From assembly GCF_009392895.1 (NCBI RefSeq), contig NZ_CP045488.1:186001-250000 (forward strand): a stretch of DNA of 64,000 nucleotides, given 5' to 3'. This document shows positions 1 through 64,000 of this stretch, one piece after another. This DNA comes from Natronorubrum aibiense (GTDB lineage: Archaea; Halobacteriota; Halobacteria; Halobacteriales; Natrialbaceae). The stretch's first letter is position 1. Each line of letters begins with the position of its first letter. The position numbers were made by a program, and so were the translations under genes. Below the pieces are notes generated by a model. The model made no database searches. It saw only the letters and a program-made list of their open reading frames with translations, and was not told the origin of the DNA.

Positions 1-853
1 TGCGGACGTTCTGGGTCCGCTTGACGTACTCGCCGTAGCCCAGACCGATCACGAGGCCAACGAGGTGGGCCATGTGAGCGATGTTTCCGCCGCCGCCGGT
101 GCCGATGAAGAAGACGCTGATGAGCGCCGTCCCTGCCGTCAGCACCCAGATCGGCACGGGGAGGATGAAGTAGAGGTAGACCGTCAGGTTCGGGTTCAGG
201 ACCGTGATCACGCCCATAATCGCGAGTGCAGCACCGCTGGCGCCGAGCACACCGGCTGTGAACGGGGTGATCGGCCCCTGGAGGATCTGAATCGCGATCT
301 GGCCGAGTCCGGCGAGCGCACCGCTGACGAGAAAGAGGTTCGCGAACTGCTTCGAGCCGACGTAGCGCTCGACGAGCGGCCCGAAGAAGAATATCACGAT
401 GCTATTGAACACGATGTGCATGAAGCTCCCGTGGGCGAAGATCGACGTAAACCACGTCCAGACGTACTCCGGATGCTGCGGTGTCAATACGAACAGCGTC
501 CGCATTACTCCGGTGCCGAGTGTCGCCTGCACGACCAACTGTAACAGGAAGGTGATCCACATCAGCGCGAGAAACGTGTAGGTCGCGTTCCCACGGAAGT
601 ACGCCAGTGGGCCACCGGGCCCCGTATCGATCGGGAGTTTGTCAGTGATGCTCGAGGAGCGAGCGGTACTGCCACTGTTCCCGACGCTGTCGTCGAACCC
701 ACTGTCGAAGACGCCGCTGGGATCGTTCCAGTTCTGAAGCCCGGAACAGCTGTGGTTTTCCGGGAGTCTGTGTTCCGAACAGTAGGTCCCCCCGCAGTGC
801 CGACAGTTGTAGGGCATGCTTTCTTCCTTCCCACAGACGTCGCACGTGGCCAT
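1..853 (-). CDS. Rhomboid family intramembrane serine protease with N-terminal AN1 zinc finger (3' end outside window)
   Basis: The reading frame starts at ATG 853 and runs off the window edge after about 284 residues. The first 36 residues fit the AN1 zinc-finger spacing: C4, C7, C17, C20, C25, H28, H34, C36. A low-complexity Ser/Asp linker follows, then several hydrophobic helices. The rhomboid catalytic serine lies in GASG (GVLGASGAALAIMGV) and the partner histidine in the later GNIAHMAHLVGL segment, so the protease should be active. Rhomboids cleave transmembrane substrates in the membrane; the substrate is unknown. The AN1 finger would face the cytoplasm. It is divergent from the DUF5788 gene, about 130 bp apart. 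Confidence 0.9.
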   Translation of the reverse strand, partial: MATCDVCGKEESMPYNCRHCGGTYCSEHRLPENHSCSGLQNWNDPSGVFDSGFDDSVGNSGSTARSSSITDKLPIDTGPGGPLAYFRGNATYTFLALMWITFLLQLVVQATLGTGVMRTLFVLTPQHPEYVWTWFTSIFAHGSFMHIVFNSIVIFFFGPLVERYVGSKQFANLFLVSGALAGLGQIAIQILQGPITPFTAGVLGASGAALAIMGVITVLNPNLTVYLYFILPVPIWVLTAGTALISVFFIGTGGGGNIAHMAHLVGLVIGLGYGEYVKRTQNVR

Positions 854-981
854 TGCCGGGGGGTATGTGTGGCACCGCTAAGGGATTTGGGGTTCTGGCC
901 GTCTCGTGGGTCCGCTTTCGCGGCGACACTCTCGAGTCGTCGGACTGTACATTTTTGCCCACCCAACCCGGATATCGGGAC

Positions 982-1422
982 GTGCAAGAGTACGAGCGCA
1001 AGCAGTTACTCGAGCGGGTCGAACGCGAGAGTGCGACCGTCGGCGCGGACATTCCCGAGACGATCACCGTCCAGGGCGAGGCGATCGATCTCCGGACGTT
1101 CGTCTTCGAGATCAAACGCCGCGAGACGGTGCCGGCCGGCGAACGAGACCGTGTCGAGCAGGCCAAACGGAACCTCAGGCGGGAGCGAAACGAGCGCATC
1201 GAAGCGATCGAGGAGCGGGACATCACCCGCGAGGAGGGCGAGGAACTCGCCGGCAGCATCATCGGGATCGATCGGGCGCTGAACGCCTTGGAGAGTCTCG
1301 GCCCGACGGACTTAGAGCGCGAACAGAAGGCCCAGCAGGCCGCCGACAAGAAACGCTGGATGTCGTTCCTGCAGCAAGCACTCGGCCGGGATGACGACGG
1401 CGCAGCACGGAGGGGGCGCTGA
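982..1422 (+). CDS. DUF5788 family protein
   Basis: A 146-aa, highly charged, mostly helical protein (rich in E, R and K) beginning MQEYERKQLLERV. I recognise it as the haloarchaea-specific DUF5788 family, whose function is not known. GTG 982 is chosen because family members start with this EYERKQLL segment and an A/T-rich box (acattttt) lies about 25 nt upstream, fitting a leaderless transcript; an upstream in-frame TTG would add a non-conserved extension. Its stop overlaps the ATG of polX (TGATG), so the two are probably co-translated. It could be an accessory factor for the polymerase, but that is inferred only from the overlap. Confidence 0.75.
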   Translation: MQEYERKQLLERVERESATVGADIPETITVQGEAIDLRTFVFEIKRRETVPAGERDRVEQAKRNLRRERNERIEAIEERDITREEGEELAGSIIGIDRALNALESLGPTDLEREQKAQQAADKKRWMSFLQQALGRDDDGAARRGR

Positions 1423-3173
1423 TGGCGACCAACGCCGAGATCGCCGGCCGGTTCGAGGAGTTCGCCGACCTACTCGAGGCCGACGACGTCGAGTACAAAC
1501 CCCGCGCATATCGCCGGGCGGCCGAGAACATCCGCGCACACCCCGTCCCGATCGCCGATCCCGTCGCGAGCGGGAACGAAGCCGTCCTCGAGGAAATCGA
1601 CGGCGTCGGTGACGCTATCGCCGCCAAAATCGTCGAGTACGTCGAAACCGGCGAGATCGAGGAACTCGAGGAACTGCGCGCCGAGTTGCCGATCGACATC
1701 GCCGACATCACCCGCATCGAGGGCGTCGGTCCCAAAACCGCGGGCAAACTGTATCGCGAACTGGGGATCGAGACACTCGACGACCTCGAGGCAGCCGCCG
1801 AAGCCGGCGAGATTCAGGAAGTTAAGGGATTCGGCCCGAAGACCGAACAGAACATTCGGGACAACCTCGAGTTCGCCCGCCAGATCGGCCAGCGCTACCT
1901 GCTGGGGGAAGGGCGGCCCCTCGCAGACGACGTGCTGGCGTTTCTGGAGGGGCTCGAGGCCGTCGAACGCTGTGAGGTCGCGGGCTCGATCCGCCGGTGG
2001 CGCGAGACGATCGGCGACGTGGACGTGCTCGCGGCGACGGATGCGGGCGAGGACGTCGTCGAGGCGTTCGTCGACTGGGAGTCGGTCGACGGCGAGATCG
2101 AGTCCGGCCCGGAGAAGGCGAGCGTCCGCGTCGGCGAGATTCGCGTCGACCTGCGGGTCGTCGTCCCCGAGGAGTTCGGCTCGGCGCTGCAGTACTTTAC
2201 GGGGAGCAAGGACCACAACGTCCGGCTTCGCAACTACGCGATCGATCGTGGGATGAAGCTCAACGAGTACGGCGCGTTCGACGTTAGTGAGATCGACGAC
2301 CCCGACGCCGGACTGCGCGTCGGCGACCGCGTCGCGGGCGACACGGAAGCGGGAATGTACGAGTCGCTCGGCCTGCCGTGGATCCCGCCGGAGTTGCGCG
2401 AGGATCGCGGGGAGATCGCCGCCGCCGAGAACGACGCGTTGCCCGATCTGCTCACGCGAGCGGACATCCGTGGTGACCTCCACACGCACACCGAGTGGTC
2501 CGACGGCAACACCTCGATCGAGGCGATGATCGAGGGTGCCGCGGACATGGGCTACGAGTACTACGGCATCGCCGACCACGCCGAGGGGCCCGGTATCGTC
2601 GGCGGAATGGGTCTTTCGGATACCGAGATTATCGAACAGATCGAAGCGATCCGCGAGGTCGCCGCCGCACACGAGATCACCGTCTTCGCGGGTATCGAGG
2701 CTAACGTCGACGCCGACGGCGAAATCGGGCTCTCCGAGGACGTGATCGACGCGCTGGACGTCGTCGTCGCCTCGCCACACAGCGGCCTCGATCAGGACGC
2801 CCAGACGGCGACCGAGCGACTCGTCCACGCCATCGAAAACCCGGCAGTGGACGTGCTAGGCCACCCAAGCGGCCGACTGCTCAACGAACGCTCGGGCCTC
2901 GAGTTCGACGCGACTGCCCTCGGAAAAGCTGCCGCTGCCAACGACACTGCCCTCGAAATCAACGCCAATCCCCGACGGCTCGACCTCTGGGGCAGCGCCG
3001 TTCAGGCCGCCCTCGAGGAGGGAGCCCCTATCGCGGTCAACACGGACGCCCACCAGCCGTCGACCCTCGAGTACATGCGCTGGGGCGTCCACACCGCGCG
3101 TCGCGGCTGGGCCGAACCCGACGACGTGATCAACACGTGGGGGCTCGAGGACCTGCGCGCGTTCTTGCACTGA
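1422..3173 (+). CDS. polX: DNA polymerase/3'-5' exonuclease PolX (family X polymerase with PHP domain)
   Basis: A 583-aa family X polymerase of the bacterial/archaeal PolX type, a gap-filling repair enzyme. Helix-hairpin-helix motifs sit near residues 57-63 (IDGVGDAIA), 99-107 (IEGVGPKTA) and 135-141. The nucleotidyltransferase signature GSIRRWRETIGDVDV carries catalytic D199 and D201, with a third Asp near 243 (RVDLRVV); TGSKDHN is at about 260. The C-terminal PHP domain begins at 351 with an intact HTHTEWSDG metal motif and continues with ADHAEG, GIEAN and NTDAHQP, so 3'-5' exonuclease or phosphoesterase activity is expected. It overlaps DUF5788 by one base and is followed after 6 bp by the Mut7-C gene, forming a likely repair operon. 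Confidence 0.95.
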   Translation: MATNAEIAGRFEEFADLLEADDVEYKPRAYRRAAENIRAHPVPIADPVASGNEAVLEEIDGVGDAIAAKIVEYVETGEIEELEELRAELPIDIADITRIEGVGPKTAGKLYRELGIETLDDLEAAAEAGEIQEVKGFGPKTEQNIRDNLEFARQIGQRYLLGEGRPLADDVLAFLEGLEAVERCEVAGSIRRWRETIGDVDVLAATDAGEDVVEAFVDWESVDGEIESGPEKASVRVGEIRVDLRVVVPEEFGSALQYFTGSKDHNVRLRNYAIDRGMKLNEYGAFDVSEIDDPDAGLRVGDRVAGDTEAGMYESLGLPWIPPELREDRGEIAAAENDALPDLLTRADIRGDLHTHTEWSDGNTSIEAMIEGAADMGYEYYGIADHAEGPGIVGGMGLSDTEIIEQIEAIREVAAAHEITVFAGIEANVDADGEIGLSEDVIDALDVVVASPHSGLDQDAQTATERLVHAIENPAVDVLGHPSGRLLNERSGLEFDATALGKAAAANDTALEINANPRRLDLWGSAVQAALEEGAPIAVNTDAHQPSTLEYMRWGVHTARRGWAEPDDVINTWGLEDLRAFLH

Positions 3174-3179
3174 GCCCCA

Positions 3180-3656
3180 ATGAAGTTCCTGCTCGACGTC
3201 ATGTGTGGCGGCGTGGTCTCGCACCTTCGGATGTGCAACCACGACACCGTCTACGCCGGCGACCGCGACCTCGAGGCCGACGACGACCTCCTCGACGTGG
3301 CTCGAGACGAGAATCGAACGCTGATCACTCGAGACGTCCACCTCGCGAACCGCGCCGACGAATCGATTTTGCTCGAGTCACGTGACGTCGAGGACCAGCT
3401 CGCCGAACTCGCGGCCGCGGGCGTCGATTTCACGCTCGCAACCGAGCCGGCGTTCTGTGGCCGGTGTAACGGCCCGCTCGAGGACGTCGAGCCGTCGGCG
3501 TCGACACCCGAGTACGCGCCCGATCCCGCCACGGTCGACGTTCGGTGCTGCCGACGCTGTGGACAGTACTTCTGGCGCGGCAGCCACTGGGAGCGGGTTG
3601 CAGAGACGCTCTCGAGTCTCGATCGGACCGACGGTGACGACGATGACGAGCAGTAG
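3180..3656 (+). CDS. Mut7-C RNase domain protein (PIN-like fold with zinc ribbon)
   Basis: 158 aa. The N-terminal half (MKFLLDVMCGG, DDDLLDVARDENRTLITRD) is the PIN-like Mut7-C domain, with acidic residues at D6, D35-D39 and D52 positioned like a nuclease site. The C-terminal half has a zinc ribbon: C-x2-C (FCGRCN) and C-C-x2-C (RCCRRCGQYFW). The family is predicted to be an RNase, as in the C-terminus of eukaryotic Mut-7; activity in archaea is not established. It starts 6 bp after the polX stop, in the same transcription unit. The tail is acidic (DGDDDDEQ). Confidence 0.85.
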   Translation: MKFLLDVMCGGVVSHLRMCNHDTVYAGDRDLEADDDLLDVARDENRTLITRDVHLANRADESILLESRDVEDQLAELAAAGVDFTLATEPAFCGRCNGPLEDVEPSASTPEYAPDPATVDVRCCRRCGQYFWRGSHWERVAETLSSLDRTDGDDDDEQ

Positions 3657-3733
3657 CTCGTTACTGCACTCGCTGGTCTCACGACATCGAACTGACCCGA
3701 ACGATTTCACCGATCGACGACGAATAGGGATTC

Positions 3734-3889
3734 ATGCCGGATGATGACAACCATCTCGATCGAGCGGGCAGACAGGCAGCGTACATCGCCAACGAGTGGA
3801 GCAACGATCCGGCGATCATGCAAACGCAGGCGCTCTGTTACGTTGGAATCCAACTCGAGCGGATCGCCGACGCACTCGAAGACGAGTAG
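3734..3889 (+). CDS. Small conserved-looking acidic protein, 51 aa
   Basis: ATG 3734 to TAG 3889, beginning MPDDDNHLDRAGRQAAYIAN and ending ERIADALEDE. It has haloarchaeal composition (acidic, with alternating helix-forming residues) and a helical C-terminal half (CYVGIQLERIADALEDE). It lies 77 bp after the Mut7-C gene on the same strand and may be the last gene of that operon. I do not recognise a family and infer no function. The consistent codon usage (GAC, CTC, ATC) argues that it is expressed. Confidence 0.6.
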   Translation: MPDDDNHLDRAGRQAAYIANEWSNDPAIMQTQALCYVGIQLERIADALEDE

Positions 3890-3922
3890 TGATGTCGACG
3901 GGGCCGTGATCCGAACGGGCGA

Positions 3923-4693
3923 TCAGTAGACGGAGGCGTCGTCGAACCGACCGTCGTACGCAATGTGGTGTGGGTGAGTCGGCTCAGTGCCCGACAGGAA
4001 GAGCCGGTCGATCTTCTCCCAGGTATTTTCATAACAGAGGTGGGCGAGTTCGAGCGCCGTCGTTCGCCACCGGCCGTTCCCCTTGTTGTAGACGATTCGA
4101 CGGGCAACGCCGTCTTCGAACGCGGAAACGAGTTCGGCTTCGGTTTCGATGGTCCGATCGAGGACGGTATGTGCAACACCCACGGACTGCGGGAGATGGG
4201 CATACGACGACGTAAACGGCGGCAGTGCCAGTTTCTCGGCGAGCTCGCGGGCCCGACGATTGTGTGCCGGGAAGTGTTTCGGGTTGAAGACCTCGATGGC
4301 ATCGACGACGTCCACGTACCGTCGGAGATCTGACTCGCCGAGACTTACTGTCGCGAACTCGGGATGCGGAACGAGCACGGCGGCCCCCTGCCGTTCGAAC
4401 TCGGCCATCGCCGCCTCGAGGGAGATGAAATCCGGGACCGGCTCCTCGAGGCCGACCGCCAACACGTGTTTGCGGTTTCGCCACGAGCCGGTAAACACCT
4501 CTCGCGCGGGGACGACCAAGAGGTCATCGGTCGAGTAGCTGGCTGCCTGTCGTCTGATCTCCGGAAGGCGGGTGAAATGCGGGGCGTAGACGAGGACGTC
4601 GAGTCCGACAGCACGGGCTCGCTCGACGACCGCATCGTTGAGCACCTTCACGTGACAGTCGACTCGGGTCTCCGCTGCTGTACCGTCGCTCAC
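3923..4693 (-). CDS. PHP-domain / PHP-associated protein, metal motif degenerate
   Basis: About 256 aa. Pieces of a PHP phosphoesterase fold are visible: DCHVKVLND at the N-terminus, LVYAPHF, VVPAREVF, AVLVPHPEF and TSSYAHLPQSVG. In active PHP proteins the first motif is HxH and the last is SDAH; here they read HVK and SYAH, so at least two metal ligands look replaced, and phosphoesterase activity is doubtful. GTG 4693 is preferred (a second GTG lies at 4699): longer frames would overlap the upstream enoyl-CoA hydratase and add non-family residues. It is probably co-transcribed with that hydratase, 74 bp upstream. It may be a regulatory or structural PHP relative. Confidence 0.75.
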   Translation of the reverse strand: MSDGTAAETRVDCHVKVLNDAVVERARAVGLDVLVYAPHFTRLPEIRRQAASYSTDDLLVVPAREVFTGSWRNRKHVLAVGLEEPVPDFISLEAAMAEFERQGAAVLVPHPEFATVSLGESDLRRYVDVVDAIEVFNPKHFPAHNRRARELAEKLALPPFTSSYAHLPQSVGVAHTVLDRTIETEAELVSAFEDGVARRIVYNKGNGRWRTTALELAHLCYENTWEKIDRLFLSGTEPTHPHHIAYDGRFDDASVY

Positions 4694-4767
4694 GGGCACC
4701 TCTTTTGGGACAGTTGAGTTATGAATTCTGATTTGTCGGCCACGAACGGCAGTCGTCGCGGGCCCGA

Positions 4768-5580
4768 TTATTCGCCGGGCCACTCGTCGGCATCGAGTGG
4801 GTCGCCCGCGAGGAACGCGTCGATTCCCTCACGCGCGTCAGCTGTCGTACAGAGCGCCCCGAACTGCTCGTTCGAGTACTCGAGGGCGTCGTCGTACTCC
4901 CGTTCGACCATCTCGTAAAACGCTTGCTTGCCCATCTGGACCGCCGTCGGACTCTTGGTCGCGATGGTTTCGGCGAGTTCGAGGGCGTGCGCTCGGTGTT
5001 CGCCGCTTGGCGCCACGCGGTTGATCAGGCCCCACTCGAGGGCGGTTTCGGCGTCGATCAGTTCGCCGGTCAACACCAACTCGAGACACCGTTTTCTGGG
5101 AAGCACCTTCATCAGCGGCACGGACGGTCCCATACAGAACAGGCCGACTTTCGGTGCCGTTGCCCCGAACTGGGTTCCCTCGGCGGCCACGGCCAGATCA
5201 CAGGCCGCGACCAGCCCGATTCCGTTGGCGGCCGCGTGACCGTGGGCGGCAGCGATCACCGGCGTCCCCATCTCCGTGACCGTCTGGAACGGCGCTTCCA
5301 TCACCGTGACCCACTCCTCGTAGTCGGCTTCGGTCTCGTGGTCGCCGTGCTCGGAGAGATCGATTCCAGCCGAGAACGTCTTCCCGGCCCCATCGATGAC
5401 GATCGCCCGGACCTCCGAGTCCGCCTCGAGTGCGTGTAGTGCGTCGTCGAGGTCCCGCGCGAGGCCCGTGCTGAACGTGTTCATCGCCTCGGGTCGGTCG
5501 AGGGTGATCTGTCCGACGTAGCCATCGCGGCTGACTGTCACTGATTCGAACTGTTCGGTGTTGGCGGGCTCACTCGACAT
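4768..5580 (-). CDS. Enoyl-CoA hydratase/isomerase family protein
   Basis: 270 aa, a crotonase superfamily member. The N-terminal strand-rich core (VTVSRDGYVGQITLDRPEAMN) is followed by the oxyanion-hole signatures SAGIDL and AAHGHAAANGIGLVAACDLAVA. The usual second catalytic acidic residue region, FGATAPKVGLF, is altered, so the exact reaction (hydration, isomerisation or other crotonase chemistry on acyl-CoA) cannot be assigned. Likely in fatty-acid or amino-acid carbon-chain degradation in the cytoplasm, like the acyl-CoA dehydrogenase at 27 kb. ATG 5580 has an A/T-rich box (cattatgaat) about 38 nt upstream. Confidence 0.9.
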   Translation of the reverse strand: MSSEPANTEQFESVTVSRDGYVGQITLDRPEAMNTFSTGLARDLDDALHALEADSEVRAIVIDGAGKTFSAGIDLSEHGDHETEADYEEWVTVMEAPFQTVTEMGTPVIAAAHGHAAANGIGLVAACDLAVAAEGTQFGATAPKVGLFCMGPSVPLMKVLPRKRCLELVLTGELIDAETALEWGLINRVAPSGEHRAHALELAETIATKSPTAVQMGKQAFYEMVEREYDDALEYSNEQFGALCTTADAREGIDAFLAGDPLDADEWPGE

Positions 5581-5796
5581 TGATAGATCGCGTAGGTACG
5601 TGTGATGGCAACAATCATTATGAATCGATCGGTCGAACGCTGGTGCAGCCGTCGGTTCCGACGAGTTAGACGACGGTTCGGGCGCACTGGCGTCCCCGCT
5701 GGAGCGCCGCTGCCGTCACAGGATACCTCACTGAATGGCGGGGATGGCTGCGAAAGGATCATTAGGCAAGCCACTCGAACAGTTCAGTGAGAGTGA

Positions 5797-6084
5797 ATGG
5801 CCTGGGAATGCGGAATCGACGGCTGCGGTGCGGTGTTCGAGGACGTCGAGTCGACGATCGTCCATCAAGCGACGGAACACACCCGACAGGAGTGTCAGGT
5901 CTGTGGCACCGTCGTGCCTGACGGCTACCTCGCGATTCGACACGCCTTCACCGAGCATAGCCGCGCCGAATACGTCCGCGCCTACGGCGCGAGCTCCGAA
6001 GCGGTCCGCACCCGCGAGGAACTCTTAGAGGTGATTGACGACGTCGCGGACATGGAGACGATCGCTGCCGAGTTGAAGCGATAG
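5797..6084 (+). CDS. Small zinc-finger protein (DUF7565-like)
   Basis: 95 aa. Two linked zinc-binding modules are visible: C5/C10 with H22 and H27 (CGIDGCGAVF ... VHQATEH), then C33/C36 with H47 and H53 (CQVCGTVVP ... RHAFTEH), a C2H2-like pair. A helical tail follows (REELLEVIDDVADMETIAAELKR). It resembles a widespread haloarchaeal small zinc-finger family (I believe DUF7565). DNA, RNA or protein binding are all possible. It is convergent with spt5; the 222-bp gap between them holds three hairpins. Confidence 0.75.
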   Translation: MAWECGIDGCGAVFEDVESTIVHQATEHTRQECQVCGTVVPDGYLAIRHAFTEHSRAEYVRAYGASSEAVRTREELLEVIDDVADMETIAAELKR

Positions 6085-6212
6085 CGACCGCGTTTCCTCG
6101 AGCAGCGAGCCGTCTTGCCTCGCGTCGTATAAAATCCAGTGTAAAATACCAGCCGCTCCGTCGACGACTCGAGCCGAGTGCTTCGATTTCTACTGTTCGT
6201 CACTGTCTGCTC

Positions 6213-6318
6213 ACGGGCGCAACGCGCCCGTTCGCATGGTCCGACGAACTACCGTTCGACGCTATATTCAGCACGGCTTTGCCGCGCTGACTGCTTGACG
6301 AGCGCGTTAGCGCTCGTC
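6213..6318. terminator. Cluster of three hairpins between two convergent genes
   Basis: Three inverted repeats lie between the zinc-finger gene (+) and spt5 (-): ACGGGCGC-AAC-GCGCCCGT (6213-6231, perfect 8-bp stem); TCAGCACGGC-TTT-GCCGCGCTGA (6268-6290, 9 of 10 paired); GACGAGCGC-GTTA-GCGCTCGTC (6297-6318, perfect 9-bp stem), which includes the last codons and stop of spt5. They may act as a bidirectional terminator or 3'-end processing/stability element. No U-tract follows, so the role is inference. Confidence 0.5.
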
Positions 6319-6744
6319 GGAGTCGAGCACGCGAATCTGATCGCCCCGAACCGTCACCGGGATCGGAACCGTTGCCTCGTACAGTTCGACAGTCACCTGA
6401 TCTTTACCTTCGTCGATGCGCTGGACCTGAGCTTTCTCGCCTTTGAACGGACCAGCGATGAGTTCGACGATGTCCCCTTCGGCGATTCCCTCGACGTCCG
6501 GCTTCGGCGAGAGGAAGTGCTCGACCTCCGAGATGTCTGAGGTGCCGGGCACGATACTCCGGGCGTGGGGAATGTCCTCGAGGACACGGTTCAAGACGGC
6601 GTCGCCATCCGCTTCGACCATCACGTAGGAGGTCAGCGAATCGGGCGCGAGTGCGGCGTGGATTTCCGGCTCCTCGCGGTTGATGATCATGTCCGCGACG
6701 GTGCGCTCTTGGCTCGCCGTGGTCTTGACTGCGTAAATACCCAT
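6307..6744 (-). CDS. spt5: Transcription elongation factor Spt5 (NusG family)
   Basis: 145 aa, the usual archaeal Spt5 length. Residues 1-85 form the NGN domain ([28 protein letters not shown]); residues about 90-135 form the KOW domain ([23 protein letters not shown]). Spt5 pairs with Spt4 on the RNA polymerase clamp to raise processivity and couple transcription to translation. Its ATG overlaps the secE stop (TAATG), the same secE-nusG order seen in bacteria. The last codons form one arm of a hairpin. Confidence 0.96.
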
Positions 6745-6917
6745 TAGAGACCACCAGTCAGGACGAGCATTACGACTCCGATAAGGAAGCCGATCAGCCC
6801 GATGAGCAGGATTCCTGCGCCGGCGATCTTCGACACCTGAAGGAACTCCTCAGTCGTGGGTGTCGTCGCCATCTTCAACACCCGAACGTACGAGGTCAGG
6901 TCGTACGGAACGTCCAT
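6744..6917 (-). CDS. secE: Preprotein translocase subunit SecE (Sec61-gamma)
   Basis: 57 aa, beginning [21 protein letters not shown] short amphipathic helix ([22 protein letters not shown]) is followed by one transmembrane helix ([18 protein letters not shown]), the standard archaeal SecE architecture. SecE clamps the SecY channel in the cytoplasmic membrane. The gene overlaps spt5 by the TAATG motif, and a TATA box lies 24-33 nt before its ATG, so the transcript is probably leaderless and bicistronic. Confidence 0.93.
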
Positions 6918-6940
6918 ATATATGTATTCACAGCGCGGCT

Positions 6941-6950
6941 TCTTTTATTT
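6941..6950 (-). promoter_or_regulatory. TATA box of the secE-spt5 operon
   Basis: On the minus strand AAATAAAAGA sits 24-33 nt before the secE ATG, which fits a leaderless archaeal promoter with transcription starting at or next to the A of the start codon. Confidence 0.7.
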
Positions 6951-7072
6951 GTCTTTCGTGTCTGCTGGGAACTCGAGAGTAACTGGGCCTCGAGTCGAGC
7001 ACACCCCACCCACCCCAGCGTTGCAGTCGACGGCCCGCCACCCAACCTGCTCAAGGACGAATCGTACCTGTC

Positions 7073-7288
7073 ATGGCCGAAGACGACACCGACCGTGCAG
7101 ACGAGTACGAAGCCGAGAGAGAAGCCGAAATCGAAGACGAACTCGAGCGAATCGACCGCGATCCCGACACAGTCGACGCCGGCGACGATCTCGGAACCCA
7201 GAACGCCCCACGCGAGGAGGCGGACGACCGCGAGGAACTCGAGGAACCGACGGAGGCGGACGAGTCGGCAGACACGGACGAGCCCTGA
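7073..7288 (+). CDS. Small highly acidic protein, 71 aa
   Basis: MAEDDTDRADEYEAEREAEI start; about half of all residues are D or E, and no hydrophobic core is visible. It is probably intrinsically disordered, or helical in high salt. No family is recognised. It is convergent with the protease gene at 7347. The composition and codon choice are like expressed haloarchaeal small proteins, but such biased frames also arise by chance, hence moderate confidence. Confidence 0.5.
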   Translation: MAEDDTDRADEYEAEREAEIEDELERIDRDPDTVDAGDDLGTQNAPREEADDREELEEPTEADESADTDEP

Positions 7289-7346
7289 CGATCACGACCA
7301 ACCGGTCGGAACTGCGTCGATCCGCGATTCACAGTGCTCCGATCGA

Positions 7347-8432
7347 TCAGGGCGCGTTGGCGTCCGGTCGGGGCTCGAGGGTGAGATCGACCGTCTCACG
7401 CTCGCCGTCGCGGACGACCTCGATCGCGACCGTCTCCCCGGGGGCCGTCTCGAGTGCGAGCGTCGAGGCGAGTCCGTCCTGGTTGGGAATCTCCTGATCG
7501 CCGATGGCGACGATCACGTCGCCGCCGACCGGGACGGCGTCGCCGTCGACGGTCTCCGTCTCGTCTGCCGGCTCGAGGACGCCGTCCGCCGGCGCGTCGG
7601 GGGCGACGTCGGTGACCAGCACGCCCCGTGGCTCCTCGAGGTCGTTCGCGTCGGCGATCAGCGGCCCGACGGGGAAGACGCTCACGCCCATGTACGGGTG
7701 GTCGTACGCGCCGTCTTCGATGAGTGCAGGGACGACGCGATCGGCGAGCAGCCCGGAGATCGCAAAGCCGATCGCCTGCCCCGCCCCGGCGAAGACGACG
7801 CCGACGACGTCACCCTCGAGGTCGACGAGCGGACCGCCGCTGTTGCCGGGATTGACCGGCGCGTCGGTCTGAATCGCCGCCGGGATCGAGAACCCGGTCG
7901 GACTCGGAAGCGACCGGTCGATTCCACTGACGATCCCCTGGGAAATCGACGCGTCGAGGCCCAGGGGGTTGCCCAGCGCGAGCACCTCCGCGCCGATTTC
8001 GGGTTTCCCGTCGGCAAACGCAAGGCCGTCGGGCCCGTCGGGCAACTCGTCGACGGCGAGCACGGCGAGGTCGCTGTGGACGTCCGTCCCGACGACTGAT
8101 GCCGTTCGCCACTGTTCGTCGCGAAACTGGAGTTCGACCTCGCTCGCTTCTTGGACGACGTGTTGGTTGGTCACGACGTGCTCGTCGTCGATGACGAACC
8201 CGGAACCGAGTCCGCCGGCCGTCTCGCCGTCGGTTCCGAACACGTTGACGAGCACGACGTCGTCGATGGTCTCCTCGTAGACGGTTACGTACCGACGATC
8301 CGACTCGAGGTCGTCTTGGGTCGCTGCCGCTGCGGAGCCACCGAAACCGAGTGCCGCGGTCGATCCGGCGGCCAGTCGCAGGTATCGCCGACGAGAGAGG
8401 GGGTAAGTGGGTGGTGACACGTACAGTGCCAC
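7347..8432 (-). CDS. HtrA/DegP-like trypsin-type serine protease with PDZ domain, Tat-exported
   Basis: 361 aa. The N-terminus carries a twin-arginine signal (SRRRYLRLAAGSTAALGFGG), so the folded enzyme is likely exported. The protease domain has the full triad: H91 (TNQHVV), D121 (HSDLAV) and S198 (GNSGGP). A PDZ domain follows from about residue 245 (MGVSVFPVGPL ... PVGGDVIVAIGDQEIPNQDGL). The family degrades or refolds damaged envelope proteins. The start is GTG 8432; a TATA-like TTTTATTG lies about 20 nt upstream. An in-frame later start would cut into the Tat motif. Confidence 0.93.
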   Translation of the reverse strand: MALYVSPPTYPLSRRRYLRLAAGSTAALGFGGSAAAATQDDLESDRRYVTVYEETIDDVVLVNVFGTDGETAGGLGSGFVIDDEHVVTNQHVVQEASEVELQFRDEQWRTASVVGTDVHSDLAVLAVDELPDGPDGLAFADGKPEIGAEVLALGNPLGLDASISQGIVSGIDRSLPSPTGFSIPAAIQTDAPVNPGNSGGPLVDLEGDVVGVVFAGAGQAIGFAISGLLADRVVPALIEDGAYDHPYMGVSVFPVGPLIADANDLEEPRGVLVTDVAPDAPADGVLEPADETETVDGDAVPVGGDVIVAIGDQEIPNQDGLASTLALETAPGETVAIEVVRDGERETVDLTLEPRPDANAP

Positions 8433-8598
8433 CCCGACGAGTACAATAAAACACTGCCCAGCACGGCCATCTCGACGACGAACGCGACCGTCCCCGGCCG
8501 CTGCCTGCCGACGCTTCTTGTGGCTGGTACGTGTTACTGATGTATCCGGACCGTTCGCTAACCACTGACACCGTCACCTGCCGCCACTGCCCACTCGT

Positions 8599-10503
8599 AT
8601 GGAGTATCCACCGCTTCGTGACTACGGTCTCATCGGCAACGACGACAGCTGTGCGCTCATCAGCCGCCACGGATCGATCGACTGGTGTTGCTTTCCACAC
8701 CTCGAGTCGTCGAGCGTCTTCGCTCGGGTTCTCGACGCCGAGCGAGGCGGTCACTTCGCCGTGTCTCCGGCTGCCGACTACGAATCGAACCACCGCTATC
8801 TCGATCGGACGAACATCCTCGAGACGACGTTCGAAACGGCCGATGGGCAGGCGACGGTGACCGATTTCATGCCGCTGTGCAACGGCGGCGAACCGGACGG
8901 CGACCGGTTCCAGCAGGCGATCTATCGCTGTCTCGAGTGTGATCGCGGCCGCGTCGAGCTGCAGATCGAGTTCGAGCCGCGGTTCGACTACGCACGAACC
9001 GAACCAGCACTCGAGCGAACCGACGACGGGGTGATGGCGACTGGCGATGGCGAGCGGCTCCATCTCGCCACCGACGCCCCATTCGCGCGAGCCCTCGAGG
9101 TCACGACCTCGACGACGGCCGCGGGAACGATCTCGCTCGAAGCAGGCCAGCGATGTTGGTGTTGGGTGCAGTACGGGGGTCGAGAGCCGGCCTCGGCAGT
9201 CGATCGGGAGTACGTGCTCGACGAGACGAAACGATACTGGCGCGAGTGGGTGGGTCGTCGTGACGGTGCACCAACGACGATCCCCGAGCGCTGGCACGAG
9301 ATGGTCGTCCGCTCGGAACTCCTGTTGAAGCTGTTGATCCACCACGAGACCGGCTCCATTCCGGCCGCGGCGACCACGTCGATTCCGGAGGCGATCGGCT
9401 CGGATCGAACATGGGATTACCGGTACAACTGGATCCGCGACGCGAAGTTTACCATCCAGTCGCTGCACGATACGGGACACAAACAGGAAGCGCGGGAGTA
9501 CTTCGAGTGGTTTTCCGACATCGCCCGCACCGATCCGGCGTCGATCACACCGGTCTACGGACTCCACGGCGAGTCGGGCGACGAACTCGAGGAGCGAACG
9601 CTCGAGCACCTCACTGGCTATCGCGAGACGGGTCCCGTCCGCATCGGGAACGCCGCCGGTCCCCAACAGCAACTCGACATCTACGGGACCATCGTGCAGG
9701 CCGTTTACGAGACGATTCAGTTCGACCCGGCAACGACGATCACCGCTGACGAGTGGGGCGCGATCCGCGATATCGTCGACTACGTCTGTGACCACTGGAA
9801 CGAACGCGACGCCGGGATCTGGGAGTTCCGGAACGAGCGCCGCCACTTCTTACACTCGAAACTCCTGTGTTGGGTCGCCCTCGACCGCGGTATCGCCCTT
9901 GCGGTCGAAAACGACCTCGAGGCTCCACTCGACGCGTGGCGTGGGGACCGAGACGCCGTCCGCGAGACCATCGAGACGCGCGGATTCAGCGAGACAGCAG
10001 GGAGTTTCGTCCAGCACTTCAAGACCGAGACGGCGATCGACGCGACTGCCCTCTTGATACCGATCTACGAGTTCCTCCCGCCCGAAGACGAGCGCGTGCA
10101 GGCAACGATCGACACCGTCCTCGAGCAGTTGGCGACCGACGACGGACTCGTCGTCCGGTTCATCAACAGTGATATCCGCCGGGACGAGGAGAAGGCGTTC
10201 TTCCTCTGTTCGTTCTGGCTCGTCGACGCGCTCGTCCTCTCGAACCGTCTGGACCGCGCCCGGGAGTACTTCGAGCACTTGCTCGAGCACGCGATACCAC
10301 TTGGCCTGTACTCAGAAAAGGTCGATCCCAAAACCGGCCAGTTGCTGGGGAACTTCCCGCAGGCGTTCTCCCACCTAGGATTGATAAACAGCGCGACCTA
10401 CCTGACGCGGGCGCTCGAGTGCGATGGCGACGTCGCGCCGGCGGATTTCGACCCCGAAAACGTCGAGACGCTGTTTCGCCGTGGTGATTCACCGGAGATA
10501 TAA
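8599..10503 (+). CDS. Glycoside hydrolase family 15 protein (glucoamylase/trehalase type)
   Basis: 634 aa. The N-terminal trehalase-like domain (YPPLRDYGLIGNDDSCALIS, GSIDWCCFPHLES) is followed by the (alpha/alpha)6 barrel of GH15, with the substrate-binding segment WDYRYNWIRDAKFTIQSL near residue 274 and the C-terminal GLYSEKVDPKTGQLLGNFPQAFSHLG, which contains one of the acidic residues of the active site. Members hydrolyse glucoamylase-type alpha-glucans or trehalose; no signal peptide is visible, so a cytosolic substrate such as trehalose or maltodextrin is likely. It would release glucose for the adjacent Entner-Doudoroff genes, which are on the opposite strand. Confidence 0.92.
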   Translation: MEYPPLRDYGLIGNDDSCALISRHGSIDWCCFPHLESSSVFARVLDAERGGHFAVSPAADYESNHRYLDRTNILETTFETADGQATVTDFMPLCNGGEPDGDRFQQAIYRCLECDRGRVELQIEFEPRFDYARTEPALERTDDGVMATGDGERLHLATDAPFARALEVTTSTTAAGTISLEAGQRCWCWVQYGGREPASAVDREYVLDETKRYWREWVGRRDGAPTTIPERWHEMVVRSELLLKLLIHHETGSIPAAATTSIPEAIGSDRTWDYRYNWIRDAKFTIQSLHDTGHKQEAREYFEWFSDIARTDPASITPVYGLHGESGDELEERTLEHLTGYRETGPVRIGNAAGPQQQLDIYGTIVQAVYETIQFDPATTITADEWGAIRDIVDYVCDHWNERDAGIWEFRNERRHFLHSKLLCWVALDRGIALAVENDLEAPLDAWRGDRDAVRETIETRGFSETAGSFVQHFKTETAIDATALLIPIYEFLPPEDERVQATIDTVLEQLATDDGLVVRFINSDIRRDEEKAFFLCSFWLVDALVLSNRLDRAREYFEHLLEHAIPLGLYSEKVDPKTGQLLGNFPQAFSHLGLINSATYLTRALECDGDVAPADFDPENVETLFRRGDSPEI

Positions 10504-10522
10504 CTGACGGCCGTCAGCCGAG

Positions 10523-11761
10523 TTACGCTTCGTCGAAGAGGTCCTCACCGTCGACCATGTGCTCTTCGACGGCGTCCATATCGAGCGTGACGCCGAGTCC
10601 CGGTTTCTCGGGGATCTCGATGTAGCCGTCCTCGATGACGTCCTCTTCGACGAGGTCCTCCCACCAACCCAGTTCGTAGGAGTGGTACTCGACGGCCAGC
10701 GAGTTCGGAATCGCCGCGCCGACGTGAGCGCTGGCCATCGTCGCGACGGGCGAGGCGACGTTGTGCATCGCGACGGGGACGTAGTACATGTCCGCGAGGT
10801 CGGCGATCTTCCGGGTCTCGCGCATGCCACCGACTTTCGGCATGTCGGGTGCGATGATGTCGACCGCTTGTTCCTCGAGCAGCCGGCGTTGGCCGTGTTT
10901 GCGGTAGACGTTCTCGCCGACCGTAATGGGCGTCGTCGTCGACTGGGTGACCTCCCGCTGGACGTCGTGGTTCTCCGGCGGCACCGGGTCCTCGAGCCAC
11001 CAGACGTCGTACTCCTCGAGACGCTTGGCAAGGCGTTTTGCGCTGCCACCCGAGAACGTCCAGTGACAGTCAAACGCGACGTCGGCGCGCGAGCCGACGC
11101 GTTTGGTGACCGCCTCGACGATGCTGGCTTTGTGTTCGATCTCCGGCGCGCGGAGATGGCGGTTCGCGCGGTCTTTCTCGTGGCCCGACGGAACGTCGAG
11201 GTCGAACTTCAGCGCGTCGTAGCCGAGTTCCTCGACGACGCGCTCGGCCTCGTCAGCACAGGCGACTGGATCGGCCTCTTCCTCGGTGTGACAATCACAG
11301 TAGACGCGGACCTCGTCACGGTACTTGCCGCCGAGCAGCTGATAGGCTGGGACCTCGAGAATCTTGCCCGCCAGATCGTGAAGGGCGACTTCGATGCCCG
11401 AGATTGCCGTGACGGTGACGCCGCCAATCGAGCCCTCGCCGGACATCTTCTGGACGAGATGCTCCGTCAGGCGATCGATGTCAAGCGGGTTCTCTCCCTG
11501 CAGGAACGGCGTCATTCGTTCGATGAGTTCGGGCGCGCCCGCGCCCCAGTAGGCCTCGCCGGTACCGACGATCCCGGCGTCCGTGTAAATTCGCACGAGC
11601 GTCCACGGGAAGTTCCCGTCGACCATCGTCGTCTGGACGTCCGTGATCTCGACGTCGCGGCCATTCCCGCGCTCGCGCGTGACGTTCATCGTTTCTGCGG
11701 AGAGATCCCGCATCGTGTACTCCGCGTTCGGATCGTGTAATTGCGTGTAATCGACTCCCAT
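10523..11761 (-). CDS. gad: D-gluconate dehydratase, enolase superfamily, copy 1
   Basis: 412 aa, mandelate racemase/muconate lactonising subgroup. Metal ligands and catalytic residues can be placed: D231 and H233 (FDCHW), E257 (WWLEDPVP), E283 (VGENV) and H333 (AMHNVASP). By similarity to the characterised Haloferax gluconate dehydratase it converts gluconate to 2-keto-3-deoxygluconate in the semi-phosphorylative Entner-Doudoroff pathway; galactonate dehydration is an alternative. It lies just downstream of gdh on the same strand. It is about 95% identical (about 19 differences by eye) to the second copy at 14615. A TATA-like TATTACT is centred 28 nt before the ATG. Confidence 0.9.
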   Translation of the reverse strand: MGVDYTQLHDPNAEYTMRDLSAETMNVTRERGNGRDVEITDVQTTMVDGNFPWTLVRIYTDAGIVGTGEAYWGAGAPELIERMTPFLQGENPLDIDRLTEHLVQKMSGEGSIGGVTVTAISGIEVALHDLAGKILEVPAYQLLGGKYRDEVRVYCDCHTEEEADPVACADEAERVVEELGYDALKFDLDVPSGHEKDRANRHLRAPEIEHKASIVEAVTKRVGSRADVAFDCHWTFSGGSAKRLAKRLEEYDVWWLEDPVPPENHDVQREVTQSTTTPITVGENVYRKHGQRRLLEEQAVDIIAPDMPKVGGMRETRKIADLADMYYVPVAMHNVASPVATMASAHVGAAIPNSLAVEYHSYELGWWEDLVEEDVIEDGYIEIPEKPGLGVTLDMDAVEEHMVDGEDLFDEA

Positions 11762-11771
11762 GTGTTGGATT

Positions 11772-11796
11772 CTAACTTCGAAAGTAGTAATAATTT
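11772..11796 (-). promoter_or_regulatory. gad copy 1 promoter with palindrome
   Basis: Minus-strand AAATTATTACT (11786-11796) is the likely TATA element, 25-35 nt before the ATG. Overlapping its downstream edge is the imperfect palindrome CTAACTTCGAAAGTAG (11772-11787; core ACTTCGAAAGT). A repressor bound there would block initiation. The second gad copy has the TATTACT element but not this palindrome. Confidence 0.5.
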
Positions 11797-11811
11797 CTGT
11801 TTATCTCGAGA

Positions 11812-12879
11812 TTAGACGCTATCGAATTCGACCGCCGTCTTCACGACGTCGTCATCGGTTTCGAAAGCAGCGTTGAACTCCTCGAGGCCGTAGACGCCGG
11901 TAACGAGGTCGTCGGTGAACGATGCGGGGAGCTGTGAGAGGGTGTCGACCGCGGATTCGAAGTGACCGCGATGGGAGTTGACGGTGCCCAGCAGCGCCTT
12001 GTTGTGGAGGACGAGTTCGCGGTGGAGTCGGCCACCGTCGACCTCGAACTCCCAAGGTTCGGGGACGCCGAGCAAGACGCCGACGCCGTTGGGGGCGAGC
12101 GCGTCGACCGTCTCGAAGGCGTGTTTGGCGTAGCCGGTCGCCTCGTAGATCAGATCGACGGATTCGTGGGCATCCGGAATCTCGGGAACTGGCGTTTCGC
12201 GGGAATCGATGTACGTCGAGCCGAGTTCTTCGATGATATCGATCGTCGGATGCGGTCGGTCGCGGCGGCCGAGACAGTAGGTCCGGTCGATGTCCAGAAC
12301 CGTCTCGAACATCGCGAGCGTGATCAACCCGAGCGAGCCGTTCCCGAGGACGAGCGCCGATTCGGGTTCCCACTCGAACGCCGAACGAGAGGCGACGGCG
12401 TGTTCGATGGCTTTCTCCGAGATACTGATCGGTTCGACCAAAAAGCCGAGTGGGGCGAGTCGATCGGGGATCCGCACGAGGTACTCCGCCGGGCTGGTGA
12501 AATACTCCGACATGAACCCGTGCGCGCCGACGATGCCCCGTTCGGTATACTGACCGTCGGGAGCCATATCGGGTTCGCCGCGCTCGAAGTACTCGTTCGT
12601 CCCGTTCGGTTGGCGCCGAACCGTCGGAACCACGAACTCGCCTTCCTCGAGGTCGGTACCGTTTGGATCCTCGACGACGCCGACGGCTTCGTGCCCGAGC
12701 ACGAGTCGATCTGCACCCTCGGGCGGCGCGCCGTGGTGGCCTGCGATGACTTCGTGGTCGGTCCCGTCGACGCCGACGCGAAGCGTGCGAACGAGCGCTT
12801 CGCCAGGGGACGGTTCGGGACGGGGTTTTTCTACGAGGACGGGTTCCCCGGCCCCGGGTTCGACAGCGATCGCTTTCAT
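11812..12879 (-). CDS. gdh: Glucose 1-dehydrogenase (zinc-dependent medium-chain type)
   Basis: 355 aa, matching haloarchaeal Gdh. N-terminal MDR domain: MKAIAVEPGAGEPVLVEKP, GVDGTDHEVIAGHHGAPP, then LGHEAVGVVEDP (zinc-site HE motif). The nucleotide-binding fold has GNGSLGLITLAMFE. It oxidises glucose to gluconolactone/gluconate with NAD(P)+, the first step of the Entner-Doudoroff route. ATG 12879 is chosen because the family begins MKAIAV and a TATA box (TTTTATCG on the minus strand) is centred 26 nt upstream; a 47-codon upstream extension of the frame has no family resemblance. It is followed by gad copy 1 on the same strand, 50 bp away. Confidence 0.95.
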   Translation of the reverse strand: MKAIAVEPGAGEPVLVEKPRPEPSPGEALVRTLRVGVDGTDHEVIAGHHGAPPEGADRLVLGHEAVGVVEDPNGTDLEEGEFVVPTVRRQPNGTNEYFERGEPDMAPDGQYTERGIVGAHGFMSEYFTSPAEYLVRIPDRLAPLGFLVEPISISEKAIEHAVASRSAFEWEPESALVLGNGSLGLITLAMFETVLDIDRTYCLGRRDRPHPTIDIIEELGSTYIDSRETPVPEIPDAHESVDLIYEATGYAKHAFETVDALAPNGVGVLLGVPEPWEFEVDGGRLHRELVLHNKALLGTVNSHRGHFESAVDTLSQLPASFTDDLVTGVYGLEEFNAAFETDDDVVKTAVEFDSV

Positions 12880-13487
12880 ACCTCGAGCAAGGCTGCCAGC
12901 CGATAAAAGATTTACCCTATCCGTAGTAAATGTTTGAACAGCGCTGCGCGACCGACAGTACCTTTCCAGAAATAGACACGATCGATCATCACACTCGAAC
13001 GAAGCTCCACGTTCGACCACCGAAGTTCGCGCTTTTAGGGCCGAGAACGGTGCTACCGGCAGCGCAGCTCGGACGAATGCGTAATCACAGGGGATGATTC
13101 AGCCCCACGGTCGAGCGTCCATCCGCTCTCGAGGGCGAACCGTCGGGTCCAGTGGCGATTCCGACGGCCATCGAACGGGTAGGTGTCCACGTCGACCGAT
13201 CCGTTCGCTGCCGTCACCATTCATGAACGCTGATAAAACACTGGTAGTAAATATTGGCTATTCAATAGTATGTCGCCCAGCGCACGTGGTCGTGTTCGGT
13301 CGAGGCTGTCGCTACTTCAGCGAGGCTCGAGCAGATCAAGAGATCCGTAGGATCGTCTTGGATTTGGTTGCGGTCGAAAAAAGGGAAGTCCGTGTTCGTG
13401 ACGAAGATACCGATGCCCGGCCACCGAGAATCAACACCGATCGATCGCGTCCGCGACGAGTCCACCGCGACTCGAGTCGCCTGCCGA
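12880..13487. other. 608-bp gap without a supported gene
   Basis: Apart from the gdh promoter at its left end, I find no credible coding frame: frames in both directions read as Arg/Ser/Pro-rich shadows. Around 13224-13262 there is an orphan promoter-like patch (ctgataaaac, then gtagtaaat, then caatagtatg) that shares the TTTACTAC word (minus strand) with the gdh promoter but has no gene after it. It may hold an unrecognised small RNA or be the remains of a lost gene. Confidence 0.5.
12901..12928 (-). promoter_or_regulatory. gdh promoter: TATA box plus TrmB-like site
   Basis: Reading the minus strand: TACT-N7-GGGTA (12928 to 12913), then AATC, then TTTTATCG (TATA, 12910 to 12901), then ATG 22 nt later. 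The upstream element is one base off the published TrmB consensus TACT-N7/8-GAGTA of Halobacterium, which controls sugar metabolism genes. The position just before the TATA box would suit an activator. Confidence 0.5.
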
Positions 13488-14141
13488 TCACTCGCTGCGC
13501 GCGTCTTCGACGGCGTCGACGAACGCGGCAGCCGTCTCCCGGACCTGCTCCATATCGCCGGCAGCGATGGCGTCGTCGTCGACGATCGCACCGCCCGCGC
13601 CGACGGCGACAGCGCCGGCCTCGAGGTAGTCAGCGGCGTTCTCACGCGAGATGCCACCGGTCGGAATGACGTCGACGTCGCCGAGCGGCCCCCGAAGCGC
13701 GCCAATGTGTCCCGGCCCCATCGACGAGGCGGGGAACAGTTTGAGCACGTCCGCGCCGGCGTCCATCGCGGTCACGGCCTCCGTCGGCGTCATGACGCCT
13801 GCCGCACAGAGCACGCCGTGTCGGTTACAGGTGCGGACGATGTCGGCGTCGGTGTGTGGTGAAACGACGAACTCCGCGCCCGCGTCGATCACTGACTGTG
13901 CGGTTGCGGCGTCGAGGACCGTCCCGGCACCGACGATGGCGTCGGTGTCGGCGAGTTCCCTGTCGATAGCCGCGATCTTCTCGCTCGAGCGTTTCCCGTC
14001 GGCCGTCACCTCGAGTGCGGCGACGCCGCCGTCGTGAATTGCCCGCGCGACCGGCACGATATCGTCCTCGTCGACGCCACGGAGGACAGCGATGACGCCA
14101 CTCTCGACGATCCGATCTCTGAGACTGCGTGCGTCAGTCAT
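13488..14141 (-). CDS. eda: 2-keto-3-deoxy-6-phosphogluconate aldolase
   Basis: 217 aa, the class I KDPG aldolase of bacterial Eda type used by haloarchaea. The Schiff-base lysine is K134 in ADVLKLFPASSMGP; other active-site residues are R21 (IAVLRG) and E44 (ALEVTADG). PTGGISRENAADYLEAGAVAVGAGGAIV forms the phosphate-binding end. It splits KDPG into pyruvate and glyceraldehyde 3-phosphate, completing the pathway begun by Gdh and gluconate dehydratase. A purine-rich ribosome-binding-like stretch (GGGAGGGG) precedes the ATG by about 5 nt, and a TATA box lies about 115 nt upstream, so this transcript has a leader, unlike its neighbours. Confidence 0.95.
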   Translation of the reverse strand: MTDARSLRDRIVESGVIAVLRGVDEDDIVPVARAIHDGGVAALEVTADGKRSSEKIAAIDRELADTDAIVGAGTVLDAATAQSVIDAGAEFVVSPHTDADIVRTCNRHGVLCAAGVMTPTEAVTAMDAGADVLKLFPASSMGPGHIGALRGPLGDVDVIPTGGISRENAADYLEAGAVAVGAGGAIVDDDAIAAGDMEQVRETAAAFVDAVEDARSE

Positions 14142-14614
14142 CGAACCCCTCCCTTCGCGAGGTGTGCTTCTAGTGGTGTCGCCGTTTGACCGCTCGATCG
14201 CCAGTCTGTGGACTGCCGTCCCATCATGGAAGCCCGTTCGCCCCCTGGATCAATAAATTTACTCTAGATCGAAAAACCAGTTAGAACAAACGACTTAGTC
14301 GTCGATCGGTCAAAGAGTGACCGTCTCCGCTCTCGAACTCGTGGTCGGATTCAGGAGCGCCGTCGTCGGTGACCGGCCGTCCGCTGCTCGGTTCGGATTC
14401 GTTGCTCCGGTTCACGGTGCGATTATCGACGGTAGCGTAGTAAATATATGGTGTAATAATACATCATAAGGCAGTCTCACGTTGGCCCACCCAGTAGACG
14501 GCCGAGACGGACTCTGGAATCTGGCATCTCGGCTCGCAACTCGGAATCGTCAGTGTGCTTCCGATCAGGCTTCGTCGAATACCGCTGAACGACGCTCAGC
14601 GAACCCGACGAAGC
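14142..14614. other. 473-bp gap: eda leader and promoter, otherwise no gene
   Basis: The left third holds the eda 5' leader and promoter. An A/T-rich patch at 14431-14468 (gtagtaaatatatgg, then taataatac) again carries the TTTACTACG word on the minus strand. Just before the stop of gad copy 2, gcttcgtcgaa (14570-14580) echoes the end of the gad gene, perhaps a small duplication scar. No coding frame is supported. Confidence 0.45.
14251..14275 (-). promoter_or_regulatory. eda promoter: TATA box plus half TrmB-like site
   Basis: Minus strand: TTTT-N7-GAGTA (14275 to 14260), then AAATTTATTG (14260 to 14251) as TATA element. GAGTA is a perfect half of the TACT-N7/8-GAGTA TrmB consensus; the other half is poor. 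The same order, site then TATA, is seen before gdh. Confidence 0.4.
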
Positions 14615-15853
14615 TCACGCTTCATCGAACAACTCCTCACCGTCGACCATGTGCTCGGCGATGGCGTCCATGTCGAGCGTGACTCCCAGACCCGGTTTCT
14701 CGGGAATTTCGATGTAGCCGTCCTCGATGACGTCCTCTTCGACGAGGTCCTCCCACCAGCCGAGTTCGTAGGAGTGGTACTCGACGGCGAGCGTGTTCGA
14801 CACCGCCGCGCCGACGTGAGCGCTGGCCATCGTTGCGACGGGCGAGGCGACGTTGTGCATCGCGACGGGGACGTAGTACATGTCCGCGAGATCTGCTATT
14901 TTGGCCGTTTCGCGCATGCCGCCGACTTTCGGCATGTCCGGAGCGACGATGTCGACGGCCTGCTCCTCGAGCAGCCGGCGCTGGCCGTGTTTCCGATAGA
15001 CGTTCTCGCCGGCGGCGATCGGGGTGCTCGTTGACTGGGTGACTTCCCGCTGGACATCGTGGTTCTCCGGCGGCACCGGGTCCTCGAGCCACCAGACGTC
15101 GTACTCTTCCAAGCGTTTCGCGAGGCGTTTCGCGCTGCCACCCGAGAACGTCCAGTGACAGTCGAAGGCGACGTCGGCACGCGAGCCGACGCGTTCGGTG
15201 ACTGCCTCGACGATCGAGGCTTTGTGTTCGATCTCCGGCGCGCGGAGATGGCGATTCGCGCGGTCTTTCTCGTGGCCCGAGGGGACGTCGAGATCGAACT
15301 TCAGCGCGTCGTAGCCGAGTTCCTCCACGACGCGTTCGGCCTCGTCGGCACACGCGATCGGGTCGGCCTCTTCCTCGGTGTGACAGTCACAGTAGACGCG
15401 CACTTCGTCGCGGTACTTCCCGCCCATCAATTGATACGCGGGTAGCTCGAGGATCTTGCCCGCCAGATCGTGGAGCGCGACTTCGACGCCCGAGATCGCG
15501 GTGACGGTGACGCCGCCAATCGAGCCCTCGCCGGACATCTTCTGGACGAGGTGTTCGGTAAGGCGGTCGATGTCCAGCGGATTTTCGCCCTGCAGGAACG
15601 GCGTCACTCGCTCGATGAGTTCGGGCGCGCCCGCGCCCCAGTAGGCCTCGCCGGTGCCGACGATCCCGGCGTCCGTGTAAATCCGTACGAGGGTCCACGG
15701 GAAGTTCCCGTCAACCATCGTCGTCTGGACGTCCGTGATCTCGACGTCGCGGCCATTCCCGCGCTCGCGCGTGACGTTCATCGTCTCCGCGGAGAGATCT
15801 CGCATCGTGTACTCCGCGTTCGGGTCGCGCAGCCGCGTGTAATCGACTCCCAT
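14615..15853 (-). CDS. gad: D-gluconate dehydratase, enolase superfamily, copy 2
   Basis: 412 aa with the same active-site set as copy 1 (D231, H233, E257, E283, H333) and no length change. The two proteins differ at about 19 positions, mostly conservative, scattered along the chain (for example Q7R, H9R, K220E, R317A, E399A), so both should be active. The DNA upstream of the ATG is unrelated to copy 1 except for a TATTACT TATA-like element centred 26 nt before the ATG (15876-15882). It is separated from eda by 473 bp. One copy could prefer another aldonate or respond to another signal. Confidence 0.9.
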   Translation of the reverse strand: MGVDYTRLRDPNAEYTMRDLSAETMNVTRERGNGRDVEITDVQTTMVDGNFPWTLVRIYTDAGIVGTGEAYWGAGAPELIERVTPFLQGENPLDIDRLTEHLVQKMSGEGSIGGVTVTAISGVEVALHDLAGKILELPAYQLMGGKYRDEVRVYCDCHTEEEADPIACADEAERVVEELGYDALKFDLDVPSGHEKDRANRHLRAPEIEHKASIVEAVTERVGSRADVAFDCHWTFSGGSAKRLAKRLEEYDVWWLEDPVPPENHDVQREVTQSTSTPIAAGENVYRKHGQRRLLEEQAVDIVAPDMPKVGGMRETAKIADLADMYYVPVAMHNVASPVATMASAHVGAAVSNTLAVEYHSYELGWWEDLVEEDVIEDGYIEIPEKPGLGVTLDMDAIAEHMVDGEELFDEA

Positions 15854-15924
15854 ACCGAACGGTCACCGCCGCGCGAGTAATAGGTTTCACCGGCAGTGCA
15901 GTGGCCGTGGATGAGCCGTCCGGT

Positions 15925-16800
15925 CTATCGCGACGACGGCTCCAGCCGGTCCAGTTCGTCGGGAACGGCCTCGAGGTCGACCGCGAGCGCCCGTCGCGTT
16001 GCGAACGCGGCGCGCTTTTCGGCCGCTCGTCGCTCGATTGCGTTCGGCCCGACGGCGAGTTCGATCGTGGGCAGTCCGTCGTCGCCGGTCGACTGGCCGC
16101 ACACCGTCACCGGGCCGACTTCGCGCGTGTTCCGGACGTGTGTGCCACCGCAGGCCGCGATATCCCACTGTCCGCGGGCGCTCGAGCGCACCGCGCCGGT
16201 GCCGTTGCTGTCGTTGGTGTCGATCGTGACGACTCGCACGCGATCGGTCTCGACGTCGACGGCGCTCGCGTCATCCTCATTGAATCGGATTCGCCCCCGG
16301 TCGCGCGCCGTCGCAAGCGGGACGTCCTCCCACGACACCGGGCGGGATTCCCAGACGATCCGATTAACCAGTTCGTCCAGTTCGAGCAGCGTCTCCTCGT
16401 CGACCGATTCCGCCTCGAGTGCAAGACTGACTGTTTCCTCGTCGAGCTCGAGGTTGCCGACGGCCCCCTTCCCGAGCGTTCGCTTGACGGCACCGGCGAG
16501 GATGTGGCCCGCCGTGTGTGCCCGCATACAGTACATCCGAAACGCCCACTCGACTGAACACAGGACGCGGTGGCCCCGTCTGAACGACGGTTCCTCGGCG
16601 ACGACGTGGACCGGGTCGCCGTCGACGTACTGGATGTCGACGACCTCGAGTCCGCCGATCGTGCCGCGGTCGGCCGGCTGGCCACCGCTTGCGCCGTAGA
16701 AGTAACTCGTCTCGAGCCAGACGCGGTTCCCATCGACAGCCGTCACCTCGGCTTCGAATCGCGTGGCGTACGGCTCCCGTGCCGCCCGTTGTCCGGTCAT
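15925..16800 (-). CDS. Alanyl-tRNA editing protein (AlaX type)
   Basis: 291 aa, a free-standing copy of the AlaRS editing domain. Zinc/catalytic residues: H95 and H99 in RAHTAGHILAG, and C217 and H221 in CGGTHV. The upstream GASGGQPAD segment belongs to the N-terminal barrel. The enzyme hydrolyses Ser- or Gly-mischarged tRNA-Ala in trans. ATG 16800 (MTGQRAAREPYATRFEAEV) is chosen over an in-frame upstream start nine codons earlier as the better fit to the family N-terminus. It is transcribed away from aMBF1's stop, on the same strand, 97 bp downstream. Confidence 0.93.
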   Translation of the reverse strand: MTGQRAAREPYATRFEAEVTAVDGNRVWLETSYFYGASGGQPADRGTIGGLEVVDIQYVDGDPVHVVAEEPSFRRGHRVLCSVEWAFRMYCMRAHTAGHILAGAVKRTLGKGAVGNLELDEETVSLALEAESVDEETLLELDELVNRIVWESRPVSWEDVPLATARDRGRIRFNEDDASAVDVETDRVRVVTIDTNDSNGTGAVRSSARGQWDIAACGGTHVRNTREVGPVTVCGQSTGDDGLPTIELAVGPNAIERRAAEKRAAFATRRALAVDLEAVPDELDRLEPSSR

Positions 16801-16897
16801 CGAGTGCACTCTCTCGGCCGCTACCAAAAGTATACTCGCTATGTCTCGATCGGCGACGCCGCGTGCGTGTTCGACGACGACGCAGTTCGGATCGTCG

Positions 16898-17428
16898 TCA
16901 CTCGGACAACGTCACGTCCAGTCGTTCCTCGAGCGCGGCGATCAAGCCGCCGCCGATGCCAGCCTGGGTCGCACGGCCCTGTTCGACCGCGAGGAGGTCT
17001 TTCTCGCGTGCGCCGAGTTCCTCGGCGAGTTCCTCGCGCTGCAGGCCGGCGTCCCGGCGAGCCTCGACGACCGTTTCGCCGTAGTCCGAGACGAGATACG
17101 GCAGCGGATCGTCGCTGTAGTTCGTCCCCTCTTTCTCCCAGTGTTTCGAGTCGCCGTCCCAGACCGGATTCGCCTTGGCGACGTTCTGGGCCGCCTTCTG
17201 TTTGCGAGTCGGTTCGTCGCTTGAGCCACCGCGGCCGCCCTGGGACCCGCGCTGGCCACCGCTCCCGTGCGAGCGACTCTGATTGTCGTCGTGTGGTGCA
17301 CAGTCCGGACAGACCTCGAGTTCGGCACCCGCAACGGAGGCGAGTCGAAGCGAATCGCTCTCGGCACCGCAGAGTTCGCAGTTCGTCCCGCCGCCGCCGG
17401 AGGACGAACCCGTCGAATACTTAGCCAT
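16898..17428 (-). CDS. Multiprotein bridging factor aMBF1
   Basis: 176 aa. An N-terminal zinc ribbon (C-x2-C in NCELCGAES and C-x2-C in EVCPDCAP) is joined by a Gly/Ser/Arg-rich linker to a C-terminal XRE-type helix-turn-helix (YGETVVEARRDAGLQREELAEELGAREKDLLAVEQG). This is the archaeal MBF1 layout; archaeal MBF1 is linked to ribosome and translation control rather than classical promoter bridging. ATG 17428 begins MAKYSTG as in the family. A TATA-like box (TCTTTTTATC, minus strand) at 17500-17509 predicts a leader of roughly 50 nt. Confidence 0.93.
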   Translation of the reverse strand: MAKYSTGSSSGGGGTNCELCGAESDSLRLASVAGAELEVCPDCAPHDDNQSRSHGSGGQRGSQGGRGGSSDEPTRKQKAAQNVAKANPVWDGDSKHWEKEGTNYSDDPLPYLVSDYGETVVEARRDAGLQREELAEELGAREKDLLAVEQGRATQAGIGGGLIAALEERLDVTLSE

Positions 17429-17566
17429 GGTATTCTTTGGCAACTGCCGCATTTCAAATCTCCGCTCCGATCGGTCCCGTGTCACCCCAGCGCAGGGCGG
17501 GATAAAAAGAAAGGGCTTTTGTAATACCCGTGGCTACGATTGAGTGCAGTAAGACAAAGACCGCGA

Positions 17567-17651
<85 letters not shown>

Positions 17652-17658
17652 TCGCATG

Positions 17659-17673
17659 GGCGGGATTCCCGCC
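17659..17673 (+). terminator. Hairpin just after tRNA-Leu
   Basis: GGCGGG-ATT-CCCGCC, a perfect 6-bp stem starting 8 nt after the tRNA 3' end. It may stop or process the tRNA transcript. Confidence 0.35.
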
Positions 17674-17870
17674 GCTACCGATGCAGGTGATTTCCCTTCG
17701 CGGACATCACCCACGCATAACTTCTGAGGAAACTACACCACACAGCAACAGCGTTGTGTGCTCGAGTCAGCCCACACACCCTGAGCGACGGCCACCAGCG
17801 GACAGTCTCGCAAGCCGGCAGCGTCGTCGTGGACAGCAACCCCTTTCCTGTCTCGGTCGAACGACGACAT

Positions 17871-18434
17871 ATGGAGTACGTTCCTCGAGAGCGCGTCAAC
17901 GTTCTCACCGCTGTCTTGAGTATCGTCTCGCTTGCGGTGGTGTTCGCGGCGGCAGGGGGCCGAATTCCGGCCTCGGCGGTGCCAACTGTGCCACAGGTCG
18001 TTCTCGATGCGATCCCCCACGTCAACGTCGTGATCAGCGCGACGGCGATCGGGACGATCACGATCGGCTGGCGAGCGATCCGCCGCGGGAACGTCGAACG
18101 ACACCGTGTCGCGATGGTTGCCTCCTTCGGGTTGTTCGTGGCCTTCCTGACGTTCTATCTGTATCGGCTGGTCGCAACTGGCGGCCCACAGCCGTTCCCC
18201 GGCCCCGACGCGGTCTACCAGTTCGTGTACCTGCCGGTGCTCGCGATTCACATCTTGCTGGCCGTCATCTGTGTCCCGCTGGTCTACTACGCGTTGTTAC
18301 TCGCCACGTCACGGCCCATCGAGGAGCTATACCATACCAGCCACGCCCGCGTCGGCCGGCTCGCGGCGAGCCTGTGGCTAATCTCCTTTTCACTGGGAAT
18401 CGTCGTTTACGTGCTGTTGCACGCCGTCTACTGA
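17871..18434 (+). CDS. DUF420 family membrane protein
   Basis: 187 aa with about five transmembrane helices (LTAVLSIVSLAVVFAAAGG; VNVVISATAIGTITIGW; RVAMVASFGLFVAFLTFYLY; VLAIHILLAVICVPLVYYALLLA; AASLWLISFSLGIVVYVLLH). Conserved histidines near helix ends (H49, H76, H121, H147) resemble the DUF420 family, often found near cytochrome oxidase genes and suspected to assist oxidase assembly; no oxidase gene is in this window. ATG 17871 begins MEYVPRERVNV, the family start. It is followed by purF on the other strand. Confidence 0.85.
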   Translation: MEYVPRERVNVLTAVLSIVSLAVVFAAAGGRIPASAVPTVPQVVLDAIPHVNVVISATAIGTITIGWRAIRRGNVERHRVAMVASFGLFVAFLTFYLYRLVATGGPQPFPGPDAVYQFVYLPVLAIHILLAVICVPLVYYALLLATSRPIEELYHTSHARVGRLAASLWLISFSLGIVVYVLLHAVY

Positions 18435-18491
18435 GTTGCTCGCGTGGCCCGCTCGAGCCATCGTAAACACAGAAATCGGCTGTCGCGCGTC

Positions 18492-20003
18492 TTAGTCGTT
18501 GGCCTGAACCGGCTGCCCACCGAGGTCGGGACGAGTCACGTCACGGTCGGTGTCCTCGCCGTCGATATCGTAGGGATACTCACCAGTTACGCAGCCCAAA
18601 CAGAGATCGATGCGCTCTTTCCCCAGCACCTTGGCAACGGCATCAGTCGAGAGATAGGCGAGACTGTCGGCGGCGATCTCGTCACGAATCTCGTCGGTCG
18701 TTTTGTCCGAGGCGATCAGTTCCTCTCGGGTGGCCATGTCGATCCCCATGTAACACGGCGCGACGATCTCCGGGGCACCGATTCGGACGTGGACTTCCTC
18801 AGCGCCACAGTCTTTGAGCAGTTGGACAAGTTGTGTCGAAGTCGTCCCGCGGACGATACTGTCGTCGATGACGGTGACGGTCTTGCCCTCGATCGTGGAT
18901 TTGATCGGGTTGAGCTTTAGCCGCACCGCGCGTTCGCGCTCGTCCTGCGTGGGCATGATGAACGTCCGGCCGACGTAGCGGTTTTTCATCAGCCCCTCCG
19001 CGAACTCGACGCCGTCGTCGTCATCGGCTCGAGGTTCGCCGTCGGCCGTCGTCTCCGTTGCCGCGTCGGCGTAGCCCGACGCGAACGCCCGTCCAGAGTC
19101 GGGCACCGGCATCACGACGTCGGTCTCGACGCCGCTTTCCTCCCAGAGCTTGCGGCCTAGATTTCGACGTGCCTCGTAGACCAGCGTCTCGTCGATGACG
19201 CTGTCCGGGCGCGCGAAGTAGACGTGTTCGAAAAAGCAATGGGCCGTGTTCTCGTTCTTGACGAGCTGATACGAGTCGAACCCAGTGCCGTTTTCCTGCA
19301 GGACGACGAGTTCGCCTGGCCGCACGTCGCGGACGAGTTCGCCGTCGAGCGTGTCGATCGCCGCCGATTCCGAAGCGAGGATGTAGCCGTCCTCGAGTTT
19401 CCCGATACAGAGCGGTCGGTTCCCTTGCGGGTCCCGAACCCCGAGAACGGTGTCGTCGTGGCTGATCGTCAGCGCGTACGAACCGTGAATCCGCCCCATC
19501 GTCCGCTTGACCGCACGGACGAGGTCCTCCTCGAGCAAGTTACGCGCGAGATCATGGGCGATGACTTCGGTGTCGCCGTCGCTGGTAAACGCGTGGCCCA
19601 CTGCCGCGAGTTCCTCGCGGATCTCGTCGGCGTTGACGAGGTTGCCGTTGTGGCTGAGGCCAAGCGAGCCGCTTTTGAACGAGACCGAAAACGGCTGGGC
19701 ACACGAGGAGTCGACGGAGCCGGCTGTTGGATACCGGACGTGGCCGATCCCCGCCGGCCCGTTGAGCGAGTCGAGGTCGCCCTCGTCGAAGACGTCGCCC
19801 ACGAGCCCCATCTCGACGTGGCTGTGTTGCTGGAACCCGTCGTGGGTGATGATCCCCGCGGACTCCTGGCCGCGATGCTGGAGTGCGTAGAGCGCATAGT
19901 ACAACGGTCGTGCCGCGTCTCGACCGTCGAGTGAGACGCCGACGACGCCACACTTTTCGGTCATCCCTGTTCGCCGGGGAGTCTCGCCCCGCCCATCAGT
20001 CAT
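18492..20003 (-). CDS. purF: Amidophosphoribosyltransferase
   Basis: 503 aa. It makes 5-phosphoribosylamine from PRPP and glutamine, the first step of purine synthesis. The Ntn nucleophile is C18 (MTEKCGVVGVSL), so the first 17 residues would be a removed propeptide; a shorter start at 19964 is possible. The glutaminase domain has HRGQESAG and HNGNLVN; the PRTase domain has VIDDSIVRGTT. Cysteines in HCFFEH, APCYMG and LCLGC match the [4Fe-4S] type of PurF. An acidic insertion lies near TETTADGEPRADDDDG. ATG 20003 is preferred because a TATA box (ATTTTTATCG, minus strand) lies 23-32 nt upstream. Confidence 0.95.
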   Translation of the reverse strand: MTDGRGETPRRTGMTEKCGVVGVSLDGRDAARPLYYALYALQHRGQESAGIITHDGFQQHSHVEMGLVGDVFDEGDLDSLNGPAGIGHVRYPTAGSVDSSCAQPFSVSFKSGSLGLSHNGNLVNADEIREELAAVGHAFTSDGDTEVIAHDLARNLLEEDLVRAVKRTMGRIHGSYALTISHDDTVLGVRDPQGNRPLCIGKLEDGYILASESAAIDTLDGELVRDVRPGELVVLQENGTGFDSYQLVKNENTAHCFFEHVYFARPDSVIDETLVYEARRNLGRKLWEESGVETDVVMPVPDSGRAFASGYADAATETTADGEPRADDDDGVEFAEGLMKNRYVGRTFIMPTQDERERAVRLKLNPIKSTIEGKTVTVIDDSIVRGTTSTQLVQLLKDCGAEEVHVRIGAPEIVAPCYMGIDMATREELIASDKTTDEIRDEIAADSLAYLSTDAVAKVLGKERIDLCLGCVTGEYPYDIDGEDTDRDVTRPDLGGQPVQAND

Positions 20004-20025
20004 GGGAGTCAGTAGGGCACCCAGT

Positions 20026-20035
20026 CGATAAAAAT
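20026..20035 (-). promoter_or_regulatory. TATA box of purF
   Basis: Minus-strand ATTTTTATCG ends 23 nt before ATG 20003, predicting a leaderless transcript and supporting the longer N-terminus. Confidence 0.6.
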
Positions 20036-20222
20036 CCCCGTGTTTGTGCTTTTTCGACTCTCTCCTGACCAGAAGGATGTCCACATTCATGGATAAAAAC
20101 GGAAACCGCGCCGAGACGGCGAGCTCACCGCCTCGAGTCATGCACTCGCGACCGGTCGATTCGCTTCGACAGTACTGCAACCGAGCCAGAGCGTTCAAGA
20201 GCGTCCCCTCGAGTCTCCCAGT

Positions 20223-22007
20223 ATGCGACTCGAGGAGTACTGGGGAGTCGGTCCGAAGACGAGGGCAACGCTTGTCGAGCATCTGGGCAGGGAGCGGGCG
20301 ATCGAGGCAATCGAGAGCGGCGACGTCCGCACGCTGGCCGCCGCCGGCCTCGCCCGCGGGCGAGCGACGCGGATTCTCCGCCGGGCGACGGGTGGCGGCG
20401 GGATGGACACGCTGGCGACGAGCGACGCCCGCGCGGCGTACAAGCAACTGCTCGATATCGTGGTCGAACACGCCGTCACCGAACGTGCGGCCGACCGAAT
20501 CCGAGTGCTGACGCCGCTGTCCAGCCGTGACGCCATGGAGAGTCGGCTGGACGATGTCCTCGCGGCCCGCGACGCCTGGGCTGCCCTCGAAGACGACGAC
20601 CGCGAAATCGTCCTCGAGGCGTACAGCCGCTACGACGAGCGCGGCGAGAGCGAGCTGGCCGCCGTCGAAACCGCGCTCGCCTTGCTCGAGGCTGGCGTCG
20701 ATTCGGGGCCGTTCGCGGCCGTCGCCGACCTCGAGCGCGAGCGACTCGCCGAGGCTGTGCGCGCACTGGCCGCACTCGACGACGGCCGCGTCAGCGAGGG
20801 CGCGGACGAGGAACTGGACCGTCTCCGCGACGCGTTGGGGACGGTCGAGGACATGGATGCGAACGCACTCGAGTTGATCGAGGCCCTGCGCGCAGACGGC
20901 GTCGGCGACGCCACCCAGTTTCGCGAGGCGTTCGAGGATCGGCTGCTGGCCGAGACGGGGGTGACGATCGACCAAGTGCACGAGGCAATGGCGACCGACG
21001 CGACCGACGCGACGGACTTCGTCGGCACCACCCTCCGCACGCTGCGAGCCGATCTCACTGCGGCGATCGACGAGCGCGAAGAAACCGTCGCGAGCGAGCT
21101 CGAGGGAACTCTCGAGGCTTCTCAGCCGGCAATCGAGCAGGCCGTCACAGCGGTCGACGACATCGCGCTATCGCTGTCGCTCGCGCGGTTCGCGCTCGCC
21201 TACAACTGCACGCGACCGGCGTACGTCGAAGGTGACGCTGACGCCGCTGCGGTCTCCGTCGTCGGCGCACGGAACCTCGCGCTCGCCACGGGCGGCACGG
21301 ACGAATCAGTTCAGCCGGTCACTTACGCGCTGGGCGACCACGGCGTGGATCGCGTTCCGAACGGCGTCAACGCGGTTCCCGGCACGGAACGCGTCTCCGT
21401 GCTCACCGGAGCCAACAGCGGTGGGAAGACGACGCTGCTCGAGACGCTGTGTCAGATCGTTCTGCTCGCGATGATGGGGATTCCCGTCCCCGCCGACCGC
21501 GCCGAGGTGACGCCCGTCGATGCGCTCGTCTTCCACCGCCGACACGCGAGTTTCAACGCGGGCGTCCTCGAGTCGACCTTGCGCTCGATCGTGCCGCCGC
21601 TGTCGGCCGATGGACGCACGCTAATGCTGGTCGACGAGTTCGAGGCGATCACCGAACCCGGCAGCGCGGCGGATCTGCTCCACGGACTCGTCCGCCTCGC
21701 CGTCGGTCAGGACGCGCTCGGCGTGTTCGTCACGCACCTCGCCGACGACCTCGCGCCGCTCCCGGCGGAAGCGCGCGTCGACGGCATCTTCGCCGAGGGA
21801 TTGAATCCCAACCTCGAGTTGCAGGTCGACTACCAGCCCCGCTTCGACACTGTCGGCCGATCGACGCCGGAGTTTATCATCTCGCGACTCGTCGCGAACG
21901 CCGACGACCGGCGCGAGCGAGCGGGCTTCGAGACGCTCGCGGCGGCGGTCGGCAACGACGTCGTCCAGCGAACGCTGGCCGACGCACGCCGGAGCGAGCA
22001 CGATTAG
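20223..22007 (+). CDS. MutS-related ATPase with N-terminal helix-hairpin-helix (archaeal MutS5-like)
   Basis: 594 aa. Residues 1-30 form a helix-hairpin-helix (EEYWGVGPKTRATLVEHLG, GDVRTLAAAGL). The middle is a long helical, coiled-coil-like core region. The C-terminal ATPase has Walker A GANSGGKTTLLE near residue 397, Walker B TLMLVDEFEAITEPGS and the later VFVTHLADDLAPL. The mismatch-recognition domain I of true MutS (Phe-x-Glu) is absent, and there is no C-terminal Smr domain. Such proteins are predicted to act in recombination or branched-DNA handling rather than mismatch repair. Its stop overlaps the end of the convergent DUF6735 gene by 4 bp. Confidence 0.88.
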   Translation: MRLEEYWGVGPKTRATLVEHLGRERAIEAIESGDVRTLAAAGLARGRATRILRRATGGGGMDTLATSDARAAYKQLLDIVVEHAVTERAADRIRVLTPLSSRDAMESRLDDVLAARDAWAALEDDDREIVLEAYSRYDERGESELAAVETALALLEAGVDSGPFAAVADLERERLAEAVRALAALDDGRVSEGADEELDRLRDALGTVEDMDANALELIEALRADGVGDATQFREAFEDRLLAETGVTIDQVHEAMATDATDATDFVGTTLRTLRADLTAAIDEREETVASELEGTLEASQPAIEQAVTAVDDIALSLSLARFALAYNCTRPAYVEGDADAAAVSVVGARNLALATGGTDESVQPVTYALGDHGVDRVPNGVNAVPGTERVSVLTGANSGGKTTLLETLCQIVLLAMMGIPVPADRAEVTPVDALVFHRRHASFNAGVLESTLRSIVPPLSADGRTLMLVDEFEAITEPGSAADLLHGLVRLAVGQDALGVFVTHLADDLAPLPAEARVDGIFAEGLNPNLELQVDYQPRFDTVGRSTPEFIISRLVANADDRRERAGFETLAAAVGNDVVQRTLADARRSEHD

Positions 22008-22642
22008 GGCGGGCCGCCCGCTTGATCGTCATCCGGCTTCCAGTCGTCGTCCGTCTCGGTCGTCTCCCAATCGTCGGTCACATCTCGCCACCAGTCGTCC
22101 TCGAGCCAGCGATCCGGTGTCGGCGTATACTCCGCGTCAGGCAGGTCTGCCTCGGCCCCGGCGTAGGTGTAGACCGTACCGTCTTCGTCCTCGCAGACTC
22201 GCGACTCGAGGTACGCCTGTGCCGCACGTCGCGAGAGCGCGCCCATCTCGACGAGATCGGCGAGCGTCGTCTTGGTCGCCCGAAACCACGTCCGCACGCG
22301 TCGGTCGGCGTCGTCGCTGTCGACGGCGACGATCGCGCCCCGGCCGTCGTCGCGGCCGTCGCCCCACTCGAGCCAGCAGACGCGGTAGGCAGCGACGTCG
22401 TAGTCGGTACCGGGGGCGACGAGATACAGTAGCTCGTGGATACAGGGGTCGAGGAAGTCCGTCAGGATGTGATCCCGCGCGACCGAATCCGCGAGCAGGT
22501 CGGCGTCGACCGCACCCGACGCGAGCGACGTCTCGGCGCTGATCCGGTCGCCAATCGAGACGTCTTCCCCGCCCCAGTGGCTGTAGCGAAGGTCGTAGAG
22601 CCGATCCGGCCGCCGGTAGGCGACGAGCGCTCTATGTCCCAT
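22004..22642 (-). CDS. DUF6735 family protein
   Basis: 212 aa, beginning MGHRALVAYRRPDRLYDLRYSHWGG, which I recognise as the haloarchaeal DUF6735 family. The C-terminus is Asp/Trp-rich (WLEDDWWRDVTDDWETTETDDDW). A motif DHILTDFLDPCIHELLYLV lies in the middle. Function is unknown. The 3' ends of this gene and the MutS-like gene overlap tail to tail, so their expression may interfere. Confidence 0.75.
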   Translation of the reverse strand: MGHRALVAYRRPDRLYDLRYSHWGGEDVSIGDRISAETSLASGAVDADLLADSVARDHILTDFLDPCIHELLYLVAPGTDYDVAAYRVCWLEWGDGRDDGRGAIVAVDSDDADRRVRTWFRATKTTLADLVEMGALSRRAAQAYLESRVCEDEDGTVYTYAGAEADLPDAEYTPTPDRWLEDDWWRDVTDDWETTETDDDWKPDDDQAGGPP

Positions 22643-22821
22643 CGCCCCGCTGTCTCGACTGCACCAGCTGGCTGTCTATGTCTCTCGAGTGACGACGGCG
22701 AGTGATCTGGCGTTCCATCGCCGATGCTGGTCGCCTAACCGTACTTGAACCTGCGGACCGGTCCCGCTGTGACTCGAGTCGGTGATCGAAGCCAACAGTC
22801 GGGAATCGACAGGGTTCGACG

Positions 22822-23268
22822 CTAGCTCGTTGCCGTGACGCGGGCTTCAGCGCGCTCCTTGACGGCAGCGTTCATGGCCGTAAACCCCGCCTCGAGTGCG
22901 TCCTCGTCGAACAGCAGCGGCACGAGCGCGCCACGGACCGTTTCGCGGTGCAACAGCCGCGTCCGTTCGCTGCCGTTGATCGGCTCGAGGTGGAACTCGT
23001 GGTAGCCGTCGAACGCGAAGGGAACGACGAGTCGGCCGAGCCAGACGAGCCGCCGGTGCTCCTCAACGCCGACGACTTCCGGTTTGAACGTCATCCCTCG
23101 AGCGCCGGGCGGTTCGATTCGAACTCGGAGCTGCTCGCCTTCGATCGGTTTGCCCTCGATCGCACGGACAAAGGGGTTCCACTCCGGATAGCTCTCGAAC
23201 TCGAGGAGGACGTCCCAGACGACCTCGGGTGGCGCGTCGATCTCTTCGAAAACCTCGACTTGATTCAT
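22822..23268 (-). CDS. SRPBCC (START/Bet v1-like) family protein
   Basis: 148 aa, starting MNQVEVFEEIDAPPEVVWDVL, the classic SRPBCC opening, followed by FESYPEWNPFVRAIEGKP and FDGYHEFHLEPIN. The helix-grip fold binds a hydrophobic ligand; the ligand is unknown. A polyketide-cyclase-like or lipid-binding role is possible. It stands alone between the DUF6735 and ferritin-like genes. Confidence 0.9.
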   Translation of the reverse strand: MNQVEVFEEIDAPPEVVWDVLLEFESYPEWNPFVRAIEGKPIEGEQLRVRIEPPGARGMTFKPEVVGVEEHRRLVWLGRLVVPFAFDGYHEFHLEPINGSERTRLLHRETVRGALVPLLFDEDALEAGFTAMNAAVKERAEARVTATS

Positions 23269-23454
23269 GCTAGCACTGCACGGGCCTGAGTGACATCGCT
23301 GTATCGGTCGCAGATCATCGGTTATCCGATGACTGGCGAATCGGTCACTCGCGGTTCACAGGTCGATTCAGCGACGAAAATCGGTCGTAGCGGCGTCTTC
23401 GCTCTCCACCGAGCCAGTGGCGTGGAACACGCCGGGACGGCCGTGTGAAACGAG

Positions 23455-24114
23455 TCAGGCGCTGTCGTTGAAGCGGCGGTTCGTCGACAGCGGTGCGTCG
23501 CCGGGTTCACCCCGCACGAAGTGGCCGGCCGGATTGATCTCGCCGTCGCGTTCCATCGAGAGCAGTTCGACGAACCAGGCCTCGTGTTCGATCTCTTCCT
23601 GGAGGATGCGCTGGGCCATGTCGTACGTACGCGGATCGACGCCCTCGGTCATATCACAGACTTCCGACCACGTCCGAATCGCACACCGTTCGGCCTCGAG
23701 TAAGACCTCGAGGATCGCCTCTGCGGACAACTCGTCGACCTGGAAGCCACCCTCGTCGTCCATCGGCGTCGGTACCTCCGCGTCGGGACAGGAGGCGCGG
23801 TCGGCGAAATCACGGATGTCGTTGGGCAACGCGCCGCCGAGTTCGTACACCCGTGGTGCAACCAGTTCGAAGTGCGCTCGATCCTCGAGGCGGGCGTCTT
23901 CGGTGATCTCTTTGTAATCCTCGTGGCCAGCGAGGTGCATCCGCAGGTTCGTGTAGTAGTAGTACGTGGTGAACTCGGCCCCGATCGCATCGATCAGCTT
24001 CTCACGCAGGTCCTCGGGCTCGAGCCCCCGTTCTCGAAGCACTGCCATCCCAACGCGCTCGCTCGTATCTCCAGCATCGATGGTCCCGGAAGCGTGTGGC
24101 TTATCCTCGGACAT
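23455..24114 (-). CDS. Dps-like ferritin family protein (DPSL/thioferritin type)
   Basis: 219 aa. A four-helix ferritin-like core is visible with the iron ligands E46 ([20 protein letters not shown]), [21 protein letters not shown] and [11 protein letters not shown]. Two cysteines, in RASCPDAE and EAERCAIRT, match the conserved cysteine pair beside the ferroxidase centre of archaeal DPSL proteins. The family stores iron and removes peroxide. ATG 24114 ([10 protein letters not shown]) is preceded by GGAGGTG 5 nt upstream, a strong ribosome-binding site, and a TATA box at 24168-24177, so the mRNA has a short leader. Confidence 0.88.
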
Positions 24115-24167
24115 TGCACCTCCCAACTGCCACAACTCGACACTTAGATGTTCCCCAAACACACATG

Positions 24168-24177
24168 AAATTTATTT
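24168..24177 (-). promoter_or_regulatory. TATA box of the Dps-like gene
   Basis: Minus-strand AAATAAATTT about 55-63 nt before the ATG. With start about 25 nt downstream this leaves a leader of about 30 nt that contains the GGAGGTG ribosome-binding site. Confidence 0.5.
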
Positions 24178-24315
24178 GTCTGAGTGTGAGTTTCAGTCTC
24201 GAACGAGCGTCGACAGCGATCACTCGAGGTCAGACAGTCGCCGAGCGGTCGATACCGGGTGGCCGTGTTCGGTAGACGCCGAACGGTTGAAGGCGAAGAC
24301 GACGAAGAGAGTCGT

Positions 24316-25338
24316 ATGGAACGAACGGGGACAATTCTGCGGGGTCGTGAGTTCGACCCCATCGAGGGGCGAGTCGTCATCGACGACGACGGCCGTATCG
24401 AGGCGATCGAAGAGACGTCGGTCGACAGTTCGGATATCATCCTTCCGGCGTTCGTCAACGCCCACACCCATATCGGGGACTCGATCGCCAAAGAGGCCGG
24501 CGGCGGCCTCTCGCTCGAGGAACTGGTCGCACCGCCGGACGGGCTGAAACACCGCCTGCTGCGGGCGGCCTCGCGGGAGGAGCTGGTTTCGGCGATGCGC
24601 ACGTCGCTCGAGTTCATGCAACGGGCTGGCACCGCGGCCTGTCTCGACTTCCGCGAGGGTGGCGTCGATGGCGTCGAGATGCTCGAAGACGCCGCGTCCG
24701 GCCTCGAGATCGACGCGCAGTCGTTCGCCCGTGGCTCCGTCGCAGCGATGGAAGCGGGCGACGGCTTCGGTGCGAGCGGTGCGAACGACGACACCTTCGA
24801 TCGAGAACGGCGGGCGACGCGCCGCGCCGACAAGCCGTTCGGCATCCACGCCGGCGAGGTCGACGCGAGCGACATCCACCCGGCGCTCGATCTCGAGCCG
24901 GACTTTCTCGTGCACATGGTCCACCCCGAGCCGGTCCATCTCGACCGGCTCGCCGACAGCGAGATCCCGGTCGTGGTCTGTCCGCGGTCGAATCTCGTCA
25001 CGGACGTCGGCCTCTCGCCCTACACAGACCTGAACGAGCGCACGACGCTCGCGCTCGGGACGGACAACGTGATGCTCAACTCCCCCACGATGTTCCGGGA
25101 GATGGAGTTCCTCGCCAAACTCTCCGAGCTGTCGGCCGCGGAGATCCTCCGAATGGCCACCATCAACGGCGCCGAGCTCGCCGACCTCGAGTACGGCCTC
25201 GTCGAACCCGGACGGGAGGCCCGACTGCTGGTGCTCGACGGTGATTCGGACAATCTCGCGGGCATGCGGGATCCGGTTCGAGCTGTGGTCCGCCGGGCCG
25301 GCGTCGACGACGTCGCGGAGGTCGTCTTCGGCCCGTAA
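24316..25338 (+). CDS. Amidohydrolase family metal-dependent deaminase/hydrolase
   Basis: 340 aa, a TIM-barrel amidohydrolase. Metal ligands: HxH in VNAHTHIGDS, H in FGIHAGE, H in LVHMVHPEP, and the catalytic Asp in LGTDNVMLN. The C-terminal beta-sandwich part (GLVEPGREARLLVLDGDS) is typical of the subtype-I group that includes adenosine/SAH/guanine deaminases and chlorohydrolases. The substrate cannot be told from sequence. ATG 24316 (MERTGTILRG) is chosen as it begins the first beta strand; an in-frame ATG 57 nt upstream would add a charged extension. Confidence 0.9.
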   Translation: MERTGTILRGREFDPIEGRVVIDDDGRIEAIEETSVDSSDIILPAFVNAHTHIGDSIAKEAGGGLSLEELVAPPDGLKHRLLRAASREELVSAMRTSLEFMQRAGTAACLDFREGGVDGVEMLEDAASGLEIDAQSFARGSVAAMEAGDGFGASGANDDTFDRERRATRRADKPFGIHAGEVDASDIHPALDLEPDFLVHMVHPEPVHLDRLADSEIPVVVCPRSNLVTDVGLSPYTDLNERTTLALGTDNVMLNSPTMFREMEFLAKLSELSAAEILRMATINGAELADLEYGLVEPGREARLLVLDGDSDNLAGMRDPVRAVVRRAGVDDVAEVVFGP

Positions 25339-25407
25339 CCGCCGGTCATTTCGGTCCGGAAGCGCTTTTATCAGTCGAACTGACGGGTCGACGGAGCCAC
25401 AGCAACG

Positions 25408-25419
25408 CTATTATATTTG
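25408..25419 (+). promoter_or_regulatory. TATA box of the universal stress protein gene
   Basis: ctattatatttg, centred about 31 nt before ATG 25445, supporting that start over an in-frame ATG at 25421 lying almost on the TATA box. Confidence 0.6.
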
Positions 25420-25444
25420 TATGCCGTACGCTACCACGAATCGA

Positions 25445-25927
25445 ATGTACGACTGTATCCTCGTTCCGACCGACGGCTCGCCGGACGTCGAGCGCGCCCT
25501 CGAGCACGCGTTCAAGCTGGCCCGTGAACACGATGCAGTGATCCGGGCGCTCTACGTCGTCAACGTCTCCGGCTACGGGGGGCTCCCAATGGAAAGCGCG
25601 CTCGAGGGGATCAGTAGCGTGCTTCGAGAGGAAGGCGAGGCAGCCCTCGATCGGGTCGAGGAGCTCGCACCCGAGGACGTCACGGTCGAAACGGCGATTC
25701 TCGAGGGATCTCCGAGTCGTGTCATCGTCGAGCAGGCCCAGCCCGACCGGTGTGACCTCGTCGTTATGGGGACCCACGGACGTGGCGGGATCGATCGACT
25801 TCTCCTCGGCAGCGTCACCGAGCGCGTCGTCCGGCAGGCACCGGTGCCGGTGTTGACGGTCCACGTCAATCCGGACGACCGTGGAACGCAACCAGACCAG
25901 ACGGATCACCGCGTCGCCCCCGAGTAG
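25445..25927 (+). CDS. Universal stress protein (UspA family)
   Basis: 160 aa with the standard opening MYDCILVPTDGSPDVERALEHA and the ATP-binding signature VMGTHGRGGIDRLLLGSVTERVV (G-x2-G-x9-G-S). The C-terminal strand PVPVLTVHV closes the fold. Usp proteins bind nucleotides and are induced under stress; exact role unknown. A short acidic tail follows the domain. It is preceded by its own promoter, separate from the amidohydrolase gene. Confidence 0.93.
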   Translation: MYDCILVPTDGSPDVERALEHAFKLAREHDAVIRALYVVNVSGYGGLPMESALEGISSVLREEGEAALDRVEELAPEDVTVETAILEGSPSRVIVEQAQPDRCDLVVMGTHGRGGIDRLLLGSVTERVVRQAPVPVLTVHVNPDDRGTQPDQTDHRVAPE

Positions 25928-26021
25928 CGACCCGGGCCGACCGTTCAGATCCCCTGTCCCGATGTCCCGCCGATCACGAGCGGGTTCGGTGACCGGCGAT
26001 CAGTGACGACAGCAGTCCGTC

Positions 26022-26960
26022 TCAGACGGGGCGAAGGTGTTCACAGTCGCCCGCCGAGACCGTTTGCTCGCCGTCCTCTGTGGCGACCACAAGCGCACCG
26101 GCGTCCGTGACGTCGACCGCCTCGCCGACGATGTCGCCCGCGGTTCGATCGATCCGAACCCGCTGGCCGAGCGTCAGCGCGAGGTCGCGCCAGGCCGGCA
26201 CGACCGACTCGAGGGCGTTCCGATAGGCGTCGAACTCCTCTAGGACTCGCTGGACGAACAGCCGTCGGTCGACGTCGCCCGCTTCGTCGCGGATCGTCGT
26301 CGCGCCTTCGGGGAGGCTGTCGGCGTCGATGTTCGCGTTGATCCCCATACCGACGGCGATCCACTCCACGCGGTCCGTTTCGCCCTCCATCTCCGTGAGA
26401 ATCCCTGCGAGCTTCCGGTAGTCGCCGTCCTCGCCGACCGGGATGACCACGTCGTTTGGCCACTTGATCCGGGCGTCGACGCCGGCTTCGCGGATCGCTC
26501 GCGCCATCGCGACCGACGCTGCGAGCGTATACAGCGGCGCTTGCGCCGGCGTAATCTCCGGGCGGGTAAGGACGCTGACCCAGACGCCACCCGAGGGAGC
26601 CGACCACGCGCGCTCGAGTCGCCCTCGGCCGCCGGTCTGCTCGTCCGCGAGAACGGCCACATCCGCCTCGCCTTCGGTTGCCAGTTCGCGCGCTCGAGCG
26701 TTCGTGCTTCCGATCGAGTCGTGGTACTCGACCGAAAACGGGGCCTCGAGTCCGTACTCGACGGTGGGGCCGGTGTAGGCCGTCACGTCGACCAGTTCGT
26801 AGCCGGTTGGCCCGCTCTCGATCTCGAAGCCAGCGTCGCGAAGCCCGTCGATCTGCTTCCAGATCGCCGCTCGAGAGACGTCCAGTGACTCGGCTAGCTC
26901 CGGTCCCGAGACCGGCCCGTCCGCGAGCGCCTCGAGGATCGACCGCTGCGTCTCGTTCAT
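26022..26960 (-). CDS. birA: Biotin-[acetyl-CoA-carboxylase] ligase / biotin operon-type regulator
   Basis: 312 aa. Residues 1-60 form a winged HTH (MNETQRSILEALADGPVSGPELAESLDVSRAAIWKQ), as in class II BirA, so it may also repress biotin genes. The ligase domain has the biotin-binding GGRGR motif (DEQTGGRGRLERAW), KWPNDV, and KLAGILTEM. It attaches biotin to the carrier subunit of acyl-CoA carboxylase. The C-terminal SH3-like domain (GQRVRIDRTAGDIVGEAVDV) is present. ATG 26960 is the natural N-terminus; no biotin operator could be assigned. Confidence 0.95.
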   Translation of the reverse strand: MNETQRSILEALADGPVSGPELAESLDVSRAAIWKQIDGLRDAGFEIESGPTGYELVDVTAYTGPTVEYGLEAPFSVEYHDSIGSTNARARELATEGEADVAVLADEQTGGRGRLERAWSAPSGGVWVSVLTRPEITPAQAPLYTLAASVAMARAIREAGVDARIKWPNDVVIPVGEDGDYRKLAGILTEMEGETDRVEWIAVGMGINANIDADSLPEGATTIRDEAGDVDRRLFVQRVLEEFDAYRNALESVVPAWRDLALTLGQRVRIDRTAGDIVGEAVDVTDAGALVVATEDGEQTVSAGDCEHLRPV

Positions 26961-27036
26961 GCCCTCGAAAGGGGGGCGCTCGTACTTGAATCGGCGGGAT
27001 CGTCGCCGACAGATCGATAAAGAACCTGTGCGACTG

Positions 27037-28176
27037 CTAGAGGAGTTGGTCGGCGATGATGTTCTTCTGAATCTCGCTCGTTCCGTCGTAAATCTTCGTG
27101 ATCCGTGCATCTCGATAGAACCGTTCGACCGGATGGTCGGAGACGTAGCCCGCGCCCCCGTGAACCTGCAGTGCGTCGTCGGTGACCTCGACGGCGCGTT
27201 CGCTCGCGAAGAGTTTCGCCATCGAGGCCAGTCTCGTCGCCTGATCGCCGTCGCCCGACTCGAGGCTCGCCGCCGCTCGATACGCAAGCGATCGCGCCGC
27301 TTCGACGGTCGTGGCCATCTCGGCGATCGTGTGCTGGATGGCCTGAAACTCCGCGATCGGTCGATCGAACTGCTCGCGCTCGCTCGCGTACGAGATGGCT
27401 TCCTCGAGGGCGGCCTGTGTCACCCCAGTTGCCTGCGCGGCGACGTCGACTCGAGCGGGGGCAAAAAAGTCCATCAGCTGGTAGAAGCCACGGTCGACCT
27501 CGCCGACGACGTTTTCGGCGGGGACTCGAAGATCGTCGAAGACGATCTCGGCGGTGTCCTGGGCTTTGATCCCTAACTTGTTCGTGATGGGCGTCGCCTC
27601 GTAGCCGTCGACGTCGGTTGGAGTGAGAAAGGCGGTGATCCCGCTGTGGTCCGCCTCGGGCGAGGTCTTGGCCATGACGATCGCAACGTCCGCGACGGTG
27701 CCGTTCGTGATCCACATCTTCTGGCCGTTGATGACCCACTCGTCGCCATCGCGGGTGGCTCGCGTCTCCATTCCGGCCACGTTCGATCCGTGTGCCGGCT
27801 CCGAGATGCCGGTCGCAATGGGTGTCTCGCCCGCCGTCACCTTCGGCAGCCACGCCTCGCACATCCACTCGTCGCCGTACTCGAGAAGCATTCCAGTGCC
27901 GAAGTCGGCCGCAGAGATCGAGCCGCCGACGCCGGGATCGGCCCGCCACAGTTCCTCGGTCACGATCGCCGTCGCGATCGCGTCCATGTCCGCACCGCCG
28001 TATTCAGTCGGGACGTGGGGTGCGACGAAGTCGAGATCAGCTGCCTCAGTAAGCAAGGCCGCCGGATACTGCTGTTCGCGTTCGTACTCGGCGGCGATCG
28101 GTCGGATCTCCTCGCTGCCGAACGCACGGACCGCGTCGCGGATCGCCTCGTGCTCTGCAGTGAGTTGGTAGGACAT
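27037..28176 (-). CDS. Acyl-CoA dehydrogenase
   Basis: 379 aa. The FAD/substrate signatures are clear: ATGISEPAHGSNVAGMETRA, WVINGQKMWITNG, and the C-terminal QVHGGAGYVSDHPVERFYRDARITKIYDGTSEIQKNII. The catalytic glutamate is probably the E in YDGTSEIQ or an equivalent position. It dehydrogenates acyl-CoA to enoyl-CoA and passes electrons to ETF, likely in fatty-acid or branched-chain amino-acid degradation. The closest functional partner in the window is the enoyl-CoA hydratase at 4768. Start ATG 28176 (MSYQLTAEHEAIRDAVR) matches the family. Confidence 0.95.
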   Translation of the reverse strand: MSYQLTAEHEAIRDAVRAFGSEEIRPIAAEYEREQQYPAALLTEAADLDFVAPHVPTEYGGADMDAIATAIVTEELWRADPGVGGSISAADFGTGMLLEYGDEWMCEAWLPKVTAGETPIATGISEPAHGSNVAGMETRATRDGDEWVINGQKMWITNGTVADVAIVMAKTSPEADHSGITAFLTPTDVDGYEATPITNKLGIKAQDTAEIVFDDLRVPAENVVGEVDRGFYQLMDFFAPARVDVAAQATGVTQAALEEAISYASEREQFDRPIAEFQAIQHTIAEMATTVEAARSLAYRAAASLESGDGDQATRLASMAKLFASERAVEVTDDALQVHGGAGYVSDHPVERFYRDARITKIYDGTSEIQKNIIADQLL

Positions 28177-28271
28177 ATCACGATACTCGAGTGCCACCAT
28201 CGTCAACGCATCGACGGGATTCGCCACGGGGTAAGTGGAACAAAGAGACGGCTGGGGACTCGCTGTATCGT

Positions 28272-29252
28272 TCAGTTACGCAGTTCGCGCAGCTTCTCGC
28301 GGCCCGGCGCGATCAGTTCGTCGAGGTAGGTCGCGAGCGTCCCCTTCGCGTCGGCGGGGTGGAGTTCGCCGGACTCGAGGTCGTCGGCCAACGTCTCGTA
28401 GGCCTCGTAGGTGAGATCGCCGCCGTATTTCTCGGGCCGTTCGACGACGATCTCGTCGAAGCGCGGGAAGACGTGGTACTCGAACAGTTCGAGGACCGGG
28501 TTCTCGAGATCGCCCTCGGGGTCGCGCGTCGGCGGACAAAAGGCCGAGTTGACTTTCTCCTCGAGTTCCGCTGTCGAGTCCTCCATCGAGATCGTCACGC
28601 CCTCGCTCGAGGACATCTTCCCCTCGCCGGTGGTGAGGTCGGCGACGATGGGGGTGTGCAGACAGGGTCGAACCTCGTAGTCGAGCTCCGGGAGCTTTTC
28701 GCGGGCGAGCATGTGGACCTTGCGCTGGTCAAGCCCGCCGACGGCGAGATCGAGATCGAGATATTCGATGTCCAGCGTCTGCATCAGCGGGTAGACGAGG
28801 TGGCTGACTTTCGCCGTCTCGTCGCCCTGCAGTTCGGCCATCGCGCGCTGGGCGCGATTCATCGTCGTCGACAGCTCGAGTTCGTGCAGATCGAGCGTGT
28901 AGTCCTCCTCGAGTTGGAACTCGGAGCCGTAGACGAACTCGGTGGCGTCCTCCTCGAGGCCGTAGGCGATGAACTGGGCTTTCATCTGTTCAGCGGTCTC
29001 GCGGATCTCCTCGAAGCTTCCCTTTCCGTTCAGGTAGGCGTGGACGTCCGCGAGCAAGACGACGACATCCAGACCCGCCTCCTGAAGGTCGATGAGTTTG
29101 TTCGCCGTCAGCAGGTGACCGAGATGGAGCACGCCGGATGGTTCGTAGCCGACGTAGACGCGCTTGCCCTCGGGATCGGCGGCAAGGTCGCGTACCTCCT
29201 CGTCGGTGACGACCTCCTCGGCGTTTCGCATAATCAGGTCGTACGTGTCCAT
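28272..29252 (-). CDS. tyrS: Tyrosine-tRNA ligase
   Basis: 326 aa, archaeal/eukaryal type class I synthetase. HIGH motif appears as GVLHLGHLLTANK; KMSKS as GEGKMSSSEG. Tyrosine-binding YEPSG and Y/Q/D residues in YPLMQTLDIEYLDLDLAVGGLDQRKVHM are present. ATG 29252 (MDTYDLIMRNAEEVVT) is used: a TATA box (minus ACTATAAATTC, 29275-29285) is centred 28 nt upstream, predicting a leaderless mRNA. Confidence 0.96.
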   Translation of the reverse strand: MDTYDLIMRNAEEVVTDEEVRDLAADPEGKRVYVGYEPSGVLHLGHLLTANKLIDLQEAGLDVVVLLADVHAYLNGKGSFEEIRETAEQMKAQFIAYGLEEDATEFVYGSEFQLEEDYTLDLHELELSTTMNRAQRAMAELQGDETAKVSHLVYPLMQTLDIEYLDLDLAVGGLDQRKVHMLAREKLPELDYEVRPCLHTPIVADLTTGEGKMSSSEGVTISMEDSTAELEEKVNSAFCPPTRDPEGDLENPVLELFEYHVFPRFDEIVVERPEKYGGDLTYEAYETLADDLESGELHPADAKGTLATYLDELIAPGREKLRELRN

Positions 29253-29274
29253 GTGTGGACTGAAACCGGAGCAG

Positions 29275-29285
29275 GAATTTATAGT
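29275..29285 (-). promoter_or_regulatory. TATA box of tyrS
   Basis: Minus-strand ACTATAAATTC, centred 28 nt before the tyrS ATG. Confidence 0.65.
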
Positions 29286-29419
29286 CGATGAAAGACTCTC
29301 GAGCGAGCGCCCCAAGACGCGACGTCGGTCGGCGGCGATCACGTCGCACCCTTCGTACGCTCCCGTGGCGATTGCCGGCCGAATCGATTTGTGGATCGGT
29401 CCTGTACGGTTTCGGCCAC

Positions 29420-30076
29420 ATGGGTTATCGGGAGGACGTCGTCAACGCCGTCCGTCGAAGCGTGATTCCCCAACTGCACTACGTGCTGCAGGGCAGTTTC
29501 GACGGTTACGCCGTCAGCCACACCACGGCCGAGGAGTACGTGCTGACCGCACACTGTTCGGAGGCCCGCCTCGAAACGCTCCTCGAGAACCGTGGCTTTT
29601 CGCGCAACCCCATCGCCTCGCTGAAAGTTCGGCTGGACGGCAACACCGCCGAGGGCTCGTGGGTCTGGCGGGAGTCGCCACTCGCCGACCATCAACTCCA
29701 CGTCGTCCTCCACGAACTCGAGGCCGCCGACAAAGTCGACGTCTACGCCCACTGGGAGTGTTCCTGGATTCGCCACCCCTACAACCACTACGTCGCACGC
29801 GGCTACGACGCCGAGACGGGTGTCGAACTGGCCCGACGCTGGCTGATCGCCGACGATGGATTGGGCCTCGAGGGAACCAACGAGATCGACTACGAGATCG
29901 ACAGCTCGCTCACTCGCAAAGCAAGCGAGTATCTCTCGGTATCGTACTACCGGGTCGAAGAACGCGTCGCCACACTCAAATCACGGCTGCCCGTCATCGA
30001 CGGTGACAGGGCAGAGATTATCGACCGCGACGGAAAGCGAGACGCCGTCTCACCGACGATCACCGACGAGTTTTGA
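29420..30076 (+). CDS. Conserved-looking hypothetical protein, 218 aa
   Basis: Starts MGYREDVVNAVRRSVIPQLHYVLQGSF. The frame is aromatic-rich (many W, Y, H: VYAHWECSWIRHPYNHYVARGY), acidic, with alpha/beta pattern and no membrane segments; I do not recognise the family. Paired acidic and histidine residues (HELEAADKVDVYAHWECSW) could bind metal, but this is only a guess. It lies divergent from tyrS, 167 bp apart, and converges on the phosphopantothenate synthetase gene. Confidence 0.75.
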   Translation: MGYREDVVNAVRRSVIPQLHYVLQGSFDGYAVSHTTAEEYVLTAHCSEARLETLLENRGFSRNPIASLKVRLDGNTAEGSWVWRESPLADHQLHVVLHELEAADKVDVYAHWECSWIRHPYNHYVARGYDAETGVELARRWLIADDGLGLEGTNEIDYEIDSSLTRKASEYLSVSYYRVEERVATLKSRLPVIDGDRAEIIDRDGKRDAVSPTITDEF

Positions 30077-30112
30077 TGACACAGTCGGCTGTCGACTCGG
30101 ATCGAAATCGAG

Positions 30113-30892
30113 TTACAACTCGCCCGACCGAATCCGGTTTTCGGCCTGCTCGAGTGCCACCTCACGGTCGAACGCCTCGATGATCGCGAGCAACTCCGAC
30201 TCGTCTGCGTCGGCCAGTTCCTTCGCGTGCTCGGTCATGTTCGGTACGGCACGGATGATGTTGTCGACGATCGGGACGTCGGCGACCTGTGGCGACCGCG
30301 AGAGCGGGTTGAGGTCGATGACGAGCTCGGTTTTGTCCATCTCGTTCAACGCCTCCGCGCGGTCGCCGTCCTCGAGGGGCACGAGCACGACGTCGGCCGT
30401 GTAGATACCGTCCTCGTCGACCTTCGCGCGCTGGTGGTCCAAGTTCGGAATCCGCGCGTCGGCCTCGAGTCCCTTCACGTCCGTCGCGCCGTGCTCGCGG
30501 AGGTGAGCCGCGATGGCTTCGATTCGCTTGGGCGTGCGATTGAACAGGTTGATCTCGAGGTCCGCACCGGTCGCCTCCGCGAGATCGACCATCTCGCCGG
30601 GAACCAGCGCCGCCACGTTGCCGTTGATCGAGAGCACTGGGTGGTCGGCCAACAGGAGGTGGGCTGCAGCTGCGCGTTCGGCGTCGTCCGCGCTGGGGAT
30701 CGTTGTCTCGCCCAGCAGGTAGTCGAAGGCGCTTCCACGGCCCTCAGCGTGCATCCCCTGCAGGTGAGTGATGCCCTTCTCGACCCCCTTCTCGATGCGG
30801 TGGCGCGTGAGCAGGTCCTGGTATCTGGGATGATCCTCCGGAATCTCCTCTTCGTGTTCGACGTCGGCGGAGACGGTGTCGTAATCGGTCAC
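30113..30892 (-). CDS. 4-phosphopantoate--beta-alanine ligase (phosphopantothenate synthetase)
   Basis: 259 aa, the archaea-specific PPS family. Family segments: HPRYQDLLTRHRIEKGVEKGITHLQGMHAEGRGSAFDYLLGE at the N-terminus, SINGNVAALVPGEMVDLAEATGADLEINLFNRT in the middle and LVIDLNPLSRSPQVADVPIVDNIIRAVPN near the end. It joins 4-phosphopantoate to beta-alanine with ATP in the archaeal CoA route, working with pantoate kinase at 34516, which here is 3.6 kb away. A TATA box (minus GTTTTTTATCG, 30913-30923) is centred 26 nt before the ATG. Confidence 0.93.
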   Translation of the reverse strand: MTDYDTVSADVEHEEEIPEDHPRYQDLLTRHRIEKGVEKGITHLQGMHAEGRGSAFDYLLGETTIPSADDAERAAAAHLLLADHPVLSINGNVAALVPGEMVDLAEATGADLEINLFNRTPKRIEAIAAHLREHGATDVKGLEADARIPNLDHQRAKVDEDGIYTADVVLVPLEDGDRAEALNEMDKTELVIDLNPLSRSPQVADVPIVDNIIRAVPNMTEHAKELADADESELLAIIEAFDREVALEQAENRIRSGEL

Positions 30893-30912
30893 GATCGATC
30901 ACTGGCTTCGGT

Positions 30913-30923
30913 CGATAAAAAAC
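30913..30923 (-). promoter_or_regulatory. TATA box of the phosphopantothenate synthetase gene
   Basis: Minus-strand GTTTTTTATCG, centred about 26 nt before ATG 30892; leaderless transcript predicted. Confidence 0.6.
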
Positions 30924-31003
30924 GGCCCGATCGTTCGGTGTGAGGGTCCCGCTGGAGGGAGCCCCCTGTAGACGGAGCGACGGAATCGCCCTATCGCCGG
31001 ATG

Positions 31004-31015
31004 TTCTATAAATAC
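31004..31015 (+). promoter_or_regulatory. Strong-looking TATA box in the pps/YegP-repeat gap
   Basis: ttctataaatac on the plus strand, flanked by mixed-GC sequence. Transcription would start near 31035-31040, about 30 nt before the small frame at 31066. It is one of the best TATA matches in the window yet no clear gene follows. Confidence 0.45.
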
Positions 31016-31065
31016 ACGATAGCGTTCGTGAGTGGATATTCTACGATCTCGAGACACCAACGAGT

Positions 31066-31176
31066 ATGGACACCGAGAGCCGTAACAGGGAACCCGCGCC
31101 AGCGAGCGACGAACTCGAGCCGGACGACAGCCAGTATGCTGCTCATCTCGAGCGCAGAGTACCCGCCCGAAACTGA
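31066..31176 (+). CDS. Possible small protein, 36 aa
   Basis: MDTESRNREPAPASDELEPD start and a TGA at 31174-31176. Acidic, with no hydrophobic stretch. It is supported only by the upstream TATA box and composition. The 398-bp interval 30893-31290 otherwise holds no supported gene; an sRNA is an alternative reading of this promoter. Confidence 0.3.
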   Translation: MDTESRNREPAPASDELEPDDSQYAAHLERRVPARN

Positions 31177-31290
31177 TTTCGAACTGCTGGCACACGCAAT
31201 CGACCCGGACCGTCCCCGTTGAGTCGGGGACTGTCTCGAGACGGCACAACAGACGCAAAATCGGTGAACGGCTCGAATCGAGGTCGAGCC

Positions 31291-34185
31291 TTATTCAGTG
31301 AACGTGATCCAGCCGTCGGGAGCCTGCGATTTCACGTCGTTCATCGCTTCCCGAGCCTTCGTTCGACTCTCGTAGGTCTGTGTGCTTTCGGCCATCGTCG
31401 AGCCGTGTTCGTCGACCAGCCGCCACACCCAGCCGTTCTCTGCAGTGTGGAGTTCGAAGGAGACGCTATCGATCTCGAGAATGCTCGCGTCTTCGATCAG
31501 GGTCCGTACGTCCTCGAGGGCGGCGCGTGCGGTCTCGCTCGAGTCGTGGGTTTCGGTGCCGGTGGCAACCGTCTGCCTGTCTTCGTCGATGAGCCGCCAG
31601 CGCCAGCGGTCCTCGTCGTCCGCGATCAGTTCGAACGAGGCGACGTCGAAGTCCACTCGGCCGGCCATCGGCGCAAGCTGGCGCACGTCCTCGATGGTCG
31701 AGCGCACGGCGTCTTTCGATGGGACGGCTTCGGCCGCGCTCGCGATTACCTCGCGGTCGCGGTCGACGAGTTCCCACGTCCAGCCGTCACTGTTGTCCAG
31801 CCGGATTACCGCGTCCTCGATCGCGAAAATCGGCGCATCGACTGCGTGTGCCTGCAGCGTCTCGACGGCGGTCACCCCAGTGTTGCGGTCGGCGTAGGAG
31901 ACGGTCGAGTCGGCGATCTCCTCGCGGTCACGATCGAGCAGCCGCCAGTGCCAGTCGCCGCTTTCGTACAGTTGCACGGTGACGTCGCCGATGGTGTGAC
32001 TGGACGCGCGAGCGGCCGACTCGCGAACGCCATCGAGACTCTCTAAGAGTTCGTCCCGCGTCGGGTGTGCCGTGGCGTCGTCCGCGACGAGGTCGCCCGA
32101 CGGGAGCACGAACCGCCAGTGCCAGTCGTCGTCGGCGTACGTCTGGAACACCGCTCGATCCATCGTCCGAACGTCGGCGTCGAGATGCTCGAGCAGCCGA
32201 TTCATCGCCTGTCGGGCGGCCCCGCGAGTCGGATGGGTCTCGGGACCTTCGGCGACGAGTTGGCCGCCCTCGTCGATGAGTCGCCAGCCCCAGCCGTCGT
32301 CTTCGTCGACGAAGAGCTCAAACGCGGCCGTCTCGATCTCGAGGAGTTCGGCGTCGGGGGCTTGCTCTTTGAGCGTCATCATCGCTTCCGCGGCCTCCCC
32401 GCGAGAAGTGTGTTCTGCGCCGCTGTCGGCCAAGACGTTGCCGTCCTCGTCGATCAGTCGCCAGCGCCACTCGCCGGAGTCGGCCTCGTAGACCTGAAAC
32501 GCCGCGTGTTCGAACTCGATGAGTTCGGCTTCGCTGGCTTGCTCGCGGACCCGCCGAATCGCCTCGGTCGCCGTATCGGCGTCGGGGTGGGGCTCGGTGC
32601 TCGCGGCGACAACCTCGCGGTCGTCGGTGACGAGACGCCAGTGCCAGTCGGGACCGGGTTCGTCGTCGTACTCGAGCGTGGTACCGCCGTCGGGTTTCGC
32701 TGCAGGCTCGTCGGCCGCCACCGGCAGGTCGTCGTCCGGTCCGGCGGCCGCTGTTGCGGCGTGGTCGTCCGGGTAGACCTCGTACTCCGCATCCTCGATT
32801 TCGACGACGTCGGCCTCGAGGGCGTGGTCGGCGAACTGCTCGGCACTGCGCTCGACGGGCGCGGCTGCTGTCAGCTCTCGGGGGCTTCGTGCGACGACGT
32901 GCTCAGCCTCGTCGACGAGCCGCCAGCGCCGCTTGTCGCCCGCGTCGTACAGTTCGTAGGCCGGGTCGCCGGCAACGGTCACCGACGCTGTCTCGAGAGC
33001 CGGGAGCAACGCCTCGACGGCGGCCTCGGCATCGCGACGACTGTCGAACGTCGCCGAGCAGGCGGCAACGGCGTCGTCACGGTCGTCGACGAGTCGCCAC
33101 GTCCAGCTGTCGGCGTGGTCGACGAGTTCGACACCGACGTGTTCGACGTCGAGCAAGCGCGCGCGGCCGAACCGGTCGACGAACTGGTGGGCGGCGTCCT
33201 CGGCCAGCGCCTGCGTTTCGTGACCCGTCTCGCTTCCGGCCAGCGGAGTTCGGTCGTCATCGATCAGTTGCCAGTACCACCGGTCGCGGTCCTCAGCGTA
33301 CGTGAAGGCGGCACCGTCGATTTCGATGATGTCCGCGTCGGGGCCTCGATCTTTCAGAAAGCTCACCGACGCTTCGGCGTCGTCACGTGCGGAAAATTCG
33401 CCGGTGCTGGCACCCACGACGCTGCCGTCGTCGCGGGCGAGGGTCCACTGCCACGTACCGTCGCGATCCTCGTAGAGTCGGAACGCGGAGGTGGTCAACT
33501 CCATCAGCCCGGCGGAACTGATCTGGGATTGGACGCGTTCGATGCTCTGTGTCGCGTCGGGTCGGGTGACGGCGCTCTCGGTGCTTGCCGCGAGCGCCTC
33601 GAGGTGTAAGACGTGCCACTGCCAATCGCCGTGTTCGTCGCGGAAGACGGCAAACTGTGCCCCCTCTATGGCATCGCCCGTCAGAATAGCCGGGTCGTCG
33701 GTTGCACCTTCTTCGTCGACGAACATCCCTTTCCGACCCGTCAGAATCGGGACGAGAGCGGTGACGCCCGCGATGAGTCCGACGCCGAGCGTATACACGG
33801 TGATGACCTGCACGCTGTAGTCGACGCCGAGTTCCCGCCAGTTGTACGGATACGCCCAGCCGAAAAAGACGACACCAGAGAGCGCAACGACCAGCCCAAG
33901 AACACTCGCATAAATCCCGATCCTGCGAACTGGCAACATCAATACGATCCCGAACAGACAGAGCGCGAGTCCCGCCGCCGCTGTCACCCCTGAGCCCCTG
34001 ATTAGCGTATAGGAGTCTGCACTCCCCGCATAGCCGACGACGAATACGGCCACTCCTGCCGCACCCAGGATGTAGCCGACGATAAACACCCAGTAGCCGT
34101 AGACGTCCGTGCTCGAGTCGGGCTCGCCGACGTAGTGTTCGTACAGTCGAAACAGTTTGTGGTGAATTTCACTTATTGAGGACAT
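31291..34185 (-). CDS. Membrane protein with 13 tandem YegP/DUF1508 repeats
   Basis: 964 aa. Residues about 28-155 hold four to five transmembrane helices (YWVFIVGYILGAAGVAVFVVG; AAAGLALCLFGIVLML; IGIYASVLGLVVALSGVVFFGW; VQVITVYTLGVGLIAGVTALV). From about residue 180 to the end are 13 copies of a roughly 60-residue unit, each with a W-x-W-x-L-like core followed by D/E-rich turn, such as GDWQWHVL, GTWQWTLA, DSWTWRLV, GEWRWRLI, DGWGWRLI, GDWHWRLL and NGWVWRLV. Single DUF1508 proteins (YegP, HVO_2922-like) are about 60 aa dimers of unknown function. Here an array is tethered to the membrane. ATG 34185 gives MSSISEIHHKLFRLYEHY. It separates the two CoA genes. Confidence 0.88.
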   Translation of the reverse strand: MSSISEIHHKLFRLYEHYVGEPDSSTDVYGYWVFIVGYILGAAGVAVFVVGYAGSADSYTLIRGSGVTAAAGLALCLFGIVLMLPVRRIGIYASVLGLVVALSGVVFFGWAYPYNWRELGVDYSVQVITVYTLGVGLIAGVTALVPILTGRKGMFVDEEGATDDPAILTGDAIEGAQFAVFRDEHGDWQWHVLHLEALAASTESAVTRPDATQSIERVQSQISSAGLMELTTSAFRLYEDRDGTWQWTLARDDGSVVGASTGEFSARDDAEASVSFLKDRGPDADIIEIDGAAFTYAEDRDRWYWQLIDDDRTPLAGSETGHETQALAEDAAHQFVDRFGRARLLDVEHVGVELVDHADSWTWRLVDDRDDAVAACSATFDSRRDAEAAVEALLPALETASVTVAGDPAYELYDAGDKRRWRLVDEAEHVVARSPRELTAAAPVERSAEQFADHALEADVVEIEDAEYEVYPDDHAATAAAGPDDDLPVAADEPAAKPDGGTTLEYDDEPGPDWHWRLVTDDREVVAASTEPHPDADTATEAIRRVREQASEAELIEFEHAAFQVYEADSGEWRWRLIDEDGNVLADSGAEHTSRGEAAEAMMTLKEQAPDAELLEIETAAFELFVDEDDGWGWRLIDEGGQLVAEGPETHPTRGAARQAMNRLLEHLDADVRTMDRAVFQTYADDDWHWRFVLPSGDLVADDATAHPTRDELLESLDGVRESAARASSHTIGDVTVQLYESGDWHWRLLDRDREEIADSTVSYADRNTGVTAVETLQAHAVDAPIFAIEDAVIRLDNSDGWTWELVDRDREVIASAAEAVPSKDAVRSTIEDVRQLAPMAGRVDFDVASFELIADDEDRWRWRLIDEDRQTVATGTETHDSSETARAALEDVRTLIEDASILEIDSVSFELHTAENGWVWRLVDEHGSTMAESTQTYESRTKAREAMNDVKSQAPDGWITFTE

Positions 34186-34515
34186 TCGTGAACTTGACTC
34201 GATAACTGAAATACACCATAATAAACCTCTGGCCACAGTACAAATTCTAGATATATTCGTTAAACTATGGCCGATCGGTAGCGAAGACTAATCGAGTGAC
34301 GACGGCCAGTTATCCTCCTGCTGTGGTTTCGCCGCTCGAAACATGACTCGCTCGAGACAGGGTAGCGCCGCTGCATCCGGACGATCAACCGATCGCGCCG
34401 AGCGGCACGGACAGTCGAGAGTCGGGTGGTCGATGACGAGACGATGTCTCACGACGCAGTCCGGTGGTACGGAACCGAACCGATCGGATACTCGAGAAGA
34501 GTCGAGGAGCGTAAT
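34186..34515. other. 330-bp gap: promoter of the repeat protein, no other gene
   Basis: On the minus strand a TATA-like GGTTTATTATGG (34218-34229) is centred about 38 nt before the repeat-protein ATG, and a second A/T patch (gatatattcgttaaac) lies at 34250-34266. The rest to the pantoate kinase stop shows no credible coding frame; a plus-strand frame at 34343 is Arg/Ser-rich and rejected. Confidence 0.5.
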
Positions 34516-35349
34516 TTACTTCAACATCGCACCCGCCGGATGGGTCGCACAGACGGTCGGCTCGTAGCCGGCGTCCGACAGGCCCGTTCCGAGGGCGAAG
34601 ACGGTCTCGCCGAGCATCGCCATCGAGGCCTGACCCCCGACCTCCGAGACGTCGTTGATCGTCTCCGCAACCTGCTCGGTCAACAGCCCTGCCTCGCGGG
34701 CGAACAGCCGCGAGGCGTACATGAACGACAGCAGCGTCGGCTCCTCGACGACGCGGGACAGTGCTTGTTTCCCGGCTGCCGACAACTGGTCGGTCTCCCC
34801 CGAGAGGACGTCCGCCGTCGACAGTTCACCGAACGAGACGTACTCCACGCGCGCTCGCTCGGGGATCGCATCGAGTTTGTTCTCCTGTGGCCCGCCGGGC
34901 TCGAGTCGGATCGGGACGCCGCCGTGGGCCTGCGCGACCACGTCACCCAGCCCGGTTCCGGCCTGTACTTCAGCTCCGTGGGCGATTGTGACGAGTTCGT
35001 TGCGCGAGAGCTTGCGTTCGAACACGCGGTTGGCCGCGAGCGCGGTGCCAAGCGCCATCGCGCCCGAGACGCCGAAGCCGGAGCCGAGCGGAATCTCGGA
35101 TTCGGCCTCGACGCGGGCTGGCGTCTCGAGCGTCTCGAGGACGGTTCTGACGGGATCGATCTCGAGTTCCTCGCCGTCGAGGACGATCGTCGACTCGCCC
35201 TCGGGTGCGGGTGTGACCGTTACGTCGACGCCGTCGGTGAGCGTTAGCCCCGCACCGCGAGAGCCGGCTTTCGTCGGATCCTCGGCTGAGTGGGCGCTGA
35301 AAAAGCCCGTGATATGCCCCGGTACGAACGCGGTCGCCTCCTCACGCAT
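34516..35349 (-). CDS. Pantoate kinase (GHMP family)
   Basis: 277 aa. The GHMP ATP-binding loop is EIPLGSGFGVSGAMALGTALA, preceded by FVPGHITGFFSAH and followed by AGTGLGDVVAQAHGGVPIRLEPGG; the C-terminal segment is EVGGQASMAMLGETVFALG. This archaeal enzyme phosphorylates pantoate before coupling to beta-alanine, the reverse order to bacteria. ATG 35349 (MREEATAFVPGH) is the first residue of the domain; longer frames run into unrelated sequence. Its usual partner, PPS, is found 3.6 kb downstream on the same strand. Confidence 0.93.
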   Translation of the reverse strand: MREEATAFVPGHITGFFSAHSAEDPTKAGSRGAGLTLTDGVDVTVTPAPEGESTIVLDGEELEIDPVRTVLETLETPARVEAESEIPLGSGFGVSGAMALGTALAANRVFERKLSRNELVTIAHGAEVQAGTGLGDVVAQAHGGVPIRLEPGGPQENKLDAIPERARVEYVSFGELSTADVLSGETDQLSAAGKQALSRVVEEPTLLSFMYASRLFAREAGLLTEQVAETINDVSEVGGQASMAMLGETVFALGTGLSDAGYEPTVCATHPAGAMLK

Positions 35350-35410
35350 TAGGGATGCTTGCGACCGCGGCGATATAACAGTGAAGATTCGCCACAGTTT
35401 CGACTGACTG

Positions 35411-36196
35411 TCACCGATACGATCCCTGCTCCGCCTCGAGATCGCCGGAGACGGCGATCCAGTCCGCTTGCGGGCCGGTGAGCTCGACGGCGAGTTCGTC
35501 CGTGTACCAGTTGCTGCTCCAGCCGCCGACCCACCACGAGTTCTCGCCGCGGTTGGTAACGCGGATCGAAACCTCGGTGGACGGATCAGCGTCGTACTCG
35601 GCGTAGACGACGCTCGTGTACTCGAGACAGCGGTCCATCCCGTCGAGACACGCCGTCTCGGTCGCGTCGGCGCGTGGCTCGAGCACCGGCTCGGTACCGA
35701 CTGGGTCGCGCGTCTCGATGGGGTCGTCGCTCTCGAGACGGAGGTGTAGTTCGTACTGCTCGCGCTCGCTGACGAACATATCGGGATCGTTCGGATCGTA
35801 CTCCTCGGCCGTGATCGGCTCTGTCCGACCCAACTCGCCGTCTTCGACGACCCGGTAGTACTCGGGCTCGACGACGAACTCGTCGACGGCCACCTCGAGC
35901 ATCGGGCCGCGGTCGGTCTCGACGAGTCGACTCGAGAACGCCTCGGGCTGGGCATAGTAGTCGCCGTCTTCGAGCGCGCCCGCGACGGATACCTCGCCGT
36001 CGGCGGCCGGCACCGGGACGAGAATCGTCGCGTTCGTCAACGTCCCGTTCGTCGACACCTCGACGTCGTAGCTGTACTCGCTCGTATAGCTGTCCTCTGC
36101 GAGCGAGTCGGAGAGGAGGGCGAGCCCACCGATGACGAGCGCGGCGACGACGACCACTGCCACAAGTCCAATGATGATTGTGCGTTTGTCTCTCAT
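35411..36196 (-). CDS. Secreted or membrane-anchored hypothetical protein
   Basis: 261 aa. One N-terminal transmembrane helix (TIIIGLVAVVVVAALVIGGLALL, residues 5-27) after MRDKR, then an acidic extracellular domain with many D/E/T/S residues and two cysteines (ETACLDGMDRCLEY) that could form a disulfide. A C-terminal Trp cluster (NSWWVGGWSSNWYTDELAVEL) is striking. No family recognised. It sits 61 bp upstream of pantoate kinase on the same strand; a functional link is not evident. Confidence 0.75.
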   Translation of the reverse strand: MRDKRTIIIGLVAVVVVAALVIGGLALLSDSLAEDSYTSEYSYDVEVSTNGTLTNATILVPVPAADGEVSVAGALEDGDYYAQPEAFSSRLVETDRGPMLEVAVDEFVVEPEYYRVVEDGELGRTEPITAEEYDPNDPDMFVSEREQYELHLRLESDDPIETRDPVGTEPVLEPRADATETACLDGMDRCLEYTSVVYAEYDADPSTEVSIRVTNRGENSWWVGGWSSNWYTDELAVELTGPQADWIAVSGDLEAEQGSYR

Positions 36197-36346
36197 CGTG
36201 TTCCTCGAGCGGACGATCCTCGCAAGCCGAGACACCGACCACTAACGGTCGATACGAGCGGGGGACTGGTAGCGGTATCGGACCGTTCCCCAATCGTGAA
36301 AATACGTCGTTGCTGACTGACTCGAGTCGTCACCCAGCGACCTCGC

Positions 36347-37651
36347 CTACGGCGAGAGTCGCTGTCGGTCTCTCGGGAACAACACAGCCTCTCGGATGTT
36401 GTCCAGTCCGAGAATCGTCATGATCAGGCGCTCGCCACCGAGGCCGAAGCCGGCGTGGGGCGGCATGCCGTATTTGAACATCTTCGTGTAGTACTCGAAC
36501 TGCTCGGGATCGAGCCCCTGCTGTTCGAAGCCTTCGATGAGCTTCTCGTGGCGATGCTCGCGCTGGCCGCCGGAGACGAGTTCCATCCGCGGGTGCATCA
36601 GGTCGAAGCCCGTCGAGAGCTGGTCGTCGTCGTCATGGTCTTTGATGTAGAACGGCTTGATCTCGCTCGGCCAGTCGGTGATGAAGTAGTGGCCGCCGAC
36701 GTCGTCGCCGAGTGCCTTCTCGCCCTCGGTCGGCAGGTCGTCGCCCCAGACGAGTTGCTCGTCGAGTTCGCCTGTCGCGTTGATGCGCTCGATGGCCTCC
36801 TCGTAGCTGATGCGTGGGAACGCCTCCTCGGGCACCTCGAACTCGTCTTCGAGGCCGAGCGCCTCGAGTTCGTCGCTGCAGTTCTCGGCGATGGCTTCGT
36901 AGGCGGCTTTGACGACGCCTTCGACGACGTCCATCGCGTCGTTCTGGTCGCAGAACGCGCCCTCGAAGTCGATCGAGGTCGCCTCGTTCAGGTGTCGCGG
37001 CGTGTTGTGCTCTTCGGCGCGGAAGATCGGGCCGATCTCGAAGACGCGCTCGACGTTCGAGCCGGCGATCAGCTGCTTGAACAGCTGTGGCGACTGGTTC
37101 ATGAAGGCCTCCTCGCCGAAGTATGTGATCGGGAAGAGTTCGGTGCCGCCTTCGGTCCCCGTGGCGACGATCTTCGGCGTGGTGATCTCCGTACACTCGA
37201 ACTCGCGGAACCGCTCGCGGACGGCACGCAGGATCTCCGAGCGGATCTCGAAGATGGCCTGCACGTCGTCCTTACGGAGGTCGAGCGTGCGGTTGTCGAG
37301 TCGCGTCGAGAGGTCGGCGTCGACCTTCCCCGAGGGGTCGAGCGGTAGTTCGGGGTCTGCGGGGGCGACGACTTCGACGCTCTCGGGCGTGATCTCGACG
37401 CCCGTCGGCGCGCGTGGCTCCTCTTCGACGGCACCCGAGACCGACACGACGCTCTCTCGAGAGACGCCGAGACCGGTTTCGACGAGCTCCTCGTCCATCT
37501 CGTCTTTCTCGAACTTGATCTGGATCTTGCCCGTGCTGTCTCGGAGAATCAAGAAGGCGATGCCGCCGAGGTCGCGGATCTCGTGCACCCAGCCAGCGAC
37601 GGTTACGTCGTCGCCCGGCTCGGCGTCGGCAGTATGGATTCTGTCCTGCAT
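36347..37651 (-). CDS. aspS: Aspartate-tRNA ligase (archaeal type)
   Basis: 434 aa, class II synthetase. N-terminal OB-fold anticodon-binding domain ([25 protein letters not shown]), motif 2 [25 protein letters not shown], motif 3 [34 protein letters not shown]. The archaeal type lacks the bacterial insertion and may charge both tRNA-Asp and tRNA-Asn where no AsnRS exists; that cannot be judged here. Start [16 protein letters not shown]. Confidence 0.96.
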
Positions 37652-37805
37652 ACCACCCGATTCCCGTCGCCGGAACTTAAGCGCAATCGTTCTGTGCCGG
37701 CCGAGTGCGCTCGAGACCGATTGCTGACGTGACGCGAAAAGAACTCGAGGGAGTGACTGGTCGACGAACGGGCCGTGAGCCGTAGGCCATGGCTGTCCAG
37801 CGGTT

Positions 37806-39152
37806 TCAGCGCTCGTGGACCGTCATCGGAATCTCGTGTTTCGGGCGCGCGGTGATCGTCGCCATCAAATCGAGGTCCGTCCCGGGGACGAGTTCGAGGT
37901 GATAATTCTGGTAGATCGTCGCGAGCATGAGCCGTGCCTCGAGCATCGCGAAGCGGTCGCCGATACACCGGCGCGGCCCCGCCGCGAACGGGAAGTAAGC
38001 GAGTTTCGGGAGGTCGGACTCCATCTCGTCGGTCCAGCGCTCGGGCCGGAACGCGAGCGGGTCGTCGTACCAGCGCGGATCGCGGTGGACCACCCACTGG
38101 TGCATTCGAACCGTCGATCCCGGCTGAATCTCGTAGCCACCGATGACGTCCGGCTTGACCGGTTCGCGGACGATCCCCGGCACCGGCGGGTAGAGGCGCA
38201 TCGATTCTTTGACCACCCGCTCCGTGTACGTCAGCTCCGAGAGGTCCGCCATCGTCGGCGTCCGGCCGCCGAGCACGTCCTCGAGTTCCTCGACGAGTCG
38301 CTGCTCGGCGGTCGGGTTCGTCGCGAGGAGATACGCCGTAAACGTCAGCGCGAGCGCCGTCGTCTCGTGGCCGGCGAGCAACAGCGTCACGACCTCGTCT
38401 CTGATCTGCTCGTCCGAGAGCGTGGCCCCCTCCTCGTCGCTCACCTCGAGGAGTTTCGAGATGACGTCTCGGTCGGTCGGGTTCGCCCGTCGTTGCTCGA
38501 TCAGGCGGTAGACGACGGCGTCGAGCTCCTCGCGTGCGCGCTGGATTCGCCGTCGGGACGGCGTCGGAATCGTCGGCGGGAGGACCAGATGCGAGAGGCT
38601 CTCGCTCGCCAGCATGAACTCCTCGAGCGCGTCGCCGACAGTGTCGACGGCGTCGTCGATGTCGACGCCGAACAGCGCCCGGGCGACGATCCTCAGCGTA
38701 ATCTCCATCATGTCCTCGTGGAACAGCCGGGTCTGGCCGTCGTCCCACTCCTCGAGCCCCGCTTCGGTGAACTCGGTCATCATCGAGGCGTACTCCTGGA
38801 TTCGGTCGGGGTGGAACGCGGGCTGGATGAGGTGGCGATTGCGTCGCCAGACCGCGCCTTCGCTGTTCAGGATGCCGTTGCCCGTGACCGGTCCGAGAAT
38901 GGTCTGAAACCGTTCGCCTTTGACGTAGTGCTGGTTGTTCTGGACGAGTACCTGCTCGATGTAGTCGGGATGGTTGAGCTGGTAGACCGGGCCGCCCGGA
39001 TCCTCCCACTGGGCGATGTCGCCGTACTCTCGGGCCGTGTTCGTCATGAAGCCGTACGGATCGCGGAGGAAGGCGAGTTGGTTGCCGACGATCGGCAGCC
39101 CACTGGGACCTGGCGGCTGCTCGTTGCGGATCGCGGGGGTGTCACTGCTCAT
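37806..39152 (-). CDS. Cytochrome P450
   Basis: 448 aa with all core motifs: I-helix oxygen-binding AGHETT (260-265), K-helix E316-x2-R319 (ESMRL), the PERW meander (FRPERW) and the heme-ligand C396 in [15 protein letters not shown]. No N-terminal membrane anchor, so it is soluble like bacterial P450s. Substrate unknown; carotenoid, retinal or lipid oxidation are possibilities in haloarchaea. A helix-turn-helix gene starts 154 bp away in the opposite direction, so the two may be co-regulated. No ferredoxin partner is nearby. Confidence 0.95.
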
Positions 39153-39306
39153 TACTACTCGTTCCGAGGGACGCGAGCCACCTATGTCTACGGCCGAGCA
39201 TCCTCGGCACCCTTAACTGCGACCCGACCCCGTCTCCCGACGTGCACGCACACTCGAGCGAACGGGCACGAACCCCACCGCCGCACGCGCGACTCGGGGT
39301 GTCGAG

Positions 39307-39987
39307 ATGAGAGCCGCAACGGTGACGCTCTCGTGGAACAGGGGCCGCGACAACCCGATTCCCGACGTCTTCGGTGCCGACGACGCGGTTTCCCTCGAAG
39401 AAATCCGCTACGTCAATCCCATCCACAACGGCCGGTACGTCGAACTGCTCGACCTGCGCGGCGACCTCGAGCGGGCGCGGACGCTGCTCGAGGATTCGCC
39501 CGACGCGATCGAATACGACCTCGTGGGTGAGGGGCATCGAGGCGTCGCCTACGTTCAGTGGCGCACCGTCGGGCTCGTCGGCGACCTCCTCTCGATCCTC
39601 GACCAGCGCGAGATCGTCGTCGACTGGCCGATCACGGCCGTCGAAACCGAGACCGATCGCGGTCTCGAGTTGACGGTGGTCGGGACGAGCTGGGCGATCG
39701 AACAGGCGGCCACAGATCTTCCCGACGGCGTCACCCTCGAACTCCACCGACTCGGCAGCTACCGCCCACAGGCAGATCGACAGTTTGCGACGCTCACCGA
39801 GCGCCAACGAGCGGTCTTCGAGCTGGCGCTCGCGGAGGGCTACTACGAGGTGCCGCGGGAGACGACACAGCGCGACCTCGCCGAACAACTCGACTGCGCA
39901 ACGGGGACCGTCGCCGAACACCTCCAGCGCATCGAATCGGCGTTCGCGAGCGCCTACGCCGCGTCGATCCAGTCACAGGGTCGCTGA
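39307..39987 (+). CDS. Bacterio-opsin activator-like HTH transcription regulator
   Basis: 226 aa. The C-terminal HTH-10 domain is clear: FATLTERQRAVFELALAEGYYEVPRETTQRDLAEQLDCATGTVAEHLQRIESAFASAYA. The N-terminal part is the Bat-associated ligand/sensor-like region (MRAATVTLSWNRGRDNPIPDVFG, IRYVNPIHNGRYVELLDLRGDLERA). These haloarchaeal regulators usually control neighbouring genes; the divergent P450 is the most likely target. Start ATG 39307. Confidence 0.9.
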   Translation: MRAATVTLSWNRGRDNPIPDVFGADDAVSLEEIRYVNPIHNGRYVELLDLRGDLERARTLLEDSPDAIEYDLVGEGHRGVAYVQWRTVGLVGDLLSILDQREIVVDWPITAVETETDRGLELTVVGTSWAIEQAATDLPDGVTLELHRLGSYRPQADRQFATLTERQRAVFELALAEGYYEVPRETTQRDLAEQLDCATGTVAEHLQRIESAFASAYAASIQSQGR

Positions 39988-40096
39988 CCCGAACGACGAC
40001 GGCTCGACTCGAGCCGGTCGCTGACGCCGCTCGGCTGTCCGGTCTGCGTTGGCTGGCACCAGTCCCGTTTTCACTCCACACCGATAATCGTCCGGT

Positions 40097-40861
40097 ATGG
40101 ACGACCTCGAGCGACTCGCCGCCGACATCCGGCGTGCAGACACTGTGGTTGCGTTCACCGGCGCGGGGATCTCCGCGCCCTCTGGCGTCCCAACCTTCCG
40201 CGGCGACGACGGCGTCTGGGAGCACTTCGACGAGGGTCAGTTTACGTACGGGCGCTTTCAGCGCGACCCCGAAGGGTTCTGGGCGGATCGCCTCGAACTG
40301 CAGCGGGCGATGTTCGGCGACGAGTTCGAACCCAACGCGGCCCACGAGGCGCTGGCCGGGATGGGCCATGACGGCACTCTCGATGCCATTTTGACCCAGA
40401 ATACGGACGGCCTGCACGGCGACGCCGCCGACGCGACCGGGACGGATGGCACGACGCTGCTCGAACTCCACGGCAACGCTCGGCGCGTGCGCTGTACCGA
40501 CTGCGGGCGGCGCACTGATGGCGATCCGGTCTTCGAACGCGCTGCCGACGGTGAGTTGCCACCGACCTGCGAGTGTGGCGGCGTCTACAAACCCGACGTC
40601 GTCCTCTTCGGCGAACAGCTCCCGGGCGCGGTCATCCAGCGCGCTCGAGAACTCGCTCGCGAGAGTGACGTCTTCCTCGCGATCGGGTCCTCGCTGGTGG
40701 TCGAACCCGCCGCGTCGCTGCCCCGACTCGCGGCGTCGCCGGAGGCGACCGTCGGGATCGTCAACCTCGAATCGACACCGGTCGACTCGACGGCCGACGT
40801 CGTCTGTCGTGAGGACGTGACGGCTGTGTTGCCGCGACTTCGAAGCCTGCTCGAGGAGTGA
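40097..40861 (+). CDS. NAD-dependent protein deacylase, Sir2 family
   Basis: 254 aa. NAD-binding FTGAGISAPSGVPTFRG (20-35), TQNTDGLH (100-107), catalytic H125 (LELHGNARR), zinc ligands C133, C136, C158 and C160, then FGEQLPG and AIGSSLVVEPAA. The second zinc pair is C-x-C (CECGG), one residue shorter than the usual C-x2-C. Sirtuins remove acyl groups from lysine using NAD. There is no close partner gene. Confidence 0.95.
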   Translation: MDDLERLAADIRRADTVVAFTGAGISAPSGVPTFRGDDGVWEHFDEGQFTYGRFQRDPEGFWADRLELQRAMFGDEFEPNAAHEALAGMGHDGTLDAILTQNTDGLHGDAADATGTDGTTLLELHGNARRVRCTDCGRRTDGDPVFERAADGELPPTCECGGVYKPDVVLFGEQLPGAVIQRARELARESDVFLAIGSSLVVEPAASLPRLAASPEATVGIVNLESTPVDSTADVVCREDVTAVLPRLRSLLEE

Positions 40862-41062
40862 TCTCGGCTCGCGAATCCGTATCGGTCCCAATCAGCCGTC
40901 CCGTATTCGGTTTTCCGCGTGGTGGAGTGGATTCGACTGTTCGGAACACACTGGCGTATCCGACACCGTACCGTTTTGCTACGACGATCAATCGGAATCG
41001 GAAACAGCTCCCAACCGATTTCGACCAGCTAAAATATGTTCCCACTGCGGGCCGTATTTTTC

Positions 41063-41106
41063 GGCTAGCCAAATAATTTCTTTGCTATTCTGAAAGACTT
41101 TTTACC
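41063..41106 (+). promoter_or_regulatory. ZIP transporter promoter with GGCTAGCC palindrome
   Basis: An 8-bp perfect palindrome GGCTAGCC (41063-41070) with partly symmetric A/T flanks (TT-C-GGCTAGCC-A-AA) lies about 30 nt before a TATA-like ctttttacc (41098-41106), itself 20-28 nt before the ATG. A metal-responsive regulator site is plausible but unproven. Confidence 0.45.
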
Positions 41107-41125
41107 CTGCGCACACAAGTCGTAG

Positions 41126-42016
41126 ATGAACATGGAAAACTACGTACTGGTGTTCGTCGCGGGCCTCATCACCGCCATCGCGACGGGACTTGGGGCGATC
41201 CCGTTCTTCTTCGTCGACGACTTCAGTGACCGGTGGAACGTGGCGCTGTGGGGCATCGCGTCCGGGATCATGGTCGCGGTGTCAGTGTTCGGGCTCGTCG
41301 ACGAAGGGCTGGCCTACGCCACGGACGGTTTTCCAACCCTGTTGGTCGGCGGCCTCCTCACGGGCGTCGCGCTGGTGATCGTCTCCGACAACGTACTCGA
41401 CCGCGTCGACCTCCACGACGACCGTGAACACGACCGCGGTGCGACCGGGGACGAACTCCGCACTGACGGCGTCGGTCACGGCCACGACGAGCACGCGCTC
41501 GAGGCCGAGGCGTTCGCTCAGGGCGACCTGAAAACGCTCGTCCTCATCCTCGGCATCCTCACTGTTCACAGTTTCCCGGAGGGCGTGGCGGTCGGGGTTT
41601 CGTTCGCCGAACTCGGGCTGGAGGGCGGCGCTCCGATCCTCGGGTTCACGATCCCGCTGCTCGCGGTGTTTATGACGGTCGCCATCTCCATCCACAACAT
41701 TCCGGAGGGAACCGCCATCGCGATCCCGATGCGGGCGATGGGCCTGTCCAAGTGGCGGATGGTGGGTGCGGCGATCTTCTCGAGCCTGCCCCAGCCCATC
41801 GGCGCGGTCATCGCATTCGCGTTCGTCTCGTGGGCCGAGGCGTTCCTCCCGTTCGGCTTCGGGTTCGCCGCCGGTGCGATGGTCTATTTGGTCGCGACGG
41901 AGTTCATCCCCGAGGCACTGGAGACCGGGACAGCGCTCCCAAACCGTGGCCATCACGAACTCCTCGCCGGCTTCGGCACGGGCGTTGCGGCGATGGTGCC
42001 CCTGATGTTCATCTAA
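41126..42016 (+). CDS. ZIP family metal transporter
   Basis: 296 aa with about eight transmembrane helices. The ZIP signatures are HSFPEGVAVGVSFAEL (helix IV) and HNIPEGTAIAIPMRAMG (helix V), whose His/Glu residues bind Zn or other divalent metals. A long loop between helices III and IV is His/Asp-rich (HDDREHDRGATGDELR and GHGHDEHALE), typical for ZIPs. Imports zinc, iron or manganese. ATG 41126 is used; a second ATG lies two codons on. Confidence 0.92.
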   Translation: MNMENYVLVFVAGLITAIATGLGAIPFFFVDDFSDRWNVALWGIASGIMVAVSVFGLVDEGLAYATDGFPTLLVGGLLTGVALVIVSDNVLDRVDLHDDREHDRGATGDELRTDGVGHGHDEHALEAEAFAQGDLKTLVLILGILTVHSFPEGVAVGVSFAELGLEGGAPILGFTIPLLAVFMTVAISIHNIPEGTAIAIPMRAMGLSKWRMVGAAIFSSLPQPIGAVIAFAFVSWAEAFLPFGFGFAAGAMVYLVATEFIPEALETGTALPNRGHHELLAGFGTGVAAMVPLMFI

Positions 42017-42083
42017 AGGAAACGGCGAGCGTTCTACCCCAGACAGTCAGAACGAAGACTAAAATCGAGCCTGGAAACAGCGT

Positions 42084-42791
42084 TCAGACGTCGTTGGCCG
42101 CCTTAACCGTCTCTCGGACGGCGCCGACGCCCTCGTCGTGGGCGAGGTCGCCGACGACGATGACGTCCGCGTGCGTGGCCATCTTCGCAGCGGAGTCGTA
42201 GTCGTGGATGCCGCCGCCGTAGAACAGCGTCGACTCCTTGGTCGCCTCGCTTGCGGCCTGAACGATATTCTCGTCACCCAGCATGCCGGAGTACTCGAGG
42301 TAGACGATCTCTTGGCCGAACATCCGTTCTGCGACTTCCGCGTAGGCGGCGACGTCGTCCGCGTCGAGATCGCAGTCGGCCTCGGTGTACGTTGCGACGT
42401 CCGCTTCGGGGTTCATTACGATGTACGCTTCCGTCCACGTGCGATCCCAGTCCATGTCGCCATCGAGTCGAACCCACTCTTTGTGTGCGCCCGTGATCCA
42501 GAACGGCGAGCCGGCGTTGAACACCGTCGGAATGAGATAGCCCTCGAGCGCCCGGTTGTCGATGACGACTTCGGGGTTCGACGGCTCCTGGTAGAGCGGC
42601 ACGTCGTGTTCGGCACAGGCGTCGACGACGGCCTCCATGTTCTCCTCGGTGATTCCCATGGTGCCGCCGACCTCGATCGCGTCGGTGCCAGTCGCACAGA
42701 GGTCTCCGTAGGTGACGCCCTCGGGAAGCTCCTTGTCGGGATCGATCTTGAGAATGTGGTTCCAGTCGTCCCAGGGGCAAGCGGTAGTCAT
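42084..42791 (-). CDS. Phosphoglycerol geranylgeranyltransferase (GGGP synthase)
   Basis: 235 aa, archaeal TIM-barrel GGGPS/PcrB family. Signatures: [37 protein letters not shown] and [27 protein letters not shown] (phosphate binding). It joins geranylgeranyl diphosphate to sn-glycerol-1-phosphate, the first committed step of archaeal lipid synthesis. ATG 42791 ([22 protein letters not shown]) matches the family start. Confidence 0.95.
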
Positions 42792-42911
42792 ACCGCTCCG
42801 TTTCCCGACAACCGGCAAAAACGCTACGAAACGGGCCCCCTTCGAAAAACCGGGCTCGAAAGGCGTGCTCTCGGCCGTCGAGCGGTGAGGGCGGTCGCCT
42901 CGAGCGTCAGC

Positions 42912-43841
42912 TTAGACGTACTCGAACCACTCGTCGTACGCGTCCGTTTTGCGCTCGACGATATCGAAGAACCGCGACTGGATGTCTTCGGTGATTGGAC
43001 CGCGAGAGCCGTCGCCGATAACGACGTTGTCGATCTTCCGGATCGGCGTGACTTCGGCGGCCGAGCCGGTGAAGAACAGTTCATCGGCGGTGTTGAGTTC
43101 GCCACGCGAGATCGAGACGTTGTCGTGGACGGTGTAGCCGAGGTCTTCGGCGATCTCGATCACGCTGTCGCGGGTGATGCCGTCGAGGATCGACTCGGAG
43201 AGGCCGGGCGTGTAGATCTCGCCGTCGCGCACGAGGAAGACGTTCTCGCCGGGGCCTTCCGCGACGTTACCCTCCTTGTTCAGGACGAGCGCCTCGGCGT
43301 AACCGTTCCGGCGGGCTTCCTCGCCGGCGAGCATGCTGTTGACGTACAGTCCCGTCGTCTTCGCGTTCGTCGGCACCTGACTCGAGGCGTGTTTGCGCCA
43401 CGAGGAAATCATCACGTCGATCCCTTCCTCGAGTGCCTCCTCGCCGAGATAGGCACCCCACGGCCAGACGGCGATAGCGGTGCGCGTCGGGCAGTCTGCC
43501 GGGCTGACGCCCAGCGAGTTGTAGCCGTAGAATGCGACCGGGCGGATATAACACGACGGCAATTCCTGGCGCTGAATGAGCGCTTTGGTCGCCTCGGTGA
43601 GCTCTTCTTTGGTGTAGTCGATGTCCATCTCGTAGGGCTTTGCGGACTGGAACAACCGTTCTAAGTGTTCCTCCCACCGGAAGATCGCGGGGCCCTCCTC
43701 GGTGTCGTAACAGCGTGCCCCCTCGAACACGCCGCTCCCGTAATGAAGGCCGTGTGTAAGCACGTGGACCTGCGCGTCGTCCCAATCGACGAACTCGCCG
43801 TCCATCCAGATCGTGTCGACATCCATCTCGTCAAATCCCAT
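42912..43841 (-). CDS. ilvE: Branched-chain amino acid aminotransferase
   Basis: 309 aa, class IV PLP enzyme. The PLP lysine is K161 in QVPTNAKTTGLYVNSML; other motifs are GLHYGSGVFEGARCY (substrate loop), CYIRPVAFYG and the phosphate-binding EGPGENVFLV and TITRDSV-like GITRDSVIEIAEDLG. It catalyses the last step of Leu, Ile and Val synthesis. It is 120 bp upstream of the GGGPS gene on the same strand but unrelated in pathway. Confidence 0.95.
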   Translation of the reverse strand: MGFDEMDVDTIWMDGEFVDWDDAQVHVLTHGLHYGSGVFEGARCYDTEEGPAIFRWEEHLERLFQSAKPYEMDIDYTKEELTEATKALIQRQELPSCYIRPVAFYGYNSLGVSPADCPTRTAIAVWPWGAYLGEEALEEGIDVMISSWRKHASSQVPTNAKTTGLYVNSMLAGEEARRNGYAEALVLNKEGNVAEGPGENVFLVRDGEIYTPGLSESILDGITRDSVIEIAEDLGYTVHDNVSISRGELNTADELFFTGSAAEVTPIRKIDNVVIGDGSRGPITEDIQSRFFDIVERKTDAYDEWFEYV

Positions 43842-43919
43842 GCTCGACTGTGAGGAAACCCACCGTACTAAGTATTCGTGATTTGCGGGGCGAGACCGCA
43901 GAACGAAGCAGAAACCGTC

Positions 43920-44447
43920 TTACCGCGCGTCGTGGCCGCCCTCGAGGAGTCCGTCGACGAGTCGGGTGAACCGATCGACCAGCCGATCGGGCACCGTCGG
44001 CGTCACCTCAGAGAGCAGCGGTGCGGTCCGATCGGGATCGGCGAGCGAGAGCGTGACCCGATTGCGCTCGTCGTAGCGTTTGTCGACGATATCGCGCTCG
44101 ACCAGGTGGTCGAGGTGGTACTCGAGTGTGCTCCGGGCGATCCCCAACTCGTCTGCGACCGCGGCGGGGCGGCTCGGCTCGTGCTCGATGAGGTAGACGA
44201 CGATTTCTCGAGCCGTCTCACGGCGAAACAGTGCCAGTGCCCCACGTTCCCACTCACTGTACTGCGGTGGGTAGTAATGGGTCTGGCCGTACAGTTCCTC
44301 TCGGACGAGGTCGTCGGCATCGATCAATCGACGGATGTGATACTGTATCTGTCCCGGCGCGAACTCCGACGTTCGGACGAGTTCGTTGAAGTGGATGCCG
44401 GCGTTCGACTGCACGTGCGCCCTGATCTGTTGTCGAGTGTCGCTCAT
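43920..44447 (-). CDS. Transcription regulator with two winged-helix domains
   Basis: 175 aa. First wHTH: RQQIRAHVQSNAGIHFNELVRTSEFAPGQIQYHIRRLIDADDLV (8-50). Second wHTH: ETAREIVVYLIEHEPSRPAAVADELGIARSTLEYHLDHLVERDIVD (75-120), ArsR/MarR-like. This two-wHTH layout is common in haloarchaea. It is divergent from a small membrane protein gene; a 16-bp palindrome lies midway between the two starts, a likely binding site for this regulator. Confidence 0.88.
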   Translation of the reverse strand: MSDTRQQIRAHVQSNAGIHFNELVRTSEFAPGQIQYHIRRLIDADDLVREELYGQTHYYPPQYSEWERGALALFRRETAREIVVYLIEHEPSRPAAVADELGIARSTLEYHLDHLVERDIVDKRYDERNRVTLSLADPDRTAPLLSEVTPTVPDRLVDRFTRLVDGLLEGGHDAR

Positions 44448-44557
44448 GGTAATCGATGTCGTCCCGCGTTCGTCCCCTGTCGGCGGGAACTGGCTGTTAC
44501 GTGAGCCTAGCGATGCTGTCCTGATAACGACTTCCGATCGTTCCCGAGGAGTGAGAA

Positions 44558-44573
44558 CGGGTCATATGACCCG
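44558..44573. promoter_or_regulatory. Perfect 16-bp palindrome, candidate operator
   Basis: CGGGTCATATGACCCG, fully symmetric, lies 110 bp before the wHTH start and 103 bp before the membrane-protein start. It is set within longer inverted arms GACTTCCGAT (44529-44538) and ATCGGAAGTC (44581-44590). The location in a divergent promoter next to a regulator gene suggests an autoregulatory operator. Confidence 0.55.
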
Positions 44574-44676
44574 CTTTCGTATCGGAAGTCCGACGACGGT
44601 TGTAGCTGTCCGGACCGATCCAGCCCTGCTGACCGAAGCACATAGGTGACTCACGCCCCGAGGTATAGCCGCGTAG

Positions 44677-45057
44677 ATGGATCACACGACGCCTCTCGAG
44701 ATCACGTGGCTGGATCCGCAACTGGCACCGGTACTCATCGGTGTCATCGTGCTCGCCGTCGCCGGGACGATGATCCTCTTCTGTAGCGGACTCGTCGCCT
44801 ACCTGCAACGGCGATCGACCAGATATCTGTTGATCACGATCGTCCTCGGGTTGCTCGTCGCTCGGTCGATTGTCGGTCTCGGGACCGTCTTCGGGCTGGT
44901 TCCGATGACGGTACACCACCTCGTCGAGCACGGCACCGACGTGACGATCGCCGTGCTCATCCTGTATGCCGTCTATCGAAGCGGGCCGCTGTCGCGGGTG
45001 ACTACCGAAAACGACGTCGATTCCGGCACCCTCCAGTCGGGTCCGGACGGCAACTGA
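44677..45057 (+). CDS. Small membrane protein (DUF7471-like)
   Basis: 126 aa with three to four hydrophobic helices (LAPVLIGVIVLAVAGTMILFCSGLVAYL; YLLITIVLGLLVARSIVGLG; DVTIAVLILYAVY) and a short polar tail. Conserved H/D residues (VHHLVEHGTDVT) could bind a ligand. I associate this family with haloarchaeal DUF7471, usually next to a wHTH gene, as here. Function unknown; a sensor feeding the regulator is inference. Confidence 0.75.
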   Translation: MDHTTPLEITWLDPQLAPVLIGVIVLAVAGTMILFCSGLVAYLQRRSTRYLLITIVLGLLVARSIVGLGTVFGLVPMTVHHLVEHGTDVTIAVLILYAVYRSGPLSRVTTENDVDSGTLQSGPDGN

Positions 45058-45156
45058 TACGGCTTGCCGTACCGATGTCCCGGCGTACCTGGAGGGTGGT
45101 TGTGGGTGCGCCGAAACGGACATCCATTGGTCCGTATGCGACAGTGTTTTTCGCGT

Positions 45157-45867
45157 TTATCCCAATCGCTCGAGGACGTCCCGACCCTCGAGATAGGAGA
45201 GACCGTGTCGATCAGCGTAACCGCGGGCGTCAGCGGGGCTGAGTGCCTCACCGGTTTCGTCGTCTAACATCTCACAGACGACGACGGCGGGTGAGAGGCC
45301 GGCAGCTTCAGCGAGTGCGACGCCGAGTTCGGTGTGGCCTTCCCGCTGTGCGAGGAGGTCGGGGGCGGCTTTCAGCAGGTGGACATGGCCGGGAACGCGA
45401 AACTCCTCGGCGAACGTCGTTTCGGTGAGGCTGGCAGCGGCGTTACCGAGTGCCTGAATCGTCATCGAGCGATCGACGTCCGTGATCCCGGTGTACGTCT
45501 CTCGGTGGTTGACCGTCAGCGAAAACGACGAACGCTCGTCGTAGCCGAGTTCGTGGTCACTCGTCGCGGGATGGTCGACCGCGTCGCTGTAGAAGGGCAA
45601 CCCGAAGGTGTCGGCGACCTCGTGACCGAGCGCGACGCAGACCAGCCCGCCGGCATCGTTTCGCAGTCGAGCAACGGCATCGGGCGTGACGGCATCCGCG
45701 TGGTAGATCAGATCAGTCTCGCCTTCCCGATCGGCCGCATCGTGAACGAGAATCGGCTCACCCGCACGCAGCGCCTCGAGCGTCGTCTCGAACGCGTCCG
45801 TCGTCGACGGGGTGGTGTCGCCGTCCCCAGTCGCGTTCGAACGGGGGCCGGCGTGGTAGCCCGTCAT
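45157..45867 (-). CDS. ribB: 3,4-dihydroxy-2-butanone-4-phosphate synthase
   Basis: 236 aa. The acidic metal-binding loop [20 protein letters not shown], the segment [27 protein letters not shown] and the [14 protein letters not shown] end are the family signatures. It makes the four-carbon unit of riboflavin from ribulose 5-phosphate. Its start overlaps the end of rbkR (ATGA), so the two are translationally coupled and controlled together. Confidence 0.95.
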
Positions 45868-46571
45868 CGGCGATCACCCACGTAGACGACGACGTGGTCG
45901 TCGTCCTCGAGACCGAGTGCCTCGCGGAGTTTATCGGGCGCGATGATCTCGAGTTGGTCCTCGTCGTGGTGCGTTCGTTCGGGCGCGATGATGTGGGCGC
46001 GCTCGTAGCGCTCGCCGTCAGTCGTCTCGATCGTCGCCGGATAACAGACTGCGGGACCGTACGTTCGATCGTCGTCCTCCCAGCCGTCGATCGGGACCGG
46101 CTCGAGCGAGCCGATCGCACTTCGGCGACGAACGCTGTCGTCGCGCAGGTCCACGTTCAGGGTGCCGGGAAACGGCTCGTAGTCGAGTCGGTCCTCGAAC
46201 TGGCGTTTGTACCCCGGTAGCGAGATGTAGTGGCGGCCCTCGCCCATGCCGCTAGTGACGGTGCCGTCGAGTTCGATCTCCGAGTCCGTCTCGAAAATCC
46301 GACGGTAGTCCTCGTACTCGGCGTGCAGCGTCTGCTCGCCGGCGTCGGTGATCGCGACCCACTGGCCGTCGCTGACCGTATCGCGCTCGAGCAGCCCACC
46401 ACTTTCGAGGCGCTGGAGTCGTCGCGAGGCAGTCTGGTTCGAGGCGTCGAGCCGATCGGCGAGATGAGAACAGGAGATCTTGACGTCGCCCTCGAGTCCA
46501 CCCTCGAGTGCGAGCAGTTTGAGCACGGCGAGTTCGTCGTACCCAACGGCGGACTCAGCTGACACTGACAT
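45864..46571 (-). CDS. rbkR: CTP-dependent riboflavin kinase fused to wHTH regulator (RbkR)
   Basis: 235 aa. N-terminal wHTH ([49 protein letters not shown], about 14-60) joined to the DUF120 riboflavin kinase domain ([40 protein letters not shown], and [25 protein letters not shown]). It makes FMN with CTP and, as established for archaeal RbkR, represses or activates riboflavin genes. First gene of the rbkR-ribB operon. ATG 46571 follows a TATA-like GCTTTTAGTTG by 21 nt. Confidence 0.93.
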
Positions 46572-46591
46572 ACCGGTTGCTTCGGGGCGAT

Positions 46592-46620
46592 CAACTAAAA
46601 GCATACCGAATGTGGCATGC
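46592..46620 (-). promoter_or_regulatory. rbkR-ribB promoter with imperfect palindrome
   Basis: GCATACC-N6-GGCATGC (46601-46620; six of seven pairs in the arms) directly abuts the TATA-like element (minus GCTTTTAGTTG, 46592-46602), overlapping the TFB recognition region. This is the expected place for an RbkR operator. Confidence 0.5.
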
Positions 46621-46705
46621 GTAACGGAAATGGAACAACACTCCGAAGCGGGTTCGGTGTATCACCTGGTTGGCGAGTCGGGGCAAAAAGCCATCGGTCG
46701 CGCGG

Positions 46706-47485
46706 TCAGTACTCGCGTGCGATGGTGTCGTCGATCGCGGCGACGCGGTCGGGATCGTCGGTCCAGAAGCCGTCCCAGACGCGTGGCTCGTCCTCGAGAC
46801 AGACCAGCGCGGAGGCAGTTCCGTCGGCAGGGTCGTCGGGACGGTAGACGACGAACCAGGCGTTTCGGTACCGCGGCTCCGTGCCGCTGTGGACGGTGAC
46901 GTCGAGATCGATCGGTGCGTCGTCGACGCCGTAGACGTGGACGTCGAGTTCGCTCGCCGCCAGTACCGTGTACACGTCGTGGGTACCGATCTCGTCGGTG
47001 AGTCGCGAAAGCTGCTGAAACGCACTCCGCAGCGTGCCACGCCCGTCGTTCCAGGCCAGCTGTTCGATGCGCCGGGAGACGAGGATCAACAGTAGCTTTT
47101 CGTTGTGAGCAAGCGGATACCCTCGCAGTCGAAGCTGCGTCTCGTCGAGGTTCGCGAGCACACTCGGGAACTCGATCTCGCCGAGCCCACGCGCCCCGGT
47201 CACGAACAGATCCGAGTTAATCGCGAGAATCGACTCGTAGAGGTCGGCCATCGGCGAGGTGGCGACGGGCACGCCGTCCTCGAGGAGCACCGCGACGTCG
47301 CCTTCGGTCGTCTCGAGGTCGGCAGCGAACTCGACGGCGTCGATGGTTGCCGTCTCGACGTCGATCGGGTGCGTCTCGAAGGTCTCGTCGAGCATCGCCT
47401 CGAGCGGGCCGGGCTGGTCGTCGCCGACGACGACGATCGTCGCTTCCGGAGGCCCGGTGTCCTCAATAAACGATCGCAAACTCAT
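46706..47485 (-). CDS. DICT sensory domain protein
   Basis: 259 aa. The C-terminal DICT core is visible: RIEQLAWNDGRGTLRSAFQQLSRLTDEIGTHDVYTVLAASELDVHVYGVDDA and RNAWFVVYRP. The N-terminal half (VVVGDDQPGPLEAMLDETFETHPIDVETATI, then a receiver-like TEGDVAVLLEDGVPVATSPMADLYESILAIN) may be a degenerate sensory module. DICT domains are predicted to sense light or other signals with two-component proteins. No kinase partner is in the window. The N-terminus was set at ATG 47485. Confidence 0.8.
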   Translation of the reverse strand: MSLRSFIEDTGPPEATIVVVGDDQPGPLEAMLDETFETHPIDVETATIDAVEFAADLETTEGDVAVLLEDGVPVATSPMADLYESILAINSDLFVTGARGLGEIEFPSVLANLDETQLRLRGYPLAHNEKLLLILVSRRIEQLAWNDGRGTLRSAFQQLSRLTDEIGTHDVYTVLAASELDVHVYGVDDAPIDLDVTVHSGTEPRYRNAWFVVYRPDDPADGTASALVCLEDEPRVWDGFWTDDPDRVAAIDDTIAREY

Positions 47486-47536
47486 TGCGAAGGGTTGTAG
47501 CTGGGGCAAGTAAAAGAATCCGCTCGCTCGAGCGAT

Positions 47537-48571
47537 TCAGTTCCCCGTTACGGGATCGCGCTCCCAGAACTCGCTGCCTTTCTTCAGCTTCGGCACCCAG
47601 GTATCTTTCTGCGTGGCGAGCAACGCGACTCGAGACTCCGGCACGCCGCGACACTCGGTGAACTCGGGCATGTACGACATGACGTCTTCGGCAAAGTCGA
47701 CGACGTCTTGGTGGTCGGGCATCGCCGAGCGGTCGAGTCGGCCCTGCGAGTGGCCCACGTGCATGTACGCCTTCAGTTCGATGAAATCGGGGTCGGCCTG
47801 CTGGTAGAAGCCGGCGTACCAGTCGGGGTGGTGCATGTTCTCGCCGTCGACGAGCGTCGTCCGGAGGACGGTTCGCGTCTCGTCTTTGTCGGCGAGGACG
47901 GCCATCGTCTCGAGTAGCTTGTCCCAGGCGTCGTCTTCCATCGCGCCGACGACTTGGTCGAAGGTGTGGCGCTCGGGGGCGTCGACGCTGACGTACAGTT
48001 GCGTCGGATCGCACTCGGCGAGCACCTCGGGGCGGGTGCCGTTGGAGACGAGGAAGGTGGTGATATCGCGGTCGTGGAAGGCGTCGATGAGTTCGGGCAG
48101 ATAGGGGTACAGCGTCGGTTCGCCGTCGAGGCTGATAGCGACATGACGCGGCTCCATGGCCTGATCGAACACTTCGCGTGGCACCTCATCGTTGCCGCCG
48201 AAACCCGAGAGCAGTTTCTTCTGGAGTTCGATCGAGGCGTCCACGACAGCCTCGGGGTCGTCCCACTGGACGTCGTCCATCTCGTAGGAGTGGCCCTGAT
48301 GGTCGCGCCAGCAGAAGACGCAGCGTTCGTTACACCGAACGACCGGCGTCATCTGGATACAGCGGTGGGACTCGATTCCGTAGTAAATGTACTTGTAACA
48401 CTTCCCTTCGCCGCGGATGGCGTTTGCCGTCCAGCCACACGTCTGGGCAGCCGTATGGTTTTCGCTGTGGTAGTCCGGACTCGAGACCTGCATCGCACCG
48501 CCGTCGCCGTCACCCTCGCTCCGTTCGGCGTCGGAACCGGAGTCGACGCCCGTCTCGGCGGAGTTGCTCAT
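47537..48571 (-). CDS. twy1: tRNA 4-demethylwyosine synthase (TYW1)
   Basis: 344 aa. Radical SAM cluster C80-x3-C84-x2-C87 (RCNERCVFCWRD) plus the second cluster cysteines C45, C58 and C71 (TCGWTANA, GKCYKY, HRCIQM), the archaeal TYW1 arrangement. It makes the tricyclic imG-14 base from m1G37 of tRNA-Phe using pyruvate. Conserved CVFCWRDHQGH and the SLDGEPTLYPYL segment are present. The first 26 residues are a Ser/Asp/Gly-rich acidic leader; a start at M27 is possible. Confidence 0.95.
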   Translation of the reverse strand: MSNSAETGVDSGSDAERSEGDGDGGAMQVSSPDYHSENHTAAQTCGWTANAIRGEGKCYKYIYYGIESHRCIQMTPVVRCNERCVFCWRDHQGHSYEMDDVQWDDPEAVVDASIELQKKLLSGFGGNDEVPREVFDQAMEPRHVAISLDGEPTLYPYLPELIDAFHDRDITTFLVSNGTRPEVLAECDPTQLYVSVDAPERHTFDQVVGAMEDDAWDKLLETMAVLADKDETRTVLRTTLVDGENMHHPDWYAGFYQQADPDFIELKAYMHVGHSQGRLDRSAMPDHQDVVDFAEDVMSYMPEFTECRGVPESRVALLATQKDTWVPKLKKGSEFWERDPVTGN

Positions 48572-48622
48572 ATTGCCCCCGCTTGGACGGGGGCGGACAA
48601 AAGCCGTGTGGTGTGGAACGGG

Positions 48623-48922
48623 TTACTCGCTGTTCGATTCGTGCGGCAGTTCGCCCGGCTGTGCCGGGTCGTCGTCCTCGGTCGTTACTTCGCGTTCGAA
48701 GCCGTACAACACCAGTCCAGTATTCGCCGTCAGGAGGACGCCGGTCATCGGAACGGTCGCGAACAGGTACAGGCCGACCCCGACCGCGAACGTCCCCGCC
48801 ACGAGCGCGGCCCACAGCAGCGGCCGCGAAACGTCGACTCGCGTCGCATCCCAGTAGGTTCCACCGAAGAGTCCGACCGTCGCCACCAGCCCGAAGACGG
48901 CGACGAGCGTATCGACTACCAT
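48623..48922 (-). CDS. Small hypothetical membrane protein
   Basis: 99 aa with three predicted membrane helices (TLVAVFGLVATVGLFGGTYW; LLWAALVAGTFAVGVGLYLFATV; GVLLTANTGLVLYGFE) and an acidic C-terminal tail. It lies between twy1 and the HAD phosphatase on the same strand. No family recognised; function unknown. Confidence 0.7.
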   Translation of the reverse strand: MVVDTLVAVFGLVATVGLFGGTYWDATRVDVSRPLLWAALVAGTFAVGVGLYLFATVPMTGVLLTANTGLVLYGFEREVTTEDDDPAQPGELPHESNSE

Positions 48923-48979
48923 ATCCGGTGGTTAGCCGGCCGAAGGAAAAGCGTTCCGCGTGTTACAACGAGTCCACGT

Positions 48980-49663
48980 TCATGCCGTCCCGCGAACCCG
49001 CTCGAGCACCGACAGCGTCCCGTCAGCGTGAACGTCCTCGAGTACCTCGTCAGCAGCTGCTTTGGCCAGCTCGTCGGCGTTCCCGACGGCGAAGCTCCGA
49101 CCGACGGCGTCGAACGACGAGACGTCGTTGACCGAGTCGCCGACGGCGACGGCGGCCTCGAGGTCGATCGGAACGTGGTCGGCGATCGTCTCGAGGCCAG
49201 CGCCTTTGGTCGGAGTCGTGTCCTTGACGTGGTAGGCGTAGCCGGTGTCGATCACCTCGAGGCCGTGTTTGGCAGCGATCTCGCGCAGCGGGCCGATCGG
49301 TTGCTCTAAGTTGACCGCGATTTCGGTTTCTCGCCAGCGGTTGACAGTGTCTTCTGCGCCCCAGCCGAGGGTGTAGCCGGCGGCGCGGTACTCCTCGGTG
49401 ACGGCCTGGGCGGCCTCGCGGTCGGCGGTGAAGAAGACATCGTCGCCAGTGTAGACGACGCCGCCGTTCTCGGCGACGACGAGTTCCGGAACCCCGATAA
49501 AATGACAGAGCGCGATCGGGTACGGAAATGCCTTCCCGGTCGCGATGACGACGGGGGCCTCCCAGTCGCGGATCGGATCGAACACGCGCGGGTCGATGCC
49601 CCACCCGTCGGGCCGGGTCAGCGTGCCGTCGATGTCGAGCACGAGCGGCGGATCGGCAGTCAT
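48980..49663 (-). CDS. Phosphoglycolate phosphatase, archaeal HAD type
   Basis: 227 aa, HAD superfamily of the archaeal TA0175-like class. Motif I DIDGTLTRPDG, motif II IATGKAF, motif III lysine K in PTKGAGLETI, motif IV AVGDSVNDVSSFDAVG. It hydrolyses phosphoglycolate or a similar phospho-sugar. ATG 49663 (MTADPPLVLDIDGT) is preferred to a GTG three codons upstream. Confidence 0.93.
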   Translation of the reverse strand: MTADPPLVLDIDGTLTRPDGWGIDPRVFDPIRDWEAPVVIATGKAFPYPIALCHFIGVPELVVAENGGVVYTGDDVFFTADREAAQAVTEEYRAAGYTLGWGAEDTVNRWRETEIAVNLEQPIGPLREIAAKHGLEVIDTGYAYHVKDTTPTKGAGLETIADHVPIDLEAAVAVGDSVNDVSSFDAVGRSFAVGNADELAKAAADEVLEDVHADGTLSVLERVRGTA

Positions 49664-49732
49664 AGCCGTCACTCGAGCGTTCCGTCACCTAAAGGAGTCG
49701 GTTCACGGAAAACAGCGGTGGCTCGGACCCGT

Positions 49733-50806
49733 TCAGAGCGCGAGGTAGCCCGCGTTGGGGAGGAGTCCGAGCAGATAGAGGATACCGAGGAGGAACATGA
49801 AGATCGCGATCGCCATCGCTGGCGGGTCGACGTGCGTGCCGGAGTGAGAGTAGAACATTCGCTGGGTTACTTCGGCGAACAGGCCGCTGATCGCACCGAA
49901 CACGCCGGCGACGAGCAACGCGACCGGTTCGCTTCCGATGGCCGGCATCGCGATGATCGCGCCCACTGCGCCGAGCAGCGTGATGTGGTGGGTGACGGGG
50001 ATCTTCTCGACGCCGAGGTTGAGAAACAGCAGGCTGATCGCGGAGATCGCATAGCCCAGGAAGATGCTTCCCGTCTCGAGCCAGATGTAGCCGCCGAGGA
50101 CCCCACCGACGAGGCCGATAGTGGCGACGCCGGACCACTTGTACTGGTGGGGCAGCCACGGTTCGGTCGCCAGTCGGTTGGTCTCGGTGCCGCCGTCGGC
50201 CGCCACGCGTTTCTCTCCGCGCTCGAACGGCGACATGTCGAGAATCCCTGCACCCGCCACCGTGCCGATGAGCGGATAGCCGAACGCGACTCGGGCCAGG
50301 AAAGCCGTCGCGACGACCGACAGCGCGATGTTGTCAGTCGGGAAGCCGATCCCGTTCATCACCTGTGTGATGAGCATCCCGACGGCGCCGAAGACCGCAC
50401 CGACCGCGAGGATATCGGGTTTGGTCCCGAACGCGTACAGGATGTTCTTTCCGAAGTGGTAGTCCCACCCCTCCGGTTCCATTTCAGGGTACTTCCGACC
50501 GGCATACGCCGTCGCGGCGACGCCGCCGGCGAAAGCGACGTGGGGGCCGGTCACCATCCCGAAGCCGATCACGCCGGTGATGTCCGCGGCGAGTCCGCCG
50601 GTTTCGATGGTTTCGAGCGTGCCGAGCTCCCGCTGGAGGATCGCAACGCCTTCACCGAGGAAGACGACGAACCCCGTAAAGATGAACGCGGGCAGCGCAC
50701 CGAGCGCCGCGCCGAATGCGCCACCGGCGAGGGCGGCGATCAACAGGAGGAGAAACTGTTCGACCTCCAGCCCGATGACCGGGAGCTGCAGGAGTGCCTG
50801 AAACAT
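49733..50806 (-). CDS. glpX: Polytopic membrane protein of the glycerol locus (haloarchaeal GlpX, putative glycerol facilitator)
   Basis: 357 aa with about nine hydrophobic helices spanning the full chain, Gly/Ala-rich (LLLLIAALAGGAFGAALGALPAFIFTGF; TGVIGFGMVTGPHVAFAGGVAATAY; LVAGVFGAISGLFAEVTQRMF). Located immediately after glpK (3 bp between the stop and the ATG), as in Haloferax where the gene is called glpX and proposed to be a glycerol facilitator. It shares no aquaporin NPA motif, so the transport role is unproven. It is unrelated to bacterial GlpX fructose bisphosphatase. Confidence 0.85.
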   Translation of the reverse strand: MFQALLQLPVIGLEVEQFLLLLIAALAGGAFGAALGALPAFIFTGFVVFLGEGVAILQRELGTLETIETGGLAADITGVIGFGMVTGPHVAFAGGVAATAYAGRKYPEMEPEGWDYHFGKNILYAFGTKPDILAVGAVFGAVGMLITQVMNGIGFPTDNIALSVVATAFLARVAFGYPLIGTVAGAGILDMSPFERGEKRVAADGGTETNRLATEPWLPHQYKWSGVATIGLVGGVLGGYIWLETGSIFLGYAISAISLLFLNLGVEKIPVTHHITLLGAVGAIIAMPAIGSEPVALLVAGVFGAISGLFAEVTQRMFYSHSGTHVDPPAMAIAIFMFLLGILYLLGLLPNAGYLAL

Positions 50807-50809
50807 CGG

Positions 50810-52345
50810 TTACTCCTCCGTCGCCCAGTTCAGTGACCGCTCGACGGCGTCGCTCCAGCGGTCGTATCGCTTGTCGGCCGTCTCTCTGCCCATCTGTGGT
50901 TCGAACTCGTTGTCGATCTGCCAGTTGTCGCGCAGGCTGTCGACGTCGTCCCAGTAGCCGACGGCGAGCCCGGCCGCGTAGGCCGATCCCAGTGCCGTCG
51001 TCTCGTCGACGACCGGCCGAACGATCTCCGAGTCGATGATGTCCGACTGGAGCTGACAGAGGAAGTTGTTCTTGACCGCGCCGCCGTCGACTTTCAGGCT
51101 CGTCATCTCGATGCCCGAGTCAGCCTCCATCGCTTCCGCGACGTCACGCGTCTGGTAGGCGATCGACTCGAGGGTCGCTCGAACGACGTGTTCTTTTCGG
51201 GTGCCGCGGGTCATCCCGACGATGGTGCCGCGTGCGCGCTGATCCCAGTGGGGCGCACCGAGGCCGGTGAAGGCCGGGACAACGTAGACGCCGTCGGTCG
51301 AATCGACGCTACGAGCGAGTTCGGCCGTCTGGGACGGATTATCGATCAACGACATGTCCTCGAGCCACTCGATCGCCGCGCCGGTGATGAAGATCGAGCC
51401 CTCGAGTGCGTACTGGACGTCCTCGCCCGAGCGCTGGAAGCCGATCGTCGTCAACAGCCCGTGGTCGCTCTCGACGGCCTCGTTACCCGTGTTCATGAGG
51501 AAGAACGAGCCCGTTCCGTAGGTGTTCTTGGCGTCGCCGGCGTCGAAACAGGTCTGGCCGAACAGGGCCGCCTGCTGGTCGCCGAGCGCGCCAGCAACGG
51601 GCACCTCGGCCTCGAGGAAGCCCTCGGGATCGGTCGTCCCGTAGGTCTGCTCGTCGCTCGAGGGCCGAACCTCGGGCAACATCGCCTTGGGAATCGAGAA
51701 CTCCTCGAGGAGTTCGTCGTCCCACTCGAGTTCGTGGATGTTGTAGAGCATCGTCCGCGAGGCGTTCGTCACCTCGGTAATGTGGTTGCCCGTGAGGTTG
51801 TAGATCAGCCACGTGTCGATCGTTCCGAACAGCACGTCGCCTTTCTCCGCCCGATCGCGGATGTCGTCCGGCCGCGACCGCTCGAGTTTGATCGGGTCCG
51901 CGTTGTCGAGCAGCCACTCGGCTTTCGTCGCCGAGAAGTAGGCGTCGGCCTCGAGGCCGGTTTTTTCGCGGATCGTACCGACCAGCTCGTCCTCCTCGAG
52001 TTGTTCGACGCGGTCGGTCGTGCGCCGGTCCTGCCAGACGATCGCGTTGTGGACTGGCCGACCCGAGTCAGCATCCCACAAAAGCGTCGTTTCGCGCTGG
52101 TTGGTCACGCCGATGGCCTCGAGTTGGTCGGGTGCGACCCCGGCTTGCCCGAGTGCCTGCGTGATGACGCGTTTGGTATTCTCCCAAATCTCCATCGGGT
52201 CGTGCTCGACCCAGCCGGGTTCGGGATAGATCTGTTCGTGCTTCTCGTATGCGTTCGCGACGACCTGTCCGCCGTGGTCAAACACAATAAAGCGCGTCCC
52301 GGTCGTCCCCTGGTCTACTGCACCGACGTAGGTTTGTTCTGTCAC
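50810..52345 (-). CDS. glpK: Glycerol kinase
   Basis: 511 aa, FGGY family. Signatures: VGAVDQGTTGTRFIVFDHGG at the N-terminus, TNQRETTLLWDADSGRPVHNAIVWQDRRT, and the C-terminal MTSLKVDGGAVKNNFLCQLQSDI and TALGSAYAAGLAVGYW. Makes glycerol-3-phosphate in the cytoplasm for GlpABC. Divergent from glpA across 310 bp. A TATA box (plus-strand cattataaatg, 52424-52434) predicts a leader of about 58 nt. Confidence 0.97.
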   Translation of the reverse strand: MTEQTYVGAVDQGTTGTRFIVFDHGGQVVANAYEKHEQIYPEPGWVEHDPMEIWENTKRVITQALGQAGVAPDQLEAIGVTNQRETTLLWDADSGRPVHNAIVWQDRRTTDRVEQLEEDELVGTIREKTGLEADAYFSATKAEWLLDNADPIKLERSRPDDIRDRAEKGDVLFGTIDTWLIYNLTGNHITEVTNASRTMLYNIHELEWDDELLEEFSIPKAMLPEVRPSSDEQTYGTTDPEGFLEAEVPVAGALGDQQAALFGQTCFDAGDAKNTYGTGSFFLMNTGNEAVESDHGLLTTIGFQRSGEDVQYALEGSIFITGAAIEWLEDMSLIDNPSQTAELARSVDSTDGVYVVPAFTGLGAPHWDQRARGTIVGMTRGTRKEHVVRATLESIAYQTRDVAEAMEADSGIEMTSLKVDGGAVKNNFLCQLQSDIIDSEIVRPVVDETTALGSAYAAGLAVGYWDDVDSLRDNWQIDNEFEPQMGRETADKRYDRWSDAVERSLNWATEE

Positions 52346-52655
52346 TGGTAGTCACCCATAGCGTACTGCTCACGCGATGTCTTTACCGGTGGTCGCGTGC
52401 TACTGGTAAACAAATTCGACGATCATTATAAATGTTCCTGAAAGTGTAATAGTATCAGAATATTCTCTCGGCAATATTGGCGAAACGCATCCAGAAGCAG
52501 CTGAAGAACCCGTCCGAAAAACGTGATCTCACCGGTAATAGTCGTCACTCTTGAATTATTTCATGCGTGGTATTTTCTACCACTATCTGTTGTTATGGCT
52601 GTTGGTCGAGCGTCGATAAAATAAAGAGCAGGGGGACCTAGGTACGAACCAAGGG
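52346..52655. promoter_or_regulatory. Divergent glpK/glpA control region
   Basis: Features: (1) inverted repeat TTTACCGGT-N11-ACTGGTAAA (52382-52410; eight of nine paired), covering the probable glpK start site; (2) glpK TATA box 52424-52434 (minus strand); (3) perfect inverted repeat GTGGTA-N5-TACCAC (52567-52583), about 30 bp upstream of the glpA TATA box; (4) glpA TATA box cgataaaataaag (52614-52626), about 37 nt before ATG 52656. The middle section is A/T-rich and holds no gene. The two repeats share the GGTA/TACC words and may bind one regulator, for example GlpR. Confidence 0.6.
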
Positions 52656-54359
52656 ATGACAACCCACACTGAAGTCCTCGTTCTCGGCGGGGGGTCGACC
52701 GGCTGTGGCATCGTCAGAGATCTGGCGATGCGCGGCCTCGACGTAACTCTCGTCGAACGGGGTAATCTGACGGAGGGGACGACGGGCCGCATGCACGGGC
52801 TCTTGCACAGCGGTGGCCGATACGCCGTCTCCGATCAGGCCAGCGCGATCGAGTGTATCGAGGAAAACGAAATCCTCCGGGAGATCGCGGGTCACTGCGT
52901 CGAAGAGACCGGCGGCCTGTTCGTCCAGCGACCCGAGGACTCGGACGATTACTTTCGGGAGAAACTCGAGGGCTGTCGTGAGTGCGACATTCCAGCGCGC
53001 GTCCTCTCGGGACGGGAAGCGCGCGAGGTCGAACCCTATCTCGCAGACGACGTTAAACGCGCGATCGAAGTGCCCGACGCGGCAGTCGATCCGTTCCGAC
53101 TCTGCGTGGCGAACGCGATCGACGCCGAAACCCACGGCGCACGCATCGAGACCCACGCCGAGGTGGTCGACCTCCTGCGTGACGGCGACGGCATCCACGG
53201 CGTGAAAGTGCGCCACACGTCGGGGCCGGGCAAACGGACCCACGCGGTCGCCGGGACGACCGAGGAGATCACGGCCGACTACGTCGTCAACGCGACGGGC
53301 GCGTGGGCCGGCCAGATTGGAGACATGGCCGACCTCGAGATTGCGGTCCGCCCCTCGAAAGGCGTCATGACGATCATGAACGTCCGGCAGGTCGACACCG
53401 TCATCAACCGCTGTCGGCCGAAAGGCGACGCCGACATCATCGTCCCTCACGAGACGACGGCGATCCTCGGCACCACCGACGAGGAGGTCTCGGACCCGGA
53501 CGACTACCCCGAGGAGCAGTGGGAGGTCGACCAGATGATCGACACCCTCTCGGAACTCGTCCCGATCCTCTCGGAGGCGCGGACGATTCGGTCCTTCTGG
53601 GGCGTTCGCCCGCTGTACGAGCCGCCGGGAACCGGCACCACGGATCCGACGGACATCACGCGGGATTTCTTCTTACTCGACCACGCCGATCGCGACGGCG
53701 TCTCCGGCATGTCCAGCATCGTCGGCGGCAAGCTGACGACGTATCGAGCGATGGCCGAAGAGATCGCCGACCACGTCTGTGACAAACTCGGCGTGCGCGC
53801 CTCCTGTGCCACCGCCGACGAACCGCTCCCCGGCAGCGAAAGCATCGAAACCCTCGAGGCCGGCATGGACGACTTCGGCCTCCGTTCGCCGGTCGCCCGC
53901 CGGAGCAAACAGCGCCTCGGTAGTCGAGCGAGCGAGGTGCTCGACACTGACGCGGCGAATCCGGTCGTCTGCCAGTGCGAGGGCGTTACGCGCGCGGAGA
54001 TTCAGGACGCGATCTCCCAGTCGGGGACGGACCTGAACGCGGTTCGCATCCGCACCCGCGCCTCGATGGGAAACTGTCAGGGCGGCTTCTGCTGTCAGAA
54101 TATGTCGAACGAACTCCACCCCGAGTACGACGAGGAGACCGTTCGGGCGGCGCTCGACGAACTGTTTCAGGAACGCTGGAAGGGCGAACGCCACGCGCTG
54201 TGGGGCGAACAGCTCTCCCAAGCGATGCTCAACTACGCCCTGCACGCGACGACGATGAACCGTGACCGCGACCCCGCAAGCGAGTCGAGCGACCTCGAGT
54301 ACGCGGCGTTCGACGGCGGCCAGCGGGCGGCCGAACCGCGCGCCGACGGGGGGAACTGA
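52656..54359 (+). CDS. glpA: Anaerobic-type glycerol-3-phosphate dehydrogenase subunit A
   Basis: 567 aa. N-terminal FAD site [28 protein letters not shown], then [25 protein letters not shown]-like [15 protein letters not shown], and the C-terminal Fe-S domain (BFD-like): [13 protein letters not shown] and [10 protein letters not shown]. It oxidises glycerol-3-phosphate to dihydroxyacetone phosphate with FAD. In haloarchaea the gpdABC complex is the main glycerol-catabolic route. The first gene of glpABC, followed within 2 bp by glpB. Confidence 0.95.
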
Positions 54360-54360
54360 G

Positions 54361-55650
54361 ATGGCCATTGAAGACGACGTCCTCGTGATCGGCGGCGGAC
54401 TCGCCGGCGCGACGGCCGCACTCGCCGCAGCGGAGCAAGACGTGCAGGTACGGCTAATAACTCACAAACAGAGCACGCTGCGCCACGCCAGCGGGCTGAT
54501 CGACGTGCTCGGCTACACCCCCGAAGGTGACGGTCCGCTCGTCGACCCCTTCGACGCTCTCTCCGACCTCCCCGACGGACATCCCTACGAGCGCGTCGGA
54601 GCCGAGGCCGTCCGCGAGGCGCTCTCGTTCTTTGACGACGTCGCCGGCGAAGCGTATGCTGGCGCACACACGGACGCAAATGCCCTGGTCCCGACCCACG
54701 GCGGCACGGTTAAACCGACCGCCCGTTACCCAGCCTCGACGGCCGCCGGGCTGGCGAGCGACGACCGGGACGCGCTGCTGGTCGGCTTCGAGACCCTTCC
54801 GGATTTCGAGGCCCCGTTAGCTGGAGCACACCTCGAGGCTGCCGGCGTGCCGTTTTCGGCTCGCGGCGTCACGCTGTCGTTCCCCGGTATCGTCCGCGAC
54901 GACGCGAAGGTGACGCGGTACGCCCACCTGCTCGACCAGAACGAATCCGTCTCGACGAGTGCAGGGGAAACCTGCGCGCGCGAGGCGCTCGCCGCGGCCG
55001 TCGAGGCCCACATAGAGGGCGAGTCTCGAGTCGGCTTCCCCGCGATCTTGGGCGACGAGCACGCCGCCGAGGTGCGAGCCGACCTCGCGGACGCCCTCGG
55101 CGTCGACGTCTTCGAGGTCCCGATGGGGCCACCCAGCCTGCCGGGACTGCGACTCGAGGACCTGCTCTACGATGCACTCGAGGCCGCGGGCGTGCGGGTG
55201 ACCTCGGGCGTGCCGGTGGTCGAGTACGAGACGGGTGCGGACGGCGACCGAATCGATCACGTCGTCGTCGACCGCACCGGCTCGAAACTCCCCCACCGCG
55301 CCGACCAGTACGTCCTCGCGACGGGCGGGCTCGTCGGCAAAGGTGTCCGATCGGAGCGCGACCGCGTGTACGAACCACTCTTCGACTGTCACGTTCCCCA
55401 CGCCGCCGACCGCTACGACTGGTTCGTCGACGACGTCTTCGGCGACCAGCCCTACGCGCGCTTCGGCTTGCGCGTCGACCGCGAGTTGCGGCCGCTGACC
55501 GTCGCCGACGACCCGGAGTTTTCGAACCTGCGCGCGGCTGGCGCGGTTCTGAGCGGCTACGACTTCGCGGCGGAGAAATCCGGCGGCGGCGTCTCGCTCG
55601 CGACAGGCTACGTCGCCGGGACGCGCGCCGGCGAGGAGGGCGGCGAATGA
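54361..55650 (+). CDS. glpB: Anaerobic-type glycerol-3-phosphate dehydrogenase subunit B
   Basis: 429 aa. FAD/FMN-binding VIGGGLAGATAALAAAEQDVQVRLIT at the N-terminus. GlpB passes electrons from GlpA to the membrane subunit GlpC. ATG 54361 lies 2 bp after the glpA stop; longer frames overlap glpA and are non-family. The C-terminus has SGYDFAAEKSGGGVSLATGYVAG, the family end. 76 bp separate it from glpC. Confidence 0.93.
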   Translation: MAIEDDVLVIGGGLAGATAALAAAEQDVQVRLITHKQSTLRHASGLIDVLGYTPEGDGPLVDPFDALSDLPDGHPYERVGAEAVREALSFFDDVAGEAYAGAHTDANALVPTHGGTVKPTARYPASTAAGLASDDRDALLVGFETLPDFEAPLAGAHLEAAGVPFSARGVTLSFPGIVRDDAKVTRYAHLLDQNESVSTSAGETCAREALAAAVEAHIEGESRVGFPAILGDEHAAEVRADLADALGVDVFEVPMGPPSLPGLRLEDLLYDALEAAGVRVTSGVPVVEYETGADGDRIDHVVVDRTGSKLPHRADQYVLATGGLVGKGVRSERDRVYEPLFDCHVPHAADRYDWFVDDVFGDQPYARFGLRVDRELRPLTVADDPEFSNLRAAGAVLSGYDFAAEKSGGGVSLATGYVAGTRAGEEGGE

Positions 55651-55726
55651 CTGATTTGAGACACAGTGTGCGAGCGATCGACTCGAGTGATCGATCCGGA
55701 AGCCAGCAGCCGATGCAGGTGAGTTC

Positions 55727-57118
55727 ATGAGCGACGCAGAACACCCTACCGACGACGGCGTATCGAGCGACGACGAGTTCGAACCGATTCAGGTCTTTCC
55801 CGAGGCCGAGGAGATGGATCTCCGGCCAGGGGCCGACAACTGTTATAAGTGTTCGACCTGCGACACGAACTGTCCCGTCGCCGAGGTCGACGACGAGTTC
55901 CCCGGGCCGAAGTTCCAAGGCCCGGAGCAGTGGCGACTCAAACGACAGGACGACCACGACATCGACGACTCCGTGATGAAGTGTTCGAACTGTATGCGCT
56001 GTGATAGCGCCTGCCCCTCCGAGGTGCCGCTCTCGCAGATGCACAACACGGCTCGAGGCGAGTACGTCGACGAGCACATGAACAAACTCTCTCGAGAGTA
56101 CATCCGTAACCGACTCCTCGCGAACTACCGGCGACTCGCGCCACTGGCCGCGACCTTCCCCCGCACGGCGAACTTCGTGATGGGGCTGTCGGTCACCCAG
56201 TGGCTCGGCGAGAAGACGCTGGGCATCACGAGCGAGCGGGAGTTCCCCGAGTTCGCGACCGAGACGTTCCGGGAGTGGTGGACGGTGCGAGGTGGCAACG
56301 CCACCTCGAAACAGCGAGCGCAGGAAGCGCGAGCAGAGCGCGGCGCAAAGGTCGAAAACTCCGACAAGCGCATCGCGTACTTCCACGGCTGTTACTCGAA
56401 CTACAACACCCCCGAGGTCGCGAAGGCGCTCGTCCGCGTCTACGAACACTTCGGCTACGAGGTCATGGTCCCCGATCAGGCCTGTTCGGGCACGCCGATG
56501 TTCGCCAACGGCATGCTCGAGGACGCTCGCCGGGCCGCCGAGACGAACGTCAGTGAACTCGCCGATGCACTCGAAGCGGGGGCCGACATCATCGCCTCCT
56601 GTAGCTCCTGTTCGATGTCGATTCGCCAGGAGTACCCCGAACTGTTCGACTTCGAGGGGACCGACGACGTCGCCGCGAACACCTGGGACGCCGTCGAATA
56701 CCTCCGCGTCCACGAGGACCTCGAGGGCGAACTCGAGGGGACTTCCCTCGAGGACGAGTCCTTCGCCTATCACGCACCGTGTCATTCACGTAACCAGGGC
56801 CTCGATGGACAAACGATCGAAGTGCTAGGGGCAATCGATGGGATCGACGCACACGACGTCGGCGACTCCTGTTCTGGAATCTCCGGGACGTACGGCTGGA
56901 AGGAAGAGAACTACGAGACGTCGATGAAAATCGGCGAGGAGATGTTCGAGCACATGGACGACGCGCCCGCAGAGACCGGCCTGACGGAGTGTCCGACCTG
57001 CTCGATGCAGATGGAACACGGCACCGGCTACGAGATCAAACACACCCTCGAGATCCTCGCAGCGGCGCTCGTGGGAACCGATCTCGGAACCGACCGCGAC
57101 GGCCAGCAGGCGAGGTAA
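55727..57118 (+). CDS. glpC: Anaerobic-type glycerol-3-phosphate dehydrogenase subunit C
   Basis: 463 aa. Two ferredoxin-like [4Fe-4S] motifs, CYKCSTCDTNCPVAE and CSNCMRCDSACPSEV, are followed by two CCG domains (YFHGCYSNYNT ... CSGTPMFANGM ... CSSCSMSI; APCHSRNQGLD ... CSGISGTYGWK ... CPTCSMQM). It anchors GlpAB and reduces menaquinone. A signal or anchor helix (FPRTANFVMGLSVTQWLG) lies near residue 140. Its TAA stop overlaps the ATG of the next gene (TAATG). Confidence 0.95.
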   Translation: MSDAEHPTDDGVSSDDEFEPIQVFPEAEEMDLRPGADNCYKCSTCDTNCPVAEVDDEFPGPKFQGPEQWRLKRQDDHDIDDSVMKCSNCMRCDSACPSEVPLSQMHNTARGEYVDEHMNKLSREYIRNRLLANYRRLAPLAATFPRTANFVMGLSVTQWLGEKTLGITSEREFPEFATETFREWWTVRGGNATSKQRAQEARAERGAKVENSDKRIAYFHGCYSNYNTPEVAKALVRVYEHFGYEVMVPDQACSGTPMFANGMLEDARRAAETNVSELADALEAGADIIASCSSCSMSIRQEYPELFDFEGTDDVAANTWDAVEYLRVHEDLEGELEGTSLEDESFAYHAPCHSRNQGLDGQTIEVLGAIDGIDAHDVGDSCSGISGTYGWKEENYETSMKIGEEMFEHMDDAPAETGLTECPTCSMQMEHGTGYEIKHTLEILAAALVGTDLGTDRDGQQAR

Positions 57119-58278
57119 TGAATTTAGAAGAGCGCATCGCCCGGCGACGGTCAGCACGAAAGGACCGGGAGATTATCGTCGACCGTGACGACCTCAGTCC
57201 GGTCGTGCACCGCTCGGAGCCGGTGGGACGGGGACCCGTCTTAGAGCAGTTGCTCGATGCCCTCGAGCCGGTGTTCGACGGCGAGTTGCCGCCGCCGGTA
57301 GCTGTGATCGGTCCCACGGGATCGGGCACGTCGGCGATCATCACGGCGCTGTTCGACGCGTTGAACGACCGACTGAGCGAGTCGACCCGGACGATCGGCA
57401 CGACGACGCGTGCCGGCAGTACCGGGCCGGTGACGTGGTTCGTTTACGTCGACGGGCGACGCGTCGAGAGCGCCTTCGCCTTCTACCGGGCCGTGTTGTC
57501 CGTCCTTTCGAGCGATCCCGTTCCCAAAAGCGGCGTCGGCACCGGCGAACTCCGCGACCGGCTCCAGACCCGACTGGCCCAGCCGAACCACCGTGCAGTG
57601 ATCGCGCTCGACCACCACGACGAGCCCGAATCCCTCGCCTACGACCGGATCGACGACCTGCTCGAGCCGGTCGCCGACAGCGTTTCGACCGTCGCTGTTG
57701 GACAGCGCGAACCCGACGACTGGAACGACGAACGACCGAGCGTACCGGTTCCCGCCTATCGAAACCACGAACTCGTCGATGTTGTGACCGACCGCGCTTC
57801 GACCGGCCTCGCCGCGGGCGTGCTGGATCACGAGTCGATCCGTGACGTCGCAACGTGGGCAGACGGCAATGCACACGATGCGCTCGCCGCCCTGTTCGGT
57901 GCTGGCGTGCTCGCGACCGATGATGGCAGCGACCGGATCGAACCGCACCACCTCGAGATGGCACAGGAGCACGTCCCAGAAAACGGCGTTCACCTGGACC
58001 GCGTGCTGTCGCTCTCGAAGACGCGTCAGCAGGTACTCTCCGACCTCGTCGCCGTCGACTCGGCCGACAGACCCATCCGCGAGGTCGCCGCAGAGATCGC
58101 CAGCCGGTCGTCGCTGACTGCGGGGACGGTCAAACGCTTTCTCTACGAACTGGCCGATCGCGGCATCATCGAACGCGTCCCGCTGCCCGCAAACGGGAGC
58201 GGCCGTCGACCCAGCGCCGTCGTCCCGCGGTTTCCAACGATCGTGTTTCGGGCGCTGGGACCAGCCACGAACAATTGA
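57118..58278 (+). CDS. Orc1/Cdc6-like AAA+ protein with degenerate ATPase motifs
   Basis: 386 aa. Residues 28-110 look like the Orc1/Cdc6 AAA+ start (PVVHRSEPVGRGPVLEQLLDALEPVF). The Walker A position reads G65-PTGSG-T71-S72, so the essential lysine is a threonine; the Walker B region reads VIALD165-H166, so the Glu is His. A C-terminal winged helix (LSKTRQQVLSDLVAVDSADRPIREVAAEIASRSSLTAGTVKRFLYELADRGIIERV, 298-354) remains. It is translationally coupled to glpC (TAATG). A loss of ATP hydrolysis with retained DNA binding would suit a regulator of the glycerol operon. A replication role is less likely. Confidence 0.85.
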   Translation: MNLEERIARRRSARKDREIIVDRDDLSPVVHRSEPVGRGPVLEQLLDALEPVFDGELPPPVAVIGPTGSGTSAIITALFDALNDRLSESTRTIGTTTRAGSTGPVTWFVYVDGRRVESAFAFYRAVLSVLSSDPVPKSGVGTGELRDRLQTRLAQPNHRAVIALDHHDEPESLAYDRIDDLLEPVADSVSTVAVGQREPDDWNDERPSVPVPAYRNHELVDVVTDRASTGLAAGVLDHESIRDVATWADGNAHDALAALFGAGVLATDDGSDRIEPHHLEMAQEHVPENGVHLDRVLSLSKTRQQVLSDLVAVDSADRPIREVAAEIASRSSLTAGTVKRFLYELADRGIIERVPLPANGSGRRPSAVVPRFPTIVFRALGPATNN

Positions 58279-58302
58279 TGCAGGATCGAAATCGAACTGC
58301 GA

Positions 58303-59229
58303 TCAGTACTCGAGGTCGTCAGTGTAGCGGTCGACGAGCAAGACCGCGCCCGCACCGACGATACCCGCGACGACGGCCGCGACGGGCGTTCCGGTGGACG
58401 ACTCTCCGAGATTGGTCCAGACTTCCGTGACCGGCAGTCGCAACGATCCGACCATCAGACTCACTAAAAACGCGAGCGTCGCTGCCCGATAGCGCTCGAG
58501 CGCGTATCCCACCACGTGGGCCATCGTGAACAGACCGAGCACCGCGCCGACACCGAAGACGGCGACGACCGTGCCGGATTCGATCACGGGCGCGATCGCG
58601 TCACCCTCGAGCAGCCCGATCAGTCCGTCGACGAACGTACTCAGCGTGCCAGTCATGTACTCGTACTGGCCCAGAATCAGGAGGAAAAAGGCCCCGGAGA
58701 CGCCCGGCAGGACCATCGCACAGATGGCGATCGCACCGGCGACGAAGACCACCAGCGGGCTATGCGGGACGCCGTCCGCCGTCACGCCCGTCACGACGAA
58801 CGCGAGCACGATCGCGACTGCCGAGACCAACAGCCGGCCGCCGGTCCACGTCCCGATCGCTCCGTAGAGGACGATCGCCGACGCCGCGATCAACCCGAAG
58901 AAAAAGCCGTACGTCGGCACCGGGTACGTCGTCGCCGCCCCGTGCATCACCCGCGAGAGGATTACGACCGCCGTCCCGATCCCTAATCCGAGCGTGAGCA
59001 AAAACGGGAGTTCGATCCGCTCGAGTTCCGTCCGGAGGGTCGCCCGTGCTTCGGGGTCGTGGGGTCGAAGTGCGGGTCGAAACGCTCGCGGATCGATCGA
59101 CGTGATCGCTCGGATCAGCCGATCGTAGATCCCGACGATCAACGCGATCGTCGCGCCCGATACACCGGGGACGACGTCTGCCGACCCCATCGAGATCCCT
59201 TTCAGGTATACGGCGAGAAACTCCCGCAT
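58303..59229 (-). CDS. DUF368 family polytopic membrane protein, candidate polyprenyl-phosphate translocase
   Basis: 308 aa with eight to nine membrane helices and the family signatures KGISMGSADVVPGVSGATIALIVGIYDRL (N-terminal) and CAMVLPGVSGAFFLLILGQYEYM (repeat), both with the P-G-x-S-G-A core. Bacterial DUF368 (PopT) proteins are now known to flip undecaprenyl phosphate back to the cytoplasmic leaflet. Here it sits 88 bp downstream of aglB on the same strand, which suggests recycling dolichyl phosphate released by N-glycosylation. This link is inference from context. Confidence 0.9.
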   Translation of the reverse strand: MREFLAVYLKGISMGSADVVPGVSGATIALIVGIYDRLIRAITSIDPRAFRPALRPHDPEARATLRTELERIELPFLLTLGLGIGTAVVILSRVMHGAATTYPVPTYGFFFGLIAASAIVLYGAIGTWTGGRLLVSAVAIVLAFVVTGVTADGVPHSPLVVFVAGAIAICAMVLPGVSGAFFLLILGQYEYMTGTLSTFVDGLIGLLEGDAIAPVIESGTVVAVFGVGAVLGLFTMAHVVGYALERYRAATLAFLVSLMVGSLRLPVTEVWTNLGESSTGTPVAAVVAGIVGAGAVLLVDRYTDDLEY

Positions 59230-59317
59230 TGCCCGGGGGTATTCCGGACGACGACAAAAGGCTTCTCACTCTCGAACCGGGCTGTGAGACGCTCTCACAG
59301 CACGAATCCGCGACGAG

Positions 59318-62281
59318 TTAGTTTTCGGCCGTGTCGTTAGCTGCCGTTCCGTCGTCGGTCGCGGCGTCTTGGTCGTCCATGTTCTCGGCAGCCGTGCCGT
59401 CGTCGGCTGTAGTGTCGTCCGTTTGCTCGTCCGTCTCCTCGAGTTCGACCCGTTCGAACTCGATGTCGTCGATCGCTTCGCCCTCGATCACGTCGGACTC
59501 CGGCACGGCCGTCTGCGCTTCGTATCCCTGCTCGCCCGGCTCGCCGACGGTCAGCGTGTAGTCGCCGACCGCCTCGACGCTACTGTTCGTGTAGCCGTCC
59601 TCGACGCCGAGTTCGTCATTCGTCGCGTACGGGACGGTCAGTTCGAACGAGCCGTCTTCGGCGAGGTCGGCTTCCTGCGTGTAGTTGAACGTCCGGTCGG
59701 CGTTGGTCTCGAGTTCGACGGTGGCGGTCACCGTATCGTTCGACTCGAGAAGGTCGCCCTCGTCCGCGACGGTCCCCGTGAGCGTCGCCCCCTCGACACG
59801 TTCGAACGTCTTCACCGTGGCAGCGCTTCGCGCATCGAACAGTTCTGTGGTCGGGCCCTGCTCGAGTTGGAACAGCTGTTGCTGGTTCACTCGCTGGTTT
59901 ATCTGGACGGCAAGCTGGCCTTCGCCCGGTGGAGCGGGCTCGCCCTCGTTCACGTAGAGCACGTCACCGTCCTCGTACCCCCACGATTCTAACTGTTGGG
60001 CGGTCTGCTGTGGGAACGCGTCGGCAGTGTACACCTGCGCGTAACTGGCGAAGATCGCCGGTCCAGCTTCCTCGTTCTCGTGGACGACACGGTAGTGTTC
60101 CATGCCCGCCGCGTCGTCGAAGTACAGCTGCGACAGCATCGTATCGTAATATGGCACCTCGCCGAACGTTTCGGCGAGTTCGTCCGCTGCGATCGGCTGT
60201 CCCGGCTGATAGTCATCCGGCGTCATGTAGTGGGTGTAGTCCGGCCCCGTCCACTGGGTGATCGCGGGGAACTTCCCACCGGCCATCGCGTGGTCGATCA
60301 TCACGTACCGCATCTCCTCGTGGCTCGCGCCTTCGGCCATCGCCTTGAGGTCCTCGTTCGTGTGAACGTCGGTCCCACGCGGCGACTCGCCCGCAGCGAT
60401 GGCATCGAGGACCAGTTCGCCGCGCTGTTCTGATTCGGCGGTCAGGAACGCCGACGAAGAGCGAGCGTTCTGCTGGAACGGATTCGAGTGGGGAATCCGT
60501 TCGCCCTGTGTCGTTATCAGGTGGCCGTAGTCCCACCACGACATCACGCCGTAGGCACCCTCGGGGTAGTCGTAGTCAGCGCCCTCGGGGTATTCGTAGG
60601 TGCCGTAGTACTCGAGTTCGGAGGCGTTGTCCGCACCGCCCCAGTCTCCCGGTTCGGGCGTGTTCTCTGCGAGCCAGTGGTTCGATTCCTCCCAGACCAT
60701 GGCTTCGTTGTGCGGACCGACGTTTTCGCTGCGATTCCACGCTGTGTCGGTGTCGGCCGCGATCGGTGGCAACAGCGGGGCGAACAGCAGCAAGACGACC
60801 AGCACCAACACGATGATCTGATAGGTCTCGATCTGGCGAAGCGAATCGATGCCGCCCCGAATATCGAGGTCGAAGATCCGGACGACGTCCGCGACGAAGA
60901 CGGCGTTGACGACTGCAACCGCCAGCACGAGGTAGTACGCGAAGCGAAGCTGCGTCGCAGCCATACTGATCAAGAACGCAGACCAGACGAGGATTAGCGT
61001 GTACTCGGCACGGTACTCACGGCCAAACAACGGCCGCGCGACGAGCAGCGCAATCCCCGCGAGCATCGTGTAAAAGGCCGCACCGAACTCGTCGAACACG
61101 TGGCTGGCGAAGTCCTCTGGCGGCTGGGCTTCCGAGATTGTGAGCGTCCCAGCATCCGGATTGAGTGGCAACAGCCGACCCGTGAGGTTGCCCACGAGCG
61201 TGTTGTAGAACTCCGGAAGCACCAGCCACATGAGCCCGAGGGCTGCGACGATGAGCCCAGCGATCGCGGCTGGATAGTAGCGCCGGTCGATGCCACGGTC
61301 GTTCCACTCGCGTGCGAGCCAAGCCATAAAGAGGCTGCCGACCGCGACGAGCAGCGCCGTCCCCGGTTGGAGATAGCCGAAACTCGTGACGCTCGTTCCC
61401 GGCTCCTCGAGCAAGAGCAGCGTCGTCAGTGTCGTCACACCGAGGCTAGTCGCACCGACGAACGCGACGTGGTCGGGAGAGACGCCGCGAACGTAGTCGA
61501 GACAGAGTTGAACGGCGAAGAACACGCCGAAGATACCGATCAGCACGACGCCGGACGGCCAGACCCAGATGTAGAGCGTCAGGGCGAGCCCGGCAAGTAC
61601 GCTGTAGATGGCCGGTTGTCGAAGCGTTTCCCAGTCCTTGTCGACGACGAGTTCGTAGATCGGCTGTTCGCGTTCGGCGACGCGCAACGCGACCATCATC
61701 GAGAGGACGGCGATCGCCATGAACAGCACTTCGGCGACGTGATGTTGGAGTTGGCCGACAGTCGTCCGATAGAGGAACGACCCCGGCGCGAGCGCGAGCA
61801 CGACGACCGAGACGAGCCCGCCGACGGTACCGCCGAGCCGTCGCCCCATGTAGAAGACTGGGATCGCGACGAGCGCCGCCATCGCGGGGACAGTGAGCAA
61901 CGCAACGGAGTAAAGCGTGCTCGTCGACGGATCACCGAGACCGACGATCATCGCGACGGTGACGATGAGCTGGTCGAACAGCGTCCCGAACTGACCGACG
62001 TAATTCCCCGTCGGAAACCCGGTCCATATCTCGTAGGGCATCGTGTTCGGGTAGTTCTCTGCCGTCCACTCGATCGTCCGCCAGTGATACCAGGAGTCGA
62101 TGCCACCCAGCGCGGGCGTGCCGTCCTCGGTGACGAATCGCCCGTACGCCTGGGTCCGTACCCAGAACATAAACAGCATCACCACCCCGATGATGGGGAT
62201 GTGATACCAGTCGGCCCACGTCTGGAGGAACGACGGCGACGTTTCAGCCCCGTCGTCGACGTGTTCAGTGTCCGTACTCAT
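59318..62281 (-). CDS. aglB: Dolichyl-monophosphooligosaccharide--protein glycotransferase AglB
   Basis: 987 aa. Thirteen or so N-terminal membrane helices follow the first catalytic loop (TPALGGIDSWYHWR). The oligosaccharyltransferase signature WWDYG is at residues 582-586 (VMSWWDYGHLITTQGERIPHSNPF). It transfers a dolichol-linked glycan to Asn in N-x-S/T of exported proteins such as the S-layer. The C-terminal 40 residues are a D/T/A-rich tail (for example DEQTDDTTADDGTAAENMDD). ATG 62281 (MSTDTEHVDDG) follows a TATA element (minus GGCTTATTCTT, 62304-62314). Confidence 0.97.
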   Translation of the reverse strand: MSTDTEHVDDGAETSPSFLQTWADWYHIPIIGVVMLFMFWVRTQAYGRFVTEDGTPALGGIDSWYHWRTIEWTAENYPNTMPYEIWTGFPTGNYVGQFGTLFDQLIVTVAMIVGLGDPSTSTLYSVALLTVPAMAALVAIPVFYMGRRLGGTVGGLVSVVVLALAPGSFLYRTTVGQLQHHVAEVLFMAIAVLSMMVALRVAEREQPIYELVVDKDWETLRQPAIYSVLAGLALTLYIWVWPSGVVLIGIFGVFFAVQLCLDYVRGVSPDHVAFVGATSLGVTTLTTLLLLEEPGTSVTSFGYLQPGTALLVAVGSLFMAWLAREWNDRGIDRRYYPAAIAGLIVAALGLMWLVLPEFYNTLVGNLTGRLLPLNPDAGTLTISEAQPPEDFASHVFDEFGAAFYTMLAGIALLVARPLFGREYRAEYTLILVWSAFLISMAATQLRFAYYLVLAVAVVNAVFVADVVRIFDLDIRGGIDSLRQIETYQIIVLVLVVLLLFAPLLPPIAADTDTAWNRSENVGPHNEAMVWEESNHWLAENTPEPGDWGGADNASELEYYGTYEYPEGADYDYPEGAYGVMSWWDYGHLITTQGERIPHSNPFQQNARSSSAFLTAESEQRGELVLDAIAAGESPRGTDVHTNEDLKAMAEGASHEEMRYVMIDHAMAGGKFPAITQWTGPDYTHYMTPDDYQPGQPIAADELAETFGEVPYYDTMLSQLYFDDAAGMEHYRVVHENEEAGPAIFASYAQVYTADAFPQQTAQQLESWGYEDGDVLYVNEGEPAPPGEGQLAVQINQRVNQQQLFQLEQGPTTELFDARSAATVKTFERVEGATLTGTVADEGDLLESNDTVTATVELETNADRTFNYTQEADLAEDGSFELTVPYATNDELGVEDGYTNSSVEAVGDYTLTVGEPGEQGYEAQTAVPESDVIEGEAIDDIEFERVELEETDEQTDDTTADDGTAAENMDDQDAATDDGTAANDTAEN

Positions 62282-62303
62282 TAGGTTGCAACAGACACAA
62301 CCC

Positions 62304-62314
62304 AAGAATAAGCC
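62304..62314 (-). promoter_or_regulatory. TATA box of aglB
   Basis: Minus-strand GGCTTATTCTT, centred 28 nt before ATG 62281. The paired aglG promoter uses the same CTTATTC word on the other strand. Confidence 0.6.
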
Positions 62315-62414
62315 TTGTCATCTATCTGTCGCTCTTCGGAAACGAAAGTTACGATGGCACGTAACCCGGTACGGGTTCGTACCGCCCCTACGACTGGAAC
62401 CCTCCTGAAGGAAA

Positions 62415-62424
62415 ACACTTATTC
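62415..62424 (+). promoter_or_regulatory. TATA box of aglG
   Basis: acacttattc, centred 29 nt before ATG 62449; the transcript would be leaderless. Confidence 0.6.
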
Positions 62425-62448
62425 GCCGTTCACAGCAACCGATTCCCG

Positions 62449-63408
62449 ATGAAGGTCTCTGTCGTCATCTGTACCTACGCGATGGAACGCTACGACGTGT
62501 TCTCCGAGTGTGTTGACAGCGTACTCGCCCAGACGTACGAGCCACTCGAGGTCGTCATCGTCGTCGACGGGAACGATGCCGTCTTCGATCGCGTCCAGGA
62601 TGACTACGGCGACCTCGAGGACGTCATCCTCCACTGCAACGACGAGAATCAGGGCATTTCGTACAGCCGAACTCGAGGTGCCGAACTCGCAACCGGCAAC
62701 GTCGTGGCGTTTATCGACGACGACGCCGTTGCCGAACCCGACTGGATCGAGGAGTTGGCTCGCGTCTACGACGAGACCGACGCAATCGCTGTCGGTGGCC
62801 ACGCGAAACCCGACTGGGTGACTGAGAAGCCGGAGTTCTTCCCCGAAGAGTTCTACTGGCTGGTCGGCTGTGACGAGCGCGGGATGGGCGAGCACATGGA
62901 GGAACTGCGGAACACGTACGGCTCGAACATCTCGTTTCGCCGTGACGTGTTCCTCAACGTCGGCGGCTACGACGAGAATACCGGCCGGAAAGGCGATCGC
63001 CACATCCAGGCCCACGAGGCGCCGGTCTGCATTCGAATGGCCAACAAGTACGGCAAGGGTGTGATCTACAACACCGACGCCGTGGTCCATCACAAACTGT
63101 TCGACTACCGCGGCGATTTCCGCTGGCTCGTGTTTCGCTCGTTCTGGCAGGGCTACTCCAAACGGATCATGGATATTCTGCTGCCCGAGGCGTCGGGAGA
63201 CAAGAACGAGTATTTGAAGCAGCTCATGCTCGAGTTCGTCCCCGACCGGCTGTTCGATCTCGTCCGCGAGCCGTCGACGGCGAAGGCGAAACAGCTCGTG
63301 ACGATCTTCATCTTTACCGCCGCGGTCGGATTCGGCTATCTGTACGGTCTCATCGACGTCGATCGTTCGGAACTTGCTGCGGATCATGACACTGTAACGG
63401 GACGCTGA
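62449..63408 (+). CDS. aglG: Glycosyltransferase AglG (family 2), dolichol-linked glycan assembly
   Basis: 319 aa. GT-A fold: VSVVICTYAMERYDVFSECVDSVLAQTY, the DxD-type FIDDDAVAEPDW (90-101), and GGHAKPDW. A C-terminal membrane helix (LVTIFIFTAAVGFGYLYGLI) anchors it to the membrane. In Haloferax AglG adds glucuronic acid as the second sugar of the dolichol-linked pentasaccharide; the gene likewise sits next to aglB. It shares the divergent promoter gap with aglB, so glycan building and transfer are probably expressed together. Confidence 0.9.
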   Translation: MKVSVVICTYAMERYDVFSECVDSVLAQTYEPLEVVIVVDGNDAVFDRVQDDYGDLEDVILHCNDENQGISYSRTRGAELATGNVVAFIDDDAVAEPDWIEELARVYDETDAIAVGGHAKPDWVTEKPEFFPEEFYWLVGCDERGMGEHMEELRNTYGSNISFRRDVFLNVGGYDENTGRKGDRHIQAHEAPVCIRMANKYGKGVIYNTDAVVHHKLFDYRGDFRWLVFRSFWQGYSKRIMDILLPEASGDKNEYLKQLMLEFVPDRLFDLVREPSTAKAKQLVTIFIFTAAVGFGYLYGLIDVDRSELAADHDTVTGR

Positions 63409-63440
63409 GCCTGTGAGTTGACGACGCTGGGTCGGTTTGG

Positions 63441-64000
63441 TTACTCCTCGAGTGTCGGGATACCGCACTCGCGTGTCGTGTCGCGGTCGCCGGTGAGATA
63501 CTCCTGATAGTAGCCGAGGCCACGGACACCAGTGAGAAATCTCGAGAGTGCGCCGAACGCGAGTCGGTCTCGCCGCGGCAGGTCGCGGTTGGGACGTTTA
63601 ATCCCGCTCGGTCGTGGCGGAACGCCGGGAGTGCCGTAGCGCTCGGGATGATAGCGCTGTAGTTGGCAGAGCCCGCGACCGACGCGGCGGTCTTTTTTCA
63701 CGAGCTCGGAGAGGGTGTTTCTGGTCGGGTGGGACATCGTGACGTCATCGGCGAAGTGCATGTCGTAGCCCGCTTCGTGAACCCGGTTACCGAACTCCTT
63801 GTCGCCGCCCGAAATCAGGCGGTGGTCGAACAGCCCCACGTCCGCAAAGACCTCGCGGCGGACGAACAGACAGCAAGTCGGCGCGAACTGCTGGCGCTCG
63901 AGGTACTGCTGAATGGGAAAGCCAGTGTGATGGTCGTAGCGGGCTGCCAGTGACGGGTTCTCGGGCAGGGCGAGTTCGACGTTGCAACCCATGTAGTCGG
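63441..64000 (-). CDS. Glycosyltransferase family 2 protein (5' part outside window)
   Basis: The frame enters from the right edge and ends at 63441, giving the C-terminal 185 residues of a GT2 enzyme (PTCCLFVRREVFADVGLFDHRLISGGDKEFGNRVHEAGYDMHFADDVTMSHPTRNT, with the GGDKEF acidic catalytic segment). It is similar in style to AglE-type glycosyltransferases. It ends 32 bp from aglG's stop, convergent with it. It is probably another step of the same glycan, but the specificity cannot be told. The C-terminal tail is rich in Arg. Confidence 0.85.
   Translation of the reverse strand, partial: DYMGCNVELALPENPSLAARYDHHTGFPIQQYLERQQFAPTCCLFVRREVFADVGLFDHRLISGGDKEFGNRVHEAGYDMHFADDVTMSHPTRNTLSELVKKDRRVGRGLCQLQRYHPERYGTPGVPPRPSGIKRPNRDLPRRDRLAFGALSRFLTGVRGLGYYQEYLTGDRDTTRECGIPTLEE

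Follow-up and report, generated by a model that had tools for sequence, protein, structure and literature searches.

The window considered here is the whole stretch of 64,000 nucleotides of Natronorubrum aibiense (Natrialbaceae, Halobacteriales) that was analysed, and all coordinates given below refer to it. It contains a glp locus in which glpK, encoding glycerol kinase (50810-52345, minus strand), lies opposite to the plus-strand genes glpA, for subunit A of the glycerol-3-phosphate dehydrogenase (52656-54359), glpB (54361-55650) and glpC (55727-57118). Downstream of glpK on the minus strand is a gene for a membrane protein called "glpX" (49733-50806), which has no Pfam domain over cut-off, is a conserved neighbour in the glpK-glpX-ORCX arrangement and is possibly a glycerol transporter. 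The open reading frame reported at 57118-58278 in the preliminary description is present on the plus strand and encodes 386 amino acids from the ATG at 57118, and its overlap with glpC is as described, the stop codon TAA (57116-57118) and the start codon ATG (57118-57120) having one base in common (TAATG). We use ORCX as a label, coined in the present analysis, for this gene and its orthologues. In many genomes the gene after ORCX or glpC is a DUF368 or undecaprenyl-phosphate translocase-like gene (PF04018), located here at 58303-59229 (minus strand).

ORCX has the composition of the Orc1/Cdc6 fold, an AAA+ module with a Cdc6 lid and a winged helix. In profile searches it scored 83.5 bits against TIGR02928, below the curated cut-off of 181.3 that is passed by 15 other matches in the same genome, and its Cdc6 lid domain was above the Pfam cut-off. 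A profile built from 49 ORCX homologues recovered SsoOrc1-1 at an E-value of 3e-25, and the AlphaFold2 model (pLDDT 89, pTM 0.86) had as its best PDB matches SsoOrc1-1 (Foldseek E 2.5e-18) and ApeOrc1 (3.9e-17), with Z of about 23. In Pfam searches, no DeoR domain was matched in ORCX and the TrmB profile reached 12.5 bits against a cut-off of 25.6 (E 0.14), over the winged helix only. Several genomes (G026, G048, G084, G091 and G055) have an insertion near residue 205 of the protein.

The ATPase motifs of ORCX are degenerate. The Walker A motif reads GPTGSGTS (G65-PTGSG-T71-S72; 57310-57333, plus strand), with threonine in place of lysine at residue 71, and the Walker B motif reads A-L-D165-H166 (57610-57615, plus strand) in the context LDHHDE, with histidine in place of the glutamate. 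Both departures had been noticed from the single sequence, and neither is a sequencing accident, because GTS is fixed in 43/43 sequences of the Natrialbaceae "T-type" and DH in 81/81 members of the family. The 38 "K-type" homologues, nearly all of them from other families than Natrialbaceae, have all kept the Walker A lysine (GK[ST]). At the sensor-2 arginine position, where initiators have GDAR, ORCX has GNAH, with His253 in 79/81 sequences and tyrosine in the other 2, and the stretch HHDEPE after Walker B is nearly fixed among T-type proteins. In the tree, support is 100/100 both for a single clade of T-type sequences and for the separation of the DH family from the canonical Orcs of the window's genome. 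With one T-type clade and DH throughout the family, loss of the catalytic glutamate probably goes back to the root of the ORCX family and loss of the Walker A lysine to a single later event in one clade of Natrialbaceae. The preliminary description had asked whether glp-linked homologues share the lysine loss, and had named intact Walker motifs in homologues at the same position as evidence against its reading. The loss is common to glp-linked homologues within this clade; those outside it retain the lysine, including three located after glpC (L079-L081) with GKS, but in all of them Walker B is still DH, so that such evidence exists only in part. As the glutamate is replaced by histidine family-wide, the sensor-2 arginine by histidine or tyrosine and, in the present clade, the lysine by threonine, the AAA+ module of ORCX probably no longer cycles ATP.

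The C-terminal winged helix (58012-58233, plus strand) is intact, as had been claimed, with an AlphaFold2 pLDDT of about 87-95 over most of the domain. Its recognition helix TVKRFLYE (residues 337-344; 58126-58149) is the most conserved stretch of ORCX and is invariant in 81/81 sequences, as are the residues G362, R363, P365 and S366 of the wing (GR.PS). ORCX, a relative of AAA+ initiators, would have lost its ATPase motifs in two stages while keeping its DNA-binding surface invariant.

ORCX is present in 103 of the 121 genomes of the window's own family and in 198 of 293 Halobacteriales genomes, and glpK in 247 of these same 293. glpK accompanies ORCX in all 198 genomes, and ORCX is absent from each of the 46 genomes that lack glpK (Fisher p 2e-27, uncorrected for kinship), counts in which species share ancestry and are not independent, genomes with and without ORCX existing inside the same genera. 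ORCX adjoins glp genes in nearly all of 80 loci or contigs, and at least six arrangements were seen: it can follow glpC or the pair glpK-glpX, lie between glpA and glpK, run divergently from glpA or convergently with glpC, or be present as split copies at separate glp clusters. A linkage that outlives so many rearrangements is typical of a pathway-specific regulator, and ORCX is found only with the pathway. In two clusters without ORCX (L199 and L205) the DUF368 gene comes immediately after glpABC, so that synteny is kept and ORCX alone is gone. In two genomes (G347 and G321; L126-L129) ORCX is present twice, with a copy behind glpX and another that is divergent from glpA, in separated glp clusters.

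In Haloferax volcanii, the gene HVO_1537 presumably adjoins glpABC (HVO_1538-1540), and given this place it is probably a member of the ORCX family in a model organism. HVO_1537, also named orc15, figures among the Orc1/Cdc6 genes to which no origin is assigned (PMC2841640); the literature that we found assigns it no function, and a 2020 review regards origin-less haloarchaeal Orcs as probably dormant (PMC7776575). ORCX could accordingly be an orphan Orc, dormant and decaying after integration or rearrangement as suggested for Haloferax (PMC7776575), and the loss of its ATPase motifs and the status of orc15 are what such decay would look like. We consider this extremely improbable, since the protein is under constraint across the whole order (mean column identity of 60% in alignment A1, with an invariant DNA-binding helix), stays with glp across many rearrangements and has a distribution nested inside that of glpK.

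The intergenic region between glpK and glpA carries sites that such a DNA-binding surface could recognise. In Natrialbaceae it holds a strongly conserved block (52380-52434), which includes an operator-like dyad, TTTACCGGT-N11-ACTGGTAAA, at 52382-52410 in the glpK promoter; it is kept in all Natrialbaceae T-type loci, and a TATA-like element of glpK, TTTATAAT (52425-52432, minus strand), immediately precedes it in the direction of glpK transcription. A pattern search found the exact dyad twice in the 4.35-Mb genome, one match being that at glp. A second, degenerate dyad, GTTATGGCTGTTGGTCGAGCGTCGATAAA, which had escaped the preliminary description, is found at 52592-52620, 36-64 bp upstream of the glpA start. 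Of the two repeats proposed originally as binding sites, the one at 52382-52410 is this real and conserved dyad, and the other, at 52567-52583 (TGGTATTTTCTACCA), is unconserved in the Natrialbaceae alignment and was dropped. The half-site is approximately GTTTACYRG with a nearly invariant TTTAC core, which fits the invariant recognition helix. We take the half-site to resemble ORB cores, a likeness on which no claim rests.

A first, strict definition of the dyad, requiring 9-bp arms with no more than 4 mismatches, failed to recover most sites, and the working definition, TTTAYY-N17/18-RRTAAA (29-30 bp), came from the inverted repeats seen in promoters of K-type loci. When one mismatch is allowed, this pattern is found upstream of glpK in 79/83 loci with ORCX (T-type 39/39, K-type 40/44) and upstream of glpA in 77/79 (T-type 39/40, K-type 38/39), where K-type counts are in part the discovery set and the T-type glpA count is not independent, since glpK and glpA are about 310 bp apart in these loci and the 350-bp upstream stretch takes in the glpK dyad as well. 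The glpA-proximal site, counted apart for this reason, is at the same offset in 37/40 T-type and in most K-type loci; in Natrialbaceae its left half is weak, with 2 mismatches. A few K-type loci have no clear dyad (at glpK in L099, L114 and L127, and in L133). Genomes without ORCX, like those added later, were not used for the definition. Among control genomes that have glpK and lack ORCX, an absence rechecked with a second query, the dyad was found at 1/30 glpK and 1/23 glpA promoters, for 0.25 and 0.15 expected from shuffles, a frequency close to chance that extends to genomes with preserved glpABC synteny. The same holds within a single genus (g45), with the dyad in 9/9 genomes that have ORCX versus one AT-rich, one-mismatch match among seven that do not, and within a single genome (G201), where the dyad is found at the glpK next to ORCX and is missing from a second glpK copy. 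A palindromic operator-like site that disappears together with ORCX is what would be expected of a local regulator.

The tie between ORCX and the dyad is one of co-occurrence, and haloarchaea possess TrmB- and GlpR-type sugar regulators, GlpR governing glucose and fructose genes (PMC12853182), so that the dyad could belong to another regulator, gained and lost together with ORCX, which would then be an accessory glp protein that merely co-occurs. This appears improbable to us: ORCX is the gene beside the sites, its winged helix is invariant, the dyad is missing where ORCX is missing, as the controls indicate, and related dyads occur at paralogues linked to ugp. That ORCX itself binds the dyad is, by contrast, highly probable from these sequence comparisons.

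The locus was also compared with the canonical Orc genes of the same genome, most of which have a single short repeat in 3-9 copies at their flanks, although random 4.1-kb stretches reach 0-4 copies and only the larger arrays clearly exceed this background. These repeats vary from locus to locus (GTTTCCGACGT, TTTCCGGTGAA and others), and one canonical Orc gene (L209, C4:117493-118602 of the same genome) has nine flanking copies of TTTCCGGTGAA, an array that is likely the replication origin of its replicon. Elsewhere in the genome (L221, C1:503815-504558), another Orc1-like stretch, perhaps a gene fragment, also scores under the TIGR02928 cut-off. No ORB-like array was found at ORCX, no 11-mer occurring three times in its 4.2-kb locus. 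Based on its fold, on its best matches SsoOrc1-1 and ApeOrc1, which are bound to origin DNA, and on its intact winged helix, ORCX might still be thought to initiate replication or to silence an origin, to be in the glp operon by chance and to couple carbon supply to replication, a link that the preliminary description had put forward. In addition to the missing array, this is contradicted by the position of ORCX in a separate clade far outside canonical Orc1, by its score under the TIGR02928 cut-off, by the joint loss of ORCX and its dyad and by the family-wide absence of the Walker B glutamate, and we regard a role in replication as very unlikely.

Paralogues of ORCX are found at other transport operons. 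In a few Natrialbaceae (L117-L120 and L122; G001, G042, G005, G044 and G088) a second gene, ORCX2, is the last of a ugpBAEC-like operon, whose genes have as best matches ugpB, ugpA, ugpE and ugpC of the glycerol-3-phosphate ABC transporter, only UgpC being over the cut-off. A related dyad (at most 2 mismatches) is present in 5/5 ugp promoters, against 0/200 shuffle sets; it is placed in the ugpB promoter, some 100-125 bp before the start codon. A third Orc1-like paralogue with DH (L121 of G066, 5419-6540) is divergent from a phnDCE phosphonate transporter, and the intergenic region carries a TTTACG...CGTAAA pair with a different spacing; DH is shared by the majority of the ugp- and phn-linked paralogues that were read. 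A search of the 293 genomes for further ugp-linked paralogues returned, beyond the four known Natrialbaceae copies, strong matches that resembled ordinary glp-linked ORCX.

Taking together homology, fold, motif losses, operon linkage and co-occurrence with glpK and with the dyad, which form the computed basis of this reading, ORCX is very probably a transcription factor that derives from Orc1/Cdc6 and acts locally on the glp genes, presumably as a repressor, and not a replication initiator. The idea of a DNA-binding regulator, first raised from the window alone, has thus gained strong computational support, ORCX tracking glp across the order and the dyad at glpK and glpA being present or absent with it. 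We propose that an ORCX dimer most likely sits through its winged helices on the 29-30 bp dyads of the glpK and glpA promoters and most likely represses glpK and glpABC until glycerol or glycerol-3-phosphate is available, the AAA+ pocket probably acting as a fixed or ligand-sensing dimerisation module. ORCX would be made from the very operon under its control.

The direction of this control is less certain than its existence, and repression is what we moderately favour. At glpK, the TATA-like element precedes the dyad, which is placed near or over the expected start site, a repressor geometry. At glpA, the dyad has a nearly fixed offset (-64 to -36) and abuts the upstream side of a TATA/BRE-like AATAAAG, the usual spot for archaeal activators, and Orc1-2 of Sulfolobus activates DNA-damage genes (PMC9738581). 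ORCX could then be an activator recruiting the transcription machinery to glpA and glpK, which we hold as a minority possibility, contrary to the geometry at glpK; it is a variant of the preferred regulator reading, with which its probability overlaps.

The switch of ORCX is unlikely to be ATP hydrolysis, because the protein is naturally devoid of the glutamate whose loss was reported to lock Orc1-2 in the ATP-bound state and to kill the cell (PMC9738581). The association of this class of proteins with glycerol-3-phosphate and organophosphate genes suggests an effector of such kind, and glycerol-3-phosphate or a related organophosphate is our tentative candidate. On a more speculative and rather doubtful view, an initiator branch may have become a set of operon-specific metabolite sensors, in which the degenerate AAA+ pocket (DH, with the threonine and HHDEPE in Natrialbaceae) would bind glycerol-3-phosphate or organophosphates and not ATP, switching a winged-helix dimer on or off the glp, ugp and phn promoters.

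Glycerol is among the favourite foods of salt-loving archaea, and ORCX is an apparent switch of the genes for its use. GlpABC of H. volcanii is reported to be up-regulated by glycerol (PMC11962113), and a 2025 paper states that the mechanism by which glycerol metabolism is activated in haloarchaea is understood only in part (PMC12853182). The literature searched, which covers few subscription papers, yielded no report in which an Orc protein regulates glp genes. The present reading joins this question to that of the orphan Orcs deemed probably dormant (PMC7776575), by naming a specific one, probably Haloferax orc15/HVO_1537 with its orthologues, as the likely glp regulator with a candidate operator. 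The distribution of ORCX and of the dyad also predicts which genomes should be without such glp control.

Among known proteins, SsoOrc1-1 (2qby) and ApeOrc1 (2v1u) have the same full-length fold as ORCX. Canonical archaeal initiators have GK[ST], DE, the sensor-2 arginine and adjoining ORB arrays, whereas ORCX lacks DE, the sensor-2 arginine and the array and, in the present clade, GK[ST]. GlpR (of the DeoR family) and TrmB/GfcR of haloarchaea also control carbon-source genes but belong to protein families unrelated to ORCX. The Escherichia coli STAND ATPase MalT is a catabolic regulator that combines a P-loop NTPase module with a DNA-binding domain; the likeness to ORCX is by analogy only, as MalT differs in architecture and uses ATP, and ORCX is closest to Orc1 in sequence and structure. 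Orc1-2 of Sulfolobus/Saccharolobus islandicus is, as proposed here for ORCX, an Orc1/Cdc6 paralogue with AAA+ and winged-helix domains that acts as a transcription regulator and not as an initiator (PMC9738581). Orc1-2 is however a global regulator of the DNA-damage response acting on the non-symmetric motif ANTTTC and requires both ATP binding and hydrolysis, the E154A mutation being lethal (PMC9738581), whereas ORCX is linked to one operon and to a long symmetric dyad, and is naturally without the Walker B glutamate and, here, also without the Walker A lysine.

Follow-up and report, generated by a model that had tools for sequence, protein, structure and literature searches.

A DUF368 membrane protein encoded with the oligosaccharyltransferase AglB in Halobacteria: a candidate carrier for dolichyl phosphate

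The aglB-DUF368 gene pair and its family assignment

The window, by which we mean the whole 64,000-nucleotide stretch of Natronorubrum aibiense DNA that was analyzed, carries a gene for a DUF368 membrane protein directly behind aglB. The features at the locus are as follows.

58303-59229, minus strand: gene for a DUF368 (PopT-family) putative polyprenyl-phosphate transporter, 308 amino acids (PF04018, 229 bits)
59230-59317, minus strand: aglB-DUF368 intergenic region, 88 bp (comparison with relatives; hairpin fold)
59318-62281, minus strand: aglB, archaeal oligosaccharyltransferase, 987 amino acids (TIGR04154, 882 bits)
62449-63408, plus strand: aglG-type glucosyl-dolichyl-phosphate glucuronosyltransferase gene (NF041394 equivalog, 535 bits, cut-off 440)

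The original prediction placed an intact DUF368 gene 88 bp downstream of aglB on the same strand, and this is what we found: the reading frame starts with ATG and contains no internal stop. The aglB product, 987 residues when counted from its ATG, scored well above the TIGR04154 cut-off of 450 bits, has the WWDYG motif in its translation, and is a relative of the solved AglB 3waj; profile searches recovered its STT3, AglB_core-like, and AglB_L1 domains. With the aglG-type gene divergent from aglB, the pair sits in an agl locus. The whole genome gave one PF04018 match and one PF02516 match, although a second aglB is conceivable, as PF02516 overlooks some AglBs. The same genome has three DedA genes at other sites. 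The closest named relatives are Natronorubrum species, with 90% identity to N. thiooxidans. On the far side of the pair, a gene for a Cdc6/Orc1-like AAA ATPase with a winged-helix end (56989-58278) is convergent with DUF368 and lies beside glpABC; such an ATPase gene recurs at the far edge of the locus both in the window's family and in family f7.

A promoter-like element, GAGTGAGAAGCCTTTTG, is located ∼35 bp before the DUF368 ATG in the window and is conserved in Natrialbaceae. The DUF368 genes of the window's family (loci L115 to L128) share the box GAGTGAGAAGsCTTTT, with CCGGAATAC after it, just upstream of the ATG. The promoter-like box and the position of CCGGAATAC near the ATG suggest a leaderless transcript of DUF368's own, and a separate transcript is thus possible in that family. 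A sigma-70 promoter scan was uninformative for an archaeon. Just past the aglB stop lies a perfect 9-bp inverted repeat, GCTGTGAGAgcgTCTCACAGC, at 59281-59301, and the 88-bp region folds better than its shuffles (z = -2.56); the repeat was not evident in related Natronorubrum.

The DUF368 protein matched PF04018, currently named "VCA0040-like, undecaprenyl phosphate translocase-like" in Pfam, over profile positions 1-227 of 246 and far above the cut-off of 26 bits. It fell short of both NCBIfam equivalog models for bacterial PopT, NF052563 and NF052564 (203 and 95 bits, with a cut-off of 400 for each), and it matched PF04018 only, not the DedA/UptA profile PF09335. Judged by these scores, the window protein is a DUF368 family member and not a bacterial PopT equivalog. 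The two PGxSGA repeats claimed for it are present, one in each half of the protein, as the re-entrant motifs PGVSGA at residues 21-26 and 175-180. Two PGxSG motifs were found in 114 of 115 homologues and are therefore a hallmark of the family. In an alignment of 69 sequences the P, G, S, and G of both motifs are invariant, and D18, R37, Q188, and Y189 are, like the motifs, invariant or nearly so. An AlphaFold2 model computed from this alignment (pLDDT of 92.7) is all helical and predicts a multi-helix membrane fold in which helices are broken at both motifs, between residues 19 and 25 and between residues 173 and 179. A sequence search found no solved DUF368 chain, and a Foldseek search of the PDB with the model returned no significant match.

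Linkage of DUF368 to aglB across Halobacteria

Is DUF368 found next to aglB in other archaea? DUF368 was present in 192 of 194 Halobacteria genomes. Profile searches detected both genes in 188 genomes and placed them no more than 10 kb apart in 129 of these, with aglB upstream and on the same strand in all 129; about one linked genome would be expected by chance. Searches with tblastn added four genomes in which the STT3 profile had overlooked AglB or matched other paralogues, bringing the total to 133 of 191 genomes with both genes linked within 10 kb. Linkage from profiles alone is an undercount, since PF02516 overlooks real AglBs in genomes G043, G069, G149, and G165. Of the 64 genera, 46 include linked members, and so does every one of the nine DUF368-carrying families. 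The pairing of aglB and DUF368 in Halobacteria is not due to chance, and such conserved clustering with agl genes is what would be expected of an agl pathway component. In one further genome (G162) DUF368 and aglB each lie at a contig end, consistent with an assembly break. A genome of family f5 (G021) gave two STT3 matches and contains AglB, with no detectable DUF368. Many genomes of f3 genera (e.g., G016, G055, G083, and G084) encode a second, shorter STT3-family protein in a frame of ∼793 amino acids, far from DUF368.

The junction itself is tight. Among 40 linked loci, each from a different genus, the median gap between aglB and DUF368 was 6 bp; the gap was at most 6 bp in 22 loci, many of them overlapping, and within 157 bp in 39, although start codons were picked automatically and single gap values are approximate. 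DUF368 is the next gene after aglB in 38 of 58 aglB loci, and the second-best conserved neighbor, a divergent aglG, is immediately adjacent to aglB in 30 of 58 haloarchaeal loci. Beyond DUF368, no gene family follows in more than 5 of 38 loci. The flanking genes are far less conserved than the aglB-DUF368 junction; as the linked loci were selected for linkage, the fair comparison is at the level of genera (46 of 64).

Inheritance of the pair and occurrence outside Halobacteria

In a tree of 82 DUF368 proteins, built by a quick method and with many weak branches, linkage to aglB extends across all deep halobacterial branches. Of the unlinked proteins, 18 group in a single clade next to those of family f4 (the family that includes Haloferax), and four are scattered over the tree; the clade is represented in many genomes of the window's family as well as in f3 genera. 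Linkage follows families, with 5 to 6 changes on the tree compared to 27 expected by shuffling. The pair looks like one ancestral arrangement that was vertically inherited.

In the window's family, many aglB loci that lack a linked DUF368 are still flanked as the linked loci are, by aglG on one side and by glpCBA with a Cdc6-like or other gene on the opposite side, and the DUF368 genes of the unlinked lineage sit in varied neighborhoods. One genome of the window's genus (G116) retains the broken relic of a DUF368 gene immediately after aglB and in the same orientation (locus L108, 4213-4630, minus). The relic matches the linked type over residues 178-233 with 57 to 61% identity, preserves a short N-terminal segment, and is interrupted by an in-frame stop; its remaining parts meet near the two PGxSG repeats, as though a deletion between the repeats had removed the middle. 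The intact DUF368 gene of this genome lies elsewhere and belongs to the other lineage, which most unlinked genomes carry; a search of 28 further unlinked loci detected no relic. Genomes that have lost the linked copy thus carry a DUF368 elsewhere, the pattern that would be predicted were the activity required.

One potential explanation for these patterns is that the adjacency is a surviving ancestral gene order with no functional tie. Such an account fits the apparent single, vertically inherited arrangement and the roughly five lineages that have lost the adjacency with no obvious harm. However, the flanks have turned over while the junction was kept in all nine DUF368 families, often with overlap, and genomes that lost the linked copy have another DUF368 gene. 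We consider this explanation very unlikely.

The survey of adjacency proposed for archaea gave a strongly positive result throughout Halobacteria, but close linkage to aglB was seen in none of the 42 other Halobacteriota genomes with DUF368. Five methanogen genomes of family f28 have the two genes 12 to 16 kb apart and were not counted as clusters; in the one examined, the intervening genes are mostly unrelated (mostly TiaS, chaperonin, asparagine synthase, and sensory genes). DUF368 is missing from most of the non-halobacterial Halobacteriota sampled, and M. jannaschii, S. acidocaldarius, and M. acetivorans contain AglB with no PF04018 match. Because many AglB-bearing archaea lack DUF368, archaea must have other ways to perform such a step, and DedA is the obvious candidate; DedA proteins could share the recycling task with DUF368. 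In bacteria, the two families tend toward mutual exclusion (Todor et al., PMC10127716; Pseudomonas study, PMC12893004), and a DUF368 protein can substitute for a DedA protein (PMC12893004). A contig labelled as a Candidatus Nanohalarchaeota metagenome-assembled genome (L133, 8001-8930) encodes a DUF368 protein with 49% identity to that of the window; no AglB was found within 8 kb of it, and contamination is not excluded.

A candidate route for the return of dolichyl phosphate

Published work ties the family to polyprenyl phosphates. S. aureus cells without DUF368 show raised surface undecaprenyl phosphate (C55-P) and amphomycin sensitivity, and expression of the H. volcanii DUF368 protein HVO_RS12060 partially rescues a V. 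cholerae Δvca0040 mutant (Sit et al., PMC9876793). The same authors suggested in general terms that families of this kind may move dolichol phosphate. Partial complementation by the H. volcanii homologue (PMC9876793) points indirectly to a putative polyprenyl-phosphate translocase activity of the window protein. It shares the Pfam family, the two PGxSG motifs, and an all-helical architecture with PopT/VCA0040/SAOUHSC_00846 (DUF368, PF04018, COG2035). In contrast to these proteins, whose context is peptidoglycan, the window gene is archaeal and coupled to aglB, and its presumed substrate is dolichyl rather than undecaprenyl phosphate. UptA/DedA proteins (PF09335), for which the same job is proposed in bacteria, belong to a different family.

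Where does the complementing protein lie relative to the agl genes? By published locus tags, H. volcanii aglG is RS12045, aglB is RS12050, and DUF368 is RS12060, two tags from aglB. The order in Hfx. denitrificans is aglG, aglB, a UDP-glucose dehydrogenase gene of the aglM type, and DUF368, from which we infer that RS12055 is aglM. The H. volcanii agl cluster (aglJ to aglM) shares the aglG-aglB core with the window, and by locus tags its DUF368 gene follows aglB and, presumably, aglM. As published, the cluster spans HVO_1517 to HVO_1531 and ends at aglM, without DUF368 (PMC3871713). The complementing protein is thus encoded just beyond the published end of the cluster, a placement that has apparently gone unnoticed.

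On the basis of these data, we propose that the product of the window gene is a polyprenyl-phosphate transporter of the PopT type (DUF368) and that, in Halobacteria, its ancestral client is N-glycosylation by the AglB pathway, a reading to which we assign a probability of about two-thirds. AglB moves the glycan from dolichyl monophosphate onto protein at the outer face, and dolichyl phosphate stays behind in the outer leaflet; the DUF368 protein would carry this lipid back to the inner leaflet for reloading by AglJ and AglG-type transferases. Since H. volcanii N-glycans are charged on dolichol phosphate (PMC3871713), AglB should release dolichyl monophosphate, the chemical counterpart of the undecaprenyl phosphate recycled by bacterial DUF368. 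We infer that the substrate is probably dolichyl phosphate, that its movement is inward, and that AglB supplies most of it. The adjacency, the overlapping frames, the variable flanks, and the placement of the H. volcanii orthologue support the earlier proposal of DUF368 as a dolichyl-phosphate carrier paired with AglB, as a candidate. To our knowledge, no gene has been assigned in archaea to the return of dolichyl phosphate to the cytoplasmic leaflet after N-glycosylation, and DUF368 is the best candidate for this step in Halobacteria.

The same activity could instead belong to a general housekeeping carrier that serves all dolichyl-phosphate users (a second glycosylation pathway, exopolysaccharide, dolichyl-phosphate-mannose), with aglB merely the largest. 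The near-universal presence of DUF368 in Halobacteria (192 of 194), the varied neighborhoods from which the unlinked lineage works, and the second DolP-based glycosylation pathway of H. volcanii (PMC3871713) are all in line with such a role. Yet aglB is the sole dolichyl-phosphate user seen as a conserved immediate partner, with overlapping frames, and we regard a purely general role as unlikely. A narrower arrangement, in which AglB and DUF368 form a coupled unit, held at a fixed ratio by the overlapping genes, that hands released dolichyl phosphate directly to the carrier for return, seems to us rather improbable. We know of no oligosaccharyltransferase with such a built-in recycling arm.

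Could DUF368 be the outward flippase for the dolichyl-phosphate-linked glycan rather than a retrieval carrier? Its location with genes for glycan assembly and transfer would suit that function. However, bacterial DUF368 acts on uncharged polyprenyl phosphate, as the surface C55-P and amphomycin phenotypes of the mutant indicate (PMC9876793); AglR and Agl15 are already proposed as glycan-carrier flippases (PMC3871713); and a cluster provisionally labelled flippase-like by eye also lies near aglB in 12 of 40 loci. We regard this possibility as very unlikely.

Our literature search found no paper treating both DUF368 and AglB and no archaeal DUF368 deletion strain. Within the literature searched, the family is known and its assignment to archaeal N-glycosylation appears to be new; it would bring into protein glycosylation a family familiar from cell-wall synthesis in bacteria. 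The candidate gene is widespread, is single copy in most Halobacteria, and is present in the genetic model H. volcanii, so the question is directly testable. Carrier-lipid recycling also involves the undecaprenyl-pyrophosphate phosphatase BacA/UppP, a membrane protein with re-entrant repeats. BacA/UppP was a weak, nonsignificant fold match to the window model (E of 0.08, TM below 0.2); it is a phosphatase, whereas dolichyl monophosphate would need none.
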